Shown here: positions 1 through 64,000 of the stretch, piece by piece
How positions within the stretch are numbered: the stretch's first letter is position 1
Layout of the letters: every line of letters begins with the position of its first letter
Source: Cyanobium sp. NS01
GTDB lineage: Bacteria > Cyanobacteriota > Cyanobacteriia > PCC-6307 > Cyanobiaceae
Length of the DNA: 64,000 nt
Direction of reading: 5' to 3'
Assembly (NCBI RefSeq): GCF_014280235.1
Contig: NZ_CP047940.1
Coordinates: forward strand, 1,054,001-1,118,000
Translations under genes and position numbers: made by a program
Notes under the pieces: model-generated
Databases searched by the model: none
Seen by the model: only the letters and a program-made list of their open reading frames with translations
Told to the model about the DNA's origin: nothing

Positions 1-909
1 CGTCCCTGCCGCTGGGATGTGGGGGTGTTGCAGGCTGACGCTCTGGGCTCCGATCCCGCCGCCACCCTGGTGGCCCTCGAGCAGCTGGAGGGCCAGCTGC
101 CCGCCCAGCTGGAGCGGGAGGCGGCCTGGCTGCGGGCCCAGGGGGAGCCCGTGCTCGTGATCGGCGACGTTCCTCCGGCGGCAGCCCTGCTGGCCGAGGC
201 GGTGGGAGCCCCCCTGATCTGGCTGGCGAGCTTCGGCTGGGATGTGATCTACCGGCCCTTCGGCGGCCGCTTTGAGGCCTGGGCCGAGCACTGCCTGGCC
301 CTCTACCGCCGCGGCGATCTGCTGCTGGAGTGCCCCCTGGCCATGCCGATGCCCTGGGACATCCCACGCCGCCGCATCGGGCTGACAGCCGGCGAGCCCC
401 GCCTGGATCTGGAGGGCCTGGTGCGGCAGCTGCAGCTGCCGCACGAGCCGGACCGCTGCGCCCTGCTCACCTTCGGCGGGATGGGCCTGGCGCTCGATCC
501 CGCCCTGCTGGGCCTCTGGTCCCAGTGGACCTTCCTGGGCCACGACCCTGCCCTGGCTGAGGCGGACAACGGCCGGGTTCTGCCGGCGGAGGTGCGGCCC
601 CTGGAGCTGATGCGCCATTGCTCGCGCCTGATCACCAAGCCGGGCTACAGCAGCTTCTGTGAGGCCATGAGCCAGAACGTGGGCATCCACCTGGTGCACC
701 GGGATGGCTTCGCCGAGGCGCCGGTGCTGGAGCAGGCCCTCAGGCGCCACGGCCAGCACCGCCTGCTCAGCCGCGCCGACCTGCTGGCGGGCCGTTGGCA
801 GCTGGATCAACCCCTGCTGCCGCCCTCCGGCCAGCCCCTGCCGCAGGACGGTGCCGGCAGCGGAGCCCTGGCCATCACCGAGCTGGCAGAGCAGCGTGGC
901 CTGGGCTGA
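1..909 (+). CDS. Glycosyltransferase-like protein, 5' truncated
   Basis: The frame is open to the left edge, so the N-terminus lies outside the window; the first in-window GTG at 19 is probably internal. The visible part (about 300 aa) has the two-lobe look of a GT-B/MurG-like nucleotide-sugar transferase: an LVIGDVPPAAA segment near residue 50, a second-domain strand LLTFGGMG near residue 155, and a late RLITKPGYSSFCEAMSQNV segment near residue 210, which resembles the donor-binding GxxS/E region of that fold. It is related to the glycosyltransferase-like proteins found beside or fused to sugar kinases. The substrate is unknown. The next gene starts about 180 bases downstream on the same strand. 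Confidence 0.6.
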   Translation, partial: RPCRWDVGVLQADALGSDPAATLVALEQLEGQLPAQLEREAAWLRAQGEPVLVIGDVPPAAALLAEAVGAPLIWLASFGWDVIYRPFGGRFEAWAEHCLALYRRGDLLLECPLAMPMPWDIPRRRIGLTAGEPRLDLEGLVRQLQLPHEPDRCALLTFGGMGLALDPALLGLWSQWTFLGHDPALAEADNGRVLPAEVRPLELMRHCSRLITKPGYSSFCEAMSQNVGIHLVHRDGFAEAPVLEQALRRHGQHRLLSRADLLAGRWQLDQPLLPPSGQPLPQDGAGSGALAITELAEQRGLG

Positions 910-1089
910 TCAGCAGATCCGATCGTTGACGCCGGCATGATCGGCTCTGCTGTTACTCAGAAGCGGGCAAATTCGCTCCCTCACAGTGTTTTGAACTGTT
1001 TGGTGCTGTCAATCACCTGAGTGGACGCTTGTGCGATTGGCACTGATAGCAACAGTTTCGGGCCAGCGGTCGCCAAATTGCTGCCCGTA

Positions 1090-1992
1090 ATGTTGTTTTC
1101 GCATTTGGTTTTGTCCTTCGCCAAAACAACGAACGCTCTGCTGGTCGCATCGTTCTCCCTGCTTGCCACTCCCCTTGCCCTGCTTGAGGCTCGGCCCGCC
1201 CAGGCCACGGCCACGACCCTGGGCACGGTGCTGAGAACCGGCAGCAGCACCATGGTGATTCCTGCCCCGCTGCGCAGCCAACCGCAGCAACGCCAGGCCC
1301 AGCCTCAGCAGCAGCCCACCCAGGTGCTGCCCCATTCCCTGGCTCTGTCGGTGCCCCTGCCGCCCCCGACCGCCCGGGTGTTCGCGCTCACCCCCGAGCG
1401 ACGGGCTCTGCTCAACACGATCCGCTTCGCCGAAGGCACCTGGGCCGGCGGCCACGACAAGGGCTACCGGATCATGTTCGGCGGCAGCCTGATGGCGTCT
1501 CTGGATCGCCACCCCAACCGGGTCAACCGCACGGCCCGCTACGCCAGCGCCGCGGCCGGGGCCTACCAGTTCATGCCGCCCACCTGGGCGATGGCCTCCC
1601 GCGCCATCGGCTTCCGGCTCCACGGCCCCAACGCCTTCGGTCCAGCGGTGCAGGACCAGGCCGCCATCTACCTGATCCAGCGCCGCGGCGTGCTGCAGCT
1701 GGCTGACCAGGGCCAGTTCACCCCCTACCTGGCCCATCGCCTGGCGCCGGAGTGGGCGTCGTTCCCCACCCTGGCCGGCCACAGCTTCTATGGCCAGCCG
1801 GTGAAGCGCTTCCATGAACTGCGCCGCTTCTACGAGCAGAACCTCAGCGAACTGCGGGCTCAATACGCCCTCAACAACACCGTGGCGGTGGTTCCCGAAA
1901 CGCCGCCCAAGCCCCCTTGTCTGCCCGCAGATTCGCTGCGCTGTCAGCTGGAGGCCCTGGATGAGATCGGTCCCCGCAGAACCGGGGTCTGA
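1090..1992 (+). CDS. Secreted GH104 (lambda R-like) lysozyme/lytic transglycosylase
   Basis: About 300 aa. A hydrophobic N-terminus (ATG at 1090, 39 residues to an AxA-type site ending RPAQA) looks like a signal peptide; an in-frame GTG at 1021 would add 23 residues. A proline/glutamine-rich linker follows. From about residue 110 the protein matches the glycoside hydrolase 104 family, whose type member is the phage lambda R transglycosylase: FAEGTW with the probable catalytic Glu, a GYRIMFGG block, an RHPNRVN segment, AAAGAYQFMPPTW and a QDQAAIYLI helix. The role should be cleavage of peptidoglycan in the periplasm. A family best known from phages, here with a secretion signal in a core-like neighbourhood, suggests co-option. 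No ribosome binding site decides the start. Confidence 0.8.
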   Translation: MLFSHLVLSFAKTTNALLVASFSLLATPLALLEARPAQATATTLGTVLRTGSSTMVIPAPLRSQPQQRQAQPQQQPTQVLPHSLALSVPLPPPTARVFALTPERRALLNTIRFAEGTWAGGHDKGYRIMFGGSLMASLDRHPNRVNRTARYASAAAGAYQFMPPTWAMASRAIGFRLHGPNAFGPAVQDQAAIYLIQRRGVLQLADQGQFTPYLAHRLAPEWASFPTLAGHSFYGQPVKRFHELRRFYEQNLSELRAQYALNNTVAVVPETPPKPPCLPADSLRCQLEALDEIGPRRTGV

Positions 1993-2015
1993 TCGACGGC
2001 TGGCGCCGCGGCTGA

Positions 2016-2849
2016 TCAGGTTTCGTCAGGCTTGATGCGGTTGCGGCCCACGGTGTTCTGGGCGATCAGATAGGCCGCCGCGATCGCGCCGGTGAAGCCC
2101 ATGGCGTTGCGCAGCAGGGGCAGCAGGTCGTCGGTGCGGGTCACGATCGGGGCCACGCCGAAGATGCCGAACAGGATCACCCACAGGGGCGAGAGCAGCA
2201 GCACCCAGGCCCACTCCACCCGGCGCCCCTCATGGCGCGGGTAGGCGGCAAAGCCCACGATCAGCCCCCCCACGATCGAGGTGGCCAGGGTGAGCACCCA
2301 CTGCTCGTTGGGCAGGCCGGGCACCACCTGGCAGCCGCCACGCTCCAGGCAGGTCTCCACGGCGGCGAGGGCATCGACAATGGCACCGTCCTCGCCGTGG
2401 TCGCGCACGTAGTACTGGTTGCCGAAGCGCGTCTGCAGCTCCACCCAGTAGGTGCGCGGCATCAGGGCGAACAGGGCATCGCCCACGTTGAAATTGAGCA
2501 GGTTGCCGCCGCGGGGGTCGGCCACCAGCAGCAGGCTGCGCTCATCGAGATTCCAGAAGTCGCGCACCGCCAGGCCCGGCGTGCGCTCGTACTGGGTGAG
2601 CACCCGCAGCTTCCAGCCGCTGTCGGCCTCGAAGCGGCTCAGGTGCTCCTCGAGGTCGGCCCGCTGGCCATCAGTGAGGGCCCGGGCCAGGTCGATCACC
2701 GGGGTGGGGTGGTCGGGCAGCAGCTCCGGGTTGTCGTAGGCCATGGCTGGAGCCACGCCCACGCCCACCACGGCTCCCACCATGGTGCCGAGCAGCAGCA
2801 CCAGCGCCGCCAGGGTCGCCGCGGCCCGTGTTGCCAGAACCCTGCCCAT
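2016..2849 (-). CDS. TPM-domain membrane protein, Psb32 (TLP18.3) type
   Basis: 277 aa. A signal peptide (hydrophobic residues 8-35, cleavage near APAMA/YDNP) leads into a TPM domain with the DLARALTD opening, WKLRVLTQYERT and the LLLVADPRGGNLLNFNVGD block. Two or three hydrophobic helices follow at about residues 195-260. Cyanobacterial TPM proteins of this kind (Psb32, plant TLP18.3) act on the lumenal side of thylakoids in photosystem II repair and protection; that role is inferred from the family. The start at 2849 has a GGAG eight bases upstream; an upstream ATG at 2873 is possible. It diverges from the methyltransferase gene starting at 2897. Confidence 0.75.
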   Translation of the reverse strand: MGRVLATRAAATLAALVLLLGTMVGAVVGVGVAPAMAYDNPELLPDHPTPVIDLARALTDGQRADLEEHLSRFEADSGWKLRVLTQYERTPGLAVRDFWNLDERSLLLVADPRGGNLLNFNVGDALFALMPRTYWVELQTRFGNQYYVRDHGEDGAIVDALAAVETCLERGGCQVVPGLPNEQWVLTLATSIVGGLIVGFAAYPRHEGRRVEWAWVLLLSPLWVILFGIFGVAPIVTRTDDLLPLLRNAMGFTGAIAAAYLIAQNTVGRNRIKPDET

Positions 2850-2896
2850 GCGCCTGTCTCCGAGAAGATGCATTCTCCCCGAGCTCCGCTCCGGCC

Positions 2897-4105
2897 GTGA
2901 CGGATCCCGCTGCCCCCTGCCCCGCCTGGCTGGCCCAGCGGCTGCGCGCAGCCGCTGGGGCGGTGCCGTTCAGCACCTTCATGGCCTGGGCCCTGCACGA
3001 CCCCGAGCACGGGGCCTACGGCGCTGGCCGGCTGCGCATCGGCCCCGGCGGCGACTTCGCCACCGCCCCCTCGCTGGGGGGCGACTTCGCGGCTCTGCTG
3101 GCACCCCAGGTGGCCGATTGGCTGGCGGCCCTGGGGCCTGGGCCCCTGGCCCTGGTGGAGGCGGGCCCCGGCGAAGGATCCCTGGCCCTGCAGCTGGCCC
3201 AGGCGCTGCAGCTGGGCTGGCCCGATCTGGCCGCCCGCCTCACCCTGGTGCTGGTGGAGCCCAATGCGGGCATGGCGGAGCGCCAGCGCCAGCTGCTGCA
3301 GGCCTCGCCCCTGCCCTGCCGCTGGAGCGACTGGCCCGAGCTGGCCCAGGCGCCCCTGCGCGGCGTGGTGCTGGCCCATGAGGTGCTCGATGCCCTGGCC
3401 GTGGAGAGGGTGGAGTGGGACGGGGCGCTCTGGCGCCAGCAGCAGGTGCGGCTCCGGGATGAGCACCCGGCCCGGCCCCTGCTCGTGCTGGAGCCCGGCG
3501 GGCCCCTGCCGCCCCAGGCGGCGGCATCCCTGCGCGCCCTTGGCCTCGATCCGCCTGGGGCCCAGCGGGGGGCCGGCTGGTGCACGGAGCTGCACCCGGG
3601 CGTCGGCCCCTGGCTGGCGGCCTGCGGCCAGGCCCTGGAGGCGGGCCAGCTGCTGGTGATCGACTACGCCCTGGAGGCGTGGCGTTACTACGCTCCGCAG
3701 CGCTCGGCTGGCACCCTGATGGCCTACCGCGGCCAGCAGGCCAGCCAGGATCCGCTGCAGGAGCCCGGCGCCTGGGATCTCACCGCCCACCTCTGCATCG
3801 AGAGCCTGCAGGCCGAGGCCAGGGCCGCCGGCTGGCGGAACCTGGGTCAGTGTCGCCAGGGGGAAGCCCTGCTCGCCCTGGGCCTGGCGCAGCGCCTGCA
3901 CGGGCTGCAGCAGGGCCATGGCGCCGGCCTGGCGGCCCTGCTGGCCAGCCGCGAGGCCCTGCTGCGCCTGGTCGACCCCCACACCCTCGGCGACTTCCGC
4001 TGGCTGGCCTTCAGCCGGGGGGCTCTCCCCGAGGCCGTGGAGCCGCCTCTGTTTCTGCGGGAACCCGGCGGGCTCGGGGGGGAAGCGCTCCTCCGGAGCG
4101 CATGA
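2897..4105 (+). CDS. SAM-dependent methyltransferase, MidA/NDUFAF7 (COG1565) family
   Basis: 402 aa from the GTG at 2897. The N-terminal FSTFMAWALHDPEHGAY segment with a following GDFATAPSLG, the SAM-binding LVEAGPGEGSLALQLA near residue 85, LAHEVLDALAVERVEW near residue 160, and the C-terminal GTLMAYRG and DLTAHL blocks are the hallmarks of COG1565. In mitochondria the homologue NDUFAF7 dimethylates a complex I subunit arginine; the bacterial target is not established, though cyanobacteria do have the related NDH-1 complex. The longer frame reaching back to 2828 would overlap the divergent TPM gene, so I prefer 2897. Confidence 0.8.
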   Translation: MTDPAAPCPAWLAQRLRAAAGAVPFSTFMAWALHDPEHGAYGAGRLRIGPGGDFATAPSLGGDFAALLAPQVADWLAALGPGPLALVEAGPGEGSLALQLAQALQLGWPDLAARLTLVLVEPNAGMAERQRQLLQASPLPCRWSDWPELAQAPLRGVVLAHEVLDALAVERVEWDGALWRQQQVRLRDEHPARPLLVLEPGGPLPPQAAASLRALGLDPPGAQRGAGWCTELHPGVGPWLAACGQALEAGQLLVIDYALEAWRYYAPQRSAGTLMAYRGQQASQDPLQEPGAWDLTAHLCIESLQAEARAAGWRNLGQCRQGEALLALGLAQRLHGLQQGHGAGLAALLASREALLRLVDPHTLGDFRWLAFSRGALPEAVEPPLFLREPGGLGGEALLRSA

Positions 4106-4195
4106 GCCGCGGCCGGGATCGCTGCAAAAGGCCTCTGCTGGTGCCAGGTTCCAGCTGGAAGCGGTTACTCTCAGTCCCGCCCGGGAGCCCCACCC

Positions 4196-4609
4196 CTGAT
4201 CGACACCTTCCGCCTGCTGGAAGCCCTGGTTCTGGGTGCACTCCTGGCGGGACTGCTGGGACTGATCGGCCGCAACAATCTCTTCCTCAAGGCCTTGGCG
4301 ATGGATGTGATGGGCACGGCCGCCGTGGCCCTGTTCGTGCTCGTGGCGGCCCGCAGCGGCCTGCGCACCCCCATCGTGGCCAACCCCGACAGCCTGGACA
4401 CGATCACCGCCTGGGCTGATCCGATCCCCCAGGCCGTGATCCTCACCGCGATTGTGATCGGCCTCTCGATCCAGGCCCTGCTGCTGGTGGTGATCACCCG
4501 GCTCTCGGCGGTGGACCCCCTGCTGGAGGCGCTCAGTTTCGAGCAGCCCGAGGCGATCCAAGAACCGCCGGGGCCTGCCAGTGCGCCGGTCCCGGCGCCG
4601 ACACGATGA
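4196..4609 (+). CDS. mrpC: Mrp Na+(K+)/H+ antiporter subunit C
   Basis: About 137 aa, NuoK/MrpC type, three membrane helices. The family's start (xIDTFRLLEALVLGALLAG) is encoded from a CTG at 4196; no ATG, GTG or TTG lies close upstream in frame, and the next candidate, TTG at 4295, would delete the first helix. I therefore place the start at CTG 4196, as an inference from homology. The helices hold RNNLFLKALAMDVMGTA, the NPDSLDTITAWADPIPQAV loop and an ITAIVIGLSIQALLLV-like third helix. It is the first gene of a seven-gene cluster reading to 8382 and should form part of the cation/proton antiporter in the plasma membrane. Confidence 0.75.
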   Translation: MIDTFRLLEALVLGALLAGLLGLIGRNNLFLKALAMDVMGTAAVALFVLVAARSGLRTPIVANPDSLDTITAWADPIPQAVILTAIVIGLSIQALLLVVITRLSAVDPLLEALSFEQPEAIQEPPGPASAPVPAPTR

Positions 4610-4619
4610 GGGGCCCCTG

Positions 4620-6164
4620 ATGTCCACCACCACCGTCTCCCTGCTGATCGCCTGGCTGCTGTTCCCCTTCCTGGGGGCCTTCCTGGCGGCGCTGCTGCCC
4701 TCGTTGGCGCGCTGGCTCACCCTGGCCTGCGCCCTCAGCACCACGGCAGTGGGCGTGCTGTTGTTCCCACTCACCTCCCCCTGGGCGCTGGAGCTCACCG
4801 GGCCCCTGGGGGTGTTGCTGCAGGCCGATGCCCAGGCAGCTCCCTTCCTGTTGCTGAATGGGCTGGTGGCGCTGGCGGTGCTGCTCGATACCTGGCGCCG
4901 GCCGCCGCCGGGACCCTTCCTGCTGCTGGTGATGGTGTTGGTGGGAGGCCTCAATTCGGCCTTCCTGGCCGTCGATCTGGTGAGCCTCTACGTGGCGCTC
5001 GAAGTGGTGGGCATCACGGCCTTCCTGCTGATCCTGCAGAAGCGCCAGCCCCAGCAGCTCTGGATCGCCCTGCGCTATCTGCTGGTCAGCAACAGCGTGA
5101 TGACCATGTACCTGGTGGGCGCGGCCCTGCTCTACCTGCAGACCGGCAGCTTCCGCCTCGCGGCCCTCTCCAGTCCGGCGATGGAGCCCCGCAGCCTGGC
5201 GGTGGTGGTGGCCTTTCTGCTGGTGGGTCTGCTGGCCAAGTCCGGGGTGTTCCTCTCTGGACTGTGGCTGCCGCGCACCCATGCCGAGGCGCCCTCGGAG
5301 GTGTCGGCCCTGCTCTCGGGGTCGGTGGTGGCAGGTGGCCTTTGCCCCCTGCTGCGCCTCGAGACCCAGCTGCCCCAGCTGCAGCCGCTGCTGATTCTGA
5401 TCGGCCTGGCCAGTGCCCTGCTGGGGGTGCTCTACGCCCTGGCGGAAACGGATCTCAAGCGCGTGCTGGCCTGGAGCACCCTGGGCCAGGTGGGCCTGGT
5501 GATCCTCAGCCCGGTGAGTGGCGGCATCTATGCCCTCGCCCATGGCCTGGCCAAGGCCTGCCTGTTCCTGGTGGCGGGCCGCGCCGGCAGCCGCGATCTG
5601 GGCCGCTGGCGGCAGCAGCCCCTCGAGGCCGGCCTGGCGCTGCCGCTGCTGCTGGCCTCGCTCTCGATTGCCGGGGCGCCCCTGCTGGTGGGCTACTGGA
5701 CCAAGACCCAGCTCAGCGTGGCGATGGCGTCCCAGCTCTCACCCCTGCTGGAGCGCACCATGCTGGTGGCGATGGTGGGCACGGCGGCGGTCTATGCCCG
5801 GCTCTGCTGGCGGCCGATCCGCTGGCAGGGGCCCCTTCCTTCGCCCGGGGTGGCGGTGCTGGTGGTGTTGGTCGTGGCCCTGGGGTTGCTGCAGGGACCC
5901 CTCCCCTCCGCCGCAGGCGTCATCAAGGCTCTGGGGGTGATTGCGGCAGGTGCGGCCGTGCACGGCGGCCTGAGCCTGATGGCCCAGGCGCTGCGCCGAC
6001 GCCGGCAGGCAGCCCTGGCGCCGGCCCCGGGGCTGGATCCGCCACCCCTGCCCCTGCCGCTGCCTGACATGGAGCGGCTCCAGGAGCTGCTCGGCGGCAT
6101 CGCCGTGGTGGGTGCCGCCCTTGTGGCGGCCCTGATGCCGAGGGAGGCGCTATGGCCAGGCTGA
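4620..6164 (+). CDS. mrpD: Mrp antiporter subunit D, NADH-dehydrogenase-like proton channel
   Basis: 514 aa with about 14 hydrophobic helices; belongs to the NuoL/M/N-MrpA/D proton-translocating family. Visible landmarks are SLYVALEVVGITAFLLIL (the conserved membrane Glu of the family), LLAKSGVFLSGLWLPRTHAEAP with the conserved Lys and the HAEAPSEVSALLSG loop, and LAETDLKRVLAWSTLGQVG. The start ATG at 4620 lies 10 bases after the mrpC stop. The last 13 bases overlap mrpE. It is the only large antiporter-type subunit in the cluster, so it probably carries the main proton path. Confidence 0.9.
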   Translation: MSTTTVSLLIAWLLFPFLGAFLAALLPSLARWLTLACALSTTAVGVLLFPLTSPWALELTGPLGVLLQADAQAAPFLLLNGLVALAVLLDTWRRPPPGPFLLLVMVLVGGLNSAFLAVDLVSLYVALEVVGITAFLLILQKRQPQQLWIALRYLLVSNSVMTMYLVGAALLYLQTGSFRLAALSSPAMEPRSLAVVVAFLLVGLLAKSGVFLSGLWLPRTHAEAPSEVSALLSGSVVAGGLCPLLRLETQLPQLQPLLILIGLASALLGVLYALAETDLKRVLAWSTLGQVGLVILSPVSGGIYALAHGLAKACLFLVAGRAGSRDLGRWRQQPLEAGLALPLLLASLSIAGAPLLVGYWTKTQLSVAMASQLSPLLERTMLVAMVGTAAVYARLCWRPIRWQGPLPSPGVAVLVVLVVALGLLQGPLPSAAGVIKALGVIAAGAAVHGGLSLMAQALRRRRQAALAPAPGLDPPPLPLPLPDMERLQELLGGIAVVGAALVAALMPREALWPG

Positions 6165-6553
6165 TCACCGTGGCCATGAGGCTGCTGATCTGGTGTCTGC
6201 TCAGCGGCGATCTGGGCACCACGAATGTGGCGATCGGCCTGGCCGTGGCCCTGGCCCTGCCCATGGCCCGGCGCAGCCGCCACGTGCCCCTGACCCAGCT
6301 GGTCAGCTCTCTGCTGGCCAGCCTGGTGGCGATCCCGGTGGCCTATGGAGAGGCGTTGAGCCTTCTGGTGCTGGGTTCACGGCTCAAGGGCCGGGTGGAA
6401 CCCTCGCCGGTGCGATCCCGGGGCTCGGCCCTGCTCACCTTCCTGGAGGTGTTTCGCATCACCCTCACACCGCTCACCATCGCCCTGGGGGTGGAGCGCG
6501 ACGGACGCTCCTACCGGGTGCACCGCATGGCACGGCCGGAGGCCAAGCCATGA
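6152..6553 (+). CDS. mrpE: Mrp antiporter subunit E
   Basis: 133 aa, two or three N-terminal helices and a soluble tail, the usual MrpE arrangement. ARLITVAMRLLIWCLLSGD leads into GTTNVAIGLAVALALPMARR; the C-terminal half has the FRITLTPLTIALGVERDGRSY segment, comparable with the ESITLTPGT-like part of the family. It overlaps mrpD by 13 bases and mrpF by 4, which suggests translational coupling. MrpE is needed for full activity or stability of Mrp complexes elsewhere. Confidence 0.8.
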   Translation: MARLITVAMRLLIWCLLSGDLGTTNVAIGLAVALALPMARRSRHVPLTQLVSSLLASLVAIPVAYGEALSLLVLGSRLKGRVEPSPVRSRGSALLTFLEVFRITLTPLTIALGVERDGRSYRVHRMARPEAKP

Positions 6554-6798
6554 GCTTGATCCTGTTGGGAATGGTGCTGGCCCTGCTGCTGCCGATCCTG
6601 GTGGCCTGCCGCTCCACCGATGTCTGGCATCGCCTCGCGGCCTTCGCGAGTGTGTCCACCAAGGTGGCGATCATGATGCTGGCGGTGTCTGTGGTGCGCG
6701 ACGACTGGATGCTGGGCATCGTGGGCGTGATCGTGCTCAGCGTCGGTAATGCCGCCGTGATGCTGCTGGCCAACCTGCTGCGGGGGGTGGACCGATGA
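6550..6798 (+). CDS. mrpF: Mrp antiporter subunit F
   Basis: 82 aa, three hydrophobic helices, the size of MrpF/MnhF. The polar CRSTDVWHRLAAFASVSTK loop and the VRDDWMLGIVGVIVLS helix with its membrane-proximal acidic pair are typical. The ATG at 6550 overlaps the mrpE stop by 4 bases (ATGA), and its own stop overlaps mrpG the same way. The same frame is open further upstream, but there it only reads the shadow of mrpE. Confidence 0.8.
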   Translation: MSLILLGMVLALLLPILVACRSTDVWHRLAAFASVSTKVAIMMLAVSVVRDDWMLGIVGVIVLSVGNAAVMLLANLLRGVDR

Positions 6799-7133
6799 AC
6801 CTCAGCCTGGTGAGCATGGTGCTGCTGCTCAGCGGCCTGGTGTTCTGGTTTTCCGGCACCTGGCCCCTGCTGGGCCGCTCCAGCTTCCTGCGCAAGCTCC
6901 ACTACCTGGGCATCGCAGACACCCTCGGCTCCGCCCTGATGGTGGTGGGCCTGTTGTTGCGCTTCGTGCCGGAATGGCCCCTGCTGCTGCTGGCGCTGCT
7001 GTCGCTGGTGGTGTGGAACACGATCTTCGGCTACGTGTTAGCCAGTTGCTCCCAGCCGCTGCTGCCGCCCCCGGCCGAGGAGGCTGAGCGCCCCGCCGCA
7101 GAGCCCAGGCGCTCGGCAGGGGACCCGTCGTGA
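6795..7133 (+). CDS. mrpG: Mrp antiporter subunit G
   Basis: 112 aa with three helices, the MrpG/MnhG pattern: a first helix ending WFSGTWPLLGRSSF, then LRKLHYLGIADTLGSALMVVG, which corresponds to the conserved RLHA-T-D-G block of the family, and a third helix. A charged, glutamate-rich tail is cytoplasmic or disordered. It overlaps both neighbours by 4 bases. The subunit is structural in the membrane part of Mrp complexes. Confidence 0.8.
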   Translation: MNLSLVSMVLLLSGLVFWFSGTWPLLGRSSFLRKLHYLGIADTLGSALMVVGLLLRFVPEWPLLLLALLSLVVWNTIFGYVLASCSQPLLPPPAEEAERPAAEPRRSAGDPS

Positions 7134-7723
7134 ACGCATTGGACTTCACCCTCACCACGGATGCGGCCCTGCTGCTGCCGATCACGGCGCTGTTGCCGCT
7201 CACGGCGATCCTGCTGGTGGCCCAGTCGAACCCCTATCAGACCCTGGTGATGCGGGGCATTCTCGGGGCGGTGGCGGCCCTGATCTACGCCCTGCTCGGT
7301 GCCGCCGATGTGGCCCTCACCGAGGCCCTGGTGGGCACCCTGCTCTCCACCACCCTCTATGCCGTGGCCCTGCGCTCCTCGATGGTGCTGCGGCTGTCCC
7401 TGCCTGGCGGGGCGATGCCGCCCGAAGCGGTCAGCCAGCGCCTGCGGAGCTGGCTGGAGCCGCTGCACCTGCGCCTGGAGCTGGTGCCCCAGCCCCAGCC
7501 CGGCGAACCCGGCCTGCACGGCCGCCTGATCCGGGCCGAGGCCGAATCCGCCTACGCCCTGCTGCTACATCGCCCCCAGCTGCTCGATCACCTGGCCTCC
7601 CTGCCCGGGGCTGACGGCTGGCGGCAGGAGGGCCACCGGCTCGAGTTGATCCGGGCCGAGGGCCCCGTGCCGGCGCCGGCGTTGGCGGGCGGCTCTGGCG
7701 CGCCTGGTGAGGTGGCGCCATGA
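7130..7723 (+). CDS. Mrp MbhD/DUF4040 subunit, short form of MrpA C-terminus
   Basis: 197 aa from a GTG at 7130 that overlaps the mrpG stop by 4 bases. Residues 10-90 form three helices matching the MbhD (DUF4040) module found near the C-terminus of full MrpA: LLPLTAILLVAQSNPYQTLV, ILGAVAALIYALLGAADVA and LTEALVGTLLSTTLYAVAL, with the AxDVALTEA motif. The remaining hundred residues are soluble, rich in Leu, Pro and Glu, and unassigned. In cyanobacteria the protein called MrpA in this operon position is this short type. There is no full-length NuoL-like MrpA in the window. Confidence 0.75.
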   Translation: MNALDFTLTTDAALLLPITALLPLTAILLVAQSNPYQTLVMRGILGAVAALIYALLGAADVALTEALVGTLLSTTLYAVALRSSMVLRLSLPGGAMPPEAVSQRLRSWLEPLHLRLELVPQPQPGEPGLHGRLIRAEAESAYALLLHRPQLLDHLASLPGADGWRQEGHRLELIRAEGPVPAPALAGGSGAPGEVAP

Positions 7724-8382
7724 ACTGGGTCTATGCCCTGGCGGCCGTGATGCTCTGCCTGGCGCCCCTGGCGCTGGCCATGCCGGAGCCGGCGCCGCTC
7801 GATCAGGTGCTGGAGCTGCTGCTGCGCACCGGGGATGTGCCCAATCTGGTGGCCACCGTGATCCTCGAGACCCGCCTCTACGACACGGTGTCGGAGGTGG
7901 TGGTGTTCACCCTGGCCTCGATCGGTGTGCGCTGGATCTTCAGCGGTGAGCCGAGCCAGCGGCGTATCCGCGGTCTGCAGGACGCCCCCTCGGTGGTGCT
8001 GTGCCAGCTGGGCTCCACCGTCTGCGCCCTGGTGGCGGTGGAGCTGGCCCTGCGCGGCCACCTCTCGCCGGGGGGAGGCTTCGCGGCCGGGGTGTCGGGG
8101 GGAACGGCGATCGGCCTGCTGCTGATCAGCGGCTCGGTGCGGCTGGCCGACCGGCTCTACCAGCGCTATCGGGCCGACCTGTGGGAGAAGGCGGCGGTGG
8201 TGGCCTTCCTGCTGGTGGCGCTGCTCAGCCTGGAGGGGCTGGTTCCCTGGGGCAGCGGCAGCTTCGGCACGATCGACAGCGGCGGCTGGATCCCCCTGCT
8301 CAACGTGCTGGTGGCCGTGAAGGTGACCCTGGGTTCCTGGGCGATGGTGCAGCTGCTGGTGCGCTACCGGGGCCTGCTCTAG
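7720..8382 (+). CDS. mrpB: Mrp antiporter subunit B
   Basis: 220 aa. An N-terminal extension of about 60 residues contains an ETRLYDTVSEVVVFTLASIGV helix of the MbhE kind; the rest is an MnhB domain with LRGHLSPGGGFAAGVSGGTA, the best-known motif of MrpB, and four helices. It combines the MrpA-terminal MbhE-like and MrpB parts. The start overlaps the previous stop by 4 bases. It ends the operon, converging with the reductase gene at 8379 with a 4-base overlap and no room for a separate terminator. Confidence 0.85.
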   Translation: MNWVYALAAVMLCLAPLALAMPEPAPLDQVLELLLRTGDVPNLVATVILETRLYDTVSEVVVFTLASIGVRWIFSGEPSQRRIRGLQDAPSVVLCQLGSTVCALVAVELALRGHLSPGGGFAAGVSGGTAIGLLLISGSVRLADRLYQRYRADLWEKAAVVAFLLVALLSLEGLVPWGSGSFGTIDSGGWIPLLNVLVAVKVTLGSWAMVQLLVRYRGLL

Positions 8383-9044
8383 CTGGCGGCCAGCCAGCTG
8401 CCCAGGGGCTGGGGCGGCTGATCGGGGCTGCTGGTGATCTCCACGATCTGCCCCACCGAAGCGGGCGTGTCGAGGCAGTCGAGGCAGACGCGGGCCACCA
8501 GCCGCCTGGGGATGCTGTTGCTCTCCTGCTGGTCGGGGCCGCTGAACACCACGCCCTCGGCCTCGAGGCCCTCGTCCCGCTCGCTGAGCCCGCCGGGCCG
8601 CACGATGGTCCAGGCCAGGCCGCTCTGCTCGAGCCAGCGCTCCCCCAGCCGCTTCCACATCAGGATCAGGCCGAACAGGTTCAGCGGGTGCAGCAGGCGG
8701 CCGGCGCAGAGCGAGCTCACCAGCACCACCCGGTTCACGCCCACGGCGGTGCAGGCGCTGATCTGCTCACGCACCCCGAAGGCATCCACCTTGAGCGGGC
8801 CGGCCAGGTCCACCGAGGGCCGGGCGCCGGTGGCGATCACCAGGGCCTCGCAGCCGCGCAGCGCGGTCTGCAGCGCCGTGCTGTCCGACAACTCCAGCCG
8901 CACCACCTCGGCCCCCTCCAGTCCGGCGGGCAGCTGGGAGGCTGGCCGCACCAGGGCCTTCACCTGATGGCCGCGCTGCAGGGCCTCCTGAACGACCCGC
9001 CAGCCTGTCTTGCCCGAGGCTCCGCTCACTGCGATTGTTGCCAT
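8379..9044 (-). CDS. NmrA-like atypical SDR NAD(P)-binding protein
   Basis: 221 aa. The N-terminal IAVSGASGKTGWRVVQEAL carries the GxxGxxG-type dinucleotide-binding loop; ALVRPASQL, a CEALVIATGARPS strand and RVVLVSSLCAG follow, and the TIVRPGGLSE segment near residue 145 marks atypical SDRs of the Ycf39/Tic62/NAD-dependent epimerase-like class. The classical YxxxK catalytic pair is not evident, which suits an atypical member. Family members in cyanobacteria include assembly factors and reductases; I cannot tell which this is. Confidence 0.75.
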   Translation of the reverse strand: MATIAVSGASGKTGWRVVQEALQRGHQVKALVRPASQLPAGLEGAEVVRLELSDSTALQTALRGCEALVIATGARPSVDLAGPLKVDAFGVREQISACTAVGVNRVVLVSSLCAGRLLHPLNLFGLILMWKRLGERWLEQSGLAWTIVRPGGLSERDEGLEAEGVVFSGPDQQESNSIPRRLVARVCLDCLDTPASVGQIVEITSSPDQPPQPLGSWLAAS

Positions 9045-9225
9045 GGGTCGACTTCAGGCCCGGGGGGGCACATCACATGCTCGACCCTAGAAAACCAATG
9101 GCTTCTTCGTCGGGCTCGCCCTCTGCTCCGCTGGCCTCGAGCCTCGCCGCAGGGTTACCCGTCCCTAAGGTCGGCCCATAGGGCAGCTTTCGAGGCTCGC
9201 CTGACCGCCTTTCTGACGCGTCGCC

Positions 9226-10647
9226 ATGGGCTGGAACAACCAGTGGTATGCCGTGGCCTATCTGGACGATCTCGATCGCACCAGGCCCACGCCCTTCACC
9301 CTGCTGGAGCAGGACCTGGTGCTCTGGTGGGACGCCGGAGCCGAGCAATGGCGCGCCTTCGCCGATGTCTGCCCGCACCGCCTGGTTCCCCTCAGTGAGG
9401 GGCGGCTCAACGGCCGTGGAGAGCTGGAGTGCCCCTACCACGGCTGGAGTTTCGATGGCAGCGGTCACTGCACCACCATCCCCCAGGCCGACGCCGCCCA
9501 GGCGGGCACCGCCTGCGCCAGTGCCCGCTCGAGCTGCGGCGTGTTTGCCACGGCCACCGGCCAGGGGCTGCTGTTCGTGTTCGCGGGGGAGGCGGAGCTG
9601 GCGGAGCATCGGCGCCTGCCCCTGGTGCCCACCCTGGAAGAGCCCGGCTGGCTGGTGCAGGACACCTTCCGGGACCTTCCCATGGACGCCCTCACCCTGC
9701 TCGAGAATGTGCTCGATGTGAGCCATGTGCCCTTCACCCACCACCTCACCGTGGGGCGGCGCGAGAACGCGGCGCCGGTGGAGGCCCTGATCACCAGCGA
9801 GGGGGCCGAGGGCTTCACGGCCACATGGGAGGAGGGGCCCCGGCGGGGCAAGCTCGGCAGCCAGTTCACCACTTTCGCGGCGCCGGGCCTGATGTGGCAC
9901 GACCTCACCGCCAAGGGTTTTGCCCGCATCCTCACCGTGGTGTACGCCACGCCGATCCGCCCTGGGGAATGCCGCCTGTTCGCCCGCTTCCCGTTCCAGT
10001 TCGAATCGGCGTTGCCGAAGCTGCTGCTGCCCCTGCGGCCTCGCTGGCTGCAGCACCTGGCCAACCACATCGTGCTGGAGGACGACCAGGTGTTCCTGCA
10101 CGGCCAGGAGCGGCGGCTGCAGCAGCGCGGTGGCCGCTCAGCCTTCGCCCAGGCCTGCTTCCTGCCCACCAGCTCGGATGTGTACGTCCGGGCCCTGCAC
10201 GCCTGGGTGGAGAACCATGGCGGTGAGCCCTTCCCCGGCAGATCCCTGCCCCCCCGGCTCGGTGGCGACGCCCTGATGGAGCGACAGCAGGCCCACACGA
10301 GCCATTGCCGGGCCTGCTCCGGTGCCCAGCGTGGCCTGCGCCGGCTGCGGCCCTGGCTGCAGCTGTTCACCGGCCTGGCCCTGGTGTCCACGGCCGCCCT
10401 GGCTGGTGCGGCCCTGGCTGGCGGCGTCGGCCTGGGGGCTGGCTGGCTCCCCTGCATGGGTGCGGGGCTGCTGAGCCTGGCAGGCTGGTTGGGGCTGGCT
10501 CAGCTGGAGGGCTGGCTGGAGGGCCTCAGCCGAGGGGCAGGCCTGCCCCCCCGCAATGCTCCAGAGCCTGGCCGTCCTGGGGCTCCTGCCGCATCGGCTG
10601 CCCCTTCCGATCGGCGATCCGCGCGCGCGCCAGATCCAGTGAGGTGA
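9226..10647 (+). CDS. Rieske oxygenase, pheophorbide a oxygenase (PaO/Tic55) family
   Basis: 473 aa. A Rieske [2Fe-2S] site is complete (CPHRLVPLSEG near residue 48 and CPYHGWSFDG near 70). The mononuclear iron motif is ENVLDVSHVPFTHH near residue 160. The C-terminal HCRACSGAQRG is the CxxC-type signature of the PaO/chlorophyllide oxygenase/Tic55 group. Two hydrophobic helices between residues 375 and 430 should anchor it to a membrane. The family acts on chlorophyll-derived or related ring substrates with ferredoxin as donor; the substrate here is unknown. The last 40 residues are low-complexity and run antisense to a Nif11 gene, so the functional protein may end near the helices. Confidence 0.85.
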   Translation: MGWNNQWYAVAYLDDLDRTRPTPFTLLEQDLVLWWDAGAEQWRAFADVCPHRLVPLSEGRLNGRGELECPYHGWSFDGSGHCTTIPQADAAQAGTACASARSSCGVFATATGQGLLFVFAGEAELAEHRRLPLVPTLEEPGWLVQDTFRDLPMDALTLLENVLDVSHVPFTHHLTVGRRENAAPVEALITSEGAEGFTATWEEGPRRGKLGSQFTTFAAPGLMWHDLTAKGFARILTVVYATPIRPGECRLFARFPFQFESALPKLLLPLRPRWLQHLANHIVLEDDQVFLHGQERRLQQRGGRSAFAQACFLPTSSDVYVRALHAWVENHGGEPFPGRSLPPRLGGDALMERQQAHTSHCRACSGAQRGLRRLRPWLQLFTGLALVSTAALAGAALAGGVGLGAGWLPCMGAGLLSLAGWLGLAQLEGWLEGLSRGAGLPPRNAPEPGRPGAPAASAAPSDRRSARAPDPVR

Positions 10648-10774
10648 TGCGGTAGCCGAGGGTGCGGGCGGCGAGCACCAGCTCAGGCTCACTGCGGCAG
10701 TGGCTCAGGGCCCGGCGCAGAGCGTTGTCGGCCTCGGCACTCTCCACCAACCGTTCCAGTTCACTCCAGCTCAT
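10526..10774 (-). CDS. Nif11-domain small protein (leader-peptide-like)
   Basis: 82 aa. Residues 1-52 fit the Nif11/nitrile-hydratase-leader family: SWSELERLVESAEADNALRRAL, a central CRSEPELVLAARTLGYRIT with the conserved A-xx-GY-IT element, and a following charged helix. Such domains serve as leaders of RiPP precursors (for example prochlorosins) or occur alone. Here only about 30 residues follow; they include one Cys and a Gly-Gly near the end (EHCGGAGLPLG), leaving almost no core peptide, and no lanthionine synthetase is nearby. A stand-alone Nif11 protein or a degenerate precursor is more likely. It overlaps the 3' end of the Rieske gene on the opposite strand by 122 bases. Confidence 0.6.
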   Translation of the reverse strand: MSWSELERLVESAEADNALRRALSHCRSEPELVLAARTLGYRITSLDLARARIADRKGQPMRQEPQDGQALEHCGGAGLPLG

Positions 10775-10965
10775 CGCCGATCGCGCCTCTGGGGGCCTGC
10801 TCAGTGGACATCACCACCTTGCCCGTGGTCGCGGCGAACAGCAAGGTTCCGCCCGTTACCGTCCGCCCGGGGGCTCCGACCGATCAGACGTGCTGATTGC
10901 CAGGCCGCCGGGGTTGGCAAGGGCTGAGGTGTCGCTATGCAGAGGAGGAAGGGCGAAGGATTTGC

Positions 10966-11304
10966 ATGGATCGCTTGCCGCCCGACTCCGGGGACAATCA
11001 GCCGATCACGCCCCATGCGGCGCCGATCCTCGATGTGGAGGGGCAGCTCACCTACATCGGCGCTGACGGACGCCGCTACGTGGTGGGTCTGCCGCCGGAG
11101 ACCGATAAGGAGAGCGTGGAGCGGGTGATGGCCACCCTGCGGCGCGGTGCCGGCGTGTTCCAGCAGATCGAAGACCTGTGCCATCGCTGGATCCGGGAGG
11201 TGAGCGGCGCCGAGCTGGAGTCGCGGGCGGCCCTGGTGCTGCTGCTCACCACCCTGGAAACGGCCCTGGAGGAGGACTACCCCGAGAGCAGCTCCGACCC
11301 CTGA
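10966..11304 (+). CDS. Hypothetical protein, 112 aa
   Basis: Not recognised. The start ATG at 10966 has a purine-rich GGAGGAAGG stretch about 20 bases upstream, a little far. The protein is soluble and acidic, with no signal or membrane segment. A beta-like [19 protein letters not shown] segment near residue 25 precedes two amphipathic helices, the second leucine-rich and ending in an acidic tail ([11 protein letters not shown]). The normal amino-acid composition argues that it is a true gene, not a shadow. It converges on aroB with a 28-base overlap of coding ends. Confidence 0.65.
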
Positions 11305-12470
11305 GCGCAGGCCCGCAGGGCCTCGAGGATGGTGGCGCGTTCCACGTCGTCGCGGATCTCCACGCTGCCGATCGCCGTGGGCAGCACGAAGCGCAGCCGG
11401 CCCTCGCGCACCTTCTTGTCGCCCTGCAGGCAGCGCAGCACGGCCTCGGGGTCCAGCTGCGGCCACTGCCGGGGCAGGCCGGCGGCGTCGATCAGGGCCA
11501 GCTGGCGGGCCTGGTCGGCTCGGCTCCAGAGCCCCATCGCCACGGCGATCTCGCCGGCCGCCGCCATGCCGATCGCCACGGCCTCGCCATGCAGCCAGGT
11601 GCCATAGCCACAGAGGGTCTCCACCACGTGGCCGAGGGTGTGGCCGTAGTTGAGGATCGCCCGCAGGCCGCCCTCCCGTTCGTCGGCCGCCACCACCCGG
11701 GCCTTGGCGGCGGCGGAGCGCTCCAGCAAGGTGTGCAGCAGTTCGGCGCCCACCGCCTCGCGGCTGGCCAGGGCAGTGCCGGGCTGCTGCCGCGCTGCCG
11801 TTTCGAGGGCGTCGAACAGCCCGGGATCGCCGATCACGCCGTACTTGATCACCTCGGCCATGCCGGCCCGGAACTCCCGCTCCGGCAGGGTGCTGAGCAC
11901 CAGCGGATCGATCAGCACCAGACGCGGCTGGTGGAAGGCGCCGATCAGGTTCTTGCCGCCTGGGTGGTTGACGCCGGTCTTGCCGCCGATCGCCGCATCC
12001 ACCATCGCCAGCAGGGTGGTGGGCACCTGCACCACGGCGATGCCCCGCAGCCAGGTGGCGGCGGCGAAGCCGGCCATGTCACCCACCACGCCACCGCCGA
12101 GGGCCACGATCAACGAGCCGCGCTCCAGCCGCTGCTTGAAGGCAGCGTCGTGGATCAGGCCCACGGTGGCGGGGGTTTTCTGGTCTTCCCCGGCTTCGAT
12201 CACCAGCCGCTCGGCGGCCAGGCCGGCCCGCTCCAGGCTGGCCAGCACCGTGGCGCCGTAGGGGCGGTCCACATCGGGGTTGGTCACCACCAGCGCCTTG
12301 GTGCCGGCCTTCGGGCCCAGCTGCCGCAGCCGCTCGCCCAGCTGGGCCAGGCAGCCTTCGCCGATCACCACCGGGTAGGGGTTGGTGCTGAGCTCCACGG
12401 CGATGGTGCGGATCGCGGCGGGGGTGGCGGCCATGGGCGAGGGCGGGGGTGGAGCGAGGCTAGGGCTCAT
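11277..12470 (-). CDS. aroB: 3-dehydroquinate synthase
   Basis: 397 aa. Converts DAHP to 3-dehydroquinate, the second step of the shikimate pathway, with NAD and a divalent metal. Recognisable blocks are [13 protein letters not shown], the EAGEDQKT loop, the glycine-rich [48 protein letters not shown], the [12 protein letters not shown] metal-site region and the [11 protein letters not shown] histidines. The start at 12470 is chosen because its ATG overlaps the preceding gene's stop (ATGA), which implies coupling; an internal ATG at 12434 would give the shorter usual N-terminus. Confidence 0.95.
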
Positions 12471-12892
12471 GGGGCGGCCGGACGCTGCGCCGCAGGAAGA
12501 AACCGGCTGATGAACAGGGCCATCGGGGTGGGACCGCAGCGGGGGTGCCAGCTGGCACCGGGCAGGCGGCGCCAGCACTGCACCAGCAGATGGGGATCCG
12601 CCCCCGGAATGAGTTCGATGCCGTAGCGGTACTCCGCGTCGGCGGCCTGATCAGGCGCGGTGAGCGGTTCTGCCCTGGCCTGGGTGCTCAGGAAGGCAGC
12701 GAGGAACGTGGAGGCATCACCGCCTTCCCGCAGGGCGGTGGCGAACCGCCAGGCGGCGCCGGTGGGATAGCCGTCGTGGTGGAGGTAGAGATGGCACTCA
12801 GGTATCCCTGGGAAGCCAGTAAAGGAGTAGACGGCGCGGGTGGCCAAGGCGGTGGGACGGCTGCACTGGGGAGTGCCACCGTCGTCAACCAC
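12467..12892 (-). CDS. Hypothetical protein upstream of aroB
   Basis: 141 aa from a probable GTG at 12892. I do not recognise the family. The sequence has a natural composition, with aromatic-rich segments such as [23 protein letters not shown], here quoted only in part: [19 protein letters not shown] and [19 protein letters not shown]. It looks like a small globular alpha/beta protein without signal or membrane parts. Its stop overlaps the aroB start by 4 bases, so the two are probably co-translated; a link to the shikimate pathway does not follow from that. Confidence 0.6.
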
Positions 12893-12927
12893 TCGATCCT
12901 CACCGCGGCGGTCTGGGCATCGAGGCC

Positions 12928-13191
12928 ATGCATGAGCGCAACGTGCGCAACCTCCCCCTCGATCTGGCGGCCGGCCTGGCCAAAGCGGTGGTGGAGATGG
13001 TGCAGCTCGATCGGAGGCGCGTGGGGCTGGTCTGCCATGGCACGAAAGCCAGCCCTCCGGCCCTCGTGAAGGAGAACGATTCCGATGACAAGGCCGTCGA
13101 TTTCAAAGTGGGCGATCTGCGCGGCTTGGATGCCGTGTTCATCGCCGAGGTGCAGCAGGCCCATGGCACGCTGCAAGAAACCTTCGCCTGA
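12928..13191 (+). CDS. Possible hypothetical protein, 87 aa
   Basis: A short open frame from an ATG at 12928 that stays open some way upstream without a better start. The product is unrecognised: LDLAAGLAKAVVEMVQLD reads as an amphipathic helix, and the second half (DDKAVDFKVGDLRGLDAVF) has a normal globular composition, unlike the His/Gln-rich opposite strand. It ends 5 bases before the cytochrome b561 gene. It could be a small gene or the surviving 3' end of a longer decayed one. Confidence 0.35.
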   Translation: MHERNVRNLPLDLAAGLAKAVVEMVQLDRRRVGLVCHGTKASPPALVKENDSDDKAVDFKVGDLRGLDAVFIAEVQQAHGTLQETFA

Positions 13192-13195
13192 TGCC

Positions 13196-13726
13196 ATGGC
13201 GCGCCCCTACCAACCCTCTCTGCTGCGCCTGCTGCATGGGGGCACGGCCCTGCTGGTGCTGGGCTGCTGGCTGAGTGGCCTGTTCGTCTACAGCCGCTAC
13301 GACGGCCGCTGGGGGCGACTGCCCTTCACCCCGGCTGGAGACTGGATCGACATCCATGGTCTGATCGGCGTTGGGCTGCTGGTGCTGGCCCTGCCCTTCG
13401 TGGCCTATGCCTTCACCCTGGGCCGCTCGCGGCTGCGGCGGTTGACCAACAGCCTGACCCTGGAGGCCCTGGCCGTGGCGATCGGCACGGGAAAGCTGAT
13501 GGAGGAGGACTGGCTGAGGGAAGGCCAGCTGCACCATGTGGTGTATGGCCTTCACCTGCTGGGCTGGCTGCTGATCGGCCTGGCCGTGCTGGTGCACGTG
13601 GGCGACAGCCTGCGGCTGGGGGGCTGGCCGCTGCTGAACTCGATGGCAAGCCCAGTTCTGAAAAAGGGCGACCTGCCGGGCGACTGGCCGGCTCAGGTGG
13701 GGCGGTTTCTGCGGCGCGGAGGCTGA
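13196..13726 (+). CDS. Cytochrome b561-like membrane protein
   Basis: 176 aa with four hydrophobic helices at about residues 12-32, 52-75, 88-105 and 118-140. Histidines suited to haem ligation sit at LRLLHGGTALL (helix 1), DIHGLIG (helix 2), HHVVYGLHLLGW and VLVHVGDSL (helix 3-4), the pattern of Ni/Fe-hydrogenase/b561-type di-haem cytochromes. It probably moves electrons within the membrane, but its partner is unknown. The start ATG at 13196 follows the previous stop closely; the upstream part of the frame is the shadow of that ORF. Confidence 0.7.
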   Translation: MARPYQPSLLRLLHGGTALLVLGCWLSGLFVYSRYDGRWGRLPFTPAGDWIDIHGLIGVGLLVLALPFVAYAFTLGRSRLRRLTNSLTLEALAVAIGTGKLMEEDWLREGQLHHVVYGLHLLGWLLIGLAVLVHVGDSLRLGGWPLLNSMASPVLKKGDLPGDWPAQVGRFLRRGG

Positions 13727-14065
13727 CAGCGCCATGGCCTCCGCTTCGGCCAGAAGATCGAAAGCTGATGGATGCCCGGATCGCCTCCTTTGCGCTCACC
13801 GCTCGGGATGGCGCGGTAGTCGTAGACGCGGGCCGGCAGAATTTCATCCAACCCCTCAATCCGCTCGCAGGCGAAGGCGATCTCGCCACACACAATCAGG
13901 TTGATCACCACCGGCCCCGCATCGAGGCAGGTGTTCGATCACCTGCTGGCCCATCCCGGCCTCACGGCAGAAGACCGGCCAGGCCTGCACCATGCCAGCT
14001 GCCGCAGTTGCGCGTCGATGGCGTCGTTTGCTGATCGCGGCTTCGGGCGACGCCTCAGACAACAC
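13693..14065 (-). pseudogene. Probable decayed gene, spread over several frames
   Basis: Three successive minus-strand frames each give a stretch of natural-looking protein. Reading from the right they are ANDAIDAQLRQLA (about 14030-13990), then GMVQAWPVFCREAGMGQQVI (about 13993-13930), then VINLIVCGEIAFACERIEG and LDEILPARVYDYRAIP (13911-13790). Joined, they read as one coherent protein, which suggests a gene broken by at least two frameshifts. The last piece could alternatively be a real 72-aa gene starting at a GTG at 13911. I do not recognise the family. The block lies between the cytochrome gene and PPK2, next to the defence island. Confidence 0.35.
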
Positions 14066-14122
14066 AATCTCGCGCCACGGCTGCTCGTTCCGGCAGCGAG
14101 CCGCTGAGGTGAAGCGCGCTGA

Positions 14123-14941
14123 TCAGTTGTCGATGAACAGCGAATGGGCCGTGCGCACGACCCGTGGATCGGGCTCACAGGCGACGCCCTGGTCTTTGTG
14201 CTCGTAGTCCAGGGCATGGAGGACGCTGCGGATGGCACCGAGGCGGGCCCGTTTCTTCTCGTTGGAGTTGACGATCGTCCATGGCGCCACGAGGGTGTCG
14301 GTGGCGAGCAGCATCTCGTTGCGGGCTTCGGTGTAGGCGTCGTACTTCGCCACACTGGCTTCGTCGATGGGCGAAATCTTCCACTGCTTGAGCGGATCGT
14401 CGCGTCGATCGTCGAAACGCAGTTTCTGCCTGCCCTGCGACACGGTGAACCACATCTTGAACAGCCTAATTCCACTGCTCACGAGGGACTGCTCAAAGCC
14501 GGGAACCTGGCGCAGAAACAGGGCGTGCTGCTGCGGTGTACAGAAGCCCATCACCTTTTCGACGCCGGCCCGGTTGTACCAGGACCTGTCGAACATCGTG
14601 ATTTCTCCCGCCGCTGGCAGGTGCGGAACATAGCGCTGGAAGTACCACTGGGTTGCTTCGGCATCGTTGGGTTTGGCCAGCGCCACATGCTCACTACCGC
14701 GTGGATTGAGGTGTTCGCGGAACCGCTTGATCGATCCACCCTTGCCCGCCGCATCGCGACCTTCGAACAGGATCACCACGCGCTCTCCGACAGCCTTGAT
14801 GTGACGCTGCGCTTTGAGCAGTTCAATCTGGAGCGATTCAAGGTCGCGCTTGTAGTGCTTCTTGTCGATCGTTTCGGCGTAGGGCAGATTGTTCTGCATC
14901 TCCTCGATCGACTGAACGGGGGAGGGGTGCTGCTTGCTCAT
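14123..14941 (-). CDS. ppk2: Polyphosphate kinase 2 family
   Basis: 272 aa, full length for a one-domain PPK2. Walker A is FEGRDAAGKGGSIKRF near residue 60, followed by the ALAKPNDAEATQWYFQRY block, Walker B MFDRSWYNRAGVE near residue 115, FLRQVPGFEQ, and the lid DDPLKQWKISPID near residue 185. The enzyme transfers phosphate between polyphosphate and nucleotides; the short single-domain form usually phosphorylates nucleoside diphosphates, but the direction cannot be read from sequence. It sits just left of the hsdR end of the defence island with no coupling to it. Confidence 0.9.
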   Translation of the reverse strand: MSKQHPSPVQSIEEMQNNLPYAETIDKKHYKRDLESLQIELLKAQRHIKAVGERVVILFEGRDAAGKGGSIKRFREHLNPRGSEHVALAKPNDAEATQWYFQRYVPHLPAAGEITMFDRSWYNRAGVEKVMGFCTPQQHALFLRQVPGFEQSLVSSGIRLFKMWFTVSQGRQKLRFDDRRDDPLKQWKISPIDEASVAKYDAYTEARNEMLLATDTLVAPWTIVNSNEKKRARLGAIRSVLHALDYEHKDQGVACEPDPRVVRTAHSLFIDN

Positions 14942-14969
14942 GAGCCTGCATCATGATCTGGCGATGCTC

Positions 14970-17900
14970 TCATACCCAGGCGGCGCAGAGCAGCTCCGCC
15001 TGGGCGAGCACGGTTTTCACCGCGGCGTCCTGCAGATCGGGGGGATAGCCGTATTTGTTGAGGATGCGCTTCACCATCACGCGGATCCGGGCGCGGGCAC
15101 TTTCGCGCAGGGTCCAGTCGATCGACACGCTCTTCTTCACCTGGGTGATCAGCTCAGCAGCAATAAGTTTGAGCTTGGCGTCACCCATCGCCTGCACGGC
15201 GCTGTCTTTGGCGGCGAGGGCGTCGTAGAAGGCGACTTCGTCGTGGCTGAGGCCAAGGGATTCGCCGCGCTTGCTGGCGGCATCGAGTTCCTTGGCGAGG
15301 GCGATCAGCTCTTCGATCACCTGGGCTGTGGTGATGGCGCGGCTGTGATAGGCATTCAGAGTGGTTTTGAGCTTTTCGGAGAACACCTGGCTCTGCACCA
15401 GGTTGCGCTTGGAGCGCACTTTGAGTTCGTCTTTGAGCAGCTTCTCCAGCAGCTCGGCGGCCACGTTCCTGTGCTTGAGACCCCGCACCTCAGCCAGGAA
15501 CTGATCGCTGAGGATGGAGATGTCGGGCCTGGGCAGGCCGGCGGCGGTGAACACATCGATCACCTGGCCATCGGTGGTGATGGCCTTGCTCACCAGCTGG
15601 CGGATGGCGGCGTCGATCTGCTCGGGCGCCCGGCTGGTGCCGCTGGTTGCCTTGGAGAAGGCCGCTTGAATGGCCTGAAAGAAACTCACGTCGTCGCGGA
15701 TGGCGGTGGCCTCATCGCTGGCGGCGCTGAGGGCGAAGGCGCGGGAGAGTTCGGCCACCAGCTGCAGCCAGCGCTGCTTGCCGTTCTCCTGCAGCAGGAT
15801 GTGCTCCTGGCCGGCGGGAAGGAGCTGCAGGCGCTCGCTGGGGGTGCCGCTGCTCCAGACCGACCAGTCGAAACCGTGCAGCAGATCCGAGGCGATGCCG
15901 TGTTTTTCGAGCATCACGGCGATGGCCTGGGCGGGGTCGAAGGTGGGGTCGCCCTGGCCGCCACTTTCGGTGTAGCTGGCCAGGGCGCGCTTGAGCTGAT
16001 CGGCGAGGCCGAGGTAATCCACCACCAGGCCGCCGGGCTTGTCGCGGAACACCCGGTTGACGCGGGCGATCGCCTGCATCAGGCCGTGGCCCTGCATCGG
16101 CTTGTCGGCATACATGGTGTGCAGGCAGGGCGCATCGAAGCCGGTGAGCCACATGTCACGCACGATCACGATCCTGAAGGGGTCGGCGGCATCTTTGAAG
16201 CGGTTGGCCAGCTGGCGACGGGCTTCCTTGCTGCGGATGTGGGGCTGCCAGTCGGGGCCGTCATCGGCGCTGCCGGTCATCACCACCTTGAGGGTGTCGT
16301 GTGCCCACTCGGGCCGCAGCTGGATCAGGGCGTTGTGGAGATCGACGCAGATGCGGCGGCTCATGCACACCACCATGGCCTTGCCGTCCATCGCCTCCAG
16401 GCGTTTCTCGAGGTGAGCCACCAGGTCGGCGGCCACGAGCGCGAGGCGATCGGGATCGCCCACCAAGGCTTCGAGGGCGGCCCATTTGGTTTTCAGCTTT
16501 TCCTTCTGCGTGAGCTCCTCGCCTTCGGTGATCTCCTCGAACTCGGCGTCCAGACCGGGCAGCGCGGCGGCATTCAGGGAAAGCTTGGAGATGCGGCTCT
16601 CGTAGTAGATCGGCACGGTGGCCTTGTCGGCCACGGCGCGCTGGATGTCGTAGATGGAGATGTAATCGCCGAACACCGCCCGGGTGTTGGCGTCGGTCTG
16701 CTCGATCGGCGTGCCGGTGAAGCCGATGAAGGAGGCATTGGGGAGGGCCTCACGCAGGTTGCTGGCGAAGCCGTAGGACATTTCGCCGGTCTTCTCGTTC
16801 ACCTTGGCGCCGAAGCCGTACTGGCTGCGGTGCGCTTCATCGGCGATCACCACGATGTTCTGCCGGGCGCTCAGCTCGGGCATCGCTTCGCCCCGTTCCG
16901 GCATGAACTTCTGGATGGTGGTGAACACCACGCCGCCGCTGGCCCGGTTGAGCAGGTCGCGCAACTGCTCGCGACTGGCGGCCTGCACGGGTGTCTGGCC
17001 GAGGATGTCGGCGCAGCGCTGGAACTGGCCGAAGAGCTGGTCGTCGAGATCGTTGCGATCGGTGAGCACCACCAGGGTGGGGTTCTGCATCGCGGCCGCG
17101 CGGATCATGCGGGCGGCGAAGAAGAGCATGGTGAAACTCTTGCCGCTGCCCTGGGTGTGCCACACCACGCCGGCGCGGCGGTCGCCCGGCCGGCCGCCCT
17201 GGCTGCGGCACGCAGGGCCCATGCCGCTGGCGCGCACGGTTTCCTGCACCGCCGCGTTCACGGCATGGAACTGGTGATAGCCGGCGATGATCTTGTGCAG
17301 GGCACCTGAATCCGGGTCTTCCTCGAAGACGATGAAGTGCTGCAGCAGATCGAGAAAGCGCTGCGGCGCGAACACGCCACGAATCAGCGTTTCCAGCTCC
17401 AGGGCTGTGGTCGGCGCGTCGGCTTCGCCATCGATGCTGCGCCACAGCTTGAACCACTCCTGGTTGGCCGTGATCGAGCCGATGCGGGCCTGCAGGCCGT
17501 CGCTCACCACCAGGGCAGCGTTGTACTGGAGGAGTGAGGGAATCTCAGCTTTGTAGGTCTGCAGCTGGGCGTAGGCGCTCCAGATGGTGGCGTCTTCAGC
17601 GGCGGCGTTCTTGAGCTCAATCAGGCCGAGGGGGAGCCCGTTGAGGAACACCACCAGGTCGGGCCGGCGGTTGTGCTGGCCATCGCTGACGGAGAACTGG
17701 TTCACCACCAGCCAGTCGTTGGCAGTGGCGGCGGCGAAGTCGACCAGCCGCACGTGATCGCCGGCGATGCTGCCATCGGGCCGGGGGTATTCCACCGGCA
17801 CGCCCTCACGCAGCAGGCGGTGGAAGGCGCGGTTGGTCTGCACCAGCGAGGGGGTAGCGAGGCGCAAGAGCTTGCGCAGCGCTTCTTCCCGGGCCTCCTC

Positions 17901-18086
17901 AGGAATGGCCGGGTTGAGCTGGCGGATGGTGTCGCGCAGCCGGCCCACCAGAACCACATCGCTGAACGACTCGCGCTCCGCCGCCGGTTCGCCGGGAGCC
18001 AGCTGGGGGCCGGGGAGCACGACATAGCCCAGTTCCTGGAACCAGCTGAGAGCCGCCTCTTCGACCATGGCTTCGTTGAGGGTCAT
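14970..18086 (-). CDS. hsdR: Type I restriction enzyme, R subunit (HsdR)
   Basis: 1038 aa, full length. An N-terminal nuclease domain has the PD-(D/E)xK pattern [13 protein letters not shown]...LIELKNAA near residues 140-165. Helicase motifs follow: Walker [12 protein letters not shown] near 310, [25 protein letters not shown] near 415, [10 protein letters not shown], and the late [12 protein letters not shown] and [10 protein letters not shown]. The C-terminal helical part should bind the methylase. The protein translocates and cuts unmodified DNA in complex with HsdM and HsdS, which are encoded 5 kb away at the other end of the island. It overlaps the RhuM gene by 4 bases. No frame damage is seen. 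Confidence 0.95.
18043..18086. repeat. hsdR 5' end, intact member of a diverged direct repeat
   Basis: The first 44 bases of hsdR, start codon included, are repeated at 19211-19254 in the same orientation with about 37 of 44 positions identical by eye. This is the working copy; the other is a relic. See the partner entry. Confidence 0.6.
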
Positions 18087-19132
18087 GGCTTGGGCCGTTT
18101 GGGCTTCTTCGGCCTCGGCAAGTTCTTCAAGTCCTTGGCAGCCTTCTCAAATTCCACATCGATACGCTGAGGTTGCCCATCGAGCAGCGCCCGATACCGG
18201 CCATACTCCAGCTCTGCTTTCCTCCTGGCAGACTCAGCAGAAACACTTCCTGCGTGATCCAGGACATCACGCCCGGAGATGGCCAGGAATTCATCCAGCT
18301 TCGTGATCCAGGCCTGCATTGTCATTGGCTTGCGCTCCAGCGCCTGGAGCTCCGCATATTCGATGTAGAGGCTAACGATACGGTTCAAGACCTGTAGTTC
18401 ATCTGCTGAGAGGTAGTTCTTGGCGACAGACACGTCACCTTTACGAACGAGACCGCTTGGTCGTGTGGTCTGCAGGCCCATGAACGGCTTCGGCGAATCC
18501 ACCCGCTCGGCGATCACTTCAGCCGCCGTATGGCCATGGGCTGCCCAATGCATCTTGTTCTGCACAGTAGCGAAGAACAGCTGAGTTGTTTCCGCATCAG
18601 GCGTATAGTCCACACTCGTTACGTAGATATCCAGCACCTTCTGATAAAACCGACGTTCCGACGAGCGGATGTCGCGGATGCGATCCAGAAGCTCGTCAAA
18701 ATAGTCTCTCTGACCCTTGCCAGGGGGATTCTTCAGCCGCTCGTCGTCCATGGTGAAGCCCTTCACCAGATACTCGTTCAAGCAGCCGATGGCCCACTGG
18801 CGGAACTGGGTGCCTCGATGGCTGCGCACGCGGAAACCGACGGCCAGAACCGCTTCAAGTCGATAATGGCGAAGCTTGCGCGAGACTTCTCGCCCACCCT
18901 CCAAGCGAACTTGTAAGTAGTCCTTACAAGTTGCCGATTCGACCAGCTCACCCTCGGCAAAGATGCTCTTCAAATGCAGGGTCACGTTCTGGGGAGTCGT
19001 TTCAAACAGCTCGGCCATCTGTGCCTGGGTTAGCCACAGGGTTTCATCTTCTAGTCGGCATTGGATGCGCGTGCGGCCATCTTCTGTCTGGTAGAGGATG
19101 ATTTCGGAACCGGGCAAAACTTCGTCGCTCAT
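18083..19132 (-). CDS. RhuM-family protein in type I RM operon
   Basis: 349 aa. The N-terminal [19 protein letters not shown] and the [15 protein letters not shown] block are the helix-turn-helix-like start of the virulence RhuM family; the middle has [16 protein letters not shown] and [20 protein letters not shown], and the C-terminus ends in a lysine/proline-rich tail. RhuM proteins are often found inside type I RM loci, where their role is unsettled, possibly DNA binding. The ATG at 19132 is preferred over the longer 19198 start, which would run through the hsdR relic region. It is coupled to hsdR by a 4-base overlap. Confidence 0.85.
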
Positions 19133-19136
19133 GAGT

Positions 19137-19595
19137 TCAGCCAGCTTCTTGATTGAACTGTTGCAGATATTGCAACGGTTGTTGGCGAAGCCTTGCAACT
19201 GGCCGGGCGCCAGCCGAGGGCCGCCTCTTCGATGAGGGCTTCGTTGAGAGTGATGGCGGATCCAACGGATCAGTCGCCGCCGCGATGACCCCGCCCACGA
19301 ACTCCTCCAACGCCAAGAGTATTGGCAGCCACTCCTGCCGCTCGATGGTGGCTTCGAACGGGAGGTCGTCGTAGCGGAACACGGTGGCGAAAGGGGTCAG
19401 GTTTTCCACCGTCAGCAGAGCCTCGGGAATACGCACATCCACGGCAGCGAGTAGATCCAGCAGCAGGCCCAGATCATGGGTGCGGGGGTAGTCGTGACCG
19501 CCCAGCGCCAGCAACGCCTTGATCAGCTTCCGCAGCACGGCAAGGTCTTGTGCAGCCTTGCGTTGCAGCAGCTGGGCCTGCTCAATCGCCCGCAT
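19137..19595 (-). CDS. HEPN-domain protein (HEPN/MNT toxin-like)
   Basis: About 152 aa from ATG 19595, which overlaps the MNT gene by 14 bases. Residues 1-110 are all-helical, with AQLLQRKAAQDLAVLRKLI, then GGHDYPRTHDLGLLLDLL, which carries the RxH-type HEPN motif (RTH) and a preceding His, and an acidic helix at the end. The C-terminal 40 residues are basic and read through sequence that in another frame is the hsdR relic, so the original protein probably ended earlier. HEPN proteins paired with MNT enzymes are usually RNA-targeting toxins; toxicity here is inferred. Confidence 0.75.
   Translation of the reverse strand: MRAIEQAQLLQRKAAQDLAVLRKLIKALLALGGHDYPRTHDLGLLLDLLAAVDVRIPEALLTVENLTPFATVFRYDDLPFEATIERQEWLPILLALEEFVGGVIAAATDPLDPPSLSTKPSSKRRPSAGARPVARLRQQPLQYLQQFNQEAG
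19211..19254. repeat. Relic of the hsdR start region
   Basis: On the minus strand these bases encode ITLNEALIEEAALGW, matching the first residues of HsdR ([15 protein letters not shown]), with ATG changed to ATC. About 37 of 44 bases match 18043-18086 by eye. After the Trp codon the similarity ends. The relic lies inside the 3' part of the HEPN frame, just upstream of the RhuM gene. The simplest reading is that hsdR once started here and that the RhuM segment was inserted between the relic and the present hsdR by recombination. Confidence 0.6.
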
Positions 19596-19932
19596 AGAGC
19601 ACCCGGCCTTGCGTGCGGGCAGCGAACTCCACCGTGCCCGGCACCTGGGCGCGGGAGTCATAGAGGGCCTCGCTGGTGACGATCAGGTCGATCGGCATCA
19701 GCAGCCCGCGCAGGACACGGCGCAGGCGCAGCATCTCCTGGTATCGGTCGGCCACCTGGGCTTCCACCACGAGAAGGTCAAGGTCGTTGGCAACGCTGAG
19801 ATCGCCGGTGGCAGCAGAGCCAAAGGCGATCAGGCGCGTGGGGGCTGCGGCATCCACCAACCGGCGCAGGGCTTCTGCGATCTTCTCGGGGGTCACCGCC
19901 CAGGGCTTGCCGGTGACGTCCACGCTCATCAT
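19582..19932 (-). CDS. MNT-type minimal nucleotidyltransferase
   Basis: 116 aa. The core motif RLIAFGSAATGDLSVANDLD continues into DLLVVE, the GSxxxG...DxD signature of Pol-beta-like minimal nucleotidyltransferases. A later strand (PIDLIVTSEALYD) supplies the third acidic position. In MNT/HEPN pairs this enzyme is usually the antitoxin, some members adding AMP to the HEPN toxin. I start it at ATG 19932; another ATG follows immediately at 19929. The frame runs further upstream but only into non-coding DNA. The gene diverges from tacA at 20034. Confidence 0.8.
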   Translation of the reverse strand: MMSVDVTGKPWAVTPEKIAEALRRLVDAAAPTRLIAFGSAATGDLSVANDLDLLVVEAQVADRYQEMLRLRRVLRGLLMPIDLIVTSEALYDSRAQVPGTVEFAARTQGRVLYAGD

Positions 19933-20023
19933 GGTCTTGGCAACGCTGCCATCCTCTGGCCAGAGGCTAGTCGGTGCCTGGGGTGTTGACAGGTCTCGTG
20001 CCAGTCCCCGATGGCCTGTTGAG

Positions 20024-20044
20024 TGGCCGTACAATGGCCGTACA
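20024..20044. promoter_or_regulatory. Direct repeat at the tacA start
   Basis: The ten-base unit TGGCCGTACA occurs twice, at 20024-20033 and 20035-20044, one base apart; the tacA ATG (20034) begins the second copy. DUF1778 antitoxins have a ribbon-helix-helix that can autoregulate, so this is a reasonable operator candidate. That is inference from position only. Confidence 0.35.
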
Positions 20045-20342
20045 GAGAGGCAAAACCTTGGACGCCGCCAGCACCCGTTCCCGCAATCGACGCATCGAAG
20101 TAAGGGCAACGGCTGAAGATCGCCAACTGATTGATCGGGCCGTCATCGCTTCCGGCACCGATCTCACCGGGTTCGTGATCACCCATCTGCGCCTGGCCGC
20201 CCAGCAGGTGCTGGCCGACCGCGAGGAATTCCGCCTTGACCCCGAGGCTCTCGACGCCTGGGAGCGCATCAACGAACGGCCGGCACGTTCGCTGAAGGGG
20301 CTGCGTGCGCTGATGGATCGGCCCTCACCGTTTCAGGAGTGA
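20034..20342 (+). CDS. tacA: DUF1778 (TacA-type) antitoxin
   Basis: 102 aa. The N-terminal half, with RRIEVRATAEDRQLIDRAV and then DLTGFVITHLRLAAQQVL, is the DUF1778 ribbon-helix-helix pattern. The C-terminal part, DPEALDAWERINERPA and a short tail, would wrap the toxin. The stop overlaps the toxin start by 4 bases. In characterised TacA/TacT pairs the antitoxin neutralises an acetyltransferase that blocks aminoacyl-tRNA. The start is the ATG at 20034; the longer frame upstream lacks homology-like sequence. Confidence 0.85.
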   Translation: MAVQRGKTLDAASTRSRNRRIEVRATAEDRQLIDRAVIASGTDLTGFVITHLRLAAQQVLADREEFRLDPEALDAWERINERPARSLKGLRALMDRPSPFQE

Positions 20343-20857
20343 GCGCCGGCTACCTGTCGCCCCGGCTGCTGGCCTCCGCCGATCGCCTCGATGGTTTCGA
20401 ATGCCGGTCTGAGGAGCAGACGCTCTGGTTGAGAAAGCACGCCCGCCAGGCCCATGCCCGTGGCGGCACCAGCAGGGTGTTCGTGGTCACCGAAGCGGGT
20501 GGCTGCGATGTGGTGGCTTTCTATGCCTGGTGCATGGCCAGCATCACGCCGGCGCAGGCCCCGCCGCGGCTGCGCAAAGGCGCCGGCCGCTATCCCCAGC
20601 CCATTGCCCTGCTGGCCCGGCTCGGGGTTGGCCTTCAACATGAAGGACGGGGCCTCGGTGCCGCTCTGCTGGCGGATGTGATCAGCCGCACCGCGCAGAT
20701 CGGCTCCGAAGTGGGTTGCCGCTGGTTGCTCGTCCATGCCGAGAGCGCGGCGGCCAGGGCGTTCTACCTGCACCTGATTCCGGAGTTCGAGCCCTCCCCC
20801 ACCGACCCGTTGCACCTGGTGCTGCTGATGAAGGACATCCTGCGGACGTTGCGGTGA
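20339..20857 (+). CDS. tacT: GNAT-family (TacT-type) acetyltransferase toxin
   Basis: 172 aa from GTG 20339. A GNAT fold is visible: VFVVTEAGGCDVVAFYAWC (beta 2-4), PIALLARLGVGLQHEGRGLG with the acetyl-CoA loop Q-xx-GRGLG near residue 105, and the C-terminal VHAESAAARAFYLHL with the conserved FY. Its pairing with a DUF1778 gene makes it a TacT-like toxin that would acetylate charged tRNA. It appears intact. The system lies inside the restriction island and may stabilise it. Confidence 0.85.
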   Translation: MSAGYLSPRLLASADRLDGFECRSEEQTLWLRKHARQAHARGGTSRVFVVTEAGGCDVVAFYAWCMASITPAQAPPRLRKGAGRYPQPIALLARLGVGLQHEGRGLGAALLADVISRTAQIGSEVGCRWLLVHAESAAARAFYLHLIPEFEPSPTDPLHLVLLMKDILRTLR

Positions 20858-20924
20858 CCGGCGGAAATGGCCAGATTCTCGATGGGATCCATCCGCCGGC
20901 ACCCTCAGTCGAGCCGGCTGGATT

Positions 20925-21686
20925 TCAGGGTTCAGCCTCTCTTGAGGCCGCCGCCGCCGCCCGCTCCTGGTGATCCTTGAGGCTGATCCCGGCAGCATCC
21001 TTCCAGTCAAGCCGGCCGTTGGCGCTGCGGGCGAGAAGCAGCCCCGCCGCCTGGGACGGTGACTTGAACTCATAGTCCTGGAGCAGTTCCACCTGGTTGT
21101 CCAGCTTGGCGAGCACGCCCTGCCGGATGAGTTGCTCCCGCGTGCGCATCAGGCCGTCGGGAGAGCTGGCCACGAAGTCGCGGCGCCCCTTGGCCCCCTT
21201 GAGAACGGTGAACCCGTTTGGTGACTCGTATCCCCTGCCCTCGGCCTCCGCTCGGTCCATCTCGGCCAGGTTCACAGCGTGGCCCTGCACCACGTTCTCC
21301 AGCCGGCAGCGCTTGGCCGCCTGGGCCAGGCCGATCAGCCGGGCCTCCAGGTGCTGGGCGTGGGCCTTGTTCAGGTAGCCGTCCTTGGAGGTGAAGGCGT
21401 AGGCGGTGGTCCAGAACTCCTTGGCCTGGTGCTGCTCCAGGCGCCGCCCGAGGGGGTCCGCCTCCCCGATGTACGCAAGGTCGGCGCCGCCGTCCTCAGG
21501 GTCGGGGCCTGTGAGCACATACACGCCAGGGCGTCCTGCCTCCGGGCGTTGGGTGAACTCCTTGAGCTGGGAGCGAGGGATCACGTAGCCGATGCCGCTC
21601 CAGTTCGTCTTCTCCACGATTCGCATCCCCTCCGGCAGCCCAGAGGGCACGAACAAGCGCAGGGCGAATGGGCGGGTGGTAGTCAT
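20925..21686 (-). CDS. GIY-YIG nuclease-like protein with DUF4357
   Basis: 253 aa from the ATG at 21686. After an N-terminal segment of about 50 residues, GVYVLTGPDP and AYIGEADPLGRRLEQH give the GIY-YIG motif (as GVY and YIG) with its following arginine. HAQHLEARLIGLA supplies the conserved Glu of the fold. The C-terminal PSQAAGLLLARSANGRLDWK fits DUF4357, a short module often attached to GIY-YIG or methylase-associated proteins. It may be an accessory nuclease of the island. A longer start at 21773 would add a basic, low-complexity stretch. Confidence 0.75.
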   Translation of the reverse strand: MTTTRPFALRLFVPSGLPEGMRIVEKTNWSGIGYVIPRSQLKEFTQRPEAGRPGVYVLTGPDPEDGGADLAYIGEADPLGRRLEQHQAKEFWTTAYAFTSKDGYLNKAHAQHLEARLIGLAQAAKRCRLENVVQGHAVNLAEMDRAEAEGRGYESPNGFTVLKGAKGRRDFVASSPDGLMRTREQLIRQGVLAKLDNQVELLQDYEFKSPSQAAGLLLARSANGRLDWKDAAGISLKDHQERAAAAASREAEP

Positions 21687-21890
21687 GGAGTGAGGTGGTT
21701 TTTGGCGGTGTTTTCCTGTCGCTCGTGGTCGGGGTCTTCGTCTGCGATGGACTCGGTGGAGGGGGGTGGTCAAGGCACCGGCTTCGCTTGGGTGCCGGGA
21801 TCGGGGATAGCCTTAAAAAAGAAAGTGCTTGCGCTGCAAGGCTTTTGGAGGAAAGGCCACCCAGCTCGGTGCGAAGGAATTAAATGAAGC

Positions 21891-23300
21891 TCAGGCCCAG
21901 AACGGTAGGTACCGGGCAAATTTCCGGGAGCCGCCCACGCTTTGGTCCGGCTTGATCAGGCCAGCCTCAATCGTGGCCGCGATCACCTGGGAGGCGATGG
22001 CGGCCTTGTCCTCAGCAAGATGGAAACGATCGCGCAGCGACTGGTTGGTCATGTGCTGAGCCATCACCCATTTCAGTGCGCCGTGTTGGTAGCAGGCGCG
22101 TACACGGTCGTTGCGATCCATCCGCTCAAACGGCCTTGGGCCGAAGATCGCCACCGATGTGCGCCGGAAGATGGAGCGGAAATCGGGTGCCGGCAACTGG
22201 TACACCTCGGCCGCCTGCACGACACGATCGATGCCGCTGCTCTTTTCCTCACAAATACCCATGCGGCGCATCAGGTCTGCGAGCCTTTCGTTGCGTGATT
22301 GGTAAGCGTCGATGAAACGCTCCACAGGTACCAACGGTTCACCTGGATTCGAGATCTCAACACGGTTACTGTAGATCTCTACCATGACTCCCGCGCCTTG
22401 GATTGTGAAGTCCTGGTGGATCAAGGCGTTGGCGATCAGCTCTCGCATCACCACGTCGGGCACCAGCTTGACCTCCTTGCGCAAGGCATCCTCGATGACC
22501 TCGTTCTGGGGCAACTGGGACATCACGAAGAGAACCAAGCCCTGGAAACCAACGGCATATCCACGGCCGCCGGTCTGGTCGAGGCGGGTTTCCAGCTTTG
22601 ATTCGCCTGCATAGACGACAACACGAGGCGCCTTGCGTGAGACATCAGAAAATTGCTCAAGGTGCCGCGCCAGCAGCAACGCCCCGAGTCGGCGAATGGT
22701 GTATGTGCTTCCATCTTGATCAATAAGGCCCTCGCTTCTCAGCCGCTCAAGCACGCCTGCGCGTACGGTTGGGTATGGGAGGTTGAGCAACTCGAAGAAG
22801 GTCTGTGTGTCGAGAAGTTCCACCACCTGCTGTTCATCGAGGCCAGTACGTGATGGCTCTTCCAGCCAGTCGGGCTGCCCTTCTGCGAAGATCCGCCGCA
22901 ACTGGTCCTCGCTCATCGGCATGAGCGAGGAGCCGGTACGCATCAAGTATTTGCCATCATGGTGATAGGCCGTACCCCGAGGACGCGACGGAATGTAGAA
23001 CACGAGCACACGCCCATTGGGATGCGCCACTGCCTCAATGTCCACACGGAAGCCAACCGACTGAAAGAGCCTTTCGGCAGCATCAACGGTATTGGGAAAG
23101 GCCTGCGTTCCAACGACGGCGCGCGGTGGCTGATCCGCCACCCCAAGCATCAGCACGCCGCCACCCTCGTTGGCGATCGCAACACAGTATTCGCTCAGTT
23201 TGCGTGTGTCGAACTGCTGTTTTGCCTCCTTGAACTCCAGGCGCTGGCTTTCAGACGGTGCCTGCCGCCAGAGATTAATCTGCTCAGACGTCGTTCTCAT
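21891..23300 (-). CDS. AlbA_2/Schlafen-like ATP-binding protein
   Basis: 469 aa. The N-terminus has SQRLEFKEAKQQFDTRKL and CVAIANEGGGVLMLGVAD, the AlbA_2 (divergent AAA_4) pattern, followed by RTGSSLMPMSED. A middle winged-helix-like part precedes VVMRELIANALIHQDFTIQG near residue 290 and VEISNPGEPLVP, which resemble an HATPase_c_4 ATP-binding site (N box ELIANA, G1-like NPG). A C-terminal winged helix closes it. Such proteins are commonly carried inside type I RM loci, with undefined roles. Its stop-distal end shares one base with hsdS, so it is the third gene of an hsdM-hsdS operon. Confidence 0.8.
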   Translation of the reverse strand: MRTTSEQINLWRQAPSESQRLEFKEAKQQFDTRKLSEYCVAIANEGGGVLMLGVADQPPRAVVGTQAFPNTVDAAERLFQSVGFRVDIEAVAHPNGRVLVFYIPSRPRGTAYHHDGKYLMRTGSSLMPMSEDQLRRIFAEGQPDWLEEPSRTGLDEQQVVELLDTQTFFELLNLPYPTVRAGVLERLRSEGLIDQDGSTYTIRRLGALLLARHLEQFSDVSRKAPRVVVYAGESKLETRLDQTGGRGYAVGFQGLVLFVMSQLPQNEVIEDALRKEVKLVPDVVMRELIANALIHQDFTIQGAGVMVEIYSNRVEISNPGEPLVPVERFIDAYQSRNERLADLMRRMGICEEKSSGIDRVVQAAEVYQLPAPDFRSIFRRTSVAIFGPRPFERMDRNDRVRACYQHGALKWVMAQHMTNQSLRDRFHLAEDKAAIASQVIAATIEAGLIKPDQSVGGSRKFARYLPFWA

Positions 23301-24601
23301 CAGGCGACCTTGCCGATGAGCGACTCCGCATCCTTCGCCATCAACTCCCCGCTCAGCAGCTTCGGCAGCAGCGTGTCGCGCAGGGTGGTGAGGGTGTGGG
23401 ATTGGTGGATATTGGCGCGCATTTGCGCGAGCGAAGGTTCGACAGTCCGGTCGAACGCTTGCATCAGAGGGGCTGGCGGGAAAATGTAGTCGAGTGTCTC
23501 GAAGGTCTGGCGCGTGATCGTGTCAAAAACCGTCCCGTGGGTGCGTTGCTGGAGGTCGGCGGTGGCTTGGCGGAGCGAGAAATAGGTGAAGAAATCAGCG
23601 TAGGCATTCACGCCTCGCACGCCATAGCAGGATTGGTTCATTGCCATCTGGGTGCCGACGAGAGCGAGTCTCCCGACAGTGCCGCGTGCGCTGATGATGG
23701 TCGTCCCTTCCGGCAAGACTTGGGTCGCACTGTTATCGACTCCCAGCTTCGTGACCTGCTTCTCTGTCTGAATTACCCAAATGTCGGTTTCAGACGGAGC
23801 ATCTTTCACGGAATACCATGGGATGTCACCGTCCCAATAATTCGGTTCGGATGTCTTGGGCGTGCCGCCGCTGAGGAGTTCGATCTTGTTTGCGAGAGAG
23901 CAGACTTCCCATCTCTGCGGAATTGGACCGAGCGCTGATTCCACGAAGTGCTCAGGGAAGAGAGCTGCTGTTGCTGGATCAAGCCCAACAGGCTCCCTCC
24001 CATCCAACTTCGCCCGCACAGGATCGAAATCCACGAACCAGCTCTGGTACAGCGCCCGCGCCATCGCCTCCAGCGTCGCGTTCATCCGCCGGTTCAACTC
24101 GATCTTGTCGTCCAGCGCCCCAAGCACCGCCGCGATGGCTTTTTGCTCGGCGAGGGGTGGGAGATTTATCCAGAGCCGACGAAAGTCCGGGTAATGACCT
24201 TTGTATTCCTCAAGATGAACACGGCCTTTCGTCGAGTAGTAGAAGAACAGCGTTTCGCAAACACCTGGCCTTCCCACCATCGGGAATACATTTTGAATTA
24301 CGGAAAAAGGTCGCCGCATGACCCGCATTTCGCAGGTATGGTTCGCAAACGTAATGACAGGCGAAGTCTTGGCTGCAACCACGCCCGGCTCTTCGTCATG
24401 GTAGCCGACGAACCCATATGCCGATTGGTCGATGACGGGAATCTTGCCAGACGGGAAAGATGTTTTCTGGTCAAAGCGCTTACCAATCTCCAGTTTTTCG
24501 AAGATGTGTTCAATCTGACACGTGCTCCACCCTTCGGGAGCGACGGAGAATGCGTCGTCCTCAGATTGGAGCTTGGGTAAATGAGGCCAGTCACGCGCCA
24601 T
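23300..24601 (-). CDS. hsdS: Type I RM specificity subunit (HsdS)
   Basis: 433 aa, standard size. Two target-recognition domains are separated by helical spacers: the first ends at [29 protein letters not shown] (here in part: [20 protein letters not shown]) near residue 165, the second opens with [19 protein letters not shown] near 230 and contains [20 protein letters not shown]. The C-terminal helix includes [14 protein letters not shown]. It sets the DNA sequence recognised by both methylation and restriction; the target cannot be read by eye. It overlaps hsdM by 11 bases. Confidence 0.9.
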
Positions 24602-26417
24602 AACCCAGCCCCCTCAGGTTAGCTTTGATGGCCTGCTCAAGCCTCGCGGATTCAGCAAACTGGGCCTCCAGCTCCGCCACCAACCTCGGCATCTTCTCCT
24701 CGAACGGCTCTCCATCATCTTCCACCTCCTCCGCGCCCACGTACCGCCCCGGTGTGAGCACGTGCCCATGGGCAGCAATCTCGGCGATGGTGGCGGACTT
24801 GCAGAACCCCGGTACATCGTCGTAGCTGCCCACACTGTCGGCGCTCCTCCAGCGGTGATAGGTGCCGCTGATCTTCTCCAGGTCGGCCTCCAGCAGCTCT
24901 CGGTGCACCCGATCGATCAGGCTGCCCAGCTTGCGGGCATCGATGAACAGGGTGTGCCCGCGTCGATCGCGGAAGCCCCGCTGGCTGTCGGCAGCTTTGC
25001 TCTTGGCCAGGAACCAGAGGCACACCGGAATCTGGGTGCTGTAGAAGAGCTGGCCGGGCATGGCCACCATGCAGTCCACCAGATCCGCCTCGATCAGGGC
25101 CTTGCGGATCTCGCCTTCGCCGCTCTGGTTGGAGCTCATGCTGCCGTTGGCGAGCACGAAGCCGGCCATGCCCTGGGGCGCCAGGTGGTGGAGGAAGTGC
25201 TGCACCCAGGCGAAGTTGGCGTTGCCCTTGGGCGGCACGCCGAACTGCCAGCGCACGTCGTCGTCACGGCGGACCCAGTCGGAGTCGTTGAACGGCGGAT
25301 TGGCGAGCACGTAGTCGGCCCGCAGATCGGGATGCAGGTCGCGGCGGAAGCTGTCGGCGTGTTCGGGGCCGAAGTCGGCCTCGATGCCGCGCAGGGCCAG
25401 GTTCATCACCGCCAGGCGGCGGGTGGTGGCGTTGCTCTCCTGGCCGTAGATGGAGATATCGCCCAGCTTGCCGCCGTGGCTTTCCACGAATTTCTCGCTC
25501 TGCACGAACATGCCGCCGGAGCCGCAGCAGGGGTCGTAGATGCGGCCCTTGTAGGGCTCCAGCATCTCCACCAGGCAGCGCACCACACAGCTCGGCGTGT
25601 AGAACTGGCCGCCGTTCTTGCCCTCGGCCGACGCAAAGCGGGTGAGGAAGTATTCGTACACCCGGCCCAGCAGATCCACCGAGCGATGCGTCTGCTCCCC
25701 CTCGCTGGCGCCGCTCTCTCTGGAAGCAGTGAGTTCGATCGTGGCGATCACATCAATCAGCTCGCCGAGGCGCTGCTTGTCCAGCCCCGGACGGGCGTAG
25801 TCCTTCGGCAGCACCCCCTTGAGGCGGGGGTTGTCGCGTTCGATCGCCACCATGGCGTCGTCAACCAGCTTGCCGATGGTGGGCTGTTTGGCGTTGGCCT
25901 GCAGCTGATGCCAGCGAGCCTCGGCCGGCACCCAGAACACGTTCTCGGCTTTGTATTCGTCGGGGTCTTCGGGGTTGGCGCCTTCGTAGTCGCCCTCGCC
26001 GGCCAGCAGCTTGGCGCGCTGCTCTTCGAAGCTGTCTGAGATGTATTTAAGAAAAATCAGGCCGAGCACCACGTGCTTGTACTCGGCCGCGTCCATGTTG
26101 TTGCGCAGCTTGTCGGCCGTGAGCCAGAGCTTGGCCTCAAAGCCCAGGTTGGCGGTGCCGTTGCTGGATGCCCTGGCTTTGCGGCCGTTCTTCGCCTGTG
26201 CCGTGGCCTTCGCCACCGGTTCGGCTCCCACCAGCGACACGCTGTCGCTGCGGCCCCGGCCGCGTTTCACAATCCCCCTGCCAACGAGCTCAGTCTTCAC
26301 CTCCTCGTAGAGGCCTTCGTCCCAGCTGAGCGCCTGGCGCAGGGCTGGGTTCTTGACGGGGCTGCCGGCCGTTTCCAGGGCTTCGAGGAAGTCGTCCAGT
26401 TGGTCCTGATCGGCCAT
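24591..26417 (-). CDS. hsdM: Type I RM adenine methyltransferase (HsdM)
   Basis: 608 aa from ATG 26417. After an N-terminal helical domain ([20 protein letters not shown]), the SAM site reads [17 protein letters not shown] near residue 300, and the N6-adenine catalytic motif is ANPPFND near 375, with a target region and C-terminal dimerisation part behind. With HsdS it methylates adenines at the recognition site. The first 44 codons overlap the C-terminal coding end of the M23 peptidase in the same direction but another frame, marking the island junction. Confidence 0.95.
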
Positions 26418-27264
26418 CAATGGGCTGGGTTGGCGCCTCTGTTGCCAGTGTGCCCCCGCTCGGGGCTGCCGGCAGCAGCGGCGTGGGATCCACCGCCACC
26501 AGCCCCTGGGGCTGGCGTTGCCGCAGTTCCAGGTGCAGATGGGCCGTGCTGGCGTTGCCGCTCTGGCCCACCAGGCCCACGGTCTGACCCGCCGTCACGC
26601 TGTCGCCGGCCACAACGCTGGTGCGCAGCAGGTGGGCGTAGAGGCTCGACCAGCCGCTGCCGTGGTCGATCAGCACCGTGAGGCCGTAGCCGCTGATCTC
26701 CGCCACCCGCTGCACCGTTCCCGGCAGCACCGCCAGCACGGCGGTGCCCTCCGGCGCGATCAGATCCAGCCCGGTGTGCATGCGCCAGGCGCCCCGCGCC
26801 GGGGAATAGCGCCAGCCCCAGGGGGCCTGCTCCGAGGCGGCCACGGCCAGGGGGTAGTGCAGGGGGCCGGGGGGCTGGGATGCGCTCGGGGTTGGATCGG
26901 GCGGCAGCTGCTGCAGGGCGAGATCGCCGACGGGAACCTGCTGGGGCACCAGCTCTGGGCGTTTGGGTTTGGTGGTGGCATCTCCAGCTGGCTTGGGCTC
27001 CGGCGTGCGAGTGGGTTCGTACGTGGGGGCGAGCGTGGCGCCGGCGCCGCTCGCTGAGTCGGGAATGGGTGCTTCCAGGGACGCCTGCGGGCCGACCGGT
27101 GGCGGAGGCAGGGGCTGATGAAGTGGCGAGTGCAGTGGCCCCGCGGCGCTGGCCTCCCCCAGCAGGCTGCACAGCACCAGGCCCCACAGCGGCAGGCCCC
27201 ACAGTGGCTGGCCCCACAGCGGCTGGCAGACGGGCAGCATCGATCCGATGGCGGCGGCAGCCAC
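26290..27264 (-). CDS. M23-family peptidase (LytM-like), C-terminus altered
   Basis: 324 aa. A hydrophobic start with a W-G-x-P-L repeat acts as signal or anchor, a long proline-rich linker spans residues 45-140, and an M23 domain follows: [25 protein letters not shown] (metal ligands H and D), [19 protein letters not shown] and [11 protein letters not shown] (HxH ligands). It should cut or modify peptidoglycan outside the cytoplasm. The last 45-50 residues are basic, Pro/Gly/Arg-rich, and read the shadow of hsdM, so the natural stop was probably lost when the RM island arrived. The start could lie a little downstream. Confidence 0.8.
27181..27225. repeat. Three 15-base tandem repeats in the M23 signal region
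   Basis: Units begin at 27181, 27196 and 27211; each reads GCCCCACAGYGGCWG. On the coding strand they produce the repeated Q/L-P-L-W-G in the N-terminal hydrophobic segment. In-frame expansion or contraction would change the length of the export signal without breaking the gene. Confidence 0.7.
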
Positions 27265-27327
27265 CGCGTTGTACCGCCTCCGCTGCGCTGGGGCCCGCGT
27301 CTAGTTTTCTCCCACTGAGGTGCAGGC

Positions 27328-27537
27328 ATGAACCAGACCGTCAAAGGCATCACCTACGTGAGTGTGTGGGTGCTGCTCTGGGGCACCGCCTCCTCCCTCG
27401 CCGACTTCGTGCTGCTGCAGCGCGGCACCTACGAGACCGGCACCAGTGGCCAGCTGCTCACCTTTGCCGCCTACGGCCTCGCCGCCCTGGTGATGGGGGT
27501 GCGCCTGTCGGGGCGCTTCCTCAAGACGGAGGACTGA
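27328..27537 (+). CDS. Small two-helix membrane protein
   Basis: 69 aa from ATG 27328. Two hydrophobic segments (ITYVSVWVLLWGTASSLADF and LLTFAAYGLAALVMGVRL) flank a short polar loop, QRGTYETGTSGQ. It ends in a basic tail, RFLKTED, so the ends are probably cytoplasmic. The family is not one I can name; the compact, clean sequence looks conserved. Its 3' end overlaps that of recQ, on the other strand, by 17 bases. No partner can be inferred. Confidence 0.6.
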   Translation: MNQTVKGITYVSVWVLLWGTASSLADFVLLQRGTYETGTSGQLLTFAAYGLAALVMGVRLSGRFLKTED

Positions 27538-29455
27538 CTCCCTCACTCCCCCCTTCCGCCTGCTGCCGCAGCACCGCCAGCAGCGCTTCCCCGTAGCGCT
27601 CCAGCTTGGCGGCGCCGATGCCACTCACCTGGCCCAGCTCGTCGAGGCTGCTGGGCTGGCGCACGGCCAGCTCCAGCAGGGTGCGGTCGTGGAACACCAC
27701 GTAGGGGGGCACCGCCTGCTGGCGGGCCTGGTCGCGGCGCCACAGCTTCAGGGCCGCCACCAGGGCCGGATCGGCCCCTTCTGCGTCGAGTTCGGGCCGT
27801 TGCCCCCCAGCCCCACGGCCGTCTCCGGCCCGGCCGCTGCGGTGCCGCTCCTTCTGGGGGGGCGGCAACGGCAGTGCCAGGCTGGCCTCCCCCCGCAGCA
27901 GGGGCTTCACCAGGGCCTCGGCGCCGAAGCAGAGGCCGCCGTGGCCGTCGGGGCTGGGCTGCAGGTAGCCGGCGCTGGTGAGCTGGCGCAGCAGGGTGCG
28001 CCACTGGCTGCGGTCGAGTTCCTGGCCGATGCCGTGCACGCTCAGCTCCTGGTGGCCCAGCTGGCGGATCCGCTCGGTGTTGCCCCCCAGCAGCACATCC
28101 ACCACGTGGGCGGCGCCGAAGCGCTGGCCGGTGCGGTACACCGCTGAGAGGGCCTTGCGGGCCGGCTCGGTCACATCCACCCGGGCCTGGGGTTCGAGGC
28201 AGCCATCGCAGTTGCCGCAGGGCTCGGCCAGCGCCTCGCCGAAGTGCTGTAGCAGCACCTGGCGGCGGCAGCCGGGCGCCTCGGTGAAGCCGATCAGGGC
28301 ATCGAGCTTGCCATGTTCGATGCGTTTCTGGGCTTCGGGGGCGTCGGAGTCGTCGATGAAGCGGCGCAGCTGGGGCACATCGCCCGGGCCATGGACCATC
28401 CAGGCCTCTGCCGGCAGCCCGTCGCGGCCGCCCCGGCCGGTCTCCTGGTAGTAGGCCTCCAGGCTCTTGGGCAGGTCCAGGTGGGCCACGAAGCGCACGT
28501 CCGGCTTGTCGATGCCCATGCCGAAGGCGATCGTGGCCACCACCACCACGCCGCTGCCGTTGCGGAACTGCTGCAGGGTGCGGCTGCGGGCCTCGGCCTC
28601 CATGCCGGCGTGGTACGCCAGCGCCTCGTAGCCCGCCGCCCGCAGGTCTGCCGCAAAGCGGTCCACCCGGGCCCGGGAGCGGGCATAGACGATGCCCGAC
28701 TCGCCCCGGTGCTGCTCCAGAAACTGCAGCAGCTGGCCCTTGGCGTCGTCCTTGGCCCGCAGCAGGTAGCGGATGTTGGGGCGATCAAAGCTGGCCAGGA
28801 ACACCCTGCCGCTCTCCAGCCGCAGCCGCGCCACGATCTCCTCGCGGGTGCGGGGGTCGGCGGTGGCGGTGAGGGCCAGCCGCGGCACCCGGGGGAAGCG
28901 CTCCGCCAGCACCGCCAGCTGGATGTACTCGGGGCGGAAGTCATGGCCCCACTGCGACACGCAGTGGGCCTCATCGATGGCGAACAGGGCCAGGGGCAGG
29001 GCCGCCAGCCGCTCCAGCAGATCGCCTCCCAGCAGCCGCTCCGGCGACACGTAGAGCAGGTCGAGCTGGCCCTGGCTGAGCTGACGCCACACCGCGCTGG
29101 CCTCCGCTGCCGTGAGCGAGGAGTTGAGGGCCGCTGCCCGCACCCCCGCCTGCTGCAGGGCCTCCACCTGGTCCTGCATCAGGGCGATCAGGGGCGACAC
29201 CACCACCGCCACGCCGGGCAGGCAGAGGGCCGGCACCTGATAGCAGAGGGATTTGCCGCCCCCGGTGGGCATCAGCACCAGGCCGGAGCCGCCGCCCAGC
29301 ACGTGGCGCACGATCTCCTCCTGGGGCCCGCGGAAGCTGGCGTAGCCGAACACGTGCCGCAACACGGCCATCGGATCGGCAGCTGGCCGGTCTGGCTGCA
29401 CCATGGCGCTCAGGGGGCTGCTTGCTGCGGAAGCATCGGTCACGGCATCTTCCAC
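27521..29455 (-). CDS. recQ: ATP-dependent DNA helicase RecQ
   Basis: 644 aa. All helicase motifs are present: motif 0 FRGPQEEIV, Walker A MPTGGGKSLCYQ near residue 65, VVSPLIALMQDQV, DEAHCVSQWGHDFRP, ALTATAD, GIVYARSR, VVVATIAFGMGIDKPDVR and YYQETGRGGRDG. The RQC zinc site follows near residue 395-425 with CRRQVLLQHFG and CGNCDGC, then a winged helix, a charged linker and a C-terminal HRDC domain (FHDRTLLELAVRQP). It is a 3'-5' helicase in recombination and fork repair. The ATG at 29455 lies close to the divergent permease gene at 29480. Confidence 0.95.
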   Translation of the reverse strand: MEDAVTDASAASSPLSAMVQPDRPAADPMAVLRHVFGYASFRGPQEEIVRHVLGGGSGLVLMPTGGGKSLCYQVPALCLPGVAVVVSPLIALMQDQVEALQQAGVRAAALNSSLTAAEASAVWRQLSQGQLDLLYVSPERLLGGDLLERLAALPLALFAIDEAHCVSQWGHDFRPEYIQLAVLAERFPRVPRLALTATADPRTREEIVARLRLESGRVFLASFDRPNIRYLLRAKDDAKGQLLQFLEQHRGESGIVYARSRARVDRFAADLRAAGYEALAYHAGMEAEARSRTLQQFRNGSGVVVVATIAFGMGIDKPDVRFVAHLDLPKSLEAYYQETGRGGRDGLPAEAWMVHGPGDVPQLRRFIDDSDAPEAQKRIEHGKLDALIGFTEAPGCRRQVLLQHFGEALAEPCGNCDGCLEPQARVDVTEPARKALSAVYRTGQRFGAAHVVDVLLGGNTERIRQLGHQELSVHGIGQELDRSQWRTLLRQLTSAGYLQPSPDGHGGLCFGAEALVKPLLRGEASLALPLPPPQKERHRSGRAGDGRGAGGQRPELDAEGADPALVAALKLWRRDQARQQAVPPYVVFHDRTLLELAVRQPSSLDELGQVSGIGAAKLERYGEALLAVLRQQAEGGSEGVSPPS

Positions 29456-29479
29456 AATGGCCCCATCCCGTGGGCCGTG

Positions 29480-30385
29480 ATGGCGACTTCACCCGCGAAA
29501 CCCGCTCCCCGGGCCCCCGGCCATCGGGCCGCCTGGGGCTTTCTGGCTCCGGCCCTGCTGCTGATCAGCCTCTCGGTGCTGATCCCGGCGGCGATGGCCC
29601 TGGTGATCAGCTTCACCGAGACCGGCCTCGACGTGAGTGAGCCCCTGCGCTTCGTGGGGCTGGCCAACGTGCGCCGCCTGCTCACCGATCCGATGTTCTT
29701 CCGGGTCACCGGCACCACCTTTATCTATCTCATTGGTGTGGTGCCACCGGTGGTTCTCGGCGCCCTGGCCCTGGCCGTGCTGGTGAACCGGCAGATTCCC
29801 GGCATTCACTGGTTCCGGGCCGCCTTCTACACGCCGGTGCTGGTGTCGATCGTGGTGGCGGCCATCGCCTTCCGCTGGCTCTATGCCGAAAACGGCCTGA
29901 TCAACGGCTGGCTGGGCGCCCTGCTGGGCGACGCCTTCAGCCCGATCGGCTTTCTCACCTCGCCGCTGCTGGCCCTGCCCTCGGTGATGCTCGTGACCCT
30001 GTGGAAGGGGCTCGGCTACTACATGGTGATCTTCCTGGCCGGCCTGCAGGGCATCTCGGCCGACCTCTACGAGGCCGCCGCCCTCGACGGCAGCGAGGGC
30101 TGGCGCAAGCACGTGGACATCACACTGCCGCTGCTGCGGCCCTACGTCACCCTGGTGGCCGTGATCTCGGCGATCGCCGCCACCAAGGTGTTCGAGGAGG
30201 TGTTCCTGATGACCCAGGGCGGCCCCGCCGACTCCACCCGCACGATCGTGTACTACGTGTATGAGCAGGCCTTCTCGGAACTGGAGATCGCCTACGCCTG
30301 CACGGTGGGCCTGGCCCTGTTCCTGATCGTGCTGGTGCTGAGCCTGATCCGCTTCGCCTTCGCCGGCGACCAGGGCCTCACCTGA
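29480..30385 (+). CDS. Sugar ABC transporter permease (MalF/UgpA type)
   Basis: 301 aa from ATG 29480 (a GTG one codon before is possible). Six helices are visible. The cytoplasmic EAA loop that contacts the ATPase reads DLYEAAALDGSEGWRKHVDI near residue 205. The sequence is like carbohydrate-uptake permeases of the CUT1 group. Neither the second permease, the binding protein nor the ATPase is nearby, so the rest of the transporter must be encoded elsewhere. The substrate cannot be read. Confidence 0.85.
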   Translation: MATSPAKPAPRAPGHRAAWGFLAPALLLISLSVLIPAAMALVISFTETGLDVSEPLRFVGLANVRRLLTDPMFFRVTGTTFIYLIGVVPPVVLGALALAVLVNRQIPGIHWFRAAFYTPVLVSIVVAAIAFRWLYAENGLINGWLGALLGDAFSPIGFLTSPLLALPSVMLVTLWKGLGYYMVIFLAGLQGISADLYEAAALDGSEGWRKHVDITLPLLRPYVTLVAVISAIAATKVFEEVFLMTQGGPADSTRTIVYYVYEQAFSELEIAYACTVGLALFLIVLVLSLIRFAFAGDQGLT

Positions 30386-30483
30386 GAAAAGGCCCAGCCC
30401 CCCGGCGCCCTAACCTTGTCTTCATCTTTTCGGGCGGGGCCTGGGCGGTTCGTTCCAGGCACCTGGACCCGTCGTTGCCGCCC

Positions 30484-31707
30484 GTGTCCGTGCTCCCGTT
30501 GAAGGCCGAAACCCTGGCCCCGATCGCCCCCGAGGGTGAGGCGCGGATCGGCGTGGTGGGGGGCGGCCAGCTGGCCTGGATGCTGGCCTCTGCCGCCGCC
30601 CAGCTCCACATCCCCCTGGTGGTGCAGACGCCGTCGCCGGATGATCCCGCCAGCCGCCTGGCCTCCGCTGTGGTGCTGGGCGATCCCGGCGATGGTGCTG
30701 CCCTGCGGCGGCTGGCCGGCGCCTGCAGCGCCGTGACCTTCGAGAACGAATGGGTCGACCTGGAGCTGCTCTCCCAGCTGGAGGCCGAAGGTGTGCGCTT
30801 CGTGCCCAGCGTGGCGGCTCTCGCCCCGCTGGTGAGCAAGCGCAGCCAGCGGCAGCTGCTGCAGCAGCTCCAGCTGCCCGCCCCCGCCTGGTTCGACCTG
30901 GCCGATCTGCTCCCCGCAGCACCCACTCCCGGCCCGCCGCAGCTGCCCGCCGGCTGGACCTTCCCGCTGATGGCCAAGGCCGCCACCGGCGGCTACGACG
31001 GCAAGGCCACCCTGGTGCTGCGGGACGCCGGCGAGCTGGCCGAGCTGCTCGAGAGCGTGGACCCGGCGGACTGGATCGTGGAGCGCTTCGTGGCCTTCGA
31101 GATCGAGCTCTCCCAGCTGGTCTGCCGTGACGCCCAGGGCGCCGTGCGCTGTTATCCGCTGGTGCAGACCCACCAGCACCACCGCGTCTGCGACTGGGTG
31201 CTGGCGCCCGCCGACGTGCCCCACGCCGTGCAGGCCTTCGCCCGCAACATCGCCGTGTCCCTGCTCACGGCCATCGACTACGTGGGCGTGCTCTCGATCG
31301 AGTTCTTCTATGGCCCCGAAGGCCTGCAGATCAACGAGATCGCTCCCCGCACCCACAACTCCGGCCACGTGACGATCGAGGCCGCCCACACCAGCCAGTT
31401 CAGCCAGCAGGCCCGCATCGTGGCCGGCCTGCCCATGGGGGAGGTGGAGCTCAAGGTGCCCGGTGCCCTGATGGTGAACCTGCTCGGCTACGAGCGCTCC
31501 AGGGCCAGCTACGCCCAGCAGCGCCGGGCCCTGGCCGCCCTCCCCGGCGCCAGCCTGCACTGGTATGGCAAGCAGGGGGCTGCGCTCGGCCGCAAGCTCG
31601 GCCATGTGACCCTGCTCCTCGATGGCGCCACCGCCGCAGAACGCAGGCGGCAGGCGCGCCATGGCCTCGAGCAGGTGCGGGCGATCTGGCCCAACCCCAG
31701 CTATTGA
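30484..31707 (+). CDS. purK: N5-carboxyaminoimidazole ribonucleotide synthase
   Basis: 407 aa. An ATP-grasp enzyme that joins bicarbonate to AIR in purine synthesis. ARIGVVGGGQLAWMLASAA is the N-terminal motif; FENEWVDLELL, PLMAKAATGGYDGKATLVL, IVERFVAFEIELSQLVCRD and NEIAPRTHNSGHVTIEA mark the ATP-grasp core and the AIR site. The C-terminal SLHWYGK is also typical. The start is either GTG 30484 or TTG 30475; no clear Shine-Dalgarno separates them. The 6S-like RNA follows on the same strand. Confidence 0.93.
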   Translation: MSVLPLKAETLAPIAPEGEARIGVVGGGQLAWMLASAAAQLHIPLVVQTPSPDDPASRLASAVVLGDPGDGAALRRLAGACSAVTFENEWVDLELLSQLEAEGVRFVPSVAALAPLVSKRSQRQLLQQLQLPAPAWFDLADLLPAAPTPGPPQLPAGWTFPLMAKAATGGYDGKATLVLRDAGELAELLESVDPADWIVERFVAFEIELSQLVCRDAQGAVRCYPLVQTHQHHRVCDWVLAPADVPHAVQAFARNIAVSLLTAIDYVGVLSIEFFYGPEGLQINEIAPRTHNSGHVTIEAAHTSQFSQQARIVAGLPMGEVELKVPGALMVNLLGYERSRASYAQQRRALAALPGASLHWYGKQGAALGRKLGHVTLLLDGATAAERRRQARHGLEQVRAIWPNPSY

Positions 31708-31747
31708 GTTTGTCCTCTTGCGTTGAGGGGCTCGGAAACCGGCCAGA

Positions 31748-31985
31748 GGCCCTAAGCTTTCTACGGACTACCTTGTTGGTGACTGCCTTTTACAGTTTTC
31801 CGATCTGACTCCTCTTTCGACATGGGGAGTCTGCGGCGGAAGCGACGTAAACCGGCCTCGTAGCCGGAAATGAAGCCCCGCTCCTGACACCCCTTCTGGT
31901 AACTCCAGGTCGAACACTGGGGCAAAACGGCACGGCGGTCCATCCTCTTCCTCTCCCTCGGCGCTTACGGGCCCGGGGGTTTTTG
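31748..31985 (+). ncRNA. ssrS: 6S RNA-like rod-shaped RNA downstream of purK
   Basis: This gap folds as one long imperfect hairpin. The closing stem pairs GGCCCTAAGC (about 31748) with GCTTACGGGCC (about 31962). Moving inward: GACTGCC with GGCGGTC (one G-U, which favours the plus strand), GTTTT with AAAAC, TTCGAC with GTCGAA, GGGGAGTC with GACACCCC (one mismatch), and a central hairpin CCGGC-CTCGTA-GCCGG at 31852-31867, exactly mid-way. A small side hairpin (CTGG-TAACT-CCAG) sits in a bubble near 31900. A T-run ends it at 31979-31983. Rod shape, size and a position beside purK suit cyanobacterial 6S RNA, which binds RNA polymerase. The exact ends are estimates. Confidence 0.7.
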
Positions 31986-32043
31986 CTGTCAGGTCTGGTC
32001 GATCAGCCGCCAAGGTGGGAGGGTGTGGACGCAGCCAGCCGTG

Positions 32044-32517
32044 ATGGACCCCTCAGCCTCCGTTCAGCCGCCGGCACCGACCTTCCAGGAGGCGTTCATC
32101 GCCCTCCTCTCCCTGGCTCCGGGGCCCGTGTTCCCGAGGGCCAGGCAGCTCTACCTGCGCAAGTACCCCCTCGAAGGCTCCCCCGCCCAGCTGGAGGCTC
32201 AGGCCAGCCAGAGCCGCTTCCGCAGCTTCCTGCTCCAGGAGGAGATCCAGGAGGGCAGCGACGGGGTCTACCGGGTGCGGGCTGCCGCCTTCGCCGTGGT
32301 GCACTGGCATGCCCCCCAGACCAACCCGGCCGATTACCTCACCTATCTGCGCCAGCGCTGGCTGCTCGAGCCGGAAGACCTGGAGCTCCAGAGCGACCAG
32401 TGGTTCCGCGGCGGTGGGGCCTATGCGCGCTTCACAGCCCCGGCGGTGTATGAGCGCCAGGGGGCAAGCCAGCTGCGCCTGAGCCTGGCCCAGGCGCCTC
32501 ACCCCTCCAGCAGCTGA
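32044..32517 (+). CDS. Hypothetical protein
   Basis: 157 aa from ATG 32044 (GTG 32023 possible). Unrecognised. No signal or membrane segment. It begins with an amphipathic helix (FQEAFIALLSLAPGPVF), has a basic middle (RKYPLEGSPAQLEAQ), and a strand-rich end (VYRVRAAAFAVVHWH, WFRGGGAYARFTAPAVYE). The composition is natural, so I think it is a true gene. Its 3' end overlaps the DUF2103 gene on the other strand by 19 bases. Confidence 0.55.
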   Translation: MDPSASVQPPAPTFQEAFIALLSLAPGPVFPRARQLYLRKYPLEGSPAQLEAQASQSRFRSFLLQEEIQEGSDGVYRVRAAAFAVVHWHAPQTNPADYLTYLRQRWLLEPEDLELQSDQWFRGGGAYARFTAPAVYERQGASQLRLSLAQAPHPSSS

Positions 32518-32777
32518 TCCACCAGGGCCTGCAGCTGCTCGCCGCTGCAGGTCGTCACCACGAACACCTCCTGGGCACTGGAGCCCCGCCGCGCCACCAG
32601 CTTGTGGCCCCCCCGGATCGGTGTGGACACCCGCAGCCGCAGGTTCGGACTGCGGCCCTTAACCCTGCTGATCACGGCGGGGGTCACCGTGTCGATGCGG
32701 GGCAATCTGGCCAGGCGCCGCAACAGCGGGATCAACCCCTCCAGGTAGGTGCTGTGGGTCACCACGACCCGGCCCAT
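32499..32777 (-). CDS. DUF2103 family protein
   Basis: 92 aa. RVVVTHSTYLEGLIPLLRRL at the start, TVTPAVISRVKGRSPNLRL in the middle and VFVVTTCSGEQLQALVDQL at the end match DUF2103, a small family shared by cyanobacteria and some archaea and thought to bind metal or nucleic acid. The ATG overlaps the clpS stop by one base (TGATG), so the two should be translated together. The function is unknown. Confidence 0.7.
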   Translation of the reverse strand: MGRVVVTHSTYLEGLIPLLRRLARLPRIDTVTPAVISRVKGRSPNLRLRVSTPIRGGHKLVARRGSSAQEVFVVTTCSGEQLQALVDQLLEG

Positions 32778-33067
32778 CAGTCCCGCTCCAGTGGAGCCAT
32801 GGTGAGGCCCTCGGCCCCCAGTTGCTGGTGGTAGAGCTCGGCCTGCTCCTGGGGACCGCTCCACACCACGGCTGAGCCCTCGCCGTCGATGCGCTGGGCC
32901 AGGTCCCAGGCCTTGTCGGGCTGCATCCCCGGGATGAAGCGCACCAGGCACTCCACCACGTGCTGGAAGGTGTTGACGTCGTCGTCGAGCACCACCACCC
33001 GATAGTTGGGGTAGGGCTGACGCACCAGTTGCCGCTCGCGCACGGCAGTCGGGGACGAACTCACCAT
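32777..33067 (-). CDS. clpS: ClpS adaptor of the Clp protease
   Basis: 96 aa. After a short flexible N-terminus, [20 protein letters not shown] and [10 protein letters not shown] match the core of ClpS; the DDxxNTF motif forms the pocket for N-degron residues and contacts ClpC. The adaptor passes N-end-rule substrates to the ClpC/ClpP machine; clpP lies 4 kb away. The start is the ATG at 33067; the frame is open upstream but there reads the shadow of petN. It diverges from petN with about 64 bases between starts. Confidence 0.9.
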
Positions 33068-33131
33068 GGTGATGACCTGTCCGGAGTGGGTGGAGCCTAG
33101 GTACACTGCCGCTACGCCACGCGTTTCCACC

Positions 33132-33233
33132 ATGCTGATCACCCTGGGCTGGGCCTCCCTGGCTGCCCTGTTCACCTTCTCGATCGCCATGGTGGTCTGG
33201 GGCCGTCACGGCGACAACAGCATCAGCTTCTGA
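33132..33233 (+). CDS. petN: Cytochrome b6f complex subunit PetN
   Basis: 33 aa, a short gene. The product [20 protein letters not shown] continues [13 protein letters not shown]. The LTLGW start, one transmembrane helix and the VVWGR end are those of PetN, the 29-33-aa subunit VIII needed for assembly or stability of the cytochrome b6f complex in thylakoids. The ATG lies at 33132. Proximity to clpS on the other strand is a known picocyanobacterial arrangement, as far as I recall. Confidence 0.9.
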
Positions 33234-33305
33234 TCGCCCAGCCCATGGGCCGCCGCTGGGGCGTCTGCCCTTGCCCCCTTCCCGACCCCCGACCCTTCCC
33301 TTCCG

Positions 33306-33566
33306 GTGGCTGATCTGCCCTTCAGCAGCACCCAGCTCCTCGCTGGCGTTGCTTCTGCGTTGCTGCTGTTTGTCAGTCTCGGCGTGGTCTATCTCTCCAC
33401 CGTCGAGTGGCGCGATCGGCGCCGCCGCCGCCGCGACAGCTCCGCAGCACCGCTCAAGCCCGGTGCCCGCAGCAAAGCCGCCAAGTCCGCCAGCAGCGGC
33501 AAGGCCTCGTCCGGCATCAGGGCCGGCCGCCGTTCCAGCAGCAGCGGCAGCCCACCCCGGTCGTGA
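33306..33566 (+). CDS. Small membrane-anchored basic protein
   Basis: 86 aa from GTG 33306. One N-terminal helix (LLAGVASALLLFVSLGVVYL), a following VEWRDRRRRRR stop-transfer segment and a Ser/Ala/Lys-rich basic tail predicted disordered. Not recognised. The stop overlaps the cofH start by 4 bases (GTGA), so it is probably coupled to it. It could anchor something at the membrane, but nothing in the sequence says what. Confidence 0.55.
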   Translation: MADLPFSSTQLLAGVASALLLFVSLGVVYLSTVEWRDRRRRRRDSSAAPLKPGARSKAAKSASSGKASSGIRAGRRSSSSGSPPRS

Positions 33567-34885
33567 CGCCCTCCCCACTCCTGCGCTCCGCCGCAGCGGC
33601 GCCGATCGCCGCCTGGGCCTGGCGCGACGCGGCTGACCTGCTGGTGCGGCCCCCCCAGGCCGACCCTCCCCTGGAACGGAACTCCCGGCCTGGATCCAGC
33701 GGCAGTGGAGTGCAGGAGGCCTGCGCTCTGCTGGATGCCCTGCAGCAGGCCCACACCTCCCTGCTCAGCCAGGGTCTCGATGCCGCAGCCTTGGAGGCAG
33801 CTGAGCTGCCCCGGCTGGCTCTGGCCGTGCTGTCACGGCCGTGGGCGGGAGCGGATCTGGAGGCGCTGCGCCAGCGGGCCGACGGCCTGCGGCGGCAGCT
33901 GGCCGGCGAGACGGTCACCTACGTGGTGAACCGCAACCTCAACATGTCCAACCACTGCGTGAAGCACTGCTCCTTCTGCGCCTTCCGGCGGGATGCGGGC
34001 GAGCCCGGGGCCTACTGGCTCCAGCCCGAGCAGCTGATGCAGCGCGCCGCCGAGGCCCGCAGGGAGGGCGCCACCGAACTGTGTCTGCAGGGGGGCCTCA
34101 ATCCGGAGGCCCGGCTGCACGGCAGCCAGCTCGCCTACGCCGAGCGGATGCTGATCGAGCTGGGTGAGGCCGCGCCAGGCCTGCACCTGCACGCCTTCTC
34201 CCCCCAGGAGCTGCTCTTCTTCGCGGAGCAGGACGGCCTGCCCCTGGCCACGGTGCTCATGCGCCTCAGGGCCGCCGGCCTGGGCTCCGTGCCCGGCACC
34301 GCCGCCGAGGTGCTCAGTGAGCGGGTGCGTCGTCAGCTCTGCCCCGAGAAGCTCACAGCGCGCCAGTGGGTGGCGGTGATGCTCGAGGTGCATCAGCAGG
34401 GCCTGGCGTCCACCAGCACCCTGATGGCGGGCCACATCGAGGCGGCGGCGGACATCGCGGCCCACCTGCTCACCCTCGTGAGCCTGCAGAGCCGGGCCCT
34501 GGCCAGGGGCCTGACCGGGTTCACGGAATTCGTGCTGCTGCCGTTTGTGGGCACCGCCGCCCCGGCCCCGTTGCGCTCCCGGGTGGGACGCGACCAGCCC
34601 GACCTGGACGCCATGCTCCTGCTCACCGCCCAGGCCCGCCTCATCCTTGGCCCCTGGATGCCGCACCACCAGCCCAGCTGGGTGAAGCTCACCCTGGAGG
34701 GGGCCCAGCAGGCGCTTCGCTGGGGCTGCAACGACCTCGGCGGCACCCTGATGGAGGAGCACATCACCACCATGGCCGGCGCCCGGGGCGGCACCGCCCA
34801 GACCCCCGCCGCCCTGCGCGCCGCCGCCACCCACCTGGGCCGGCCGGTGCGGCAGCGCACCACCCTCTACGGGGCCCTGGCATGA
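33563..34885 (+). CDS. cofH: FO synthase subunit 2 (radical SAM CofH)
   Basis: 440 aa from GTG 33563. The radical SAM cluster motif is CVKHCSFCAFRRD (CxxxCxxC) near residue 125, after YVVNRNLNMSNH. LCLQGGLNPEA, HAFSPQELLFFAE and GLGSVPGTAAEVLSERVR are typical CofH blocks, and the C-terminal CNDLGGTLMEEHITTMAG is diagnostic. With CofG it makes the deazaflavin FO, which cyanobacteria use as an antenna in DNA photolyase. CofG is not in the window. The frame continues upstream only as a shadow. It overlaps both neighbours by 4 bases. Confidence 0.9.
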   Translation: MTPSPLLRSAAAAPIAAWAWRDAADLLVRPPQADPPLERNSRPGSSGSGVQEACALLDALQQAHTSLLSQGLDAAALEAAELPRLALAVLSRPWAGADLEALRQRADGLRRQLAGETVTYVVNRNLNMSNHCVKHCSFCAFRRDAGEPGAYWLQPEQLMQRAAEARREGATELCLQGGLNPEARLHGSQLAYAERMLIELGEAAPGLHLHAFSPQELLFFAEQDGLPLATVLMRLRAAGLGSVPGTAAEVLSERVRRQLCPEKLTARQWVAVMLEVHQQGLASTSTLMAGHIEAAADIAAHLLTLVSLQSRALARGLTGFTEFVLLPFVGTAAPAPLRSRVGRDQPDLDAMLLLTAQARLILGPWMPHHQPSWVKLTLEGAQQALRWGCNDLGGTLMEEHITTMAGARGGTAQTPAALRAAATHLGRPVRQRTTLYGALA

Positions 34886-36351
34886 AGCGCCTCGCTCTGG
34901 TGGAGTCTCTGCGCAGCCTGCGGTTGCCGCGCCTGCCGCGCCTGCCCCTGCGGGTCACCGCCGGCGTCACCCTGCTGCTGCTGCTGGGGCCTGCCCTGGC
35001 CCTCTGGATGTTGCCCCGCCCCAGGGCGGAAGGTCTCGGCCGCCTGCTGGCCCAGGCCGCCCTGCTGCAGAGTTTTCCCGCGGCCCCCTCCCGGCCGGTG
35101 CCCCAGTTGTGGCAGCAGCGCCTGGGGGCCGAGAGCGCCGAACGCCTCTGGGGCCAGCAGCGCAATCTGTGGTGGCAGTTCTGGGGCAGCCAGGGCGATG
35201 GTGGGGCCTATCTGGTGCTGCCGCTGCCCAGGCCCATGCTCACCGGTGCCCTGGCCAGGCCTCCCCACAGTGTTCAGGTGGACGACCTGCTGGTGGTGGC
35301 CGCTGACCCTCTCTCCCACCGCCTGCTCACCGACCAGCTCCAGGCCCTGCCGCGCCAGCGCCGTGGTCTGGAGCAGCGCTGCCTGGAGCGGCTGGAGACG
35401 GAGCAGGCGGCCTTCTGGTCGCCCGTGGCCTTCGGGGGGATGGTGGGGCCGCTGGCGCCCCTGCTCCAGAGCTTTCAGGAGGGTTGCGTGAGCCTGGCGC
35501 TGGAGGGGGAGGAGCTCCTGGCTGCTGGCGAGGCGGCGGGCAGCACGGCTCTGCTGGCCTCTGTGCCACGGGCGGAGGCCGCCGCCCGGCCGGCTGGGGC
35601 CTCGGCTCCAGCCTGGCCACCGGGCAGCCTGCTCACCCTGCAGGGCCGCGCGCTGGAGGTGCTGCTGCAGGGGTTGCTCAACCGGCAGTTGATCCGTGAT
35701 CCGCTGCTGTCGCGCTATGGCGTCGATGACGCCGACCTGCGGCGCCTGCGCAGCACCCCGTTCCGTCTCGGCGTGCGGGCCGTGGGGGCGGGCCCCTTCC
35801 AGGCGGCGATCACGCTGCAGCTCGCCCCTGCAGCAGAACAGCGCCAGGCCTGGGCGGAATTCCTGGGCCGCCTTGGGCCGGTGCTGGAGGGCGAGGGCCT
35901 GGAGAGCCTGCCCCCGGCGGCTGGTGGACCCCCTGGCGGCTCAGCCACCCTGCCCACCAGCCTCTGGCAGCGGCAGGACGGCCAGGTGGTGGGAGGCTGG
36001 CGCTGGCTGAACCGGCCCGGGAGTGCCCCGGAGCTGCTGATGTTCCTGGGGCCTGCCCCCACGGCTGGTCCCGGAGCTGCTTTGGCGCAGGGGGACGCCG
36101 CCCCGCTGCTCAGCCTCATGCTGCGCCCCCGCCAGCTCGGGGCCCTGGGCCTGCTGCCCGAAACCCTGCCTGGACCGCTGATGCAGGCGGAGAGCCTGGA
36201 TGTGGAAGCGCAGCGCCCGGCCGATCAGAACGAGGCGATCAGCCGGCTGTGGGCGCGTCTGCGGCTGACGCCTGCGGCTCCGTCTTCTCAGCCCCTTCCG
36301 GTGCCGGAGTCTCCCCGGCCGCAGGATCCTCCGCCGGCGCCACGCCGCTGA
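34882..36351 (+). CDS. Membrane-anchored hypothetical protein
   Basis: 489 aa from ATG 34882, coupled to cofH by an ATGA overlap. One helix near residues 25-42 follows a basic, leucine-rich N-terminus; the remainder lies outside. The body has many leucines and tryptophans but no motif I can name; the RLWGQQRNLWWQFWG segment near residue 92 and DDLLVVAADPLSHRLLTDQL near 135 are distinctive. The C-terminus is proline-rich. It may be one of the large DUF3352-like cyanobacterial envelope proteins, but that is a guess. The 3' end overlaps thf1 on the other strand by 113 bases. Confidence 0.6.
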   Translation: MKRLALVESLRSLRLPRLPRLPLRVTAGVTLLLLLGPALALWMLPRPRAEGLGRLLAQAALLQSFPAAPSRPVPQLWQQRLGAESAERLWGQQRNLWWQFWGSQGDGGAYLVLPLPRPMLTGALARPPHSVQVDDLLVVAADPLSHRLLTDQLQALPRQRRGLEQRCLERLETEQAAFWSPVAFGGMVGPLAPLLQSFQEGCVSLALEGEELLAAGEAAGSTALLASVPRAEAAARPAGASAPAWPPGSLLTLQGRALEVLLQGLLNRQLIRDPLLSRYGVDDADLRRLRSTPFRLGVRAVGAGPFQAAITLQLAPAAEQRQAWAEFLGRLGPVLEGEGLESLPPAAGGPPGGSATLPTSLWQRQDGQVVGGWRWLNRPGSAPELLMFLGPAPTAGPGAALAQGDAAPLLSLMLRPRQLGALGLLPETLPGPLMQAESLDVEAQRPADQNEAISRLWARLRLTPAAPSSQPLPVPESPRPQDPPPAPRR

Positions 36352-37015
36352 GGCCCGCCTGCTGACGCTCGCGCTTGCGGCGCTCGGCCGCCACGGTTTC
36401 CTCCATCAGCTCCACGGCCTGGGCGAGCTTCTCCAGGTTGCTGGCGTAGAGGCTGAGGTCCTTGTCGAGCCGCTCCCGCAGCAGCCCCATGGCGCCGCCG
36501 AGGTCGTGGGCGTAGCCGCGCAGGGTGGCGGGATCCATGGCATCGGCGCCCTGGGCCTGCTCCAGCAGGCTCAACAGCCCCACGCCCATCAAGCGGGAGT
36601 AGTGGAAGCCAGGCTCACGGATGCTGGCCAGGGCGGAGGCCAGGGGCTCAGGAGCACCCTCCCCCTGGGCCTCGATCCAGCCCTTCACCGCATCCACGCT
36701 GTGGTGGCCCATGGCGGCGCGGCAGCTGTCCGATTCCTGGCGCAGCTGGGCGGCATCGAAGCCGGTGGCACTGCAGAGGGCCGCGAGAAGCTGGGGCTTG
36801 TGCTCGGGCGGGCGGTAACCACGGGCAAAACCGTCAAACACCTGCACCAGGCCACAGGCGAACAGGCCGTTGGCCGAGAAGCCCTGTTGGCGGCTCAGCA
36901 GGTGGAGTTCCACCAGCAGTTCATCCACCATGCGCCGGTAGAGGGGCGCGATCACATGGGGGAAGGCGCGATGAAAAGCGCGCTTGCTGTCGGAGACGGT
37001 CAGGGCGGCGCTCAC
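36239..37015 (-). CDS. thf1: Thf1/Psb29, photosystem II biogenesis protein
   Basis: 258 aa. TVSDSKRAFHRAFPHVIAPL, the VDELLVELHLLSRQQGF helix, FDGFARGYRPPEHK and HYSRLMGVGLLSLLE are Thf1 hallmarks; a long coiled-coil (LYASNLEKLAQAVELMEETV) leads to an Ala/Pro/Glu-rich tail. The protein helps photosystem II assembly and repair and stabilises FtsH in thylakoids; ftsH lies a few genes away. The tail, about 38 residues, is antisense to the previous gene's end. It diverges from clpP at 37092. Confidence 0.92.
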   Translation of the reverse strand: MSAALTVSDSKRAFHRAFPHVIAPLYRRMVDELLVELHLLSRQQGFSANGLFACGLVQVFDGFARGYRPPEHKPQLLAALCSATGFDAAQLRQESDSCRAAMGHHSVDAVKGWIEAQGEGAPEPLASALASIREPGFHYSRLMGVGLLSLLEQAQGADAMDPATLRGYAHDLGGAMGLLRERLDKDLSLYASNLEKLAQAVELMEETVAAERRKRERQQAGLSGVAPAEDPAAGETPAPEGAEKTEPQASAADAPTAG

Positions 37016-37091
37016 GCTGCTTGTCGGTTCAGGTGCGGCGACCCTAGCCGCCCACGCTCAGTAGGATCGAGCCAGTTCACTGTCCAGGTCC

Positions 37092-37682
37092 ATGATTCCG
37101 ATTGTGATTGAGGAGTCGGGCCGGGGGGAACGCGCCTTTGACATCTACTCGCGGCTGCTGCGCGAGCGGATCGTGTTTCTCGGAGAGCCCGTCACAGCCG
37201 AATCGGCCAACCGCATCGTTGCCCAGCTGTTGTTTCTGGAAGCGGAAGATCCTGAGAAGGACATCTTCCTCTACATCAATTCCCCGGGGGGATCGGTGTA
37301 TGACGGCCTCGGGATCTTCGACACCATGCAGCACATCAAGCCCGATGTGCAAACGGTCTGCGTCGGCCTGGCCGCCTCGATGGGCGCCTTTCTTCTCTGT
37401 GCCGGCACCAAGGGCAAACGCAGCAGCCTCACCCATTCCCGGATCATGATCCACCAGCCCCTGGGGGGCGCCCGCGGTCAGGCCAGCGACATCCGTATCC
37501 AGGCCGATGAGATCCTCTACCTCAAACAGAAGCTGAATCAGGAGCTCTCTGATCGCACCGGCCAGCCCATGCCCCGGATTGAAGAGGACACAGACCGCGA
37601 TTTCTTCATGTCGCCGGCCGAAGCGGTGGGCTATGGCCTGATCGACAAAGTGATCGAAAAACGCCCCGTGCGTCCGGTCTGA
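37092..37682 (+). CDS. clpP: ATP-dependent Clp protease proteolytic subunit
   Basis: 196 aa. The catalytic triad is complete: Ser in [14 protein letters not shown], His in [13 protein letters not shown], Asp in [35 protein letters not shown] is the substrate-groove region. The subunit forms the double-ring chamber fed by ClpC or ClpX; cyanobacteria have several ClpP paralogues. The last codons, RPVRPV, and the stop lie in a 21-base tandem duplication. A bidirectional hairpin terminator follows 28 bases later. Confidence 0.95.
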
Positions 37683-37704
37683 AAAGCCGTGCGTCCGGTC
37701 TGAA
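37666..37704. repeat. 21-base-period tandem duplication over the clpP stop
   Basis: CCGTGCGTCCGGTCTGAA occurs at 37666-37683 and again, identical, at 37687-37704. The period of 21 bases keeps the frame: a second TGA lies in frame at 37701, so readthrough of the first stop would add only seven residues ending again in VRPV. It probably arose by slippage. Confidence 0.85.
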
Positions 37705-37710
37705 CAAAAA

Positions 37711-37730
37711 AGCCCGGCCTAGGCCGGGCT
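37711..37730. terminator. Bidirectional terminator between clpP and ftsH
   Basis: A perfect palindrome, AGCCCGGCCTAGGCCGGGCT, is flanked by six A on the left (37705-37710) and TT on the right. It gives a ten-base-pair GC-rich hairpin. The A-run is a U-run for the minus strand, so it suits ftsH (ending at 37752) best, while also serving clpP. Confidence 0.9.
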
Positions 37731-37751
37731 TTGTGCTGTTCAGAGTGGTGG

Positions 37752-39686
37752 TCAGCTGCTGGGCAGGGCCGGTTCGACGATCAGGGGCGAGAAGCGCTCC
37801 TTCTCGGGAACGGTGGCGAATTCAGACACAATGGCCCTGAATTCCTCGCCATCGAGACTCTCCTTCTCGATCAGCAGCTCCACCACCCGGTCCATGCAGG
37901 TGCGGTGCTCAGCCACCAGCTTCACGGTGTCCTTGTAGCAGCTCTCGACGATCTGGTGCACGGCCACGTCGATGCGGCTGGCCATGCGGTCGGAGGCGTC
38001 GCTGCGGGTCATGAGGTCGCGGCCCAGGAACACCTCCTGGTTGCCGGCTTCCAGGGAGAACTGGCCCAGGTCGCTCATGCCGAAGCGGGTGACCATCTGG
38101 CGGGCAATCGAGGCCACCTGCTGGATGTCACCCCCGGCGCCGGTGGTGACCTCGGCATGGCCGAACACCACCTCCTCGGCGGCACGGCCCCCCAGGGCGC
38201 CCATGATGCGGGCCCGCAGCTGGGCCTTGCTCACCAGCATCTGCTCCTCATCGGGGGAGAACCAGGTAAGACCCTGGGCCTGGCCGCGGGGGATCAGGGT
38301 GACTTTCTGCACCGGGTCATGGGCCTTCACCAGGGTGCCCACCAGGGCATGGCCCACCTCGTGGTAGGCGATCAGCCGCTTGCTGCGGCCATCGGTGAGG
38401 GGCTTGCCCTCCATGCCGGCGATGACGCGATCCACGGCATCGTCGATTTCAGCCAGGCCGGTGGCCTCCTTGCGGCGGCGGGCCGTGAGGATGGCGGCCT
38501 CGTTGAGCAGGTTGGCCAGGTCGGCACCTGAGAAGCCCGGGGTGCGGCGGGCAATCATCTCCAGGCTCACGTCATCGCCGAGCTTCTTGTTGCGGGAGTG
38601 CACCTTGAGGATCGAGAGGCGGCCCTTGATGTCGGGCACGTCCACCTGCACCTGGCGGTCGAAGCGACCCGGTCGCAGCAGGGCTGAATCGAGCACGTCG
38701 GCCCGGTTGGTGGCGGCGATGATGATGATGCCGCTGTTGCCCTCGAAGCCGTCCATTTCGGTGAGCAGCTGGTTGAGGGTCTGCTCCCGCTCGTCATTGC
38801 CGCCGCCCACACCGGCGCCTCGCTGGCGGCCGACGGCGTCGATCTCATCGATGAAGATCAGGCAAGGGCTGTTCTCCTTGGCGCGCTTGAACAGGTCGCG
38901 CACCCGGCTGGCACCCACGCCCACGAACATCTCCACGAACTCCGAACCGGAGAGGGAGAAGAAGGGCACACCGGCCTCGCCGGCGATGGCCTTGGCCAGC
39001 AGGGTCTTGCCGGTGCCAGGAGGGCCCACCAGCAGCACGCCTCTGGGGATCTTGGCCCCCACGGAGGTGAACCGCTCGGGGGTCTTGAGGAAGGTCACCA
39101 CCTCCTCGAGGTCCTGCTTGGCCTCCTCCACGCCGGCCACGTCATCGAATTGAACGCCAGTTTCGGCCTCCATGGCGAAGCGGGCCTTGGTCTTGCCGAA
39201 CTGCATCGCCTGGCCCGGGCCGCCGGGCATGCCGCTGGAGCGGCGAGCCAGGAAGATCAGCGAGCCGATCAGCAGCAGGGGGAACAGGAGGTTGCCCAGG
39301 ATGCCGAGGGCCGGTGGGGCCTGTTTGGGGGGATGGATGTCGAAGCTGATGCCCTGCTCCTTGAGCTGGTTCACCAGCTCGGGAGCCACGCCCGGCAGGT
39401 CCACCCGCAGGCGCTGGACCCGGTTGTCGAGCTCGGGATCCACGGCCTCGATCACGGCACTGCGGCCACCGTCAAAGATGTCCACCGCGGTGACCCGGCC
39501 GGCATCCACGTAGTCGAGGAAGCGGCCGTAGCTCATGCGGGCCACGGCCGCGTTGCGTGGTGCGGTGGTGGGTCCGCCCTGGCTGGGATTGGCGATCCCT
39601 CCGCTGCTGAGGATCTGCCAGCCAAGGAAGGCAACCACCGCCAGCGGCAGCAACCAGAGAGCAATCAATCGCCAGCGCTGATTCAT
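37752..39686 (-). CDS. ftsH: ATP-dependent zinc metalloprotease FtsH
   Basis: 644 aa. Two N-terminal helices (residues 8-27 and about 130-147) bracket a lumenal/periplasmic domain. The AAA module has [20 protein letters not shown] (Walker A), [16 protein letters not shown] (Walker B), the pore [10 protein letters not shown] and the [14 protein letters not shown]. The zinc site is [11 protein letters not shown] (HExxH). In cyanobacteria this form degrades damaged D1 in photosystem II repair, as part of a hetero-hexamer. Start ATG 39686; a palindromic promoter region lies just upstream. Confidence 0.95.
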
Positions 39687-39693
39687 AGCTGAG

Positions 39694-39713
39694 ACACTTT
39701 CTTAACAAGTGTA
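39694..39713 (-). promoter_or_regulatory. Putative ftsH promoter with inverted repeat
   Basis: On the minus strand, TACACT at 39713-39708 resembles a -10 box 22 bases before the ftsH ATG. It overlaps an inverted repeat ACACTT-7-AAGTGT (39694-39712), a possible operator. No good -35 is seen. A weak call. Confidence 0.3.
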
Positions 39714-39751
39714 ACGGTGCCGCCTGGCTTTCGGACCGCCGCAGCCTGGAT

Positions 39752-40249
39752 TCAGCCAGCGGTGCCCCAGGCCTGCACCAGAGCGGCGGCGCTGATGGCC
39801 TGGTACGTCAGGGGGTTGGCGTACTGGCTGCGGGGGGTTGGGCCTGCTTCCGGTCCTGGAGCAGAGAAGGGCGGCTGGATCAGCTCCTGAGGAACAAGCG
39901 GTGTGCCATGGCTCTCGTCCAGCTCAGGGTCAGCCTGGGTCAGGGGGATGGCTGCTGAGCCGGTCTCGATCACCAGGTCGTCCACGGCCACGGTTTCCAG
40001 CAGTTCAGGCCCGCCCAGGCCATGGGTCCAGATCTTGAGCTCGGAGTCGGCCGGGCAGGAGAAGCTGAGCAGTTCGAAGGGGAACACGACGCGCTCGAGG
40101 AAAAATTCCTCAGGCCCCACGCAGCGGGCGATCACCATGCGATCGCTGCTGTTCCGGTAGCCGCATTCCAGCCAGCCCAAGGGTCTCACCACATTCGATA
40201 CCACCCATAAACGCATCGAATCAATCGCCCGCTTGGTGGCCTTCGCCAC
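39752..40249 (-). CDS. DUF1830 family protein
   Basis: 165 aa from GTG 40249, or 154 from ATG 40216. ECGYRNSSDRMVIARCVGPE and then FFLERVVFPFELLSF followed by ELKIWTHG match DUF1830, a small cyanobacterial domain. The rest is an acidic, proline-rich linker and a short C-terminal helix (AISAALVQAW-like). The function is unknown. It ends 65 bases upstream of ftsH on the same strand and may be transcribed into it, though ftsH has its own promoter-like element. Confidence 0.7.
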   Translation of the reverse strand: MAKATKRAIDSMRLWVVSNVVRPLGWLECGYRNSSDRMVIARCVGPEEFFLERVVFPFELLSFSCPADSELKIWTHGLGGPELLETVAVDDLVIETGSAAIPLTQADPELDESHGTPLVPQELIQPPFSAPGPEAGPTPRSQYANPLTYQAISAAALVQAWGTAG

Positions 40250-40285
40250 GGTTTGCCTGTCTTAAGGTTTTCTTTGGGATTGGGG

Positions 40286-41515
40286 CTAGAGGCTGCGCAG
40301 GGCCACGATCGGGTCGAGGCCGGCGGCCCGGCGCGCCGGCACCACCCCGAAGAACAGGCCGATGGATCCTGAGAGTCCCACGGTGAGCAGCACCGTGCCG
40401 GCGCCGATCGTCGCTGGTAGCGGCGTCACCAGGGCCACCAGGCTCACCGTGCCGATGCCCACCGCAGTGCCGATCGCCCCACCCAGGCTGGCCAGCACCA
40501 GCGATTCCACCAGGAACTGCAGCAGCACGTCGCCACTGCGGGCCCCCAGGGCCTTGCGCAGCCCGATTTCCTCGGTGCGCTCGCTCACCGACACCAGCAT
40601 GATGTTCATGATGCCGATCCCGCCCACCAGCAGGGACACGGCGCCGATGGCGGCCAGCATCAGCGTGAGACCGCCGGTGATCGTGGTCACGATCGTGAGG
40701 GCATCCTGCTGGGAGCGCACGGCGAAGTCGTCCTCCCGCAGGATGTTGTGGCGCTGGCGCAGCAGGTTGGTGATCTGGAAGGCGGCGGCGCCGGTGCTGT
40801 CGCCATCCCGGGCCTCCACGCTGATGAAGTTGAGGCTCACCCCATAGGTGGGATCCCGCCCCGAGAGCTTGCTCACCATGGCGCTGAGCGGCACGTAGGC
40901 GTTTTCGTCCTGGTTCTGGCCGAACACAGCCCCTTTAGCCTCCAGCACCCCGATCACCTCAAAGGGCTGGGTGCGGATCCGCAGGGTGCGCCCCACGGCA
41001 GTGCCCCCCGGGAACATCTTGTCGGCCAGGTCGGGGCCGATCACGGCCACGCTGGCGGCGGCCTCCATGTCGTTGGCCGAGATGAACCGCCCCCGGGCCA
41101 TCTCGAACTGGCGCACGGGCAGGAATTCCGGGGTGATGCCATTCACCGAGGCGGTGCTGCTCAACCCCCCCGCCTGCACCACCTCGCTGAGGGTGATCTG
41201 GGGCGCCACCCGCTTCACGGAGGGCACCTGTTCGGCGATCGCCTCAGCGTCCTCCAGCACCAGCGTCTTGGGGAAGTCGATCCCCTGGCGCCGGGTGTCG
41301 TTGTTGCCCGGCACCACAAACAGCACATTGGCGCCCAGATTGCTGAGCTGGCCCTCGGCCAGGTTCTGGGCGCCCCTACCCACCCCCACCAGGGTGATCA
41401 CCGAGGCATTGCCGATCACGATGCCCAGCATGGTGAGCAGGCTGCGCAGGCGGTTGGCCCTCAGGGTGGAGAGGGCCATGCCCACGGTTTCGCCCAGGGG
41501 CAGCTTCGAGGCCAT
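40286..41515 (-). CDS. MacB-type ABC transporter permease
   Basis: 409 aa from ATG 41515. The N-terminal MALSTLRANRLRSLLTMLGI with the next GIVIGNASVITLVGVG, a large periplasmic MacB_PCD domain (residues 50-260), and a C-terminal FtsX domain with SLLVGGIGIMNIMLVSVSER and then EEIGLRKALGARSGDVLLQF define the family. Such permeases couple a cytoplasmic ATPase to export of peptides, lipids or drugs through an envelope adaptor. No ATPase is encoded next to it. The frame upstream of 41515 overlaps no gene but looks non-coding. Confidence 0.9.
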   Translation of the reverse strand: MASKLPLGETVGMALSTLRANRLRSLLTMLGIVIGNASVITLVGVGRGAQNLAEGQLSNLGANVLFVVPGNNDTRRQGIDFPKTLVLEDAEAIAEQVPSVKRVAPQITLSEVVQAGGLSSTASVNGITPEFLPVRQFEMARGRFISANDMEAAASVAVIGPDLADKMFPGGTAVGRTLRIRTQPFEVIGVLEAKGAVFGQNQDENAYVPLSAMVSKLSGRDPTYGVSLNFISVEARDGDSTGAAAFQITNLLRQRHNILREDDFAVRSQQDALTIVTTITGGLTLMLAAIGAVSLLVGGIGIMNIMLVSVSERTEEIGLRKALGARSGDVLLQFLVESLVLASLGGAIGTAVGIGTVSLVALVTPLPATIGAGTVLLTVGLSGSIGLFFGVVPARRAAGLDPIVALRSL

Positions 41516-41537
41516 GGCGTGGGGCAGAACGGGATGG

Positions 41538-43322
41538 TCAGACGATGGCGCCGATGGGGTCGGCGTTGTGGCTCCTGGCCCCCCGGTGCACCAGACCATG
41601 CAGCAGATCCAGGGTCACGATCTCGCCGTCGAGCAGGGTCTCGAGGGCGCCCGTGACCCCCACGATGGCGGGGATGCCGGTGAGCTCGGCCGTCACGGCG
41701 GCATGGCTCTCACGGCCGCCGCTTTCGGTGATCACGGCCTTGGCCCGGTGAAAGGCCTCCACGTAGGCGGCGCTGGTTTCGCGCACCACCAGGATCTCGC
41801 CCATCTGGATGGCGGCGGCCTCCTCCGGGCAACCCACCATCCGCACCCGGCCGCTGATCGAGCCGGTGCCGATGCCCACTCCCTGGGAGAGCACGGCCGT
41901 GACGATCCCCACCTTGATGAAGTCGGTGGAGCCGCTCACCCCGGAGAGGGTGCCGGCCGTCTGCACCACCAGGTCGCCGTCCTGGAGGTAGCCCCGGTCG
42001 CGGGCCAGGCCCATGGCCAGGCTGAAGGTGCTGGTGCTGGAGGTCTGCTCCGCCACCAGCAGAGGATTCACGCCCCAGATCAGTTGCAGCTGGCGGGCCA
42101 CCTGGGCTTCGCTGGTGATCGCCAGGATCGGGGTGCTGGGCCGGAACTTGCTCACATTGCGGGCGGTGGCGCCGCTGGAGGTGAGGGGCAGGATCGCTGC
42201 GGCATTGAGGTTGCGGGCGATGTTGCTCACCGCCTGGCAGATCGCATTGGGAATGGTGGTGGCCATGCGGCTGTCGATCTGCCGCATCGGGTAGTCGCGC
42301 TCGATGCGACGGGCGATGGTGGCCATCGTGGCCACGGCCTCCACGGGAAAGTCGCCCACGGCGCTTTCGTTGGAGAGCATCACGGCATCGGTGCCATCCA
42401 GGATGGCGTTGGCCACGTCGCTCACCTCGGCCCTGGTGGGCCGCGGACAGCTCACCATCGAATCGAGCATCTGGGTGGCCGTGATCACCGGAATGCCCAG
42501 GCTGTTGGCCTTGCGGATCAATTCCTTCTGCAGCAGCGGCACCTCCTCAGCCGGCATCTCCACGCCCAGATCGCCGCGGGCCACCATCACGCCGTCGCAC
42601 AGCATGAGGATGTCATCGATCTGATCGATGGCCTCGAATTTCTCGATCTTGGCCACCACGGGTGTGTCGTGGCCGTGGCTGGCGATCAGTTCCTTGATCT
42701 CCAGCAGGTCGGAGGGATTGCGCACGAAGCTGAGAGCCACCCAGTCGACGCCGTGCTGAAGCCCGAAGGCCAGATCCTCGCGGTCTTTGTCAGTGAGAGC
42801 CCGGATCGAGAGCTGCACATCCGGGAAGTTCACGCCCTTGTTGTTGCTGAGCACACCTCCAACGGTGACGCTGCAGTGCAGGGTCTGCTGGGGGATGTCC
42901 ACCTCTTCCACCAGCATTTCCACCCGGCCGTCATCCAGCAGGATGCGGCTGCCGGGAGTCACCTCATCGGCCAATCTGCCGTAGGTGACGGTGGCGATCT
43001 CCTGGTTGCAGGCCACATCTCTGGAGGTGAGACTGAAGCGGGCCCCCTGCGCCAGCGTGATCGGGCCATCCACGAACCGCCCCAGGCGGATCTTCGGGCC
43101 CTGCAGGTCCTGGAGGATGCCCACATGTTCGCCGAGTTCCACGGACACCTGGCGGATCGCCTCGATGCGGGCGGCGTGTTCGCTGTGATCGCCGTGGGAG
43201 AAGTTGAGTCGGAACGTGGTGGCCCCGGCGTGGATCAGAGCCTTGAGCTGCTGGTGGGACTCGGTGGCGGGCCCGATCGTGGCGACGATCTTGGTGCGAC
43301 GCATGAGATCGGGTTGGGGCAT
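41538..43322 (-). CDS. pyk: Pyruvate kinase with C-terminal PEP-utilising domain
   Basis: 594 aa. Pyruvate kinase blocks: RRTKIVATIGPATES, FRLNFSHGDHSEH, LQDLQGPKIRLGRF, the VAKIEKFEAIDQIDDIL catalytic-Lys region, MVARGDLGVEMP and ITATQMLDSM. After the C domain, residues 485-590 form an extra phosphohistidine-like domain (ILVVRETSAAYVEAFHRAKA, TESGGRESHAAVTAELTGIP with the SHAA histidine), as in several cyanobacterial and Bacillus enzymes. It makes ATP and pyruvate from PEP. The start is ATG 43322, or ATG 43304 by homology with shorter forms. Confidence 0.95.
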   Translation of the reverse strand: MPQPDLMRRTKIVATIGPATESHQQLKALIHAGATTFRLNFSHGDHSEHAARIEAIRQVSVELGEHVGILQDLQGPKIRLGRFVDGPITLAQGARFSLTSRDVACNQEIATVTYGRLADEVTPGSRILLDDGRVEMLVEEVDIPQQTLHCSVTVGGVLSNNKGVNFPDVQLSIRALTDKDREDLAFGLQHGVDWVALSFVRNPSDLLEIKELIASHGHDTPVVAKIEKFEAIDQIDDILMLCDGVMVARGDLGVEMPAEEVPLLQKELIRKANSLGIPVITATQMLDSMVSCPRPTRAEVSDVANAILDGTDAVMLSNESAVGDFPVEAVATMATIARRIERDYPMRQIDSRMATTIPNAICQAVSNIARNLNAAAILPLTSSGATARNVSKFRPSTPILAITSEAQVARQLQLIWGVNPLLVAEQTSSTSTFSLAMGLARDRGYLQDGDLVVQTAGTLSGVSGSTDFIKVGIVTAVLSQGVGIGTGSISGRVRMVGCPEEAAAIQMGEILVVRETSAAYVEAFHRAKAVITESGGRESHAAVTAELTGIPAIVGVTGALETLLDGEIVTLDLLHGLVHRGARSHNADPIGAIV

Positions 43323-43379
43323 CGCAGTGGCGATCTATAGGTTGAAACTACCATCGGCCCAGTTTTGGTGCTGGCTTGG

Positions 43380-43709
43380 ATGGACTTTCGGACCTACCAG
43401 GAGCGCTCGCGCCAGACCGCTGTCTATCCCGGCGCCGGTGAGAATCCCATCTACCCCACCCTCGGCCTGTGCGGCGAGTCGGGCGAGGTGGCCGACAAGG
43501 TGAAGAAGGTGCTGCGCGACCGCGGCGGCGTGTTCAGCCAGGAGGTGCGCCAGGCCCTGCAGCTCGAACTGGGCGATGTGCTCTGGTACGTGGCCCAGCT
43601 GGCCACCGAGCTGGAGCTCGACCTCGACGCCGTGGCCAGTGCCAACCTGGACAAACTGGCGAGTCGCGCCGCCCGTAACGTGATCTCAGGCGATGGTGAC
43701 CTGCGCTGA
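43380..43709 (+). CDS. MazG-like nucleoside triphosphate pyrophosphohydrolase
   Basis: 109 aa from ATG 43380. GLCGESGEVADKVKKVLRD and LELGDVLWYVAQLATELEL carry the ExxE...ExxD metal motif of all-alpha NTP pyrophosphatases. NPIYPTLGLCGE precedes it. The enzyme should hydrolyse (d)NTPs to monophosphate, perhaps as housecleaning; the substrate is unknown. It diverges from pyk with 57 bases between starts. Confidence 0.85.
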   Translation: MDFRTYQERSRQTAVYPGAGENPIYPTLGLCGESGEVADKVKKVLRDRGGVFSQEVRQALQLELGDVLWYVAQLATELELDLDAVASANLDKLASRAARNVISGDGDLR

Positions 43710-43746
43710 GGCGCGACCCAGCTCTGCTTCCCAGCCAGGTTCCCCC

Positions 43747-44283
43747 ATGCTCCAGTTCCGCTCAGCCCCTGTTCCGTTGTCCCACCGGACGCGCTCTGGG
43801 AGCCCTGTCAGGCCGCTTGGCCAGCGTCGGTGGCTGCCGGCGCTGCTGCTCGCCCTGCTGCTGGTGCTGGCGCCGCCGGCCTGGGCCCTCGATCTCAAGG
43901 TCAACGACGTGACCCTGGATCCCTGCCCGGCGGATGATGTGGCCGCCCAGCCCGATCTGAGGCGGGCCGCAGCCCCCAGCTGCTACGCCATGCGGGGCAC
44001 GGTGCTGAACAGCAGCCGCAAGCCCGTGGTCGACACCGATGTGTTCGCCCTGATCGTGGATGCCAGCGGTGAACCGGTGCTCCAGAACCGCTCCAGGGTG
44101 GGATCCATCGGCGACGTGCCGCCAGGCCGTTCCACCTTCGCCCTGCGTGTTTCGGTGCCGGCGGGAACGCCTGAGCCGATTCGCTTCCGCAACGTCAAGG
44201 CCCGGGGCTTCAGCGCCCCGGTACGCGTCCGCGCCGGAGCCGACGACGAACTGCTGCCCCTGGAACAGGAGCTGGCTCAGTAG
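43747..44283 (+). CDS. Secreted hypothetical protein
   Basis: 178 aa from ATG 43747. A basic N-terminus and the hydrophobic WLPALLLALLLVLAPPAWA are a signal peptide with cleavage at AWA/LDL. The mature part has two cysteines (DPCPADD and PSCYAMRG), then NSSRKPVVDTDVFALIVDAS and FALRVSVPAGTPEPIRFRNV, an immunoglobulin-like beta pattern of the FxLYD kind. The function is unknown. It converges with ycf19 at 44277, with a 7-base overlap. Confidence 0.65.
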   Translation: MLQFRSAPVPLSHRTRSGSPVRPLGQRRWLPALLLALLLVLAPPAWALDLKVNDVTLDPCPADDVAAQPDLRRAAAPSCYAMRGTVLNSSRKPVVDTDVFALIVDASGEPVLQNRSRVGSIGDVPPGRSTFALRVSVPAGTPEPIRFRNVKARGFSAPVRVRAGADDELLPLEQELAQ

Positions 44284-44564
44284 AGGGAGGCCATCATGCT
44301 GACGCTGGCGCTGCCCAGCAGCTGCTGGCCCAGGCTGAGGGCGAGGAAGGCGAGGATCGCCGAGAGGTCGAGGCCGCCGATCGGCGGGATCAGGCCGCGA
44401 AACACGTTGAGGTAGGGATCGGTGATCGAGCTCACGCTCGAGAGCACCGGATTGCTCCAGTCGAGGTTGGGGAACCAGCTGAGCAGCACCCGCACCAGCA
44501 GGAGCAGGGAATAGATCTGCAGCGTGTTGCTCAGAACGCTCAGCACCTGGGCGGCGACTTGCAT
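44277..44564 (-). CDS. ycf19: YggT family membrane protein (Ycf19)
   Basis: 95 aa with two helices. LQIYSLLLLVRVLLSWFPNL and SITDPYLNVFRGLIPPIGGL are the YggT pattern (RxxLSWFP, DPxLxxFRxxIPP). Cyanobacterial and plastid members (Ycf19/CCB3-like) are linked to thylakoid or division functions. No gene here narrows the role. It is followed on the same strand side by scpB, which starts further upstream, 24 bases separating them. Confidence 0.85.
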   Translation of the reverse strand: MQVAAQVLSVLSNTLQIYSLLLLVRVLLSWFPNLDWSNPVLSSVSSITDPYLNVFRGLIPPIGGLDLSAILAFLALSLGQQLLGSASVSMMASLY

Positions 44565-44588
44565 GGGCCTGTGGGATGAACCCCGACT

Positions 44589-45155
44589 CTATGCAGAGCG
44601 GCGCGGCCGGGGCTGCAGTTCCTCGGCTTTCACCGCAAAGGTGCGATGGAATTTCTCGCTGAGGCTGAGCCAGTAGGAGCGGCCATCGCTCTGGCGCCGT
44701 CGCTCGATGAAGTCCTCGGCGAGCAGGGCCTTGATGTGGTCGTAGGCGCCGGAGCCGCGCAGCTCCACCAGCTCCGACTGCAGGATGCGCTTCTTGAGGG
44801 CGATCGTGGCCAGGGTGCGCAGGGCCGCGGTGGAGAGGTCCACCGGCACCAGGTTCTGCACCAGATCCGCCAGGCTCTCGCGCAGTTGCAGACCGTAGGT
44901 GTGGCCGTCCTGGCTGATCTCCAGGGCCGTGTCGCGGTGGGCGTAGTCGGCCATCAGGGTGATCAGGCCCAGCTCGGCGCTGTCGTTGTCCACCCCGGCA
45001 ATGGCGGCCAGCTCGGAGAGGCTCAGGGGGCGGCCCTTGAGATAGAGGATCGCCTCCAGGTGGGCCGGCAGCGACAGGTTCAGGGGCTTCGGCCCAGCAG
45101 GACCGGCCTCCGGGTTCTCGGTTTCAGGCGTGCTGGCTTCGGGGTCGACACCCAT
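44589..45155 (-). CDS. scpB: Segregation and condensation protein B
   Basis: 188 aa from ATG 45155. HLEAILYLKGRPLSLSELAA begins the first winged helix and AALRTLATIALKKRILQSEL the second; the VELRGSGAYDHIKALLAEDF continuation is the conserved recognition part of ScpB. It forms the SMC-ScpA-ScpB condensin that organises chromosomes; smc and scpA are not in this window. A longer frame to 45182 exists, but the start with MGVDPEAST is more usual. Confidence 0.9.
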   Translation of the reverse strand: MGVDPEASTPETENPEAGPAGPKPLNLSLPAHLEAILYLKGRPLSLSELAAIAGVDNDSAELGLITLMADYAHRDTALEISQDGHTYGLQLRESLADLVQNLVPVDLSTAALRTLATIALKKRILQSELVELRGSGAYDHIKALLAEDFIERRRQSDGRSYWLSLSEKFHRTFAVKAEELQPRPRRSA

Positions 45156-45212
45156 GGCACTCGGCCCTGGTGGTGCCAGCAAACTAAGGGAGAGCCGCAG
45201 GGATGTCTCCCC

Positions 45213-46811
45213 TCAGCCGTTGGAGCCGAGGAAGAGCCGGTAGGCCGGGTTGGTGCTCTCGTCCCAGTGGCTGTAGCCCAGCCCGTCCAGAAACTCCTGC
45301 CAGGTTCCCCGCTCCCCGGGCGGCACCTGCACCCCCACCACGATGCGCCCCACGTCGGCGCCGTGGTTGCGGTAGTGAAAGATGCTGATGTTCCAGCTGG
45401 CCTGCAGGGCGTTCACGAAGGCCATCAGGGCGCCGGGCTTCTCGGGAAACTCGAAGCGGTACAGCAGTTCCTCGCCCTGGTCGAGGGCCTTGCCCGCACT
45501 GGCCGGCAGCCGCCCCCCCACCATGTGGCGCAGGTGCAGCTTGGCCAGCTCGTTGCAGCTGAGGTCGAGGCAGGGGAAGCCGGAGGCCTCCAGGCTGGCC
45601 AGCAGGGCCCGGGTGTCGGCATGGCCCTGAATCTGCACTCCCACAAAGATGTGGGCCCGGCGAGGGTCCGCCAGGCGGTAGCTGAACTCGGTGAGGCTGC
45701 GATCCCCCAGCATCTGGCAGAAGCGCCGCAGGCTGCCGGGCTGCTCGGGGATCTCCACGGCCAGCATCGCCTCGCGCTCCTCGCCCAGCTCGGCCCGCTC
45801 GGCCACGAAGCGCAGCCGATCGAAATTCATGTTGGCGCCGCAGGCCACCGCCACCAGGGTGCGGTCCTGGAGCCCCTGGCCTTCCACGTCCACCTTCATG
45901 CCGGCCACGGCCAGGGCGCCGGCGGGCTCGAGGATCGAGCGGGTGTCCTCGAACACGTCCTTGATGGCGGCGCAGATCTCGTCGCTGCTCACGGTCACCA
46001 TCCGATCCACATGGCGCTGGGCCAGGGCGAAGGTGTGGCGACCCACCTGGCGCACGGCCACGCCATCGGCAAACAGCCCCACCTGCTCCAACCGCACCCG
46101 CTCGCCACAGGCCAGGGAGCGTGCCATGGCGTCGGCATCGCGTGGCTCCACCCCCACGATCTGCACCCCCGGCCAGAGGGTCTTGACGTAGGCGGCGATG
46201 CCGGCGATCAGCCCGCCGCCCCCCACCGCCACGTAGATCACATCGGGTGGATGGGAGCACTGGCGCAGGATTTCGAGGCCGATCGTGCCCTGGCCGGCGA
46301 TCACATCGGGATCGTCGAACGGGTGGATGAAGCTGAGGCCAGCCTCCGCCGCCAGCTGCAGGGCATGGCCGTAGGCGTCGTCGTAGGTGTCGCCGTGCAG
46401 CACCACCTCGGCGCCCCTGGCGGCCACGGCCCGCACCTTCATCTCAGGCGTGGTGACCGGCATCACGATCACGGCCCGGCAGCCCAGCCGCTGGGCGCCG
46501 AGGGCCACCCCCTGGGCGTGGTTGCCGGCGCTGGCGGCGATCACGCCCCGCTCCAGCTCCGCCGGGCTGAGCCCCACCATCTTGTTGTAGGCGCCGCGCA
46601 GCTTGAAGCTGAACACCGGCTGCAGATCCTCCCGCTTGAGCAGCACCTGGTTGCCCAGCCGGCTGGAGAGGTTGGGGGCCGGATCCAGGGGCGATTCGAT
46701 CGCCACGTCGTAGACCCTGGCCCGCAGGATGCGTTGCAGATAGCCGTCGGGGTCTGGGGCCACCTCTGCCGGAGCGACATCGGCGCTGGGGTTTCGGGGC
46801 TGCTGGCTCAT
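45213..46811 (-). CDS. ilvA: Threonine ammonia-lyase, biosynthetic
   Basis: 532 aa. PLP lysine lies in LQPVFSFKLRGAYNKM near residue 68; ASAGNHAQGVALGAQRLG and VAVGGGGLIAGIAAYVK (glycine loop for the PLP phosphate) follow. Two ACT-like C-terminal domains, near 340-425 and 430-520, serve isoleucine feedback. The enzyme makes 2-oxobutanoate from threonine, the first isoleucine step. The start ATG 46811 lies 70 bases from the divergent dxs, which share a short promoter region. Confidence 0.95.
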   Translation of the reverse strand: MSQQPRNPSADVAPAEVAPDPDGYLQRILRARVYDVAIESPLDPAPNLSSRLGNQVLLKREDLQPVFSFKLRGAYNKMVGLSPAELERGVIAASAGNHAQGVALGAQRLGCRAVIVMPVTTPEMKVRAVAARGAEVVLHGDTYDDAYGHALQLAAEAGLSFIHPFDDPDVIAGQGTIGLEILRQCSHPPDVIYVAVGGGGLIAGIAAYVKTLWPGVQIVGVEPRDADAMARSLACGERVRLEQVGLFADGVAVRQVGRHTFALAQRHVDRMVTVSSDEICAAIKDVFEDTRSILEPAGALAVAGMKVDVEGQGLQDRTLVAVACGANMNFDRLRFVAERAELGEEREAMLAVEIPEQPGSLRRFCQMLGDRSLTEFSYRLADPRRAHIFVGVQIQGHADTRALLASLEASGFPCLDLSCNELAKLHLRHMVGGRLPASAGKALDQGEELLYRFEFPEKPGALMAFVNALQASWNISIFHYRNHGADVGRIVVGVQVPPGERGTWQEFLDGLGYSHWDESTNPAYRLFLGSNG

Positions 46812-46882
46812 GTCCCCAGTGTCGCAATCTGCGCAGGTGCCCCAGCGGAACCCCCTAGATTGCTCACAACGCCAGGGTCGTG

Positions 46883-48805
46883 ATGCATCTCAGCGAGCTG
46901 AGCCACCCCAACCAGCTGCACGGCCTCAGTACCGCCGAGCTCGAAGCGATCGGCCGCCAGATCCGGGAGCGCCACCTCGAGGTGGTGAGCACCAGCGGCG
47001 GCCACCTCGGTCCGGGCCTCGGAGTGGTGGAACTCACCCTGGCCCTGTACCAGACCCTCGACCTCGACCACGACAAGGTGGTATGGGATGTGGGCCACCA
47101 GGCCTATCCCCACAAGCTGATCACCGGTCGCTACAAGGATTTCCACACCCTGCGTCAGCAGGGAGGCGTGGCGGGCTATCTCAAGCGCAGCGAGAGCAGC
47201 TTCGACCACTTCGGCGCCGGCCACGCCAGCACCTCGATCTCCGCCGCTCTGGGCATGGCCCTGGCCCGCGACCGCCGCGGCGAAGACTTCAAATGTGTGG
47301 CCGTGATCGGCGACGGTGCCCTCACCGGCGGCATGGCCCTGGAGGCGATCAACCACGCCGGCCATCTGCCCCACACCCGGCTGCTGGTGGTGCTCAACGA
47401 CAACGACATGTCGATCAGCCCGCCGGTGGGGGCCCTCTCCACCCACCTCAACCGCATGCGGCACAGCCCGCCGCTGCAGTTCCTGCAGGACAACGCCGAG
47501 GAGGCGATCAAGCACCTGCCGTTCATGCACGGCGAGCTGCCGCCTGAACTGAAGAACCTCAAGGAGAGCATGAAGCGGCTGGCGGTGCCCAAGCTGGGCG
47601 CCGTGTTCGAGGAGCTGGGCTTCACCTACATGGGCCCGATCGACGGCCATGACATCGCCGGCATGGTGAAGGTGTTCCAGCAGGCCCACGCCCACGACGG
47701 TCCGGTGCTGGTGCATGTGGCCACCACCAAGGGCAAGGGTTACCCCTACGCCGAAGCCGATCAGGTGGGTTACCACGCCCAGGGCGCCTTCGACCTGGTC
47801 AGTGGCAAGGCCTACCCCTCCAGCAAGCCCAAGCCGCCCAGCTACAGCAAGGTGTTCGGCCAGACGCTGGTGAAGATCTGCGAGCAGGATCCGCTCGTGG
47901 TGGGGATCACCGCCGCCATGGCCACCGGCACGGGCCTCGACCTGCTCGAGAAGGCTGTGCCTGATCAATACTTCGATGTGGGCATCGCCGAGCAGCACGC
48001 CGTGACCATGGCGGCCGGGATGGCCTGCGAGGGCCTCAGCCCCGTGTGTGCCATCTACAGCACCTTCCTGCAGCGGGCCTTCGACCAGCTGATCCACGAC
48101 GTGGGCATCCAGAAGCTGCCGGTCACCTTCGTGCTCGACCGCGCTGGCATCGTCGGCGCCGACGGCCCCACCCACCAGGGCCAGTACGACATCAGCTACC
48201 TGCGGGCGGTGCCCAACTTCACCGTGATGGCCCCGAAGGATGAGGCCGAGCTGCAGCGCATGCTGATCACCGCCATCCAGCACAGCGGACCCTGCGCCCT
48301 GCGCATTCCCCGGGGCGAGGGCGAAGGGGCTCCCCTGGCCGAGGAGGGCTTCGAGCCTCTGGAGATCGGCCGAGGCGAGCTGCTCGCCGATGGCGATGAC
48401 CTGCTGATCGTGGCCTATGGCGCCATGGTGTATCCCGCCATGGCCACCGCCGGTCTGTTGCAGGAGCAGGGCATCCGGGCCGCCGTGATCAATGCCCGCT
48501 TCATCCGGCCCCTGGATGAGGCCCTGATCCTGCCGATGGCCCGGCGCATCGGCCGGGTGGTGACCATGGAGGAGGGCTGTCTGCCGGGGGGCTTCGGCGC
48601 CGCCATCACCGAGTGCCTCAACGACCACGACGTGCTCGTGCCGGTGCTGCGCATCGGCATTCCCGACCAGCTGGTGGACCACGCCTCACCGGCCCAGAGC
48701 AAGAGCGCCCTCGGCCTCACACCGCCCCAGATGGCGGACAGGATCCTGGAGCGCTTCGGGACCGGCCTGCGGCTCTCGATGCCGGTGAAGCCCCTGGCGG
48801 TCTGA
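46883..48805 (+). CDS. dxs: 1-deoxy-D-xylulose-5-phosphate synthase
   Basis: 640 aa. [17 protein letters not shown] with the catalytic His, [19 protein letters not shown], the TPP motif [20 protein letters not shown] (GDG...N), [17 protein letters not shown] with the acid, and the [18 protein letters not shown] block identify it. It joins pyruvate and glyceraldehyde-3-phosphate, opening the MEP route to carotenoids, phytol and quinone tails. The ATG at 46883 follows a GTG at 46880 that could also start. A FAD oxidoreductase follows after 5 bases. Confidence 0.97.
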
Positions 48806-48810
48806 GCCCC

Positions 48811-50022
48811 TTGGCTCCTGTGGGGAGCCCGGGCGAGCGTCTCGATGTGCTTGTGGTGGGGGCCGGCCCGGCCGGCGGCAGGTTGGCGTTGCAGCTGGCC
48901 CGGGCCGGCGCCCGGGTGATGCTGGCGGATCGGCTGGCCGATCTGGCCCAGGCGGCCTTCAGCAGCGCGGCCTTGCCGCTGGCGGCGCTGCAGGGCCTCG
49001 GACTACCCGAGCAGGTGATCGCTTCTCGCTGGAGCGGTTGGCAGTTGCTGGGCCCCGCCGCCGGGCAACGGCAGTGGTGGGGCCGGCGCCCTCTGGGTGC
49101 GGTGCTGGACTTCGGTGCTCTGCGCTGCTGGCAGGCGGAGCAGGCCCGTCAGCTGGGGGTGGAACTGCGGCTCGGCTGGCGTGCTGTGGCCTGCGGGGCT
49201 TCAGGGGGCCAGGCCATGCGCACCTGGCTGTGTCCCCCGGGCAGCACCACGCCCCGCAGTATCGAGAGCCGCTGGGTGGTGGATGCCAGCGGCCAGGCCC
49301 GGGCGCTGCTGGGTGAGCCCGCCCCGGGCCAGGGGACGCTGGTGCGAGGCCTGGGGGTGGAGTGGTTGCTGGAGGTGGACCCGAAGCTGGGCGAGCGCTG
49401 GGCCGATCGGCTCACCTTCTGCCTTGGCAGCGACTGGGTGCGTCAGGGCTATGGCTGGGTGTTCCCGATGGCCCCCGGCCAGCTCAAGGTGGGGGTCTGC
49501 CGGCTGCTGGATGACCGCAGCGAACACCTGCCCCTCGGCCCGGAGCTGGCGCGCCTGCTGCAACGGCTGGGGCTGGACCGGGCCCGTGTGCTGGATCGCC
49601 ACGGCGGCCTGATCCGCAGCACGGTGCAACGCCGCGAGGCCCATGGCCACGGCCGGCTGCTGGGGCTGGGGGATGCCGTGAGCACCGCCAATCTGCTCGG
49701 CGGCGAGGGGATTCGCCACGCCATGGCCAGCGCCGATGTGCTCGGGCCACTGCTCCTACAGGACTGCTTGGGGCCCGGGGCGCTGCTGCGCGAGTATCGA
49801 CGTCGGCTGGCTTCAGCCCTGGGATGGCGCTGGAGCCTGAGTGGCCGTCTGGCCCGGCGTATCTGGCTTGGCCTGGATCAGGGGGCGGGCGATCGTCATC
49901 TCGACGGCCTGCTCAGGGGCCTGGAAACCCGCAGGGCTGAGGATCTCTCCGCCCTGCTGTTTGACTACCGCTTTGAGCGCTATGGGCTGCGGGCCCTGCC
50001 CTACCTGCTGGGTTGGCGCTGA
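48811..50022 (+). CDS. FAD-dependent oxidoreductase, geranylgeranyl-reductase/cyclase-like
   Basis: 403 aa from TTG 48811, or GTG 48820. An N-terminal Rossmann motif VLVVGAGPAGGRLALQLARA with the ARVMLADR acidic end binds FAD; WVVDASGQARALLG and LLGLGDAVSTANLLGGEGI (the second FAD contact, GD) follow. This is the layout of lycopene cyclases and geranylgeranyl reductases. It lies directly behind dxs, so an isoprenoid or carotenoid substrate is attractive, but sequence alone does not settle it. It ends 5 bases before psaK, which converges. Confidence 0.8.
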   Translation: MAPVGSPGERLDVLVVGAGPAGGRLALQLARAGARVMLADRLADLAQAAFSSAALPLAALQGLGLPEQVIASRWSGWQLLGPAAGQRQWWGRRPLGAVLDFGALRCWQAEQARQLGVELRLGWRAVACGASGGQAMRTWLCPPGSTTPRSIESRWVVDASGQARALLGEPAPGQGTLVRGLGVEWLLEVDPKLGERWADRLTFCLGSDWVRQGYGWVFPMAPGQLKVGVCRLLDDRSEHLPLGPELARLLQRLGLDRARVLDRHGGLIRSTVQRREAHGHGRLLGLGDAVSTANLLGGEGIRHAMASADVLGPLLLQDCLGPGALLREYRRRLASALGWRWSLSGRLARRIWLGLDQGAGDRHLDGLLRGLETRRAEDLSALLFDYRFERYGLRALPYLLGWR

Positions 50023-50027
50023 GGCGC

Positions 50028-50285
50028 TCAGACGACGCCGCGGGAGGCGAGGCCCAGGATGGTGCCGATGCCGAGGATGTGGCCCAGGCTCAGGGTGCCG
50101 AGCATGGCCCCGTGGCTCATGCCGCCGAACAGGGAGCTGTTGGGCAGTTGCAGACCCACGTTGGGCTGCTTGATGGTGGCCTTGCCGATCGCGATGGCGA
50201 TCACGTTGCAGATGATCATCACCAACGCCACCTTCGGCGACCAGGTGAGGGTGGCGGGGGCCACAGCCAGAAGAGGAGCGAACAT
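50028..50285 (-). CDS. psaK: Photosystem I subunit PsaK
   Basis: 85 aa. Two transmembrane helices with the loop GKATIKQPNVGLQLPNSSLF between them; the second helix region, MLGTLSLGHILGIGTILGL, has the PsaK GHILG pattern. PsaK sits at the edge of photosystem I and can dock antenna. The start ATG is at 50285. About 65 bases separate it from the DUF3593 gene upstream on the same strand; they hold a short GCCCCA-5-TGGGGC hairpin in the probable leader. Confidence 0.92.
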   Translation of the reverse strand: MFAPLLAVAPATLTWSPKVALVMIICNVIAIAIGKATIKQPNVGLQLPNSSLFGGMSHGAMLGTLSLGHILGIGTILGLASRGVV

Positions 50286-50351
50286 GGATCAGGAGCCGAC
50301 GCCCCATCTTCTGGGGCTGCGCAGCCCTGGGCCGCGCGCCTTAAGACTTGT

Positions 50352-50708
50352 TCATCCGCCGGCTCCGGGCTCCGGTGGCTGCGGTGGCGGGCTCTGGCCA
50401 ACGAAGCCCAGCACCACCACCAGGTTGGCCAGGGTGAGAAAGACCTCGGCGCCGCCGTGCAGCGGATCCACATCGGCCAGCTGGCGGCCCCAGAACTGCT
50501 CGGCCGCCACGGCGGCCACGATCGTCACCGCCACGAACAGCAGGGTGAGCTGAAAACCCCGCAGGGCGAGCCTGGGGAAGGCCTGAACCTGCCGCGCCCA
50601 CCACAGAAACAGCAGATAGGGCAGCAGGGAGAGCACAAACAGGGGTCCTGGATCCACCGAGCCCAGCCGCTCCAGCAGGGCCTGCATCAGCTGCGGCAAC
50701 GCTGTCAT
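50352..50708 (-). CDS. DUF3593 membrane protein
   Basis: 118 aa with three hydrophobic helices. GPLFVLSLLPYLLFLWWARQ and the second helix LRGFQLTLLFVAVTIVAAVA with a following EQFWGRQLADVDPLHGGAE loop are typical of DUF3593, restricted to cyanobacteria and plastids. It overlaps the DUF2499 gene upstream by 4 bases; the two families occur together, which suggests a two-protein membrane unit of unknown role. Confidence 0.75.
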   Translation of the reverse strand: MTALPQLMQALLERLGSVDPGPLFVLSLLPYLLFLWWARQVQAFPRLALRGFQLTLLFVAVTIVAAVAAEQFWGRQLADVDPLHGGAEVFLTLANLVVVLGFVGQSPPPQPPEPGAGG

Positions 50709-51022
50709 CCGGCGCCTGGGGGTTGTGAAGCGCGCTGCAGGCGCAGCAGGTGCAGGGCGGCGATGGCCAGGGCGCCGTTGCCCAGCAGGGTGCAGCCGGC
50801 CTGCAGCACCACCAGGCCCTCCAGGGCGGCGGTGTTGTCAAACAGGTGCCAGGTGCAGGCGGCCATGGCGCTCACCAGGGCCGGCAGCATGGCCAGCGCC
50901 AGCCAGCGCCAGCCGCCCTCCCGCCGCCGCTGCCCGTAGCTGTGCACGGCAGCGATGGCGGCGATCCACTCCAGCACCGAGGCGATGTGGATCCACCAGG
51001 TCGGCAGGGAGAGCGCGTGCAT
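50705..51022 (-). CDS. DUF2499 membrane protein
   Basis: 105 aa with three helices. SLPTWWIHIASVLEWIAAIA, WLALAMLPALVSAMAACTWH and LFDNTAALEGLVVLQAGCT mark DUF2499, another cyanobacterial/plastid family. The stop overlaps the DUF3593 start (ATGA). It should be co-expressed with that gene and perhaps with psaK. The function is unknown. Confidence 0.75.
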   Translation of the reverse strand: MHALSLPTWWIHIASVLEWIAAIAAVHSYGQRRREGGWRWLALAMLPALVSAMAACTWHLFDNTAALEGLVVLQAGCTLLGNGALAIAALHLLRLQRASQPPGAG

Positions 51023-51069
51023 GGCCAGACTCTGGCACTGAGATCCACCCCTCCGTGGCGACCGAGCCC

Positions 51070-51651
51070 ATGGGCCTGCGCGCCCGCCTGTTGCTTCCCG
51101 TGCTGATCCTGGCGGTGCCCTGGCTGCAGGAGCTGCTGGATCAGCTGCTGTTCGGCGGCCGCTGGAACCTGCCGCTGGTGCCGGGAGGGCCGGTGTGGGG
51201 GGTGTTCACGGCGCCCTTCAGCCATGGCGGCTTCGCGCACCTGTTCAGCAATTCGCTCTGGTTCCTGCCGCTCTCCTGGCTGGTGCTCTCCCGCGGCCTG
51301 CGGCCCTACCTGCGCGTCTGGGCCTCGGTGTTGCTCTGCTCCTTGCCGGTGTGGCTGCTGTGGCACAACGCCAGCCATGGCCTCTCCGGGGTGGTCTACG
51401 GCCTGCTGGGCTACCTGCTGGCGGTGGGCCTGGTGGAGCGGCGGCCCTGGCCGATCCTGCTCTCCGTGGGCTGCGTGGTGGCCTACGGGGGGCTGCTGCC
51501 GTCGCTGCTGCCCCTGTTCAGTCCGCCGGGGGTCAGCTGGATCGGCCATGCCTCGGGCTTCGGCGCCGGGGTGCTGGCGGCCTGGGTGGGAGCACCACTG
51601 TCTGAGCGGCTCCCCGGCTCCCCGGGCGACCCCGGCCGCTTGCGGTGGTAG
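51070..51651 (+). CDS. Rhomboid-family intramembrane serine protease
   Basis: 193 aa from ATG 51070 (GTG 51055 also in frame). Six helices. FSHGGFAHLFSNSLWFLPL gives the HxxxN-like helix-2 region, ASHGLSGVVYGLLGYL the catalytic Ser in GLSG, and WIGHASGFGAGVLAAW the catalytic His. Both catalytic residues are present, so it is probably active, cutting membrane substrates not known here. It overlaps the csaB frame region at its end but not the preferred csaB start. Confidence 0.85.
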   Translation: MGLRARLLLPVLILAVPWLQELLDQLLFGGRWNLPLVPGGPVWGVFTAPFSHGGFAHLFSNSLWFLPLSWLVLSRGLRPYLRVWASVLLCSLPVWLLWHNASHGLSGVVYGLLGYLLAVGLVERRPWPILLSVGCVVAYGGLLPSLLPLFSPPGVSWIGHASGFGAGVLAAWVGAPLSERLPGSPGDPGRLRW

Positions 51652-51653
51652 GG

Positions 51654-52736
51654 ATGGCGCCTGCCCCCCTGCCCGCCATGCCCCTGCGTGAACGCCCCCT
51701 GCTGGTGGGCTATTACGGCGAGCACAACCTCGGCGACGACGCCCTGCTGGAGGTGCTGCTGGCCAGCCTGCCACCGGGCTGCCGCCCCGTTGTCACGGCG
51801 CGGGATCAGGCGTTGGTGCGGCAACGCTTCGGCGTGGCCTGCGTGGATCGCACCGACCTGGGCGCCGTGATGGCGGCCCTGGGCGGCTGCGATGCCCTGG
51901 TGTTCGGCGGCGGCAGCCTGCTGCAGGACTCCACCAGTTTCCTGAGCCTGGTGTACTACGGCTGTCTGGTGCTGCTGGCCCGCAGCCTGGGCAAGCCCGT
52001 GTTGCTCTGGGGCCAGGGGCTCGGGCCCCTGCGCCGCCGTCGCAGCCGCTGGCTGGTGCGGGGCCTGCTGCCGGCGATCACGACAGTGAGCTGGCGTGAT
52101 GCCACCTCGGCTTCCCTGGCCCGGCGTCTCGGGGCCAGGGCCGAGCCCCTGGTGGGTGCTGACCCGGTGTGGAGCGTGGCTCCCGAGCCGTGGCATGGCA
52201 TGGGCGGCCCGCTTGTGCTCTGTTTTCGGCCGACGGTCCATCTGAAGGGAGAAGCCTGGCGGCCCTGGCTGGCGGCCCTGGAGCTCCTGGCACCCGAGCG
52301 CGACGTGATCTGGCTGCCCTTCCATGCGGTGGAGGACCGCGGCCTGCTGGCCTCGCTGCTCAGCCAGGGTCTGCTGGGTTCTGGGCTGGCGGCCCGCAGC
52401 CGGGAGCTCTGCTGCGACCACCCGCGCGAGGCCATGGCCGTGTGCGCCGGCGCCGGGCTGGTGCTGGCGATGCGCCTGCATGGGTTGATCCTGGCGGCGG
52501 CGGCCGGAGCGCCCGTGGCGGCCCTCAGCTACGACCCCAAGGTCAGCGCCGCCGCCCTCTCACTTGACTGCCCCTTGGCAGAGCTGAATCGCCCCGTCGA
52601 TGCCGCTGCCTTGCTGATCCAGTGGCGCCAGAGCCTCGACAGGCCTCCCAACGACCAGCGGATTCAAGCGCTGCGGCGGTCCACGGCGGTGCACCGCCGC
52701 GTCCTGGAGGGAGCCTTCGGACCGCCAGCTGGATGA
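51654..52736 (+). CDS. csaB: Polysaccharide pyruvyl transferase CsaB
   Basis: 360 aa. GYYGEHNLGDDALLEVLLAS at the start, LVFGGGSLLQDSTSFLSLVY, WGQGLGPLRRRRSRWLVRG, VSWRDATSASLARRLG and LAMRLHGLILAAAAGAPVAA match CsaB. It adds pyruvate ketals to cell-wall polysaccharide, creating the ligand of SLH domains that anchor outer envelope proteins in cyanobacteria. The start is placed at ATG 51654, 3 bases after the rhomboid stop; ATG 51678 is possible. Confidence 0.9.
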   Translation: MAPAPLPAMPLRERPLLVGYYGEHNLGDDALLEVLLASLPPGCRPVVTARDQALVRQRFGVACVDRTDLGAVMAALGGCDALVFGGGSLLQDSTSFLSLVYYGCLVLLARSLGKPVLLWGQGLGPLRRRRSRWLVRGLLPAITTVSWRDATSASLARRLGARAEPLVGADPVWSVAPEPWHGMGGPLVLCFRPTVHLKGEAWRPWLAALELLAPERDVIWLPFHAVEDRGLLASLLSQGLLGSGLAARSRELCCDHPREAMAVCAGAGLVLAMRLHGLILAAAAGAPVAALSYDPKVSAAALSLDCPLAELNRPVDAAALLIQWRQSLDRPPNDQRIQALRRSTAVHRRVLEGAFGPPAG

Positions 52737-52739
52737 CCT

Positions 52740-53502
52740 TCAGGCCTCCAGCTGGCCACCGGCAAGGCTGGGGTTGCCCGAGAGCAGCAGCAGCCCCTTC
52801 GGTCGCCTCTGATCGGCGGGAATCCGCTCCGTCTGCCTGTAGGGGGAGCCATCGAACTGATAGCGGATGAAGCCTGCCGGCATCCCGCCGCCGGACTGCA
52901 GCTGCCAGAGATCACGCCAGCCCTCACTGTGGCTGTCAGCGGCCACCACAGGCATCCGGCTCAACGGGATGTCCTGCACCAGGTCGTAACCCTCCGCGCT
53001 GGGCCGATCGATGTGCAGGGTGCAGCCGAGGGTGCCGCAGAACCATGACCCCATCAGATAGACGAGCACCTCGCCCTGGCCACCGCCGTTCAGATCCGTC
53101 GCGGCGTGCAAATAGCACGCCCAGCGCCTTGCCGAGACTGGGTTGCGAGCCGAGAGCCTGGGTGGTGGCCAGGGGCCCGAAGCGGAAACCGCCGATGCTC
53201 GGATCAGTGCCTGGACTGATGCTCCACGCACCCTGGGCCCGATTGCAGTCGAGCCTGAGCTGCGCGCTGCCATCGGCTTCCAGGCGCAGGCTGTATCGGG
53301 AGGGTGTTGCAGGACGGCGAACCCCCTGGTTGCCATCCATCGAGCGGATCTCCACCAGCCGCCAGGTGCTGTCGGCCAGGACTGGCTGGTCCTCCCTAGC
53401 TGTGGCCGCTCGGCCCGCGAACACCGTGAGCATCAGCAGGGCCAGGAGGGACCGCACCACCGTGGTGATCGGTGGCTGCCCTGCCTTGCAGTGTCCAGTC
53501 AT
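52740..53502 (-). pseudogene. META-domain secreted protein, frameshifted
   Basis: The first frame (from ATG 53502 or 53538) encodes a signal peptide (SLLALLMLTVFAGRAATA) and a META/HslJ-like domain: STWRLVEIRSMDGN, LRLDCNRAQGAWSISPG, and FGPLATTQALGSQP. Around 53105-53140 sense is lost in that frame and resumes in another, with YLHAATDLNGGGQGEVLVYL, then GSWFCGTLGC and SEGWRDLWQLQSGGGMPAG. The two halves together look like one protein of about 265 aa. A single indel explains the break; it may be a real mutation or a sequencing error. Confidence 0.6.
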
Positions 53503-53643
53503 CGCGGGGGGTATGTGGCGCGCCATCGAGCTGCCCATGCGCTTGCCCGTGTAAGGGCGGAACCTTACCCTTGTACTGATCAGGTGATGAAAACGTGTTC
53601 AGCGCGTCCGCTCCTGATCCACACCCTTATTTTCTTGTAACAC

Positions 53644-54387
53644 GTGAGTTCGCTCCTTCGCTCCTTCGGTTGTCTTGCCAGCTCCGGGCTGTTCCTGTTC
53701 AGCGCCGTCTCGGCCTTCCCGTCTGCGGCGTCAGCCAGAGTTCTGGTGAAGGCCCAGGGCCGCTGCAAGATGGTCAGCGGTGGCTATGTGGCCTTCAACG
53801 GCCACTGCAGTTTCAAGCACAAGAGGGCCGGGGGCACCGATGCCTATGTGGTGAAGCTGGATGATGGTTCCGATTACATTTTCCGCGGTCCCAACCCCGA
53901 TGCTCTCAGTGTGCAGACCTACCGGGGCATCCTCAACGTCAAGCACAACGCCAAGAATGGCCATGATGTGTTCCGATGGGATGATGGCGAGAAGCGTCGC
54001 CTATCGGTCAAGCTGGATCACGTCCAGAACGCGGATGCCGAGTTTGACGATGACTCCGACAAGGCCACCGTGGCCGCCATCGCTGGCGGTGCAGCAGCCG
54101 TCGCTCTGATCGGTGCCCTGATCTCTGGACAGAACAGCAGCAACGCACCGGAGCCCGCAACGATTGGCGCACCGGTGAGGGAACTCCAGGATCTGGTGGG
54201 GGCCAGGGGTGGTCAGGCTGAACAGAACCTGATCAGCAAGGGCTATCAGTACCGCGGTGGCACCAAGGCATTGGACAGCTCCTTCTCCTACTGGCAGCAG
54301 CCTCGCACCGGCAACTGCGTGGGGATTCAGACCAGCGACGGCCGGTATCAGCAGATCGTCTACACCGAAAAGAGCTACTGCAACTGA
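53644..54387 (+). CDS. Secreted/membrane hypothetical protein
   Basis: 247 aa from GTG 53644. An N-terminal signal (residues 8-30) precedes a small domain with two Cys (GRCKMVSGGYVAFNGHCSF) and a VKLDDGSDYIFRGPNPD strand pair. A glycine/alanine-rich helix (IAGGAAAVALIGALISG) near residue 150 and a C-terminal Cys-containing domain, QNLISKGYQYRGGTK to KSYCN, follow. The last part resembles a widespread small periplasmic module. No family name can be given with confidence. Confidence 0.6.
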   Translation: MSSLLRSFGCLASSGLFLFSAVSAFPSAASARVLVKAQGRCKMVSGGYVAFNGHCSFKHKRAGGTDAYVVKLDDGSDYIFRGPNPDALSVQTYRGILNVKHNAKNGHDVFRWDDGEKRRLSVKLDHVQNADAEFDDDSDKATVAAIAGGAAAVALIGALISGQNSSNAPEPATIGAPVRELQDLVGARGGQAEQNLISKGYQYRGGTKALDSSFSYWQQPRTGNCVGIQTSDGRYQQIVYTEKSYCN

Positions 54388-54498
54388 TCGCAGGGTCCGC
54401 TTCCGCGTCAGCACCTGCATACTGTGGGGACTGACGCTTCTTCAGATCCGCTGTAGTCTGTAGCTCTGATGACCTAATCATCGCCACAAGAAATCTCC

Positions 54499-54705
54499 AT
54501 GACAGTTGGTGACATCTTTCGCATCATTCTGGCTTTCATTCTGCCACCCTTTGCAGTCGCCACCCAGGTGGGATTCAGCGGGCCATTCTGGCTAAACTTG
54601 GTTTTCTGGTTGCTGAGTTTCGGTGCCCTTGGGCTTCCTTTGATGGGGATCATGTGGCCGGTAGCGATCATCCACGCGATCTACATCATCATCACCCGGA
54701 AATGA
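54499..54705 (+). CDS. Pmp3/YqaE-family small membrane protein
   Basis: 68 aa. Two helices: DIFRIILAFILPPFAVATQV with the family's LPPxxV-x-x-x-G, and LGLPLMGIMWPVAIIHAIYI with the following IITRK end. Pmp3 proteins are stress-associated proteolipids that affect membrane potential. Its stop overlaps the next start, ATG 54702, by 4 bases. Confidence 0.85.
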   Translation: MTVGDIFRIILAFILPPFAVATQVGFSGPFWLNLVFWLLSFGALGLPLMGIMWPVAIIHAIYIIITRK

Positions 54706-55703
54706 TCACCGACCTGCTAGGCGGCGGGCATCAAGCCTCGCTGCGTGTCATGAAAGCGTCAATGAATCGCCTTTTTCCATCGATACCCGACTTGGACTTG
54801 GCTCCGTTGATTCTCGGGATCGCGCTCGTATCCGTTGCTGCCGGTGGCGCTGAAGCTCGTGTCGCTGCGTCCGTTGTCGTCGAGTCTCGGCCCACCGGTT
54901 CGCTCTTGGCGCAGGGCGTCCCAGGGCCAGCCAGCGTAAGTCCCTACGACGGCTACATGCGGCTTGGCTATGCCGCCTCTCGCCGGGGCGACCACCTGAG
55001 CGCCATCACCTATTTCCGGGATGCCCTCTTCTACGTGCCCGAAGACCGCGAGGCCACCATTGCCTACTGGAACGAGCGGCGGGCACTGCATGACCAGCAA
55101 GCTCCGGTTGATTCCACACCGCTAGAGAGTGCCTACGACCGCTCCATGCGCCTTGGCTACGACGAGACACAGGCCCGCGATTACCAGTCAGCCCTGATCA
55201 ATTTCCGCCGGGCCCTGGCGGAGCGTCCCGGCGACTATTACGCCAGCCAGGCTGTGCGGAACGTCACGGCTTACATCGCAGGCGAGAAGGGCCAGTCCCT
55301 CCCCAGTCTTGAGGCCGCTGATCTGACTGTTGCCTCCGGCCACTACAGCGGTGAATCGGCGTACGACCGTTACATGCGCCTTGGTTACGCTGCCGCCAAG
55401 GAGCGCCAGTTCAGCCAGGCTGCGGACTACTTCCGCAGTGCTCTTTACGAGCGGCCGGATGACCGTATGGCCACAATTGCTTACTGGAATCAGAAGCATG
55501 CCTTGATCAGTAGCAGTGCCGGTACGCCTGCCCAAGTGGATACGGCGACCTACGATCGACTGATGCGACTGGGCTATGACGCCACTCAGCGGCAGCACTT
55601 TCAGCAGGCACTCAACCACTTTGAGGCAGCCCTACGGGTGAAACCTGGAGATGCGTATGCAGAACAGGCTGTGCGCAATGTCAGCAGCTACTTGCAGCGC
55701 TGA
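54702..55703 (+). CDS. TPR protein with signal anchor
   Basis: 333 aa from ATG 54702 (ATG 54750 or 54762 also possible). A hydrophobic segment (LAPLILGIALVSVAAGGAEA) precedes four TPR-like repeats, each opening with Y-D-x-x-MRLGY. Repeats 1 and 3 end in ATIAYWN, repeats 2 and 4 in QAVRNV, so the array is an A-B-A-B duplication. TPRs bind protein partners; which ones is unknown. Probably periplasmic or membrane attached. Confidence 0.75.
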   Translation: MITDLLGGGHQASLRVMKASMNRLFPSIPDLDLAPLILGIALVSVAAGGAEARVAASVVVESRPTGSLLAQGVPGPASVSPYDGYMRLGYAASRRGDHLSAITYFRDALFYVPEDREATIAYWNERRALHDQQAPVDSTPLESAYDRSMRLGYDETQARDYQSALINFRRALAERPGDYYASQAVRNVTAYIAGEKGQSLPSLEAADLTVASGHYSGESAYDRYMRLGYAAAKERQFSQAADYFRSALYERPDDRMATIAYWNQKHALISSSAGTPAQVDTATYDRLMRLGYDATQRQHFQQALNHFEAALRVKPGDAYAEQAVRNVSSYLQR

Positions 55704-56102
55704 TGAGGCTTCTGTTGTCATCATCATCATCAGCAAGGGTGGGCTCGAAATCTCCCCTTCTTCTGATCGCTCCAGTCTTTGTTCATTCCTGCTTGCTAAA
55801 CAGAAGCTCTGATCTTGGCATCCTGGCTATGCTTTCGCCGGACTTGGTGGCACTAGGCGCAATAAGATGATTGTGAGTAGCGAGTTTTCCCCAGGTCAAC
55901 TCAGCAGTGATGCTGCGCCCCAATGGTGTGTGCGGCAGTTGCAGTAACGAGGCGAGGCGCTGTCTCGTCTCGACTTGTGCCGATGTGCAGGACCTCAGCG
56001 TGATGGCGAACTGATACTGTTCTCTCTGTTGGTTGGCAAGCCACTCGTCATGATCCTGGTGGTGGCCTGTTGCACTGGAGCCCATCTGGGATTGCTTTTC
56101 CC
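55704..56102. other. Intergenic stretch, nothing identified
   Basis: About 400 bases. It includes a CATCATCATCATC run near 55720 and a minus-strand open frame (55783-56112) whose composition is not convincing. I see no RNA fold, terminator or clear promoter. Confidence 0.5.
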
Positions 56103-56546
56103 ATGGCCGCACTGGGTCTCTCGTTCCTGCCGGTGATGGGCCACTGGAGCATCCTTCTGTGTTGTCTTGCCACAGCGCTCAGCCTGATCTTGATCACCAG
56201 CAGCAGCACTGGTCTGCGCAGCAGTGATCTGCCCTACTTGCTCCTTGTGGCGATGCCCTATTGGCTCTTGGGGCTCTTGGCCTGCTGGCAGCGTCGCAGG
56301 CAACGCTCTTCCCTGCCAGTATTTATCGCTGTGCTGATTGTGTCGTTTGTAGGCATCATCCTGTTCGGAGTGGATAGCTATCACTTCCACACCGTGCCGG
56401 CGCACAGACTGGTGCAGCGTTTCAGTGTAATCACCATTCCTTTGCTGCAATCAGCTTCTGTTCTTGCGATCGCTGCAGTGCTTCTAACCATGCAGCTGTG
56501 CAGAGATGGCAGACGCTCCAAGGCCGCTCCGCCTGGTCGGCGGTGA
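56103..56546 (+). CDS. Four-helix membrane protein, hypothetical
   Basis: 147 aa from ATG 56103. Hydrophobic segments at about residues 2-18, 20-38, 45-62, 70-92 and 105-130; short basic loops (WQRRRQRSS, RDGRRSK) suggest that these face the cytoplasm. No family is recognised. The composition and lack of repeats fit a small integral membrane protein. Confidence 0.5.
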   Translation: MAALGLSFLPVMGHWSILLCCLATALSLILITSSSTGLRSSDLPYLLLVAMPYWLLGLLACWQRRRQRSSLPVFIAVLIVSFVGIILFGVDSYHFHTVPAHRLVQRFSVITIPLLQSASVLAIAAVLLTMQLCRDGRRSKAAPPGRR

Positions 56547-56589
56547 AAGCAGAGCTGTGAACTTGTTCTTGGCCTTCAGACCAGCCAAC

Positions 56590-57354
56590 TCAGCCGCCGA
56601 AGATCACGGCCTCCGGGAATTCGTAGCGCTCGTTGCCAACCCGGATGGTGTACAGGTCCGCCTCCTTGCTGGAGGAGAAGGCGGGGTTGCCATCGGCCTG
56701 GCTGGTGTCAGCGCCGATGGCCTTGCCCATGCGGAAGAACAGGGCCCGTTTGCGGCCATCCTGGCGGGTCACCACCACTGTGGCGTCACCCCCTCCGGCT
56801 CGCGCTACACCGAACGGACACGTGCCCATCGGCTGACCTTGGGCCATGGCGCAGGGCATCGTGCCGGTGGCATCGAAATCACCTTCCCCGGCACGCAAGG
56901 CGGACGTGTCGTCCCCCCGGGCCACGGCGCCATCGGGCGACACCGCAGGCTTCAGCAGCTCGGCTGCCACGAAGCCCCTGGGCCCGCCACCGAGAGGTTG
57001 CACATCGCACCAGTCGCGCCCCTCCGCCTGCCTGCAGCCGAGATTGTCAACCACCTTCCCCTCGGGGAAGGTGGTGAGCACGGCAGCGGACAGGGACGGC
57101 TTCTCGCGCAGGTTCACCCCATCGCCGCGCACGACCCAGCTACGAGGCTTGCCCTCTTTCGACGAGGAGCTCAGCCCGGGCTCGGCCGCCACCGCGGAGG
57201 CTGGGCTGGCCGCCTGCTCCGCTTCCGGTGCCGCAGACGTGCTCGTCTTCTGGACACAGGCACCCAGGACCAGCCCCAGGCCCAGTCCCAGGAGCGCTGC
57301 CAGTGCGCCGGCTGGGTTCCAGCGAGAAGGCCATTGCAGCGTCTTGGACCTCAT
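56590..57354 (-). CDS. SH3-domain lipoprotein
   Basis: 254 aa from ATG 57354. A signal with lipobox LVLGAC near residue 32 predicts lipid attachment. An Ala/Ser-rich linker leads to a bacterial SH3 domain at about residues 70-130: WVVRGDGVNLREKPSLSAAV, then GKVVDNLGC and RDWCDVQPLG, ending FVAAELL. The C-terminal half has two Cys and VARAGGGDATVVVTRQDGRK, a strand-rich domain. Probably a periplasmic wall-binding protein. Its start is 13 bases from the divergent MlaE-like gene. Confidence 0.75.
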   Translation of the reverse strand: MRSKTLQWPSRWNPAGALAALLGLGLGLVLGACVQKTSTSAAPEAEQAASPASAVAAEPGLSSSSKEGKPRSWVVRGDGVNLREKPSLSAAVLTTFPEGKVVDNLGCRQAEGRDWCDVQPLGGGPRGFVAAELLKPAVSPDGAVARGDDTSALRAGEGDFDATGTMPCAMAQGQPMGTCPFGVARAGGGDATVVVTRQDGRKRALFFRMGKAIGADTSQADGNPAFSSSKEADLYTIRVGNERYEFPEAVIFGG

Positions 57355-57367
57355 GGTTATTGGGGGG

Positions 57368-58132
57368 ATGGCTGATGTGACTGCGCAAATCAAGCATCTT
57401 TTCCGGCCCCGAGCCACCCTGCCAGCAATCAGCATCGTGGGCCTCAGGCCCATAGGGTGGCGCCGTTTCAACCCCGATCAGCCCGCCATGCGGCGCAGGA
57501 TTCTCCAGGACCTTGCCGAAACGGCCCCGCTGGCCCTCCTGGTTGGAGCATTGGTGGGCATGGTCATGGTGCGCCTGCTCACAGCCAGCGTTGGCGAGAG
57601 CAGCAACGAGAGCCTGGAGGTGCTTGTGCTGGGATCGCTGCAGCTGGTCACGCCGATGGGAGTGAGCCTGATCTGGATCTGCCGCTGTGCTCCGCTCAGG
57701 CTGGCCCATGCTGTGCGGCGGCTGGATCGAGCTGCGCCTTCCACCACCGCGCTGCGCTGGTTGAGGGGTCAGCGGGGCGAGCTCGGGGCCGCTGTCTGCA
57801 GTGCCATGCTGTTGGTGCCGTGGTTCGAGGGGGGGCTGCTGCTGGGCGGGCTGCTGGCCACACCGCGCGCAGGCCTGGGTCTTGTTAGTGAGGTCCACGA
57901 ACTCATCGGCCTCATGGAAGCGTCCGATCTGCTCAGGTGCCTGCTGCGCGCCGGAGTTCTGACCGGTGCCGCTCAGTGTGTGTGCCTGCGCAAAGCTGCC
58001 CAGGCGAATGACCGCCAGGCTGAGCTCGCTCCCCTGCTGGCCGATGCCTTGCCCGAATGCCTTCTGGTGGTCGTTGGGCTTGAGGTGGTCTGGCTGACCC
58101 TGCTCACCCCCTTGCACGGCACCTACGCATGA
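57368..58132 (+). CDS. MlaE-like ABC permease, divergent
   Basis: 254 aa from ATG 57368. Five hydrophobic segments; the overall size and layout, with a basic N-terminal amphipathic part, TAPLALLVGALVGMVMVRLL, SLQLVTPMGVSLIWICRCAP and a final CLLVVVGLEVVWLTLLTPLH, resemble MlaE permeases. Sequence identity is not obvious by eye, so the assignment leans on coupling to the MCE gene (4-base overlap). It would move lipids between the membranes, with an ATPase that is not encoded here. Confidence 0.5.
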   Translation: MADVTAQIKHLFRPRATLPAISIVGLRPIGWRRFNPDQPAMRRRILQDLAETAPLALLVGALVGMVMVRLLTASVGESSNESLEVLVLGSLQLVTPMGVSLIWICRCAPLRLAHAVRRLDRAAPSTTALRWLRGQRGELGAAVCSAMLLVPWFEGGLLLGGLLATPRAGLGLVSEVHELIGLMEASDLLRCLLRAGVLTGAAQCVCLRKAAQANDRQAELAPLLADALPECLLVVVGLEVVWLTLLTPLHGTYA

Positions 58133-59019
58133 GTTCCCCAGCCAACGGCGATGGGCCTGCGCTCGCTGAGCTTCCTTCCACCCAGCCCGGCTGGCGCCCA
58201 CCAGTCAGCCGGCTGGGCGGGCTGTTCCTGGCCGGATCCCTGCTCCTGATGGGCTGGGTGGCTGGAAACCTCATCCATGAGCGCATGCGTTGGCGCGGCA
58301 GCAGTGTGGTGGACTTCCGCACCGACAAGGCCATGGGCCTCTGGCCGGGGGTGAATGTGACCCTCTCCGGTTACCGCATCGGCAAGGTGGAGTCCGTGAA
58401 GCTCGCCAGTGATGGTCGGGTGGATGTGAGGCTGCGCATCGCCTCGGCCTACCGCCGCCTGGTAGGCCCGAAGAGCCGGGCCACGGCCCTTCAGGAGGGG
58501 CTGATCGGCGACACCGTGGTGACGCTCTCCCCGGACATCGCCCCCCCTGACGCCGATGGGCCTCCTGCCGCGCTCACCGTTCCCTTCAATCCTTCCAGCT
58601 CTCCCGCCGACCTGCTGAGTGACCTGGCCAAGACCCGCCTGCAGCTCGATCGCACTCTTCAGGCGATTGCGGCGGTGGTGGAGAAAGACCTCCCGACGGT
58701 CACCAACCAGGTCGATGGCACCCTGGGGGATGTGCGCCGCCTGGTCGGCACCCTGGAGCGGGAGTCGGGTGCGACCGCCAAGGCCACCCGCGACACCCTC
58801 AGGCTCTACCAGCAGACCGGCGCGGCTATGGGGGAGGCCTCATCCGAGGCCACCGAGGTGATGAAAACCACGTCTCCGGTTCTGGTGGAGACGTTGCAGC
58901 AGATCAGCACCGCCTCCGCCACCACCAACAAGCTGCTGAAGCGACTGGCCGGCACCTTCCTGTTCGACCTACCGGACACTGAGCCAGCCGTTGCCCCCCA
59001 GCAGGAGGCTCTGGAGTGA
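58129..59019 (+). CDS. MCE/MlaD-domain lipid transport protein
   Basis: 296 aa. One N-terminal helix (LGGLFLAGSLLLMGWVAGNL) and an MCE domain at about residues 55-140 with FRTDKAMGLWPGVNVTLSGY, RIGKVESVKLASDGRVDVRL and GLIGDTVVTLSPD. A helical stretch of about 150 residues follows and should form coiled coil or tube. In Gram-negatives MCE proteins bridge the periplasm for lipid traffic; cyanobacterial members are tied to envelope lipid or glycolipid transport. Confidence 0.85.
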   Translation: MSSPANGDGPALAELPSTQPGWRPPVSRLGGLFLAGSLLLMGWVAGNLIHERMRWRGSSVVDFRTDKAMGLWPGVNVTLSGYRIGKVESVKLASDGRVDVRLRIASAYRRLVGPKSRATALQEGLIGDTVVTLSPDIAPPDADGPPAALTVPFNPSSSPADLLSDLAKTRLQLDRTLQAIAAVVEKDLPTVTNQVDGTLGDVRRLVGTLERESGATAKATRDTLRLYQQTGAAMGEASSEATEVMKTTSPVLVETLQQISTASATTNKLLKRLAGTFLFDLPDTEPAVAPQQEALE

Positions 59020-59035
59020 AGGGCTGACGCTCAGC

Positions 59036-59629
59036 TCAGGCCGAAAGCGCCTGCAGCCTGGAGAGTTCCGCCAGCACCTCACGACTGTGGCCGCTGGGGC
59101 GCACGGCCACCCAGCGGCTGCGCAGCACCCCGCTGGGGTCGATCAGGAAGGTGTGGCGTTGCGAGAACGGAGCGATCCAGGAGCCGTAGCGCTGACTCAC
59201 CTTCCCGCCAGGGTCGCTCAGCAGCGGGAACACCAGCCCTTCCTCACTGCAGAAGGAGGCGTGGGAGTCGGCGTCGTCGGCGCTCACGCCCACCACGTCG
59301 GCGCCGGCCCGCTGAAAGGCCTGCAGGTCGTTCTGGAAACCGCGGGCTTCGAGAGTGCAGCCGCCGGTGAAATCGCGCGGGTAGAAATAGAGCACCAACC
59401 AGCGGCCGGCAAAATCTGCCAGGGACAGCTCCGTGGGCAGCGGATCGGCTGGGCCGCGGAGGCCAGCCGGGTCGGGGGCCACACCGGGCAACCGGAACTG
59501 GGGTGCCGGAGCGTTGAGTTCAGGCAGTGTTCCACCAAGAGCCCAAGCACCAGCCGGACGGATCAGCAGCGAAGCCGCGGCAAGCAGGCTGCCCTGCACG
59601 GCGCTGGCCAGGAGCTTGCGGCGAAGCAT
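59036..59629 (-). CDS. Peroxiredoxin, PrxQ/BCP type
   Basis: 197 aa from ATG 59629. A signal peptide of twin-arginine-like appearance (LRRKLLASAVQGSLLAAASL) may send it to the thylakoid lumen or periplasm. The thioredoxin fold has WLVLYFYPRDFTGGCTLEAR with the peroxidatic Cys, VVGVSADDADSHASFCSEEG, and LIDPSGVLRSRWVAV. The resolving Cys five residues after the first, usual in PrxQ, is replaced (ARGF), so it looks like a 1-Cys form. The later CSEEG cysteine might substitute. Confidence 0.85.
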   Translation of the reverse strand: MLRRKLLASAVQGSLLAAASLLIRPAGAWALGGTLPELNAPAPQFRLPGVAPDPAGLRGPADPLPTELSLADFAGRWLVLYFYPRDFTGGCTLEARGFQNDLQAFQRAGADVVGVSADDADSHASFCSEEGLVFPLLSDPGGKVSQRYGSWIAPFSQRHTFLIDPSGVLRSRWVAVRPSGHSREVLAELSRLQALSA

Positions 59630-59658
59630 GAGGCCGGAGTCAGGAGGGCAGCACGTAC

Positions 59659-59895
59659 TCAGAGCTTGGCCAGGTTCACACCCAGTTCCTTGGCGTAGGC
59701 ACCGAGGCCTTTCTTCTGGATGGTCTTGAGGGCTTTGGTGGACACCCGCAGCTTCACGAAGCGCTTGCCCTCGGCCCACCAGAGGCGGCGCTCCTGGAGA
59801 TTCACCTGTTGGAGCTTCTTGGTGCGCACGTGGGAGTGCGAGACGGCCATGCCGTTGTTGGCGCGCTTGCCGGTGAGCTGGCAGACCCGGGACAT
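59659..59895 (-). CDS. rpmB: 50S ribosomal protein L28
   Basis: 78 aa, standard size. [38 protein letters not shown] and [16 protein letters not shown] are L28. It is a component of the large ribosomal subunit. The basic composition and the start ATG 59895 are unambiguous. It is separated from htpG upstream by about 90 bases, and followed by the peroxiredoxin gene after 29 bases. Confidence 0.97.
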
Positions 59896-59987
59896 GACCT
59901 ACAACCGTTCAGAACAACTTCTGGGCATCAGCCCAAGCGGAGACTTTACCAAAGAGTCGAGGCCTTGAGTGCCGTCTCCGCAGGGGC

Positions 59988-61952
59988 TCAGAGGCCGCGC
60001 TCCATCAGCTGACCCATCAGGTCGGCGCTGCGTTGCTGGAAGCCGGCCAGCTGGTTGGGCTCGAGGCCGCCCACCGCCAGGCGGGCCATCTCGTAGAGGT
60101 GGGCGCTGAGGGCGCTGGCCAGCTCCTGGCTGGGGGAGCTGCCCGAACCGGTGATCACTGAGCCGGCGCTGAGCTTCAGCAGTCCTTCCACCAACCGGTG
60201 CCGGCGGTTGATCAGCAGCACGTGGTGATCGGGCAGGCCCGGCAGGCGCTGCTCCATCAGGGCGCCCATGTCGTTGATGCGGCGCATCTGCTCCGGCAGC
60301 AGGATCAGGGCGGCGGGGGCGTTGTCGCCCTTGAGGGCCTGGATCTGGAGGGTCACCCGGTCGTCGTTGAGGGCGCTCTTGAACAGTTCCCGCAACTTCT
60401 CCGAGCTGTCCTTGCCCTCGGCATCGGCCAGTTCGCTCTCTTTCTCCTGCAGGGAGTCATCCAGCTCGGCATCGACCCGCTGGAACTTGAGATCCTCGTG
60501 GCGCATCTCCAGCCAGGGGATGAACTGGGTGTCAATGAAGGTGTCGGCCAGCAGCACTTCGGCGTCCTGGCTCTTCCACAGGGCCAGGGGGCCCGCCTGG
60601 CCAGCCTCGTCGGTGCAATAGAGCACACGCTTGTCGTGATCCCCGCTGAGGCGGCCGCGGTAGCCCAGCAGGGTGGTGAAGGCCTTGCCGCCCTCTGCCG
60701 GGATCGGATCGAGGCTGCTGCCCTCGGTGGCTTCGCCGTCGGGTTCACAGGCAGCGGCTGCAGCCGTGGTGCCGAACAGCACCAGATCCGCCACCTGGTC
60801 GGCGAATTTGTCGTCTTCCATGGCGCCGATCTTGATGAAGGGAGCCACGGACTCCCAGATCTCGGCATAGCGCCTGGGGTCGTCGCGGTGCAGCTCCTTG
60901 AGGCGATCGCCCACCTTCTTGGCCACGAAGCCACCGATTGAGCGCACACGCCGATCGGTCTGCAGGGCCGAACGGCTCACATTGAGGGGGATGTCCGGCG
61001 AGTCAATCACGCCGCGCAGGGGCAGCAGATAGCGGGGCACCACCTCCTTGATCGAATCGCTCACGAACACCTGGTTGCAGTAGAGCTTGATCTCGCCCTT
61101 CTCCCAGTCGGCCCGGCCGCTGGACTTCGGGAAGTAGAGGATGCCCTGCAGGGTGTAGGGGTAATCGGTGTTGAGGTGCACCCAGAGCAGGGGGTCGCCC
61201 TGGAAGGGGTAGAGGTAGCGGTAGAGCTCGATGTAGTCGTCGTCGCTGAGCTCGCGGGCGCTCTTGCGCCAGGGAGCCTCCCGCTTGTTGACGGTTTCAC
61301 CCTCCAGCTGCACCGCCACGGGCATGAAGTCGCAGTAGGTGGTGATCAGGGTGCGGATGCGGGAGGGCTCGATGTACTCAAGTTCCTCCTCCATCAGATG
61401 CAGGATCACATCGGTGCCTGGCTCGCTGCGCTCTGAGGCCTCCAGGCTGAAGTTGGGGGAGCCATCGCAGCTCCAGCGCACCGCCTCACTGCCCTCCCGC
61501 GCGCTGAGGGTCACCAGCTCCACCTGGCTGGCCACCATGAAGCTGGAGTAGAAGCCGAGGCCGAAGTGGCCGATGATGGCATCACCCTCGTTCTTGTATT
61601 TCTCGAGGAAGTCTTCGGCGCTGGAGAAGGCCACCTGGTTGATGTAGCGCTTCACCTCGTCGGCGCTCATGCCGATGCCGTTATCCGAGATGGTGAGGGT
61701 CTTGGCCTCGCGGTCGACGCGGATCTGGATCCTGCCCTCCTCGCCCTCGCTGCAGTCGCCGGCCATGGCGGCCATGCGGCGCTTGCTGATGGCATCGACG
61801 CCATTGCTCACCAGTTCCCGCAGGAACACCTCATGGCCGCTGTAGACGGCCTTCTTGATGATCGGGAAGATGTTCTCGGTATGGATCTGGATCTGGCCCT
61901 GTTCGGCTTGAAGCACAGTTCCGCTGGCAATGTCGTGACCTTCAGGATCCAT
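59988..61952 (-). CDS. htpG: Chaperone HtpG (Hsp90)
   Basis: 654 aa from ATG 61952. The N-terminal ATPase has SGHEVFLRELVSNGVDAISK, LTISDNGIGMSADEVKRYIN and IGHFGLGFYSSFMVASQVEL. The middle domain has LYCNQVFVSDSIKEVVPRYL and GVIDSPDIPLNVSRSALQTD. The C-terminal dimerisation part is complete. The variant LVSNGVDAI, where other bacteria have ISNASDA, is seen at the ATP site opening and seems usual for picocyanobacteria, though the loss of that Ala-Ser pair is notable. It refolds proteins under heat and light stress. Confidence 0.95.
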   Translation of the reverse strand: MDPEGHDIASGTVLQAEQGQIQIHTENIFPIIKKAVYSGHEVFLRELVSNGVDAISKRRMAAMAGDCSEGEEGRIQIRVDREAKTLTISDNGIGMSADEVKRYINQVAFSSAEDFLEKYKNEGDAIIGHFGLGFYSSFMVASQVELVTLSAREGSEAVRWSCDGSPNFSLEASERSEPGTDVILHLMEEELEYIEPSRIRTLITTYCDFMPVAVQLEGETVNKREAPWRKSARELSDDDYIELYRYLYPFQGDPLLWVHLNTDYPYTLQGILYFPKSSGRADWEKGEIKLYCNQVFVSDSIKEVVPRYLLPLRGVIDSPDIPLNVSRSALQTDRRVRSIGGFVAKKVGDRLKELHRDDPRRYAEIWESVAPFIKIGAMEDDKFADQVADLVLFGTTAAAAACEPDGEATEGSSLDPIPAEGGKAFTTLLGYRGRLSGDHDKRVLYCTDEAGQAGPLALWKSQDAEVLLADTFIDTQFIPWLEMRHEDLKFQRVDAELDDSLQEKESELADAEGKDSSEKLRELFKSALNDDRVTLQIQALKGDNAPAALILLPEQMRRINDMGALMEQRLPGLPDHHVLLINRRHRLVEGLLKLSAGSVITGSGSSPSQELASALSAHLYEMARLAVGGLEPNQLAGFQQRSADLMGQLMERGL

Positions 61953-62063
61953 CGCTGCACGGCGTCTCGCCAAGGGGGCGCCATGGGCAGGAAACCGTCC
62001 TGCTTCTCCAGCCCTGGCCGCAGCCAGTCGCTGCTATGGCTGCCCTGGACGCCGGTCTGGAAC

Positions 62064-62270
62064 TCATGGGGAGGCCAAGACGTCGGACTCAATTGTCCAG
62101 AGCTCAAGCTGCTCCAGTGTCCTGGGTTCCAGGATCAGCCGGCGGGGTGAACGCTTGCTGGGTCGTCTCTGGCCAGTCGAACCAACGGGTGCCCCAAGGG
62201 GCAGGAAGGCAGCGTGAGACCAGCCCAGATCGGCGGCACGGAAGACGGCGTAAGGGGAGGCGATCGTCAT
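62064..62270 (-). CDS. Possible small hypothetical protein
   Basis: 68 aa from ATG 62270. ASPYAVFRAADLGWSHAAFL and a basic centre (QRRPSKRSPRRLILEPRTL) look protein-like, and the frame ends LEQLELWTIESDV. There is no recognisable family or clear ribosome binding site. It fills part of a 730-base gap upstream of htpG. Confidence 0.3.
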   Translation of the reverse strand: MTIASPYAVFRAADLGWSHAAFLPLGAPVGSTGQRRPSKRSPRRLILEPRTLEQLELWTIESDVLASP

Positions 62271-62680
62271 TCTTCATGACGCGTAGTACGCACGTACTAG
62301 CGATGAATCGGGTGACTGTCAACGGCCATGCGTGCGGCACATGGCATCGCCATGCCCCGGCTGAGCCGGGAGGGCGAGCGGCGATACGCAAAACTGATAG
62401 ACCGCAGACTGGTGGTCGGGGCTCGCTGGGCCGGTCAATATCTGCTGATTTATCTGTTCGTGGCAGCGAAAGTGTGTTGACAGTTCCGAAGCACATTTGT
62501 TAGGGGAGCGTTAGGCCCCAATGCATGAGGATTTCATGCTGATGCAATTATTCAAGGTGTAACCTGCAATGCCTTCAGATCCACCGTGATCGATCGTCAC
62601 GAAGAGTAAACCGTGGTGACAATCACTCACGAAGTGCTCAGTCCTGGTTGAACTAGATTGAGGTGATGAGAGTGTGATGA
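62271..62680. other. Non-coding, lower-GC stretch
   Basis: About 410 bases with AT-rich parts around 62460-62680. Apart from the palindrome at 62284 I see no gene, RNA fold or terminator. It may hold the 3' region of the glycine-repeat gene. Confidence 0.5.
62284..62299. repeat. Palindrome TAGTACG-CA-CGTACTA
   Basis: Seven-base perfect arms around CA, 14 bases upstream of the small ORF at 62270. A regulator site is possible; no gene can be tied to it. Confidence 0.4.
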
Positions 62681-63787
62681 TTAGCCTAAGAAGGAGATGG
62701 ATTCAAAGCCAATCACGGTCATGGTGACTCCTCCTTGGCTGAAGCGTGTTCTCCTTCCATTTTGGGATCGTGTGTAATCACTGGCAGTGCCAGGAAGAGA
62801 GAGTCTGTCTCTACCGCTCTGGCCATTCAACGTGATATCTCCGAAGCCAAAAACTCTGTCATTGTCACCGCCAAGAAGCAAGGTGCCACCGCCTCCGAAG
62901 CCTCCAACGCGCGCGTCAACCCTGTCGCGGCCACCACGCGTGTTGAGCTTGCCAGCTAAAAAGATGCCAAAACCCCGCTTGCCAGCCGAGCCTGTCTCAC
63001 CAGCCTGGCCTTGTGCGCCGAAGGAGCCAAAAAAACCACGAGGGCCAGAGGATCCTGATGACCTCCTAATGAACAAGGTTCCACTCAACCCACCCTGGCC
63101 CCCGCTACCACCAAAACCGCGATCGCCTCGGGATCCACCTGAGCCACTGAATCCTGCTGCACCCTGGTTGCCACCTAATCCGCCTCTGCCGATGATTCTG
63201 TCTGACTTGTTGCCGAGTTTGAGGCGACGGCCTTGGAAAATGATCCCGTTCCCGCCGTCCCCACCATCTCCGCCATCTCCACCATCTCCGCCCGCACCAC
63301 CATTGCCACCCCGACCTCCTCTGCCACCGTTACCTCCAACACCTCCAAGGGAGAAAGAAGTAGGAAAGGCGTTGCCTCCTGCACCTCCTGCACCTCCTCT
63401 TCCGCCACCCTGGCCTCTACCACCAAAGCCTCCAGATCCTCCATCTTGGCCAGCGCCACCGTTTCCACCAGTGCCTCTGATGACAAATCTGGAACGGGCC
63501 TTCCTCAATTGACGCCGTGCGATCGTCAGCCCGAAGGCTCCATTACCACCCGAGTCTCCATTTGTTCCGTCCCCACCATTCCCACCAGATTGTCCGGTGA
63601 ATCCAGTGCCGCCGGTGCCTCCATTCTTGCCGCTTGGAGAGACTATTAGTACCCCATTATCTCCTCTAAAACCCGTGAAGCCGCTAGATGCCCTTGAAAA
63701 GATTTGAAAGGAAAAACCTCGTGACCCATTGGTGCCTGCGTTTGCGCCGTCGGCTCCAGACTGGCCGGTATTGTTGAAACGCGGCAT
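62681..63787 (-). CDS. Glycine-repeat protein with RTX-like C-terminus
   Basis: 368 aa. From residue 1 to about 290 the protein is built of irregular G-x-x and GGxGG runs (for example GGNGGDGTNGDSGGNGAFG and GGRGGNGGAGGDGGDGGD), recalling collagen-like or PE-PGRS-type surface proteins. Short non-glycine blocks such as FGLTIARRQLRKARSRFVIR interrupt the runs at intervals. The end (GGDNDRVFGFGDITLNGQSG, GRDRLSLPGTASDYT and VIGFESISFLG) resembles the calcium-binding RTX-type tails of cyanobacterial secreted proteins. No N-terminal signal is visible, consistent with type I export. Probably a surface or secreted protein; its GC is lower than that of its neighbours. Confidence 0.7.
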   Translation of the reverse strand: MPRFNNTGQSGADGANAGTNGSRGFSFQIFSRASSGFTGFRGDNGVLIVSPSGKNGGTGGTGFTGQSGGNGGDGTNGDSGGNGAFGLTIARRQLRKARSRFVIRGTGGNGGAGQDGGSGGFGGRGQGGGRGGAGGAGGNAFPTSFSLGGVGGNGGRGGRGGNGGAGGDGGDGGDGGDGGNGIIFQGRRLKLGNKSDRIIGRGGLGGNQGAAGFSGSGGSRGDRGFGGSGGQGGLSGTLFIRRSSGSSGPRGFFGSFGAQGQAGETGSAGKRGFGIFLAGKLNTRGGRDRVDARVGGFGGGGTLLLGGDNDRVFGFGDITLNGQSGRDRLSLPGTASDYTRSQNGRRTRFSQGGVTMTVIGFESISFLG

Positions 63788-64000
63788 AGACCCCAGGAAA
63801 GCACTATCGATACCTTCCTATCTGATCTCAGGCTGTTCTGAATGCTAAACGGAGTTTTAGTAGGATTTCTTATCATTTTTATTGGGCTGAGGGGGCAGGC
63901 TGCCACAAGGACTAGAGTCGCTTGAAGGACTAGGTGCAGGCCTCCTAACAGTGCTGAACTGCCGTCGTTACCAGTCCCTGCGGAAAGCAATGGGGCCGCC
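63788..64000. other. Edge region, nothing identified
   Basis: AT-rich upstream of the glycine-repeat gene, then mixed sequence to the window end. It should contain that gene's promoter, but I see no convincing boxes. Confidence 0.4.

Follow-up and report, generated by a model that had tools for sequence, protein, structure and literature searches.

The nif11 locus

The window analysed here is a 64,000-nucleotide stretch (C1:1054001–1118000) of the single-contig, 2.75-Mb genome of Cyanobium sp. NS01 (G000). Within it, at positions 10526–10774 of the minus strand, lies a gene that we annotate as nif11, encoding a stand-alone Nif11 protein. The ORF starts with an ATG at 10774, ends with a TGA at 10528–10526 and comprises 82 codons plus the stop; it was recognized from the ORF list, a Pfam match and tblastn. 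The gene sits between a convergent Rieske/PaO-family oxygenase gene on the plus strand (9226–10647; PF08417 and PF00355) and aroB. Its 3′ end overlaps that of the PaO gene, which ends at 10647, by 122 bp (10526–10647), as an earlier sequence-only reading of this DNA had described, and the overlap is of equal length in the congeners G072 and G099. On the other side of nif11 are a conserved upstream block at 10815–10850 on the minus strand, a small plus-strand gene of 112 aa (10966–11304) that matches no family over cut-off, and, adjoining the latter, aroB on the minus strand at about 11277–12428.

Because 70 ORFs of at least 50 aa, a length reached by chance, occur across about 10 kb of this GC-rich window, an ORF alone is no evidence for a gene and conservation must decide. 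By Pfam, the Nif11 assignment is a marginal pass: PF07862 matches residues 1–47 and, at 24.1 bits (24.4 in the genome search), barely clears its cut-off of 23.8. The protein scores 26.5 bits with the NCBIfam RiPP-precursor model TIGR03798 (N11P), below the threshold of 32.3, and 18.3 bits with the Nif11/cupin model TIGR03890, for which the cut-off is 159.45; Nif11 is its sole Pfam match, and it has no cupin domain. The domain had been called well preserved from the letters; judged by Pfam alone, it is marginal.

A conserved domain under purifying selection

Relatives of the nif11 product are found across the taxonomic family. At E≤1e-9, tblastn gave matches in 33 of the 151 sampled family genomes, the window's own included (a hand count from best-E values, with some of the 33 genomes incomplete), and at E≤1e-3 in 46 of the 151, again with its own. 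A scan of the genome contigs yielded 52 nif11 loci, mostly from Cyanobium, Synechococcus, Vulcanococcus and other cyanobacteria. Across the phylum, the profile of the protein family matched at E≤1e-8 in three of 244 genomes, all three from the window's own taxonomic family.

Five congeners were sampled with tblastn. G072 and G099 match over residues 1–80 at 68% and 66%, respectively, G121 has a weak match alone (39%, E 2.6e-4), and no nif11 match was found in G030 or G140. By this search, the window genome has one copy of the family, in a place syntenic with those of G072 and G099. The gene is dispensable, since it is missing from three of the five sampled congeners and some copies elsewhere have decayed. 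Where it is kept, its coding sequence is constrained: pooled pN/pS over codons 1–57 is 0.16 for 23 hand-picked, partly overlapping pairs, and within the genus trio (window, G072 and G099) it is 0.14–0.26 over codons 1–41. With relatives across the family genomes and a domain under purifying selection, the window ORF is, on comparative grounds, a real gene. The sequence-only reading had let its proposal stand or fall with conservation of the frame in close relatives, and the frame is kept in two of the five congeners and widely beyond them.

Residue counts were taken over 70 non-redundant relatives, which left out L006 (the same gene as L009), the broken copies L087–L090 and duplicates; the alignment used for structure prediction and tail statistics (A1, 67 rows) is also without L075, L082 and L013 (unknown residue). 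All but one of the 70 are 59–83 aa long, the exception having 123 aa. Their common sequence, MSWSELERLVxxAE...RRALRHCRSxxELxLAARRLGYRITRxDLQRAW, falls within codons 1–57 of the window gene (10604–10774, minus strand), and there is little common sequence beyond about residue 57. M1, E5, L6, E7, R8, V10, E14 and D47 are invariant, and C26 is present in 69 of the 70.

From the 67-row alignment, AlphaFold2 predicts four helices (residues 3–15, 17–24, 29–39 and 45–57), and C26 falls between predicted helices 2 and 3. Ten-residue means of pLDDT are 74–90 over residues 1–60 and about 50 in the tail, with an overall mean of 75.1 and a pTM of 0.55. In a VIA-align comparison, the top row was the Nif11 leader of MppE, an NMR structure (PDB 9zn4), at a low Z of 3.7 (rmsd 3.6 over 57 residues) that ties with the rows for ArgR DNA-binding domains (Z 3.0 and 2.8). 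A Foldseek comparison was also weak (E 1.7), and 2cpx, the sole match in a PDB sequence search (E 1.2), was taken as chance.

Probable origin of the Cys-Gly-Gly ending and the 122-bp overlap

Codons 58–82 (10529–10603, minus strand) form a non-conserved tail, the last 11 residues of which, E72 to G82, read EHCGGAGLPLG and are antisense to the PaO codons for GLPPRN. The corresponding endings in G072 and G099 are EHCEAAHPPHG and GHCEAAHPPHG; Gly-Gly is missing from both, and the terminal Cys occupies an identical codon position in each of the three genes. The opposite strand explains both features: Gly75-Gly76 is there because it is the reverse of the CCCCCC of the PaO Pro-Pro pair, and Cys74 is common to the trio because it is antisense to Arg-Asn codons retained by PaO.

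In the window and in these two congeners both genes read through, producing an overlap of identical length. The window PaO continues for 29 residues past PPRN (codons at 10558–10644, plus strand), and its nif11 has 82 codons, versus 65–66 in five distant convergent relatives (L012, L040, L041, L049 and L053). In those five loci, PaO ends 2–7 residues past PPRN and the two genes abut, with anything from a 14-base gap to a 4-base overlap. The PaO proteins of congeners G121 and G140, which have no nif11 at the site, end in PPRNRS and PPRNALRA. With the tails of L051 and L056 (read past a stop), L043 (runs off its contig) and G030 (L101) left out, the cleanly read relatives end 2–9 residues past PPRN, and the low-complexity oxygenase tail that had been remarked on over the overlap is indeed a real stretch of 29 residues where relatives soon end.

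The distribution of the two states across congeners and distant convergent relatives suggests that the long overlapping state is derived, and the overlap is best explained by the loss of earlier stops in both genes. Two lost stop codons would be the simplest account of the Cys-Gly-Gly end, the Pro/Ala-rich low-complexity tail of PaO and the deep antisense overlap together. When the window gene is compared with G072 and G099, pN/pS over tail codons 58–82 is 2.34 and 1.63, and the PaO frame across the overlap gives 0.43 and 0.42 for the same pairs. The comparison of G072 with G099 is opposite to the other two, at 0.54 for the tail and 1.14 for the PaO frame; with pN/pS counts this small and the third pair reversed, some constraint on the tail in these two congeners is conceivable.

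Tail, core and modifying enzymes

The Nif11 leaders of RiPP precursors are described as consisting of a structured nucleus and, behind it, a disordered stretch that is rich in Asp/Glu and contains L(X)4L (PMC12715784); Haft's table gives their motif as ELSDEELEAVAGG (PMC2887384). Neither a core nor a Gly-Gly or L(X)4L linker is common to the 67 aligned relatives. Gly-Gly occurs after position 50 in nine of them, and past position 52, where the mean remaining length is 17 residues, L(X)4L is found in three, Cys in 15 and Cys together with Ser/Thr in six; the mean acidic fraction of the tail is 0.13 and the basic fraction 0.18. The window protein has a run of six residues after its Gly-Gly. That it ends in a Gly-Gly and a Cys with no real core had been read from the letters alone and is borne out.

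The sequence-only reading had offered two explanations of this ending, an orphan leader served by a modifying enzyme elsewhere and a non-RiPP Nif11 protein, and had proposed a genome-wide search for LanM and for other Nif11 genes. Four enzyme classes were covered, and the single contig of the genome holds no match to LanM/DUF4135 (PF13575), LANC-like (PF05147), YcaO (PF02624) or SPASM (PF13186), the LanC, YcaO and SPASM negatives being at E≤0.01. In a control over 14 known genomes, LanM was found in none, LANC-like in two, YcaO in five and SPASM in eight; the LanM model works despite that zero, since it matched in nine of the 151 family genomes. Among the 33 genomes in which nif11 matched strongly, only G072 carries LanM, and with none in the window genome a lanthipeptide partner was rejected. 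These counts speak against the orphan leader. The window genome also contains one frame, of 718 aa, that passes the peptidase-C39 cut-off.

The second explanation, a non-RiPP protein, fits the tails of the 67 relatives, which share neither a core nor Gly-Gly nor L(X)4L, and is also favoured by the nature of the best-scoring outside relatives. Among 26 other Nif11 loci scored against the family profile, the five top scorers are L144/L145 (32.0 bits), L003 (27.1 bits), L139 and L140, none of which is of the Gly-Gly-and-core type; the best representative of the Gly-Gly type, L153, reaches 19.0 bits, a score that the core-less L142 (5.1 bits), L001/L002 (12.4), L137 (15.8) and L146 (18.6) do not exceed. 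Three of the other Nif11 genes, L001, L002 and L003, are in the window genome itself. L003 is the only one of the 26 with a Cys in the C26 column and differs from the window family in its frame of 186 aa, which runs far past its Nif11 domain; we take it, from the TIGR03890 name and our own reading, to be a Nif11-cupin protein.

Two groups of these loci have tails of their own. L139, L140, L142 and L144–L146 belong to a cyanobacterial class of short Nif11 proteins with a fixed RRxTGVWxWLR tail (RRHTGVWEWLRTVPW in L144/L145) and no hypervariable core. This class resembles the window family in being short and core-less and includes its best outside scorers, but it differs in its conserved C-terminal motif and in having no Cys at the place of C26, and its member L142 has the low score given above. 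L001 and L002 (C1:1938341 and 1949165) are near-alike proteins with a common DEAFTAPWWPW-x-GGGR tail, and they adjoin a short tandem repeat whose opposite strand reads GRWSLVA.

A conserved block upstream of nif11

Most of 18 aligned upstream regions have GGAACCTTG and, after a spacer of 20 bases, CATGGTG, each exact or as a close variant, the block beginning 55–77 bases before the ATG; L012 and L050 are without its GGAAC part. The window form, GGAACCTTG-N20-CAAGGTG at 10850–10815 on the minus strand, is the sole exact match to the pattern in its genome. The GGAAC-type motif is present in 12 of 34 dereplicated upstream regions versus 0.7% of shuffles, a comparison in which the motif was picked from the same sequences it was tested on and relatedness was partly removed; the other 22 regions have different sequences without it.

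Exact matches to the block number one each in G000 and G072 (both at nif11), two in G099 (nif11 and one other place) and four in G134, where they mark two intact and two decayed nif11 copies; G143 has nif11 and no exact match. With up to two mismatches allowed, there are 26–42 matches per genome versus 5–13 for the reversed control (six genomes, among the matches listed). A regulon behind the block was considered and set aside. A sigma-70 consensus scan of the block found none, so that we infer a promoter from position and conservation; on that footing, nif11 probably has its own.

Copy number, decay and linkage to PaO

As many as five family matches occur in one genome (G148), at varied places, and neighbours vary between lineages. 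Some copies lie beside a gene for a CoA-ligase-like/GNAT protein. At L061:5001–5180, nif11 overlaps tail to tail with such a frame on the opposite strand (5131–8424), and a 3′ overlap of nif11 thus recurs with another, unrelated partner gene.

Several copies are damaged. L087–L090, from two assemblies, are all broken just after codon 27 (HCR). An insertion element at this recurrent break was considered and rejected. Compared with an L082-like gene, L089 and L090 seem to have undergone internal deletions that end at different points. Directly after the break in L090 comes a short stretch corresponding to the end of the missing part; in L087–L089, looking for the missing part as a detached fragment gave nothing convincing. 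In G134, the decayed copies L113 and L119 keep the upstream block: L113 seems to have lost sequence between two GAGCTG repeats, and L119 has lost its start codon and frame and has a downstream flank in common with L125. Carriage by phages or plasmids was also rejected: searches of phage and plasmid records gave nothing at E≤0.01, and of 79 pattern matches in viral contigs none was confirmed.

PaO lies within 10 kb of nif11 in nine of the 29 genomes with both genes (G000, G072, G099, G143, G090, G005, G148, G113 and G132; a hand count spanning three genera); in the other 20, the two are farther apart on one contig (ten genomes) or on different contigs (ten). The arrangement is convergent in eight loci (L009–L012, L040, L041, L049 and L053); in 13, PaO follows downstream on the nif11 strand, and at L043:1–1561 the genes are divergent, standing back to back about 230 bases apart. 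In a tree of codons 1–57, built from short genes and with several weak nodes (L043, labelled convergent there, is actually divergent), the PaO-linked lineages are mostly in one part. This clustering suggests that the linkage may be ancestral, with later rearrangement, and alone shows no joint function; PaO as a functional partner of nif11 is a lead.

Discussion

We consider it probable that the window gene encodes a stand-alone, non-RiPP Nif11 protein acting as a protein-binding adaptor or regulator, its tail being a functionless product of stop loss. The gene would be transcribed alone from the upstream block, and the protein would fold as a small helical bundle that binds a protein partner, regulating or positioning it as Nif11 leaders bind enzymes. 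Its docking surface would be of the kind that those leaders use on enzymes, with nothing appended for modification, and the working site would include Cys26, which lies in the loop joining predicted helices 2 and 3. The 3′ end would probably have no function of its own, both genes having lost their earlier stops and now running 122 bp into each other. A partner in pigment or photosynthesis regulation is our best guess, a weakly supported one taken from the PaO neighbour and from Unk10, a protein discussed below.

A bolder version of the adaptor is possible, and we hold it only tentatively. The window's own Nif11 lineage, with no peptide to modify, may keep a pre-RiPP adaptor job of docking a house-keeping enzyme or regulator, possibly with thiol sensing through Cys26, and the two 3′ ends may be mutually overprinted. 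If overprinting were true, two unrelated genes would each have gained C-terminal residues from the other's antisense.

The remaining explanations give the protein no such role. It is unlikely that promoter and short ORF make up a small duplicating unit, such as an antitoxin-like or selfish element that benefits only its own maintenance. Such a unit would fit the multiple matches at varied places in G148, the two intact and two decayed copies behind the exact blocks of G134, the flank common to L119 and L125 and the neighbours that differ among lineages; the phage, plasmid and viral searches argue against it, as does the single copy in the window genome, syntenic with those of G072 and G099, and no toxin gene paired with it was noticed in passing. 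More improbable is a decaying remnant of a RiPP precursor family that has lost core and synthetase: broken or frameshifted copies in several genomes (L087–L090, L113 and L119) and patchy presence within the genus are what decay would leave, but in the window gene and its orthologues the domain is under purifying selection, and all members of the genus trio retain the upstream block.

An orphan RiPP precursor, whose short tail would be the substrate of an enzyme encoded elsewhere and would leave the cell through the sole C39 transporter, seems to us very improbable. The Nif11 domain does stand just above its Pfam cut-off, the window protein has a Cys and a Gly-Gly near its end (the Cys in both congeners too), the one C39 peptidase frame makes export of a Gly-Gly peptide formally possible, and Nif11 precursors have been noted in species without identified enzymes (Haft 2010, PMC2887384). 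Against this, the genome has no LanM, LanC, YcaO or SPASM match, the protein misses the TIGR03798 cut-off, its Gly-Gly is absent from the congeners and, like L(X)4L, is no common feature of the family, and the tail is unconstrained in comparisons with the window gene. Hardly credible at all is a purely antisense role, in which the minus-strand RNA over the 3′ end of PaO matters and the protein does not, for although the 122-bp overlap is kept in three congeners, it is nil or at most 4 bp in L012, L040, L041, L049 and L053, and the protein is conserved also at loci where no PaO match was found.

The stand-alone adaptor that we favour can be set beside known Nif11 proteins. With the Nif11 leaders of RiPP precursors (N11P, TIGR03798; prochlorosins; the MppE leader 9zn4) it has the Nif11 domain in common; unlike them, the window family is without a common Asp/Glu-rich L(X)4L region, Gly-Gly end or core, and the window genome and protein differ further in the enzyme and TIGR03798 results above. 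Another likeness is Unk10, a Nif11-domain protein of 107–118 aa from the chromatic-acclimation (CA4) island of marine Synechococcus (PMC3877281), which is small, has its Nif11 domain at the N-terminus and belongs to an island whose description, in the part of that account used here, is without RiPP enzymes. Unk10 is longer than the window protein and resides in pigment islands, and the two are likened by description, not sequence; it is still called unknown in function in PMC10904595. Other reports concern Nif11 genes more generally: a Nif11-domain-like transcript was higher with added iron in Synechococcus (PMC9723758), and Prochlorococcus MIT9313, which makes prochlorosins (PMC10783134), has nitrogen-responsive nif11-domain genes beside transposases (PMC2784084). 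No title or abstract opening among the literature matches listed names the present family, which does not amount to its absence from print.

The NCBIfam Nif11 model is titled as a RiPP-precursor family, and Nif11 genes are easily taken for natural-product precursors. Selection on the domain, the tail statistics and the missing four enzyme classes together show a lineage conserved without a core, for which the RiPP-precursor name would mislead. The window gene is a modest variant of the Nif11 kind and no hidden natural-product gene, and its ending shows that a Gly-Gly-Cys terminus can arise when a lost stop extends a gene across a Pro-Pro codon pair on the other strand. The family represents a minimal 57-residue module from which to learn the role of Nif11 outside RiPPs.
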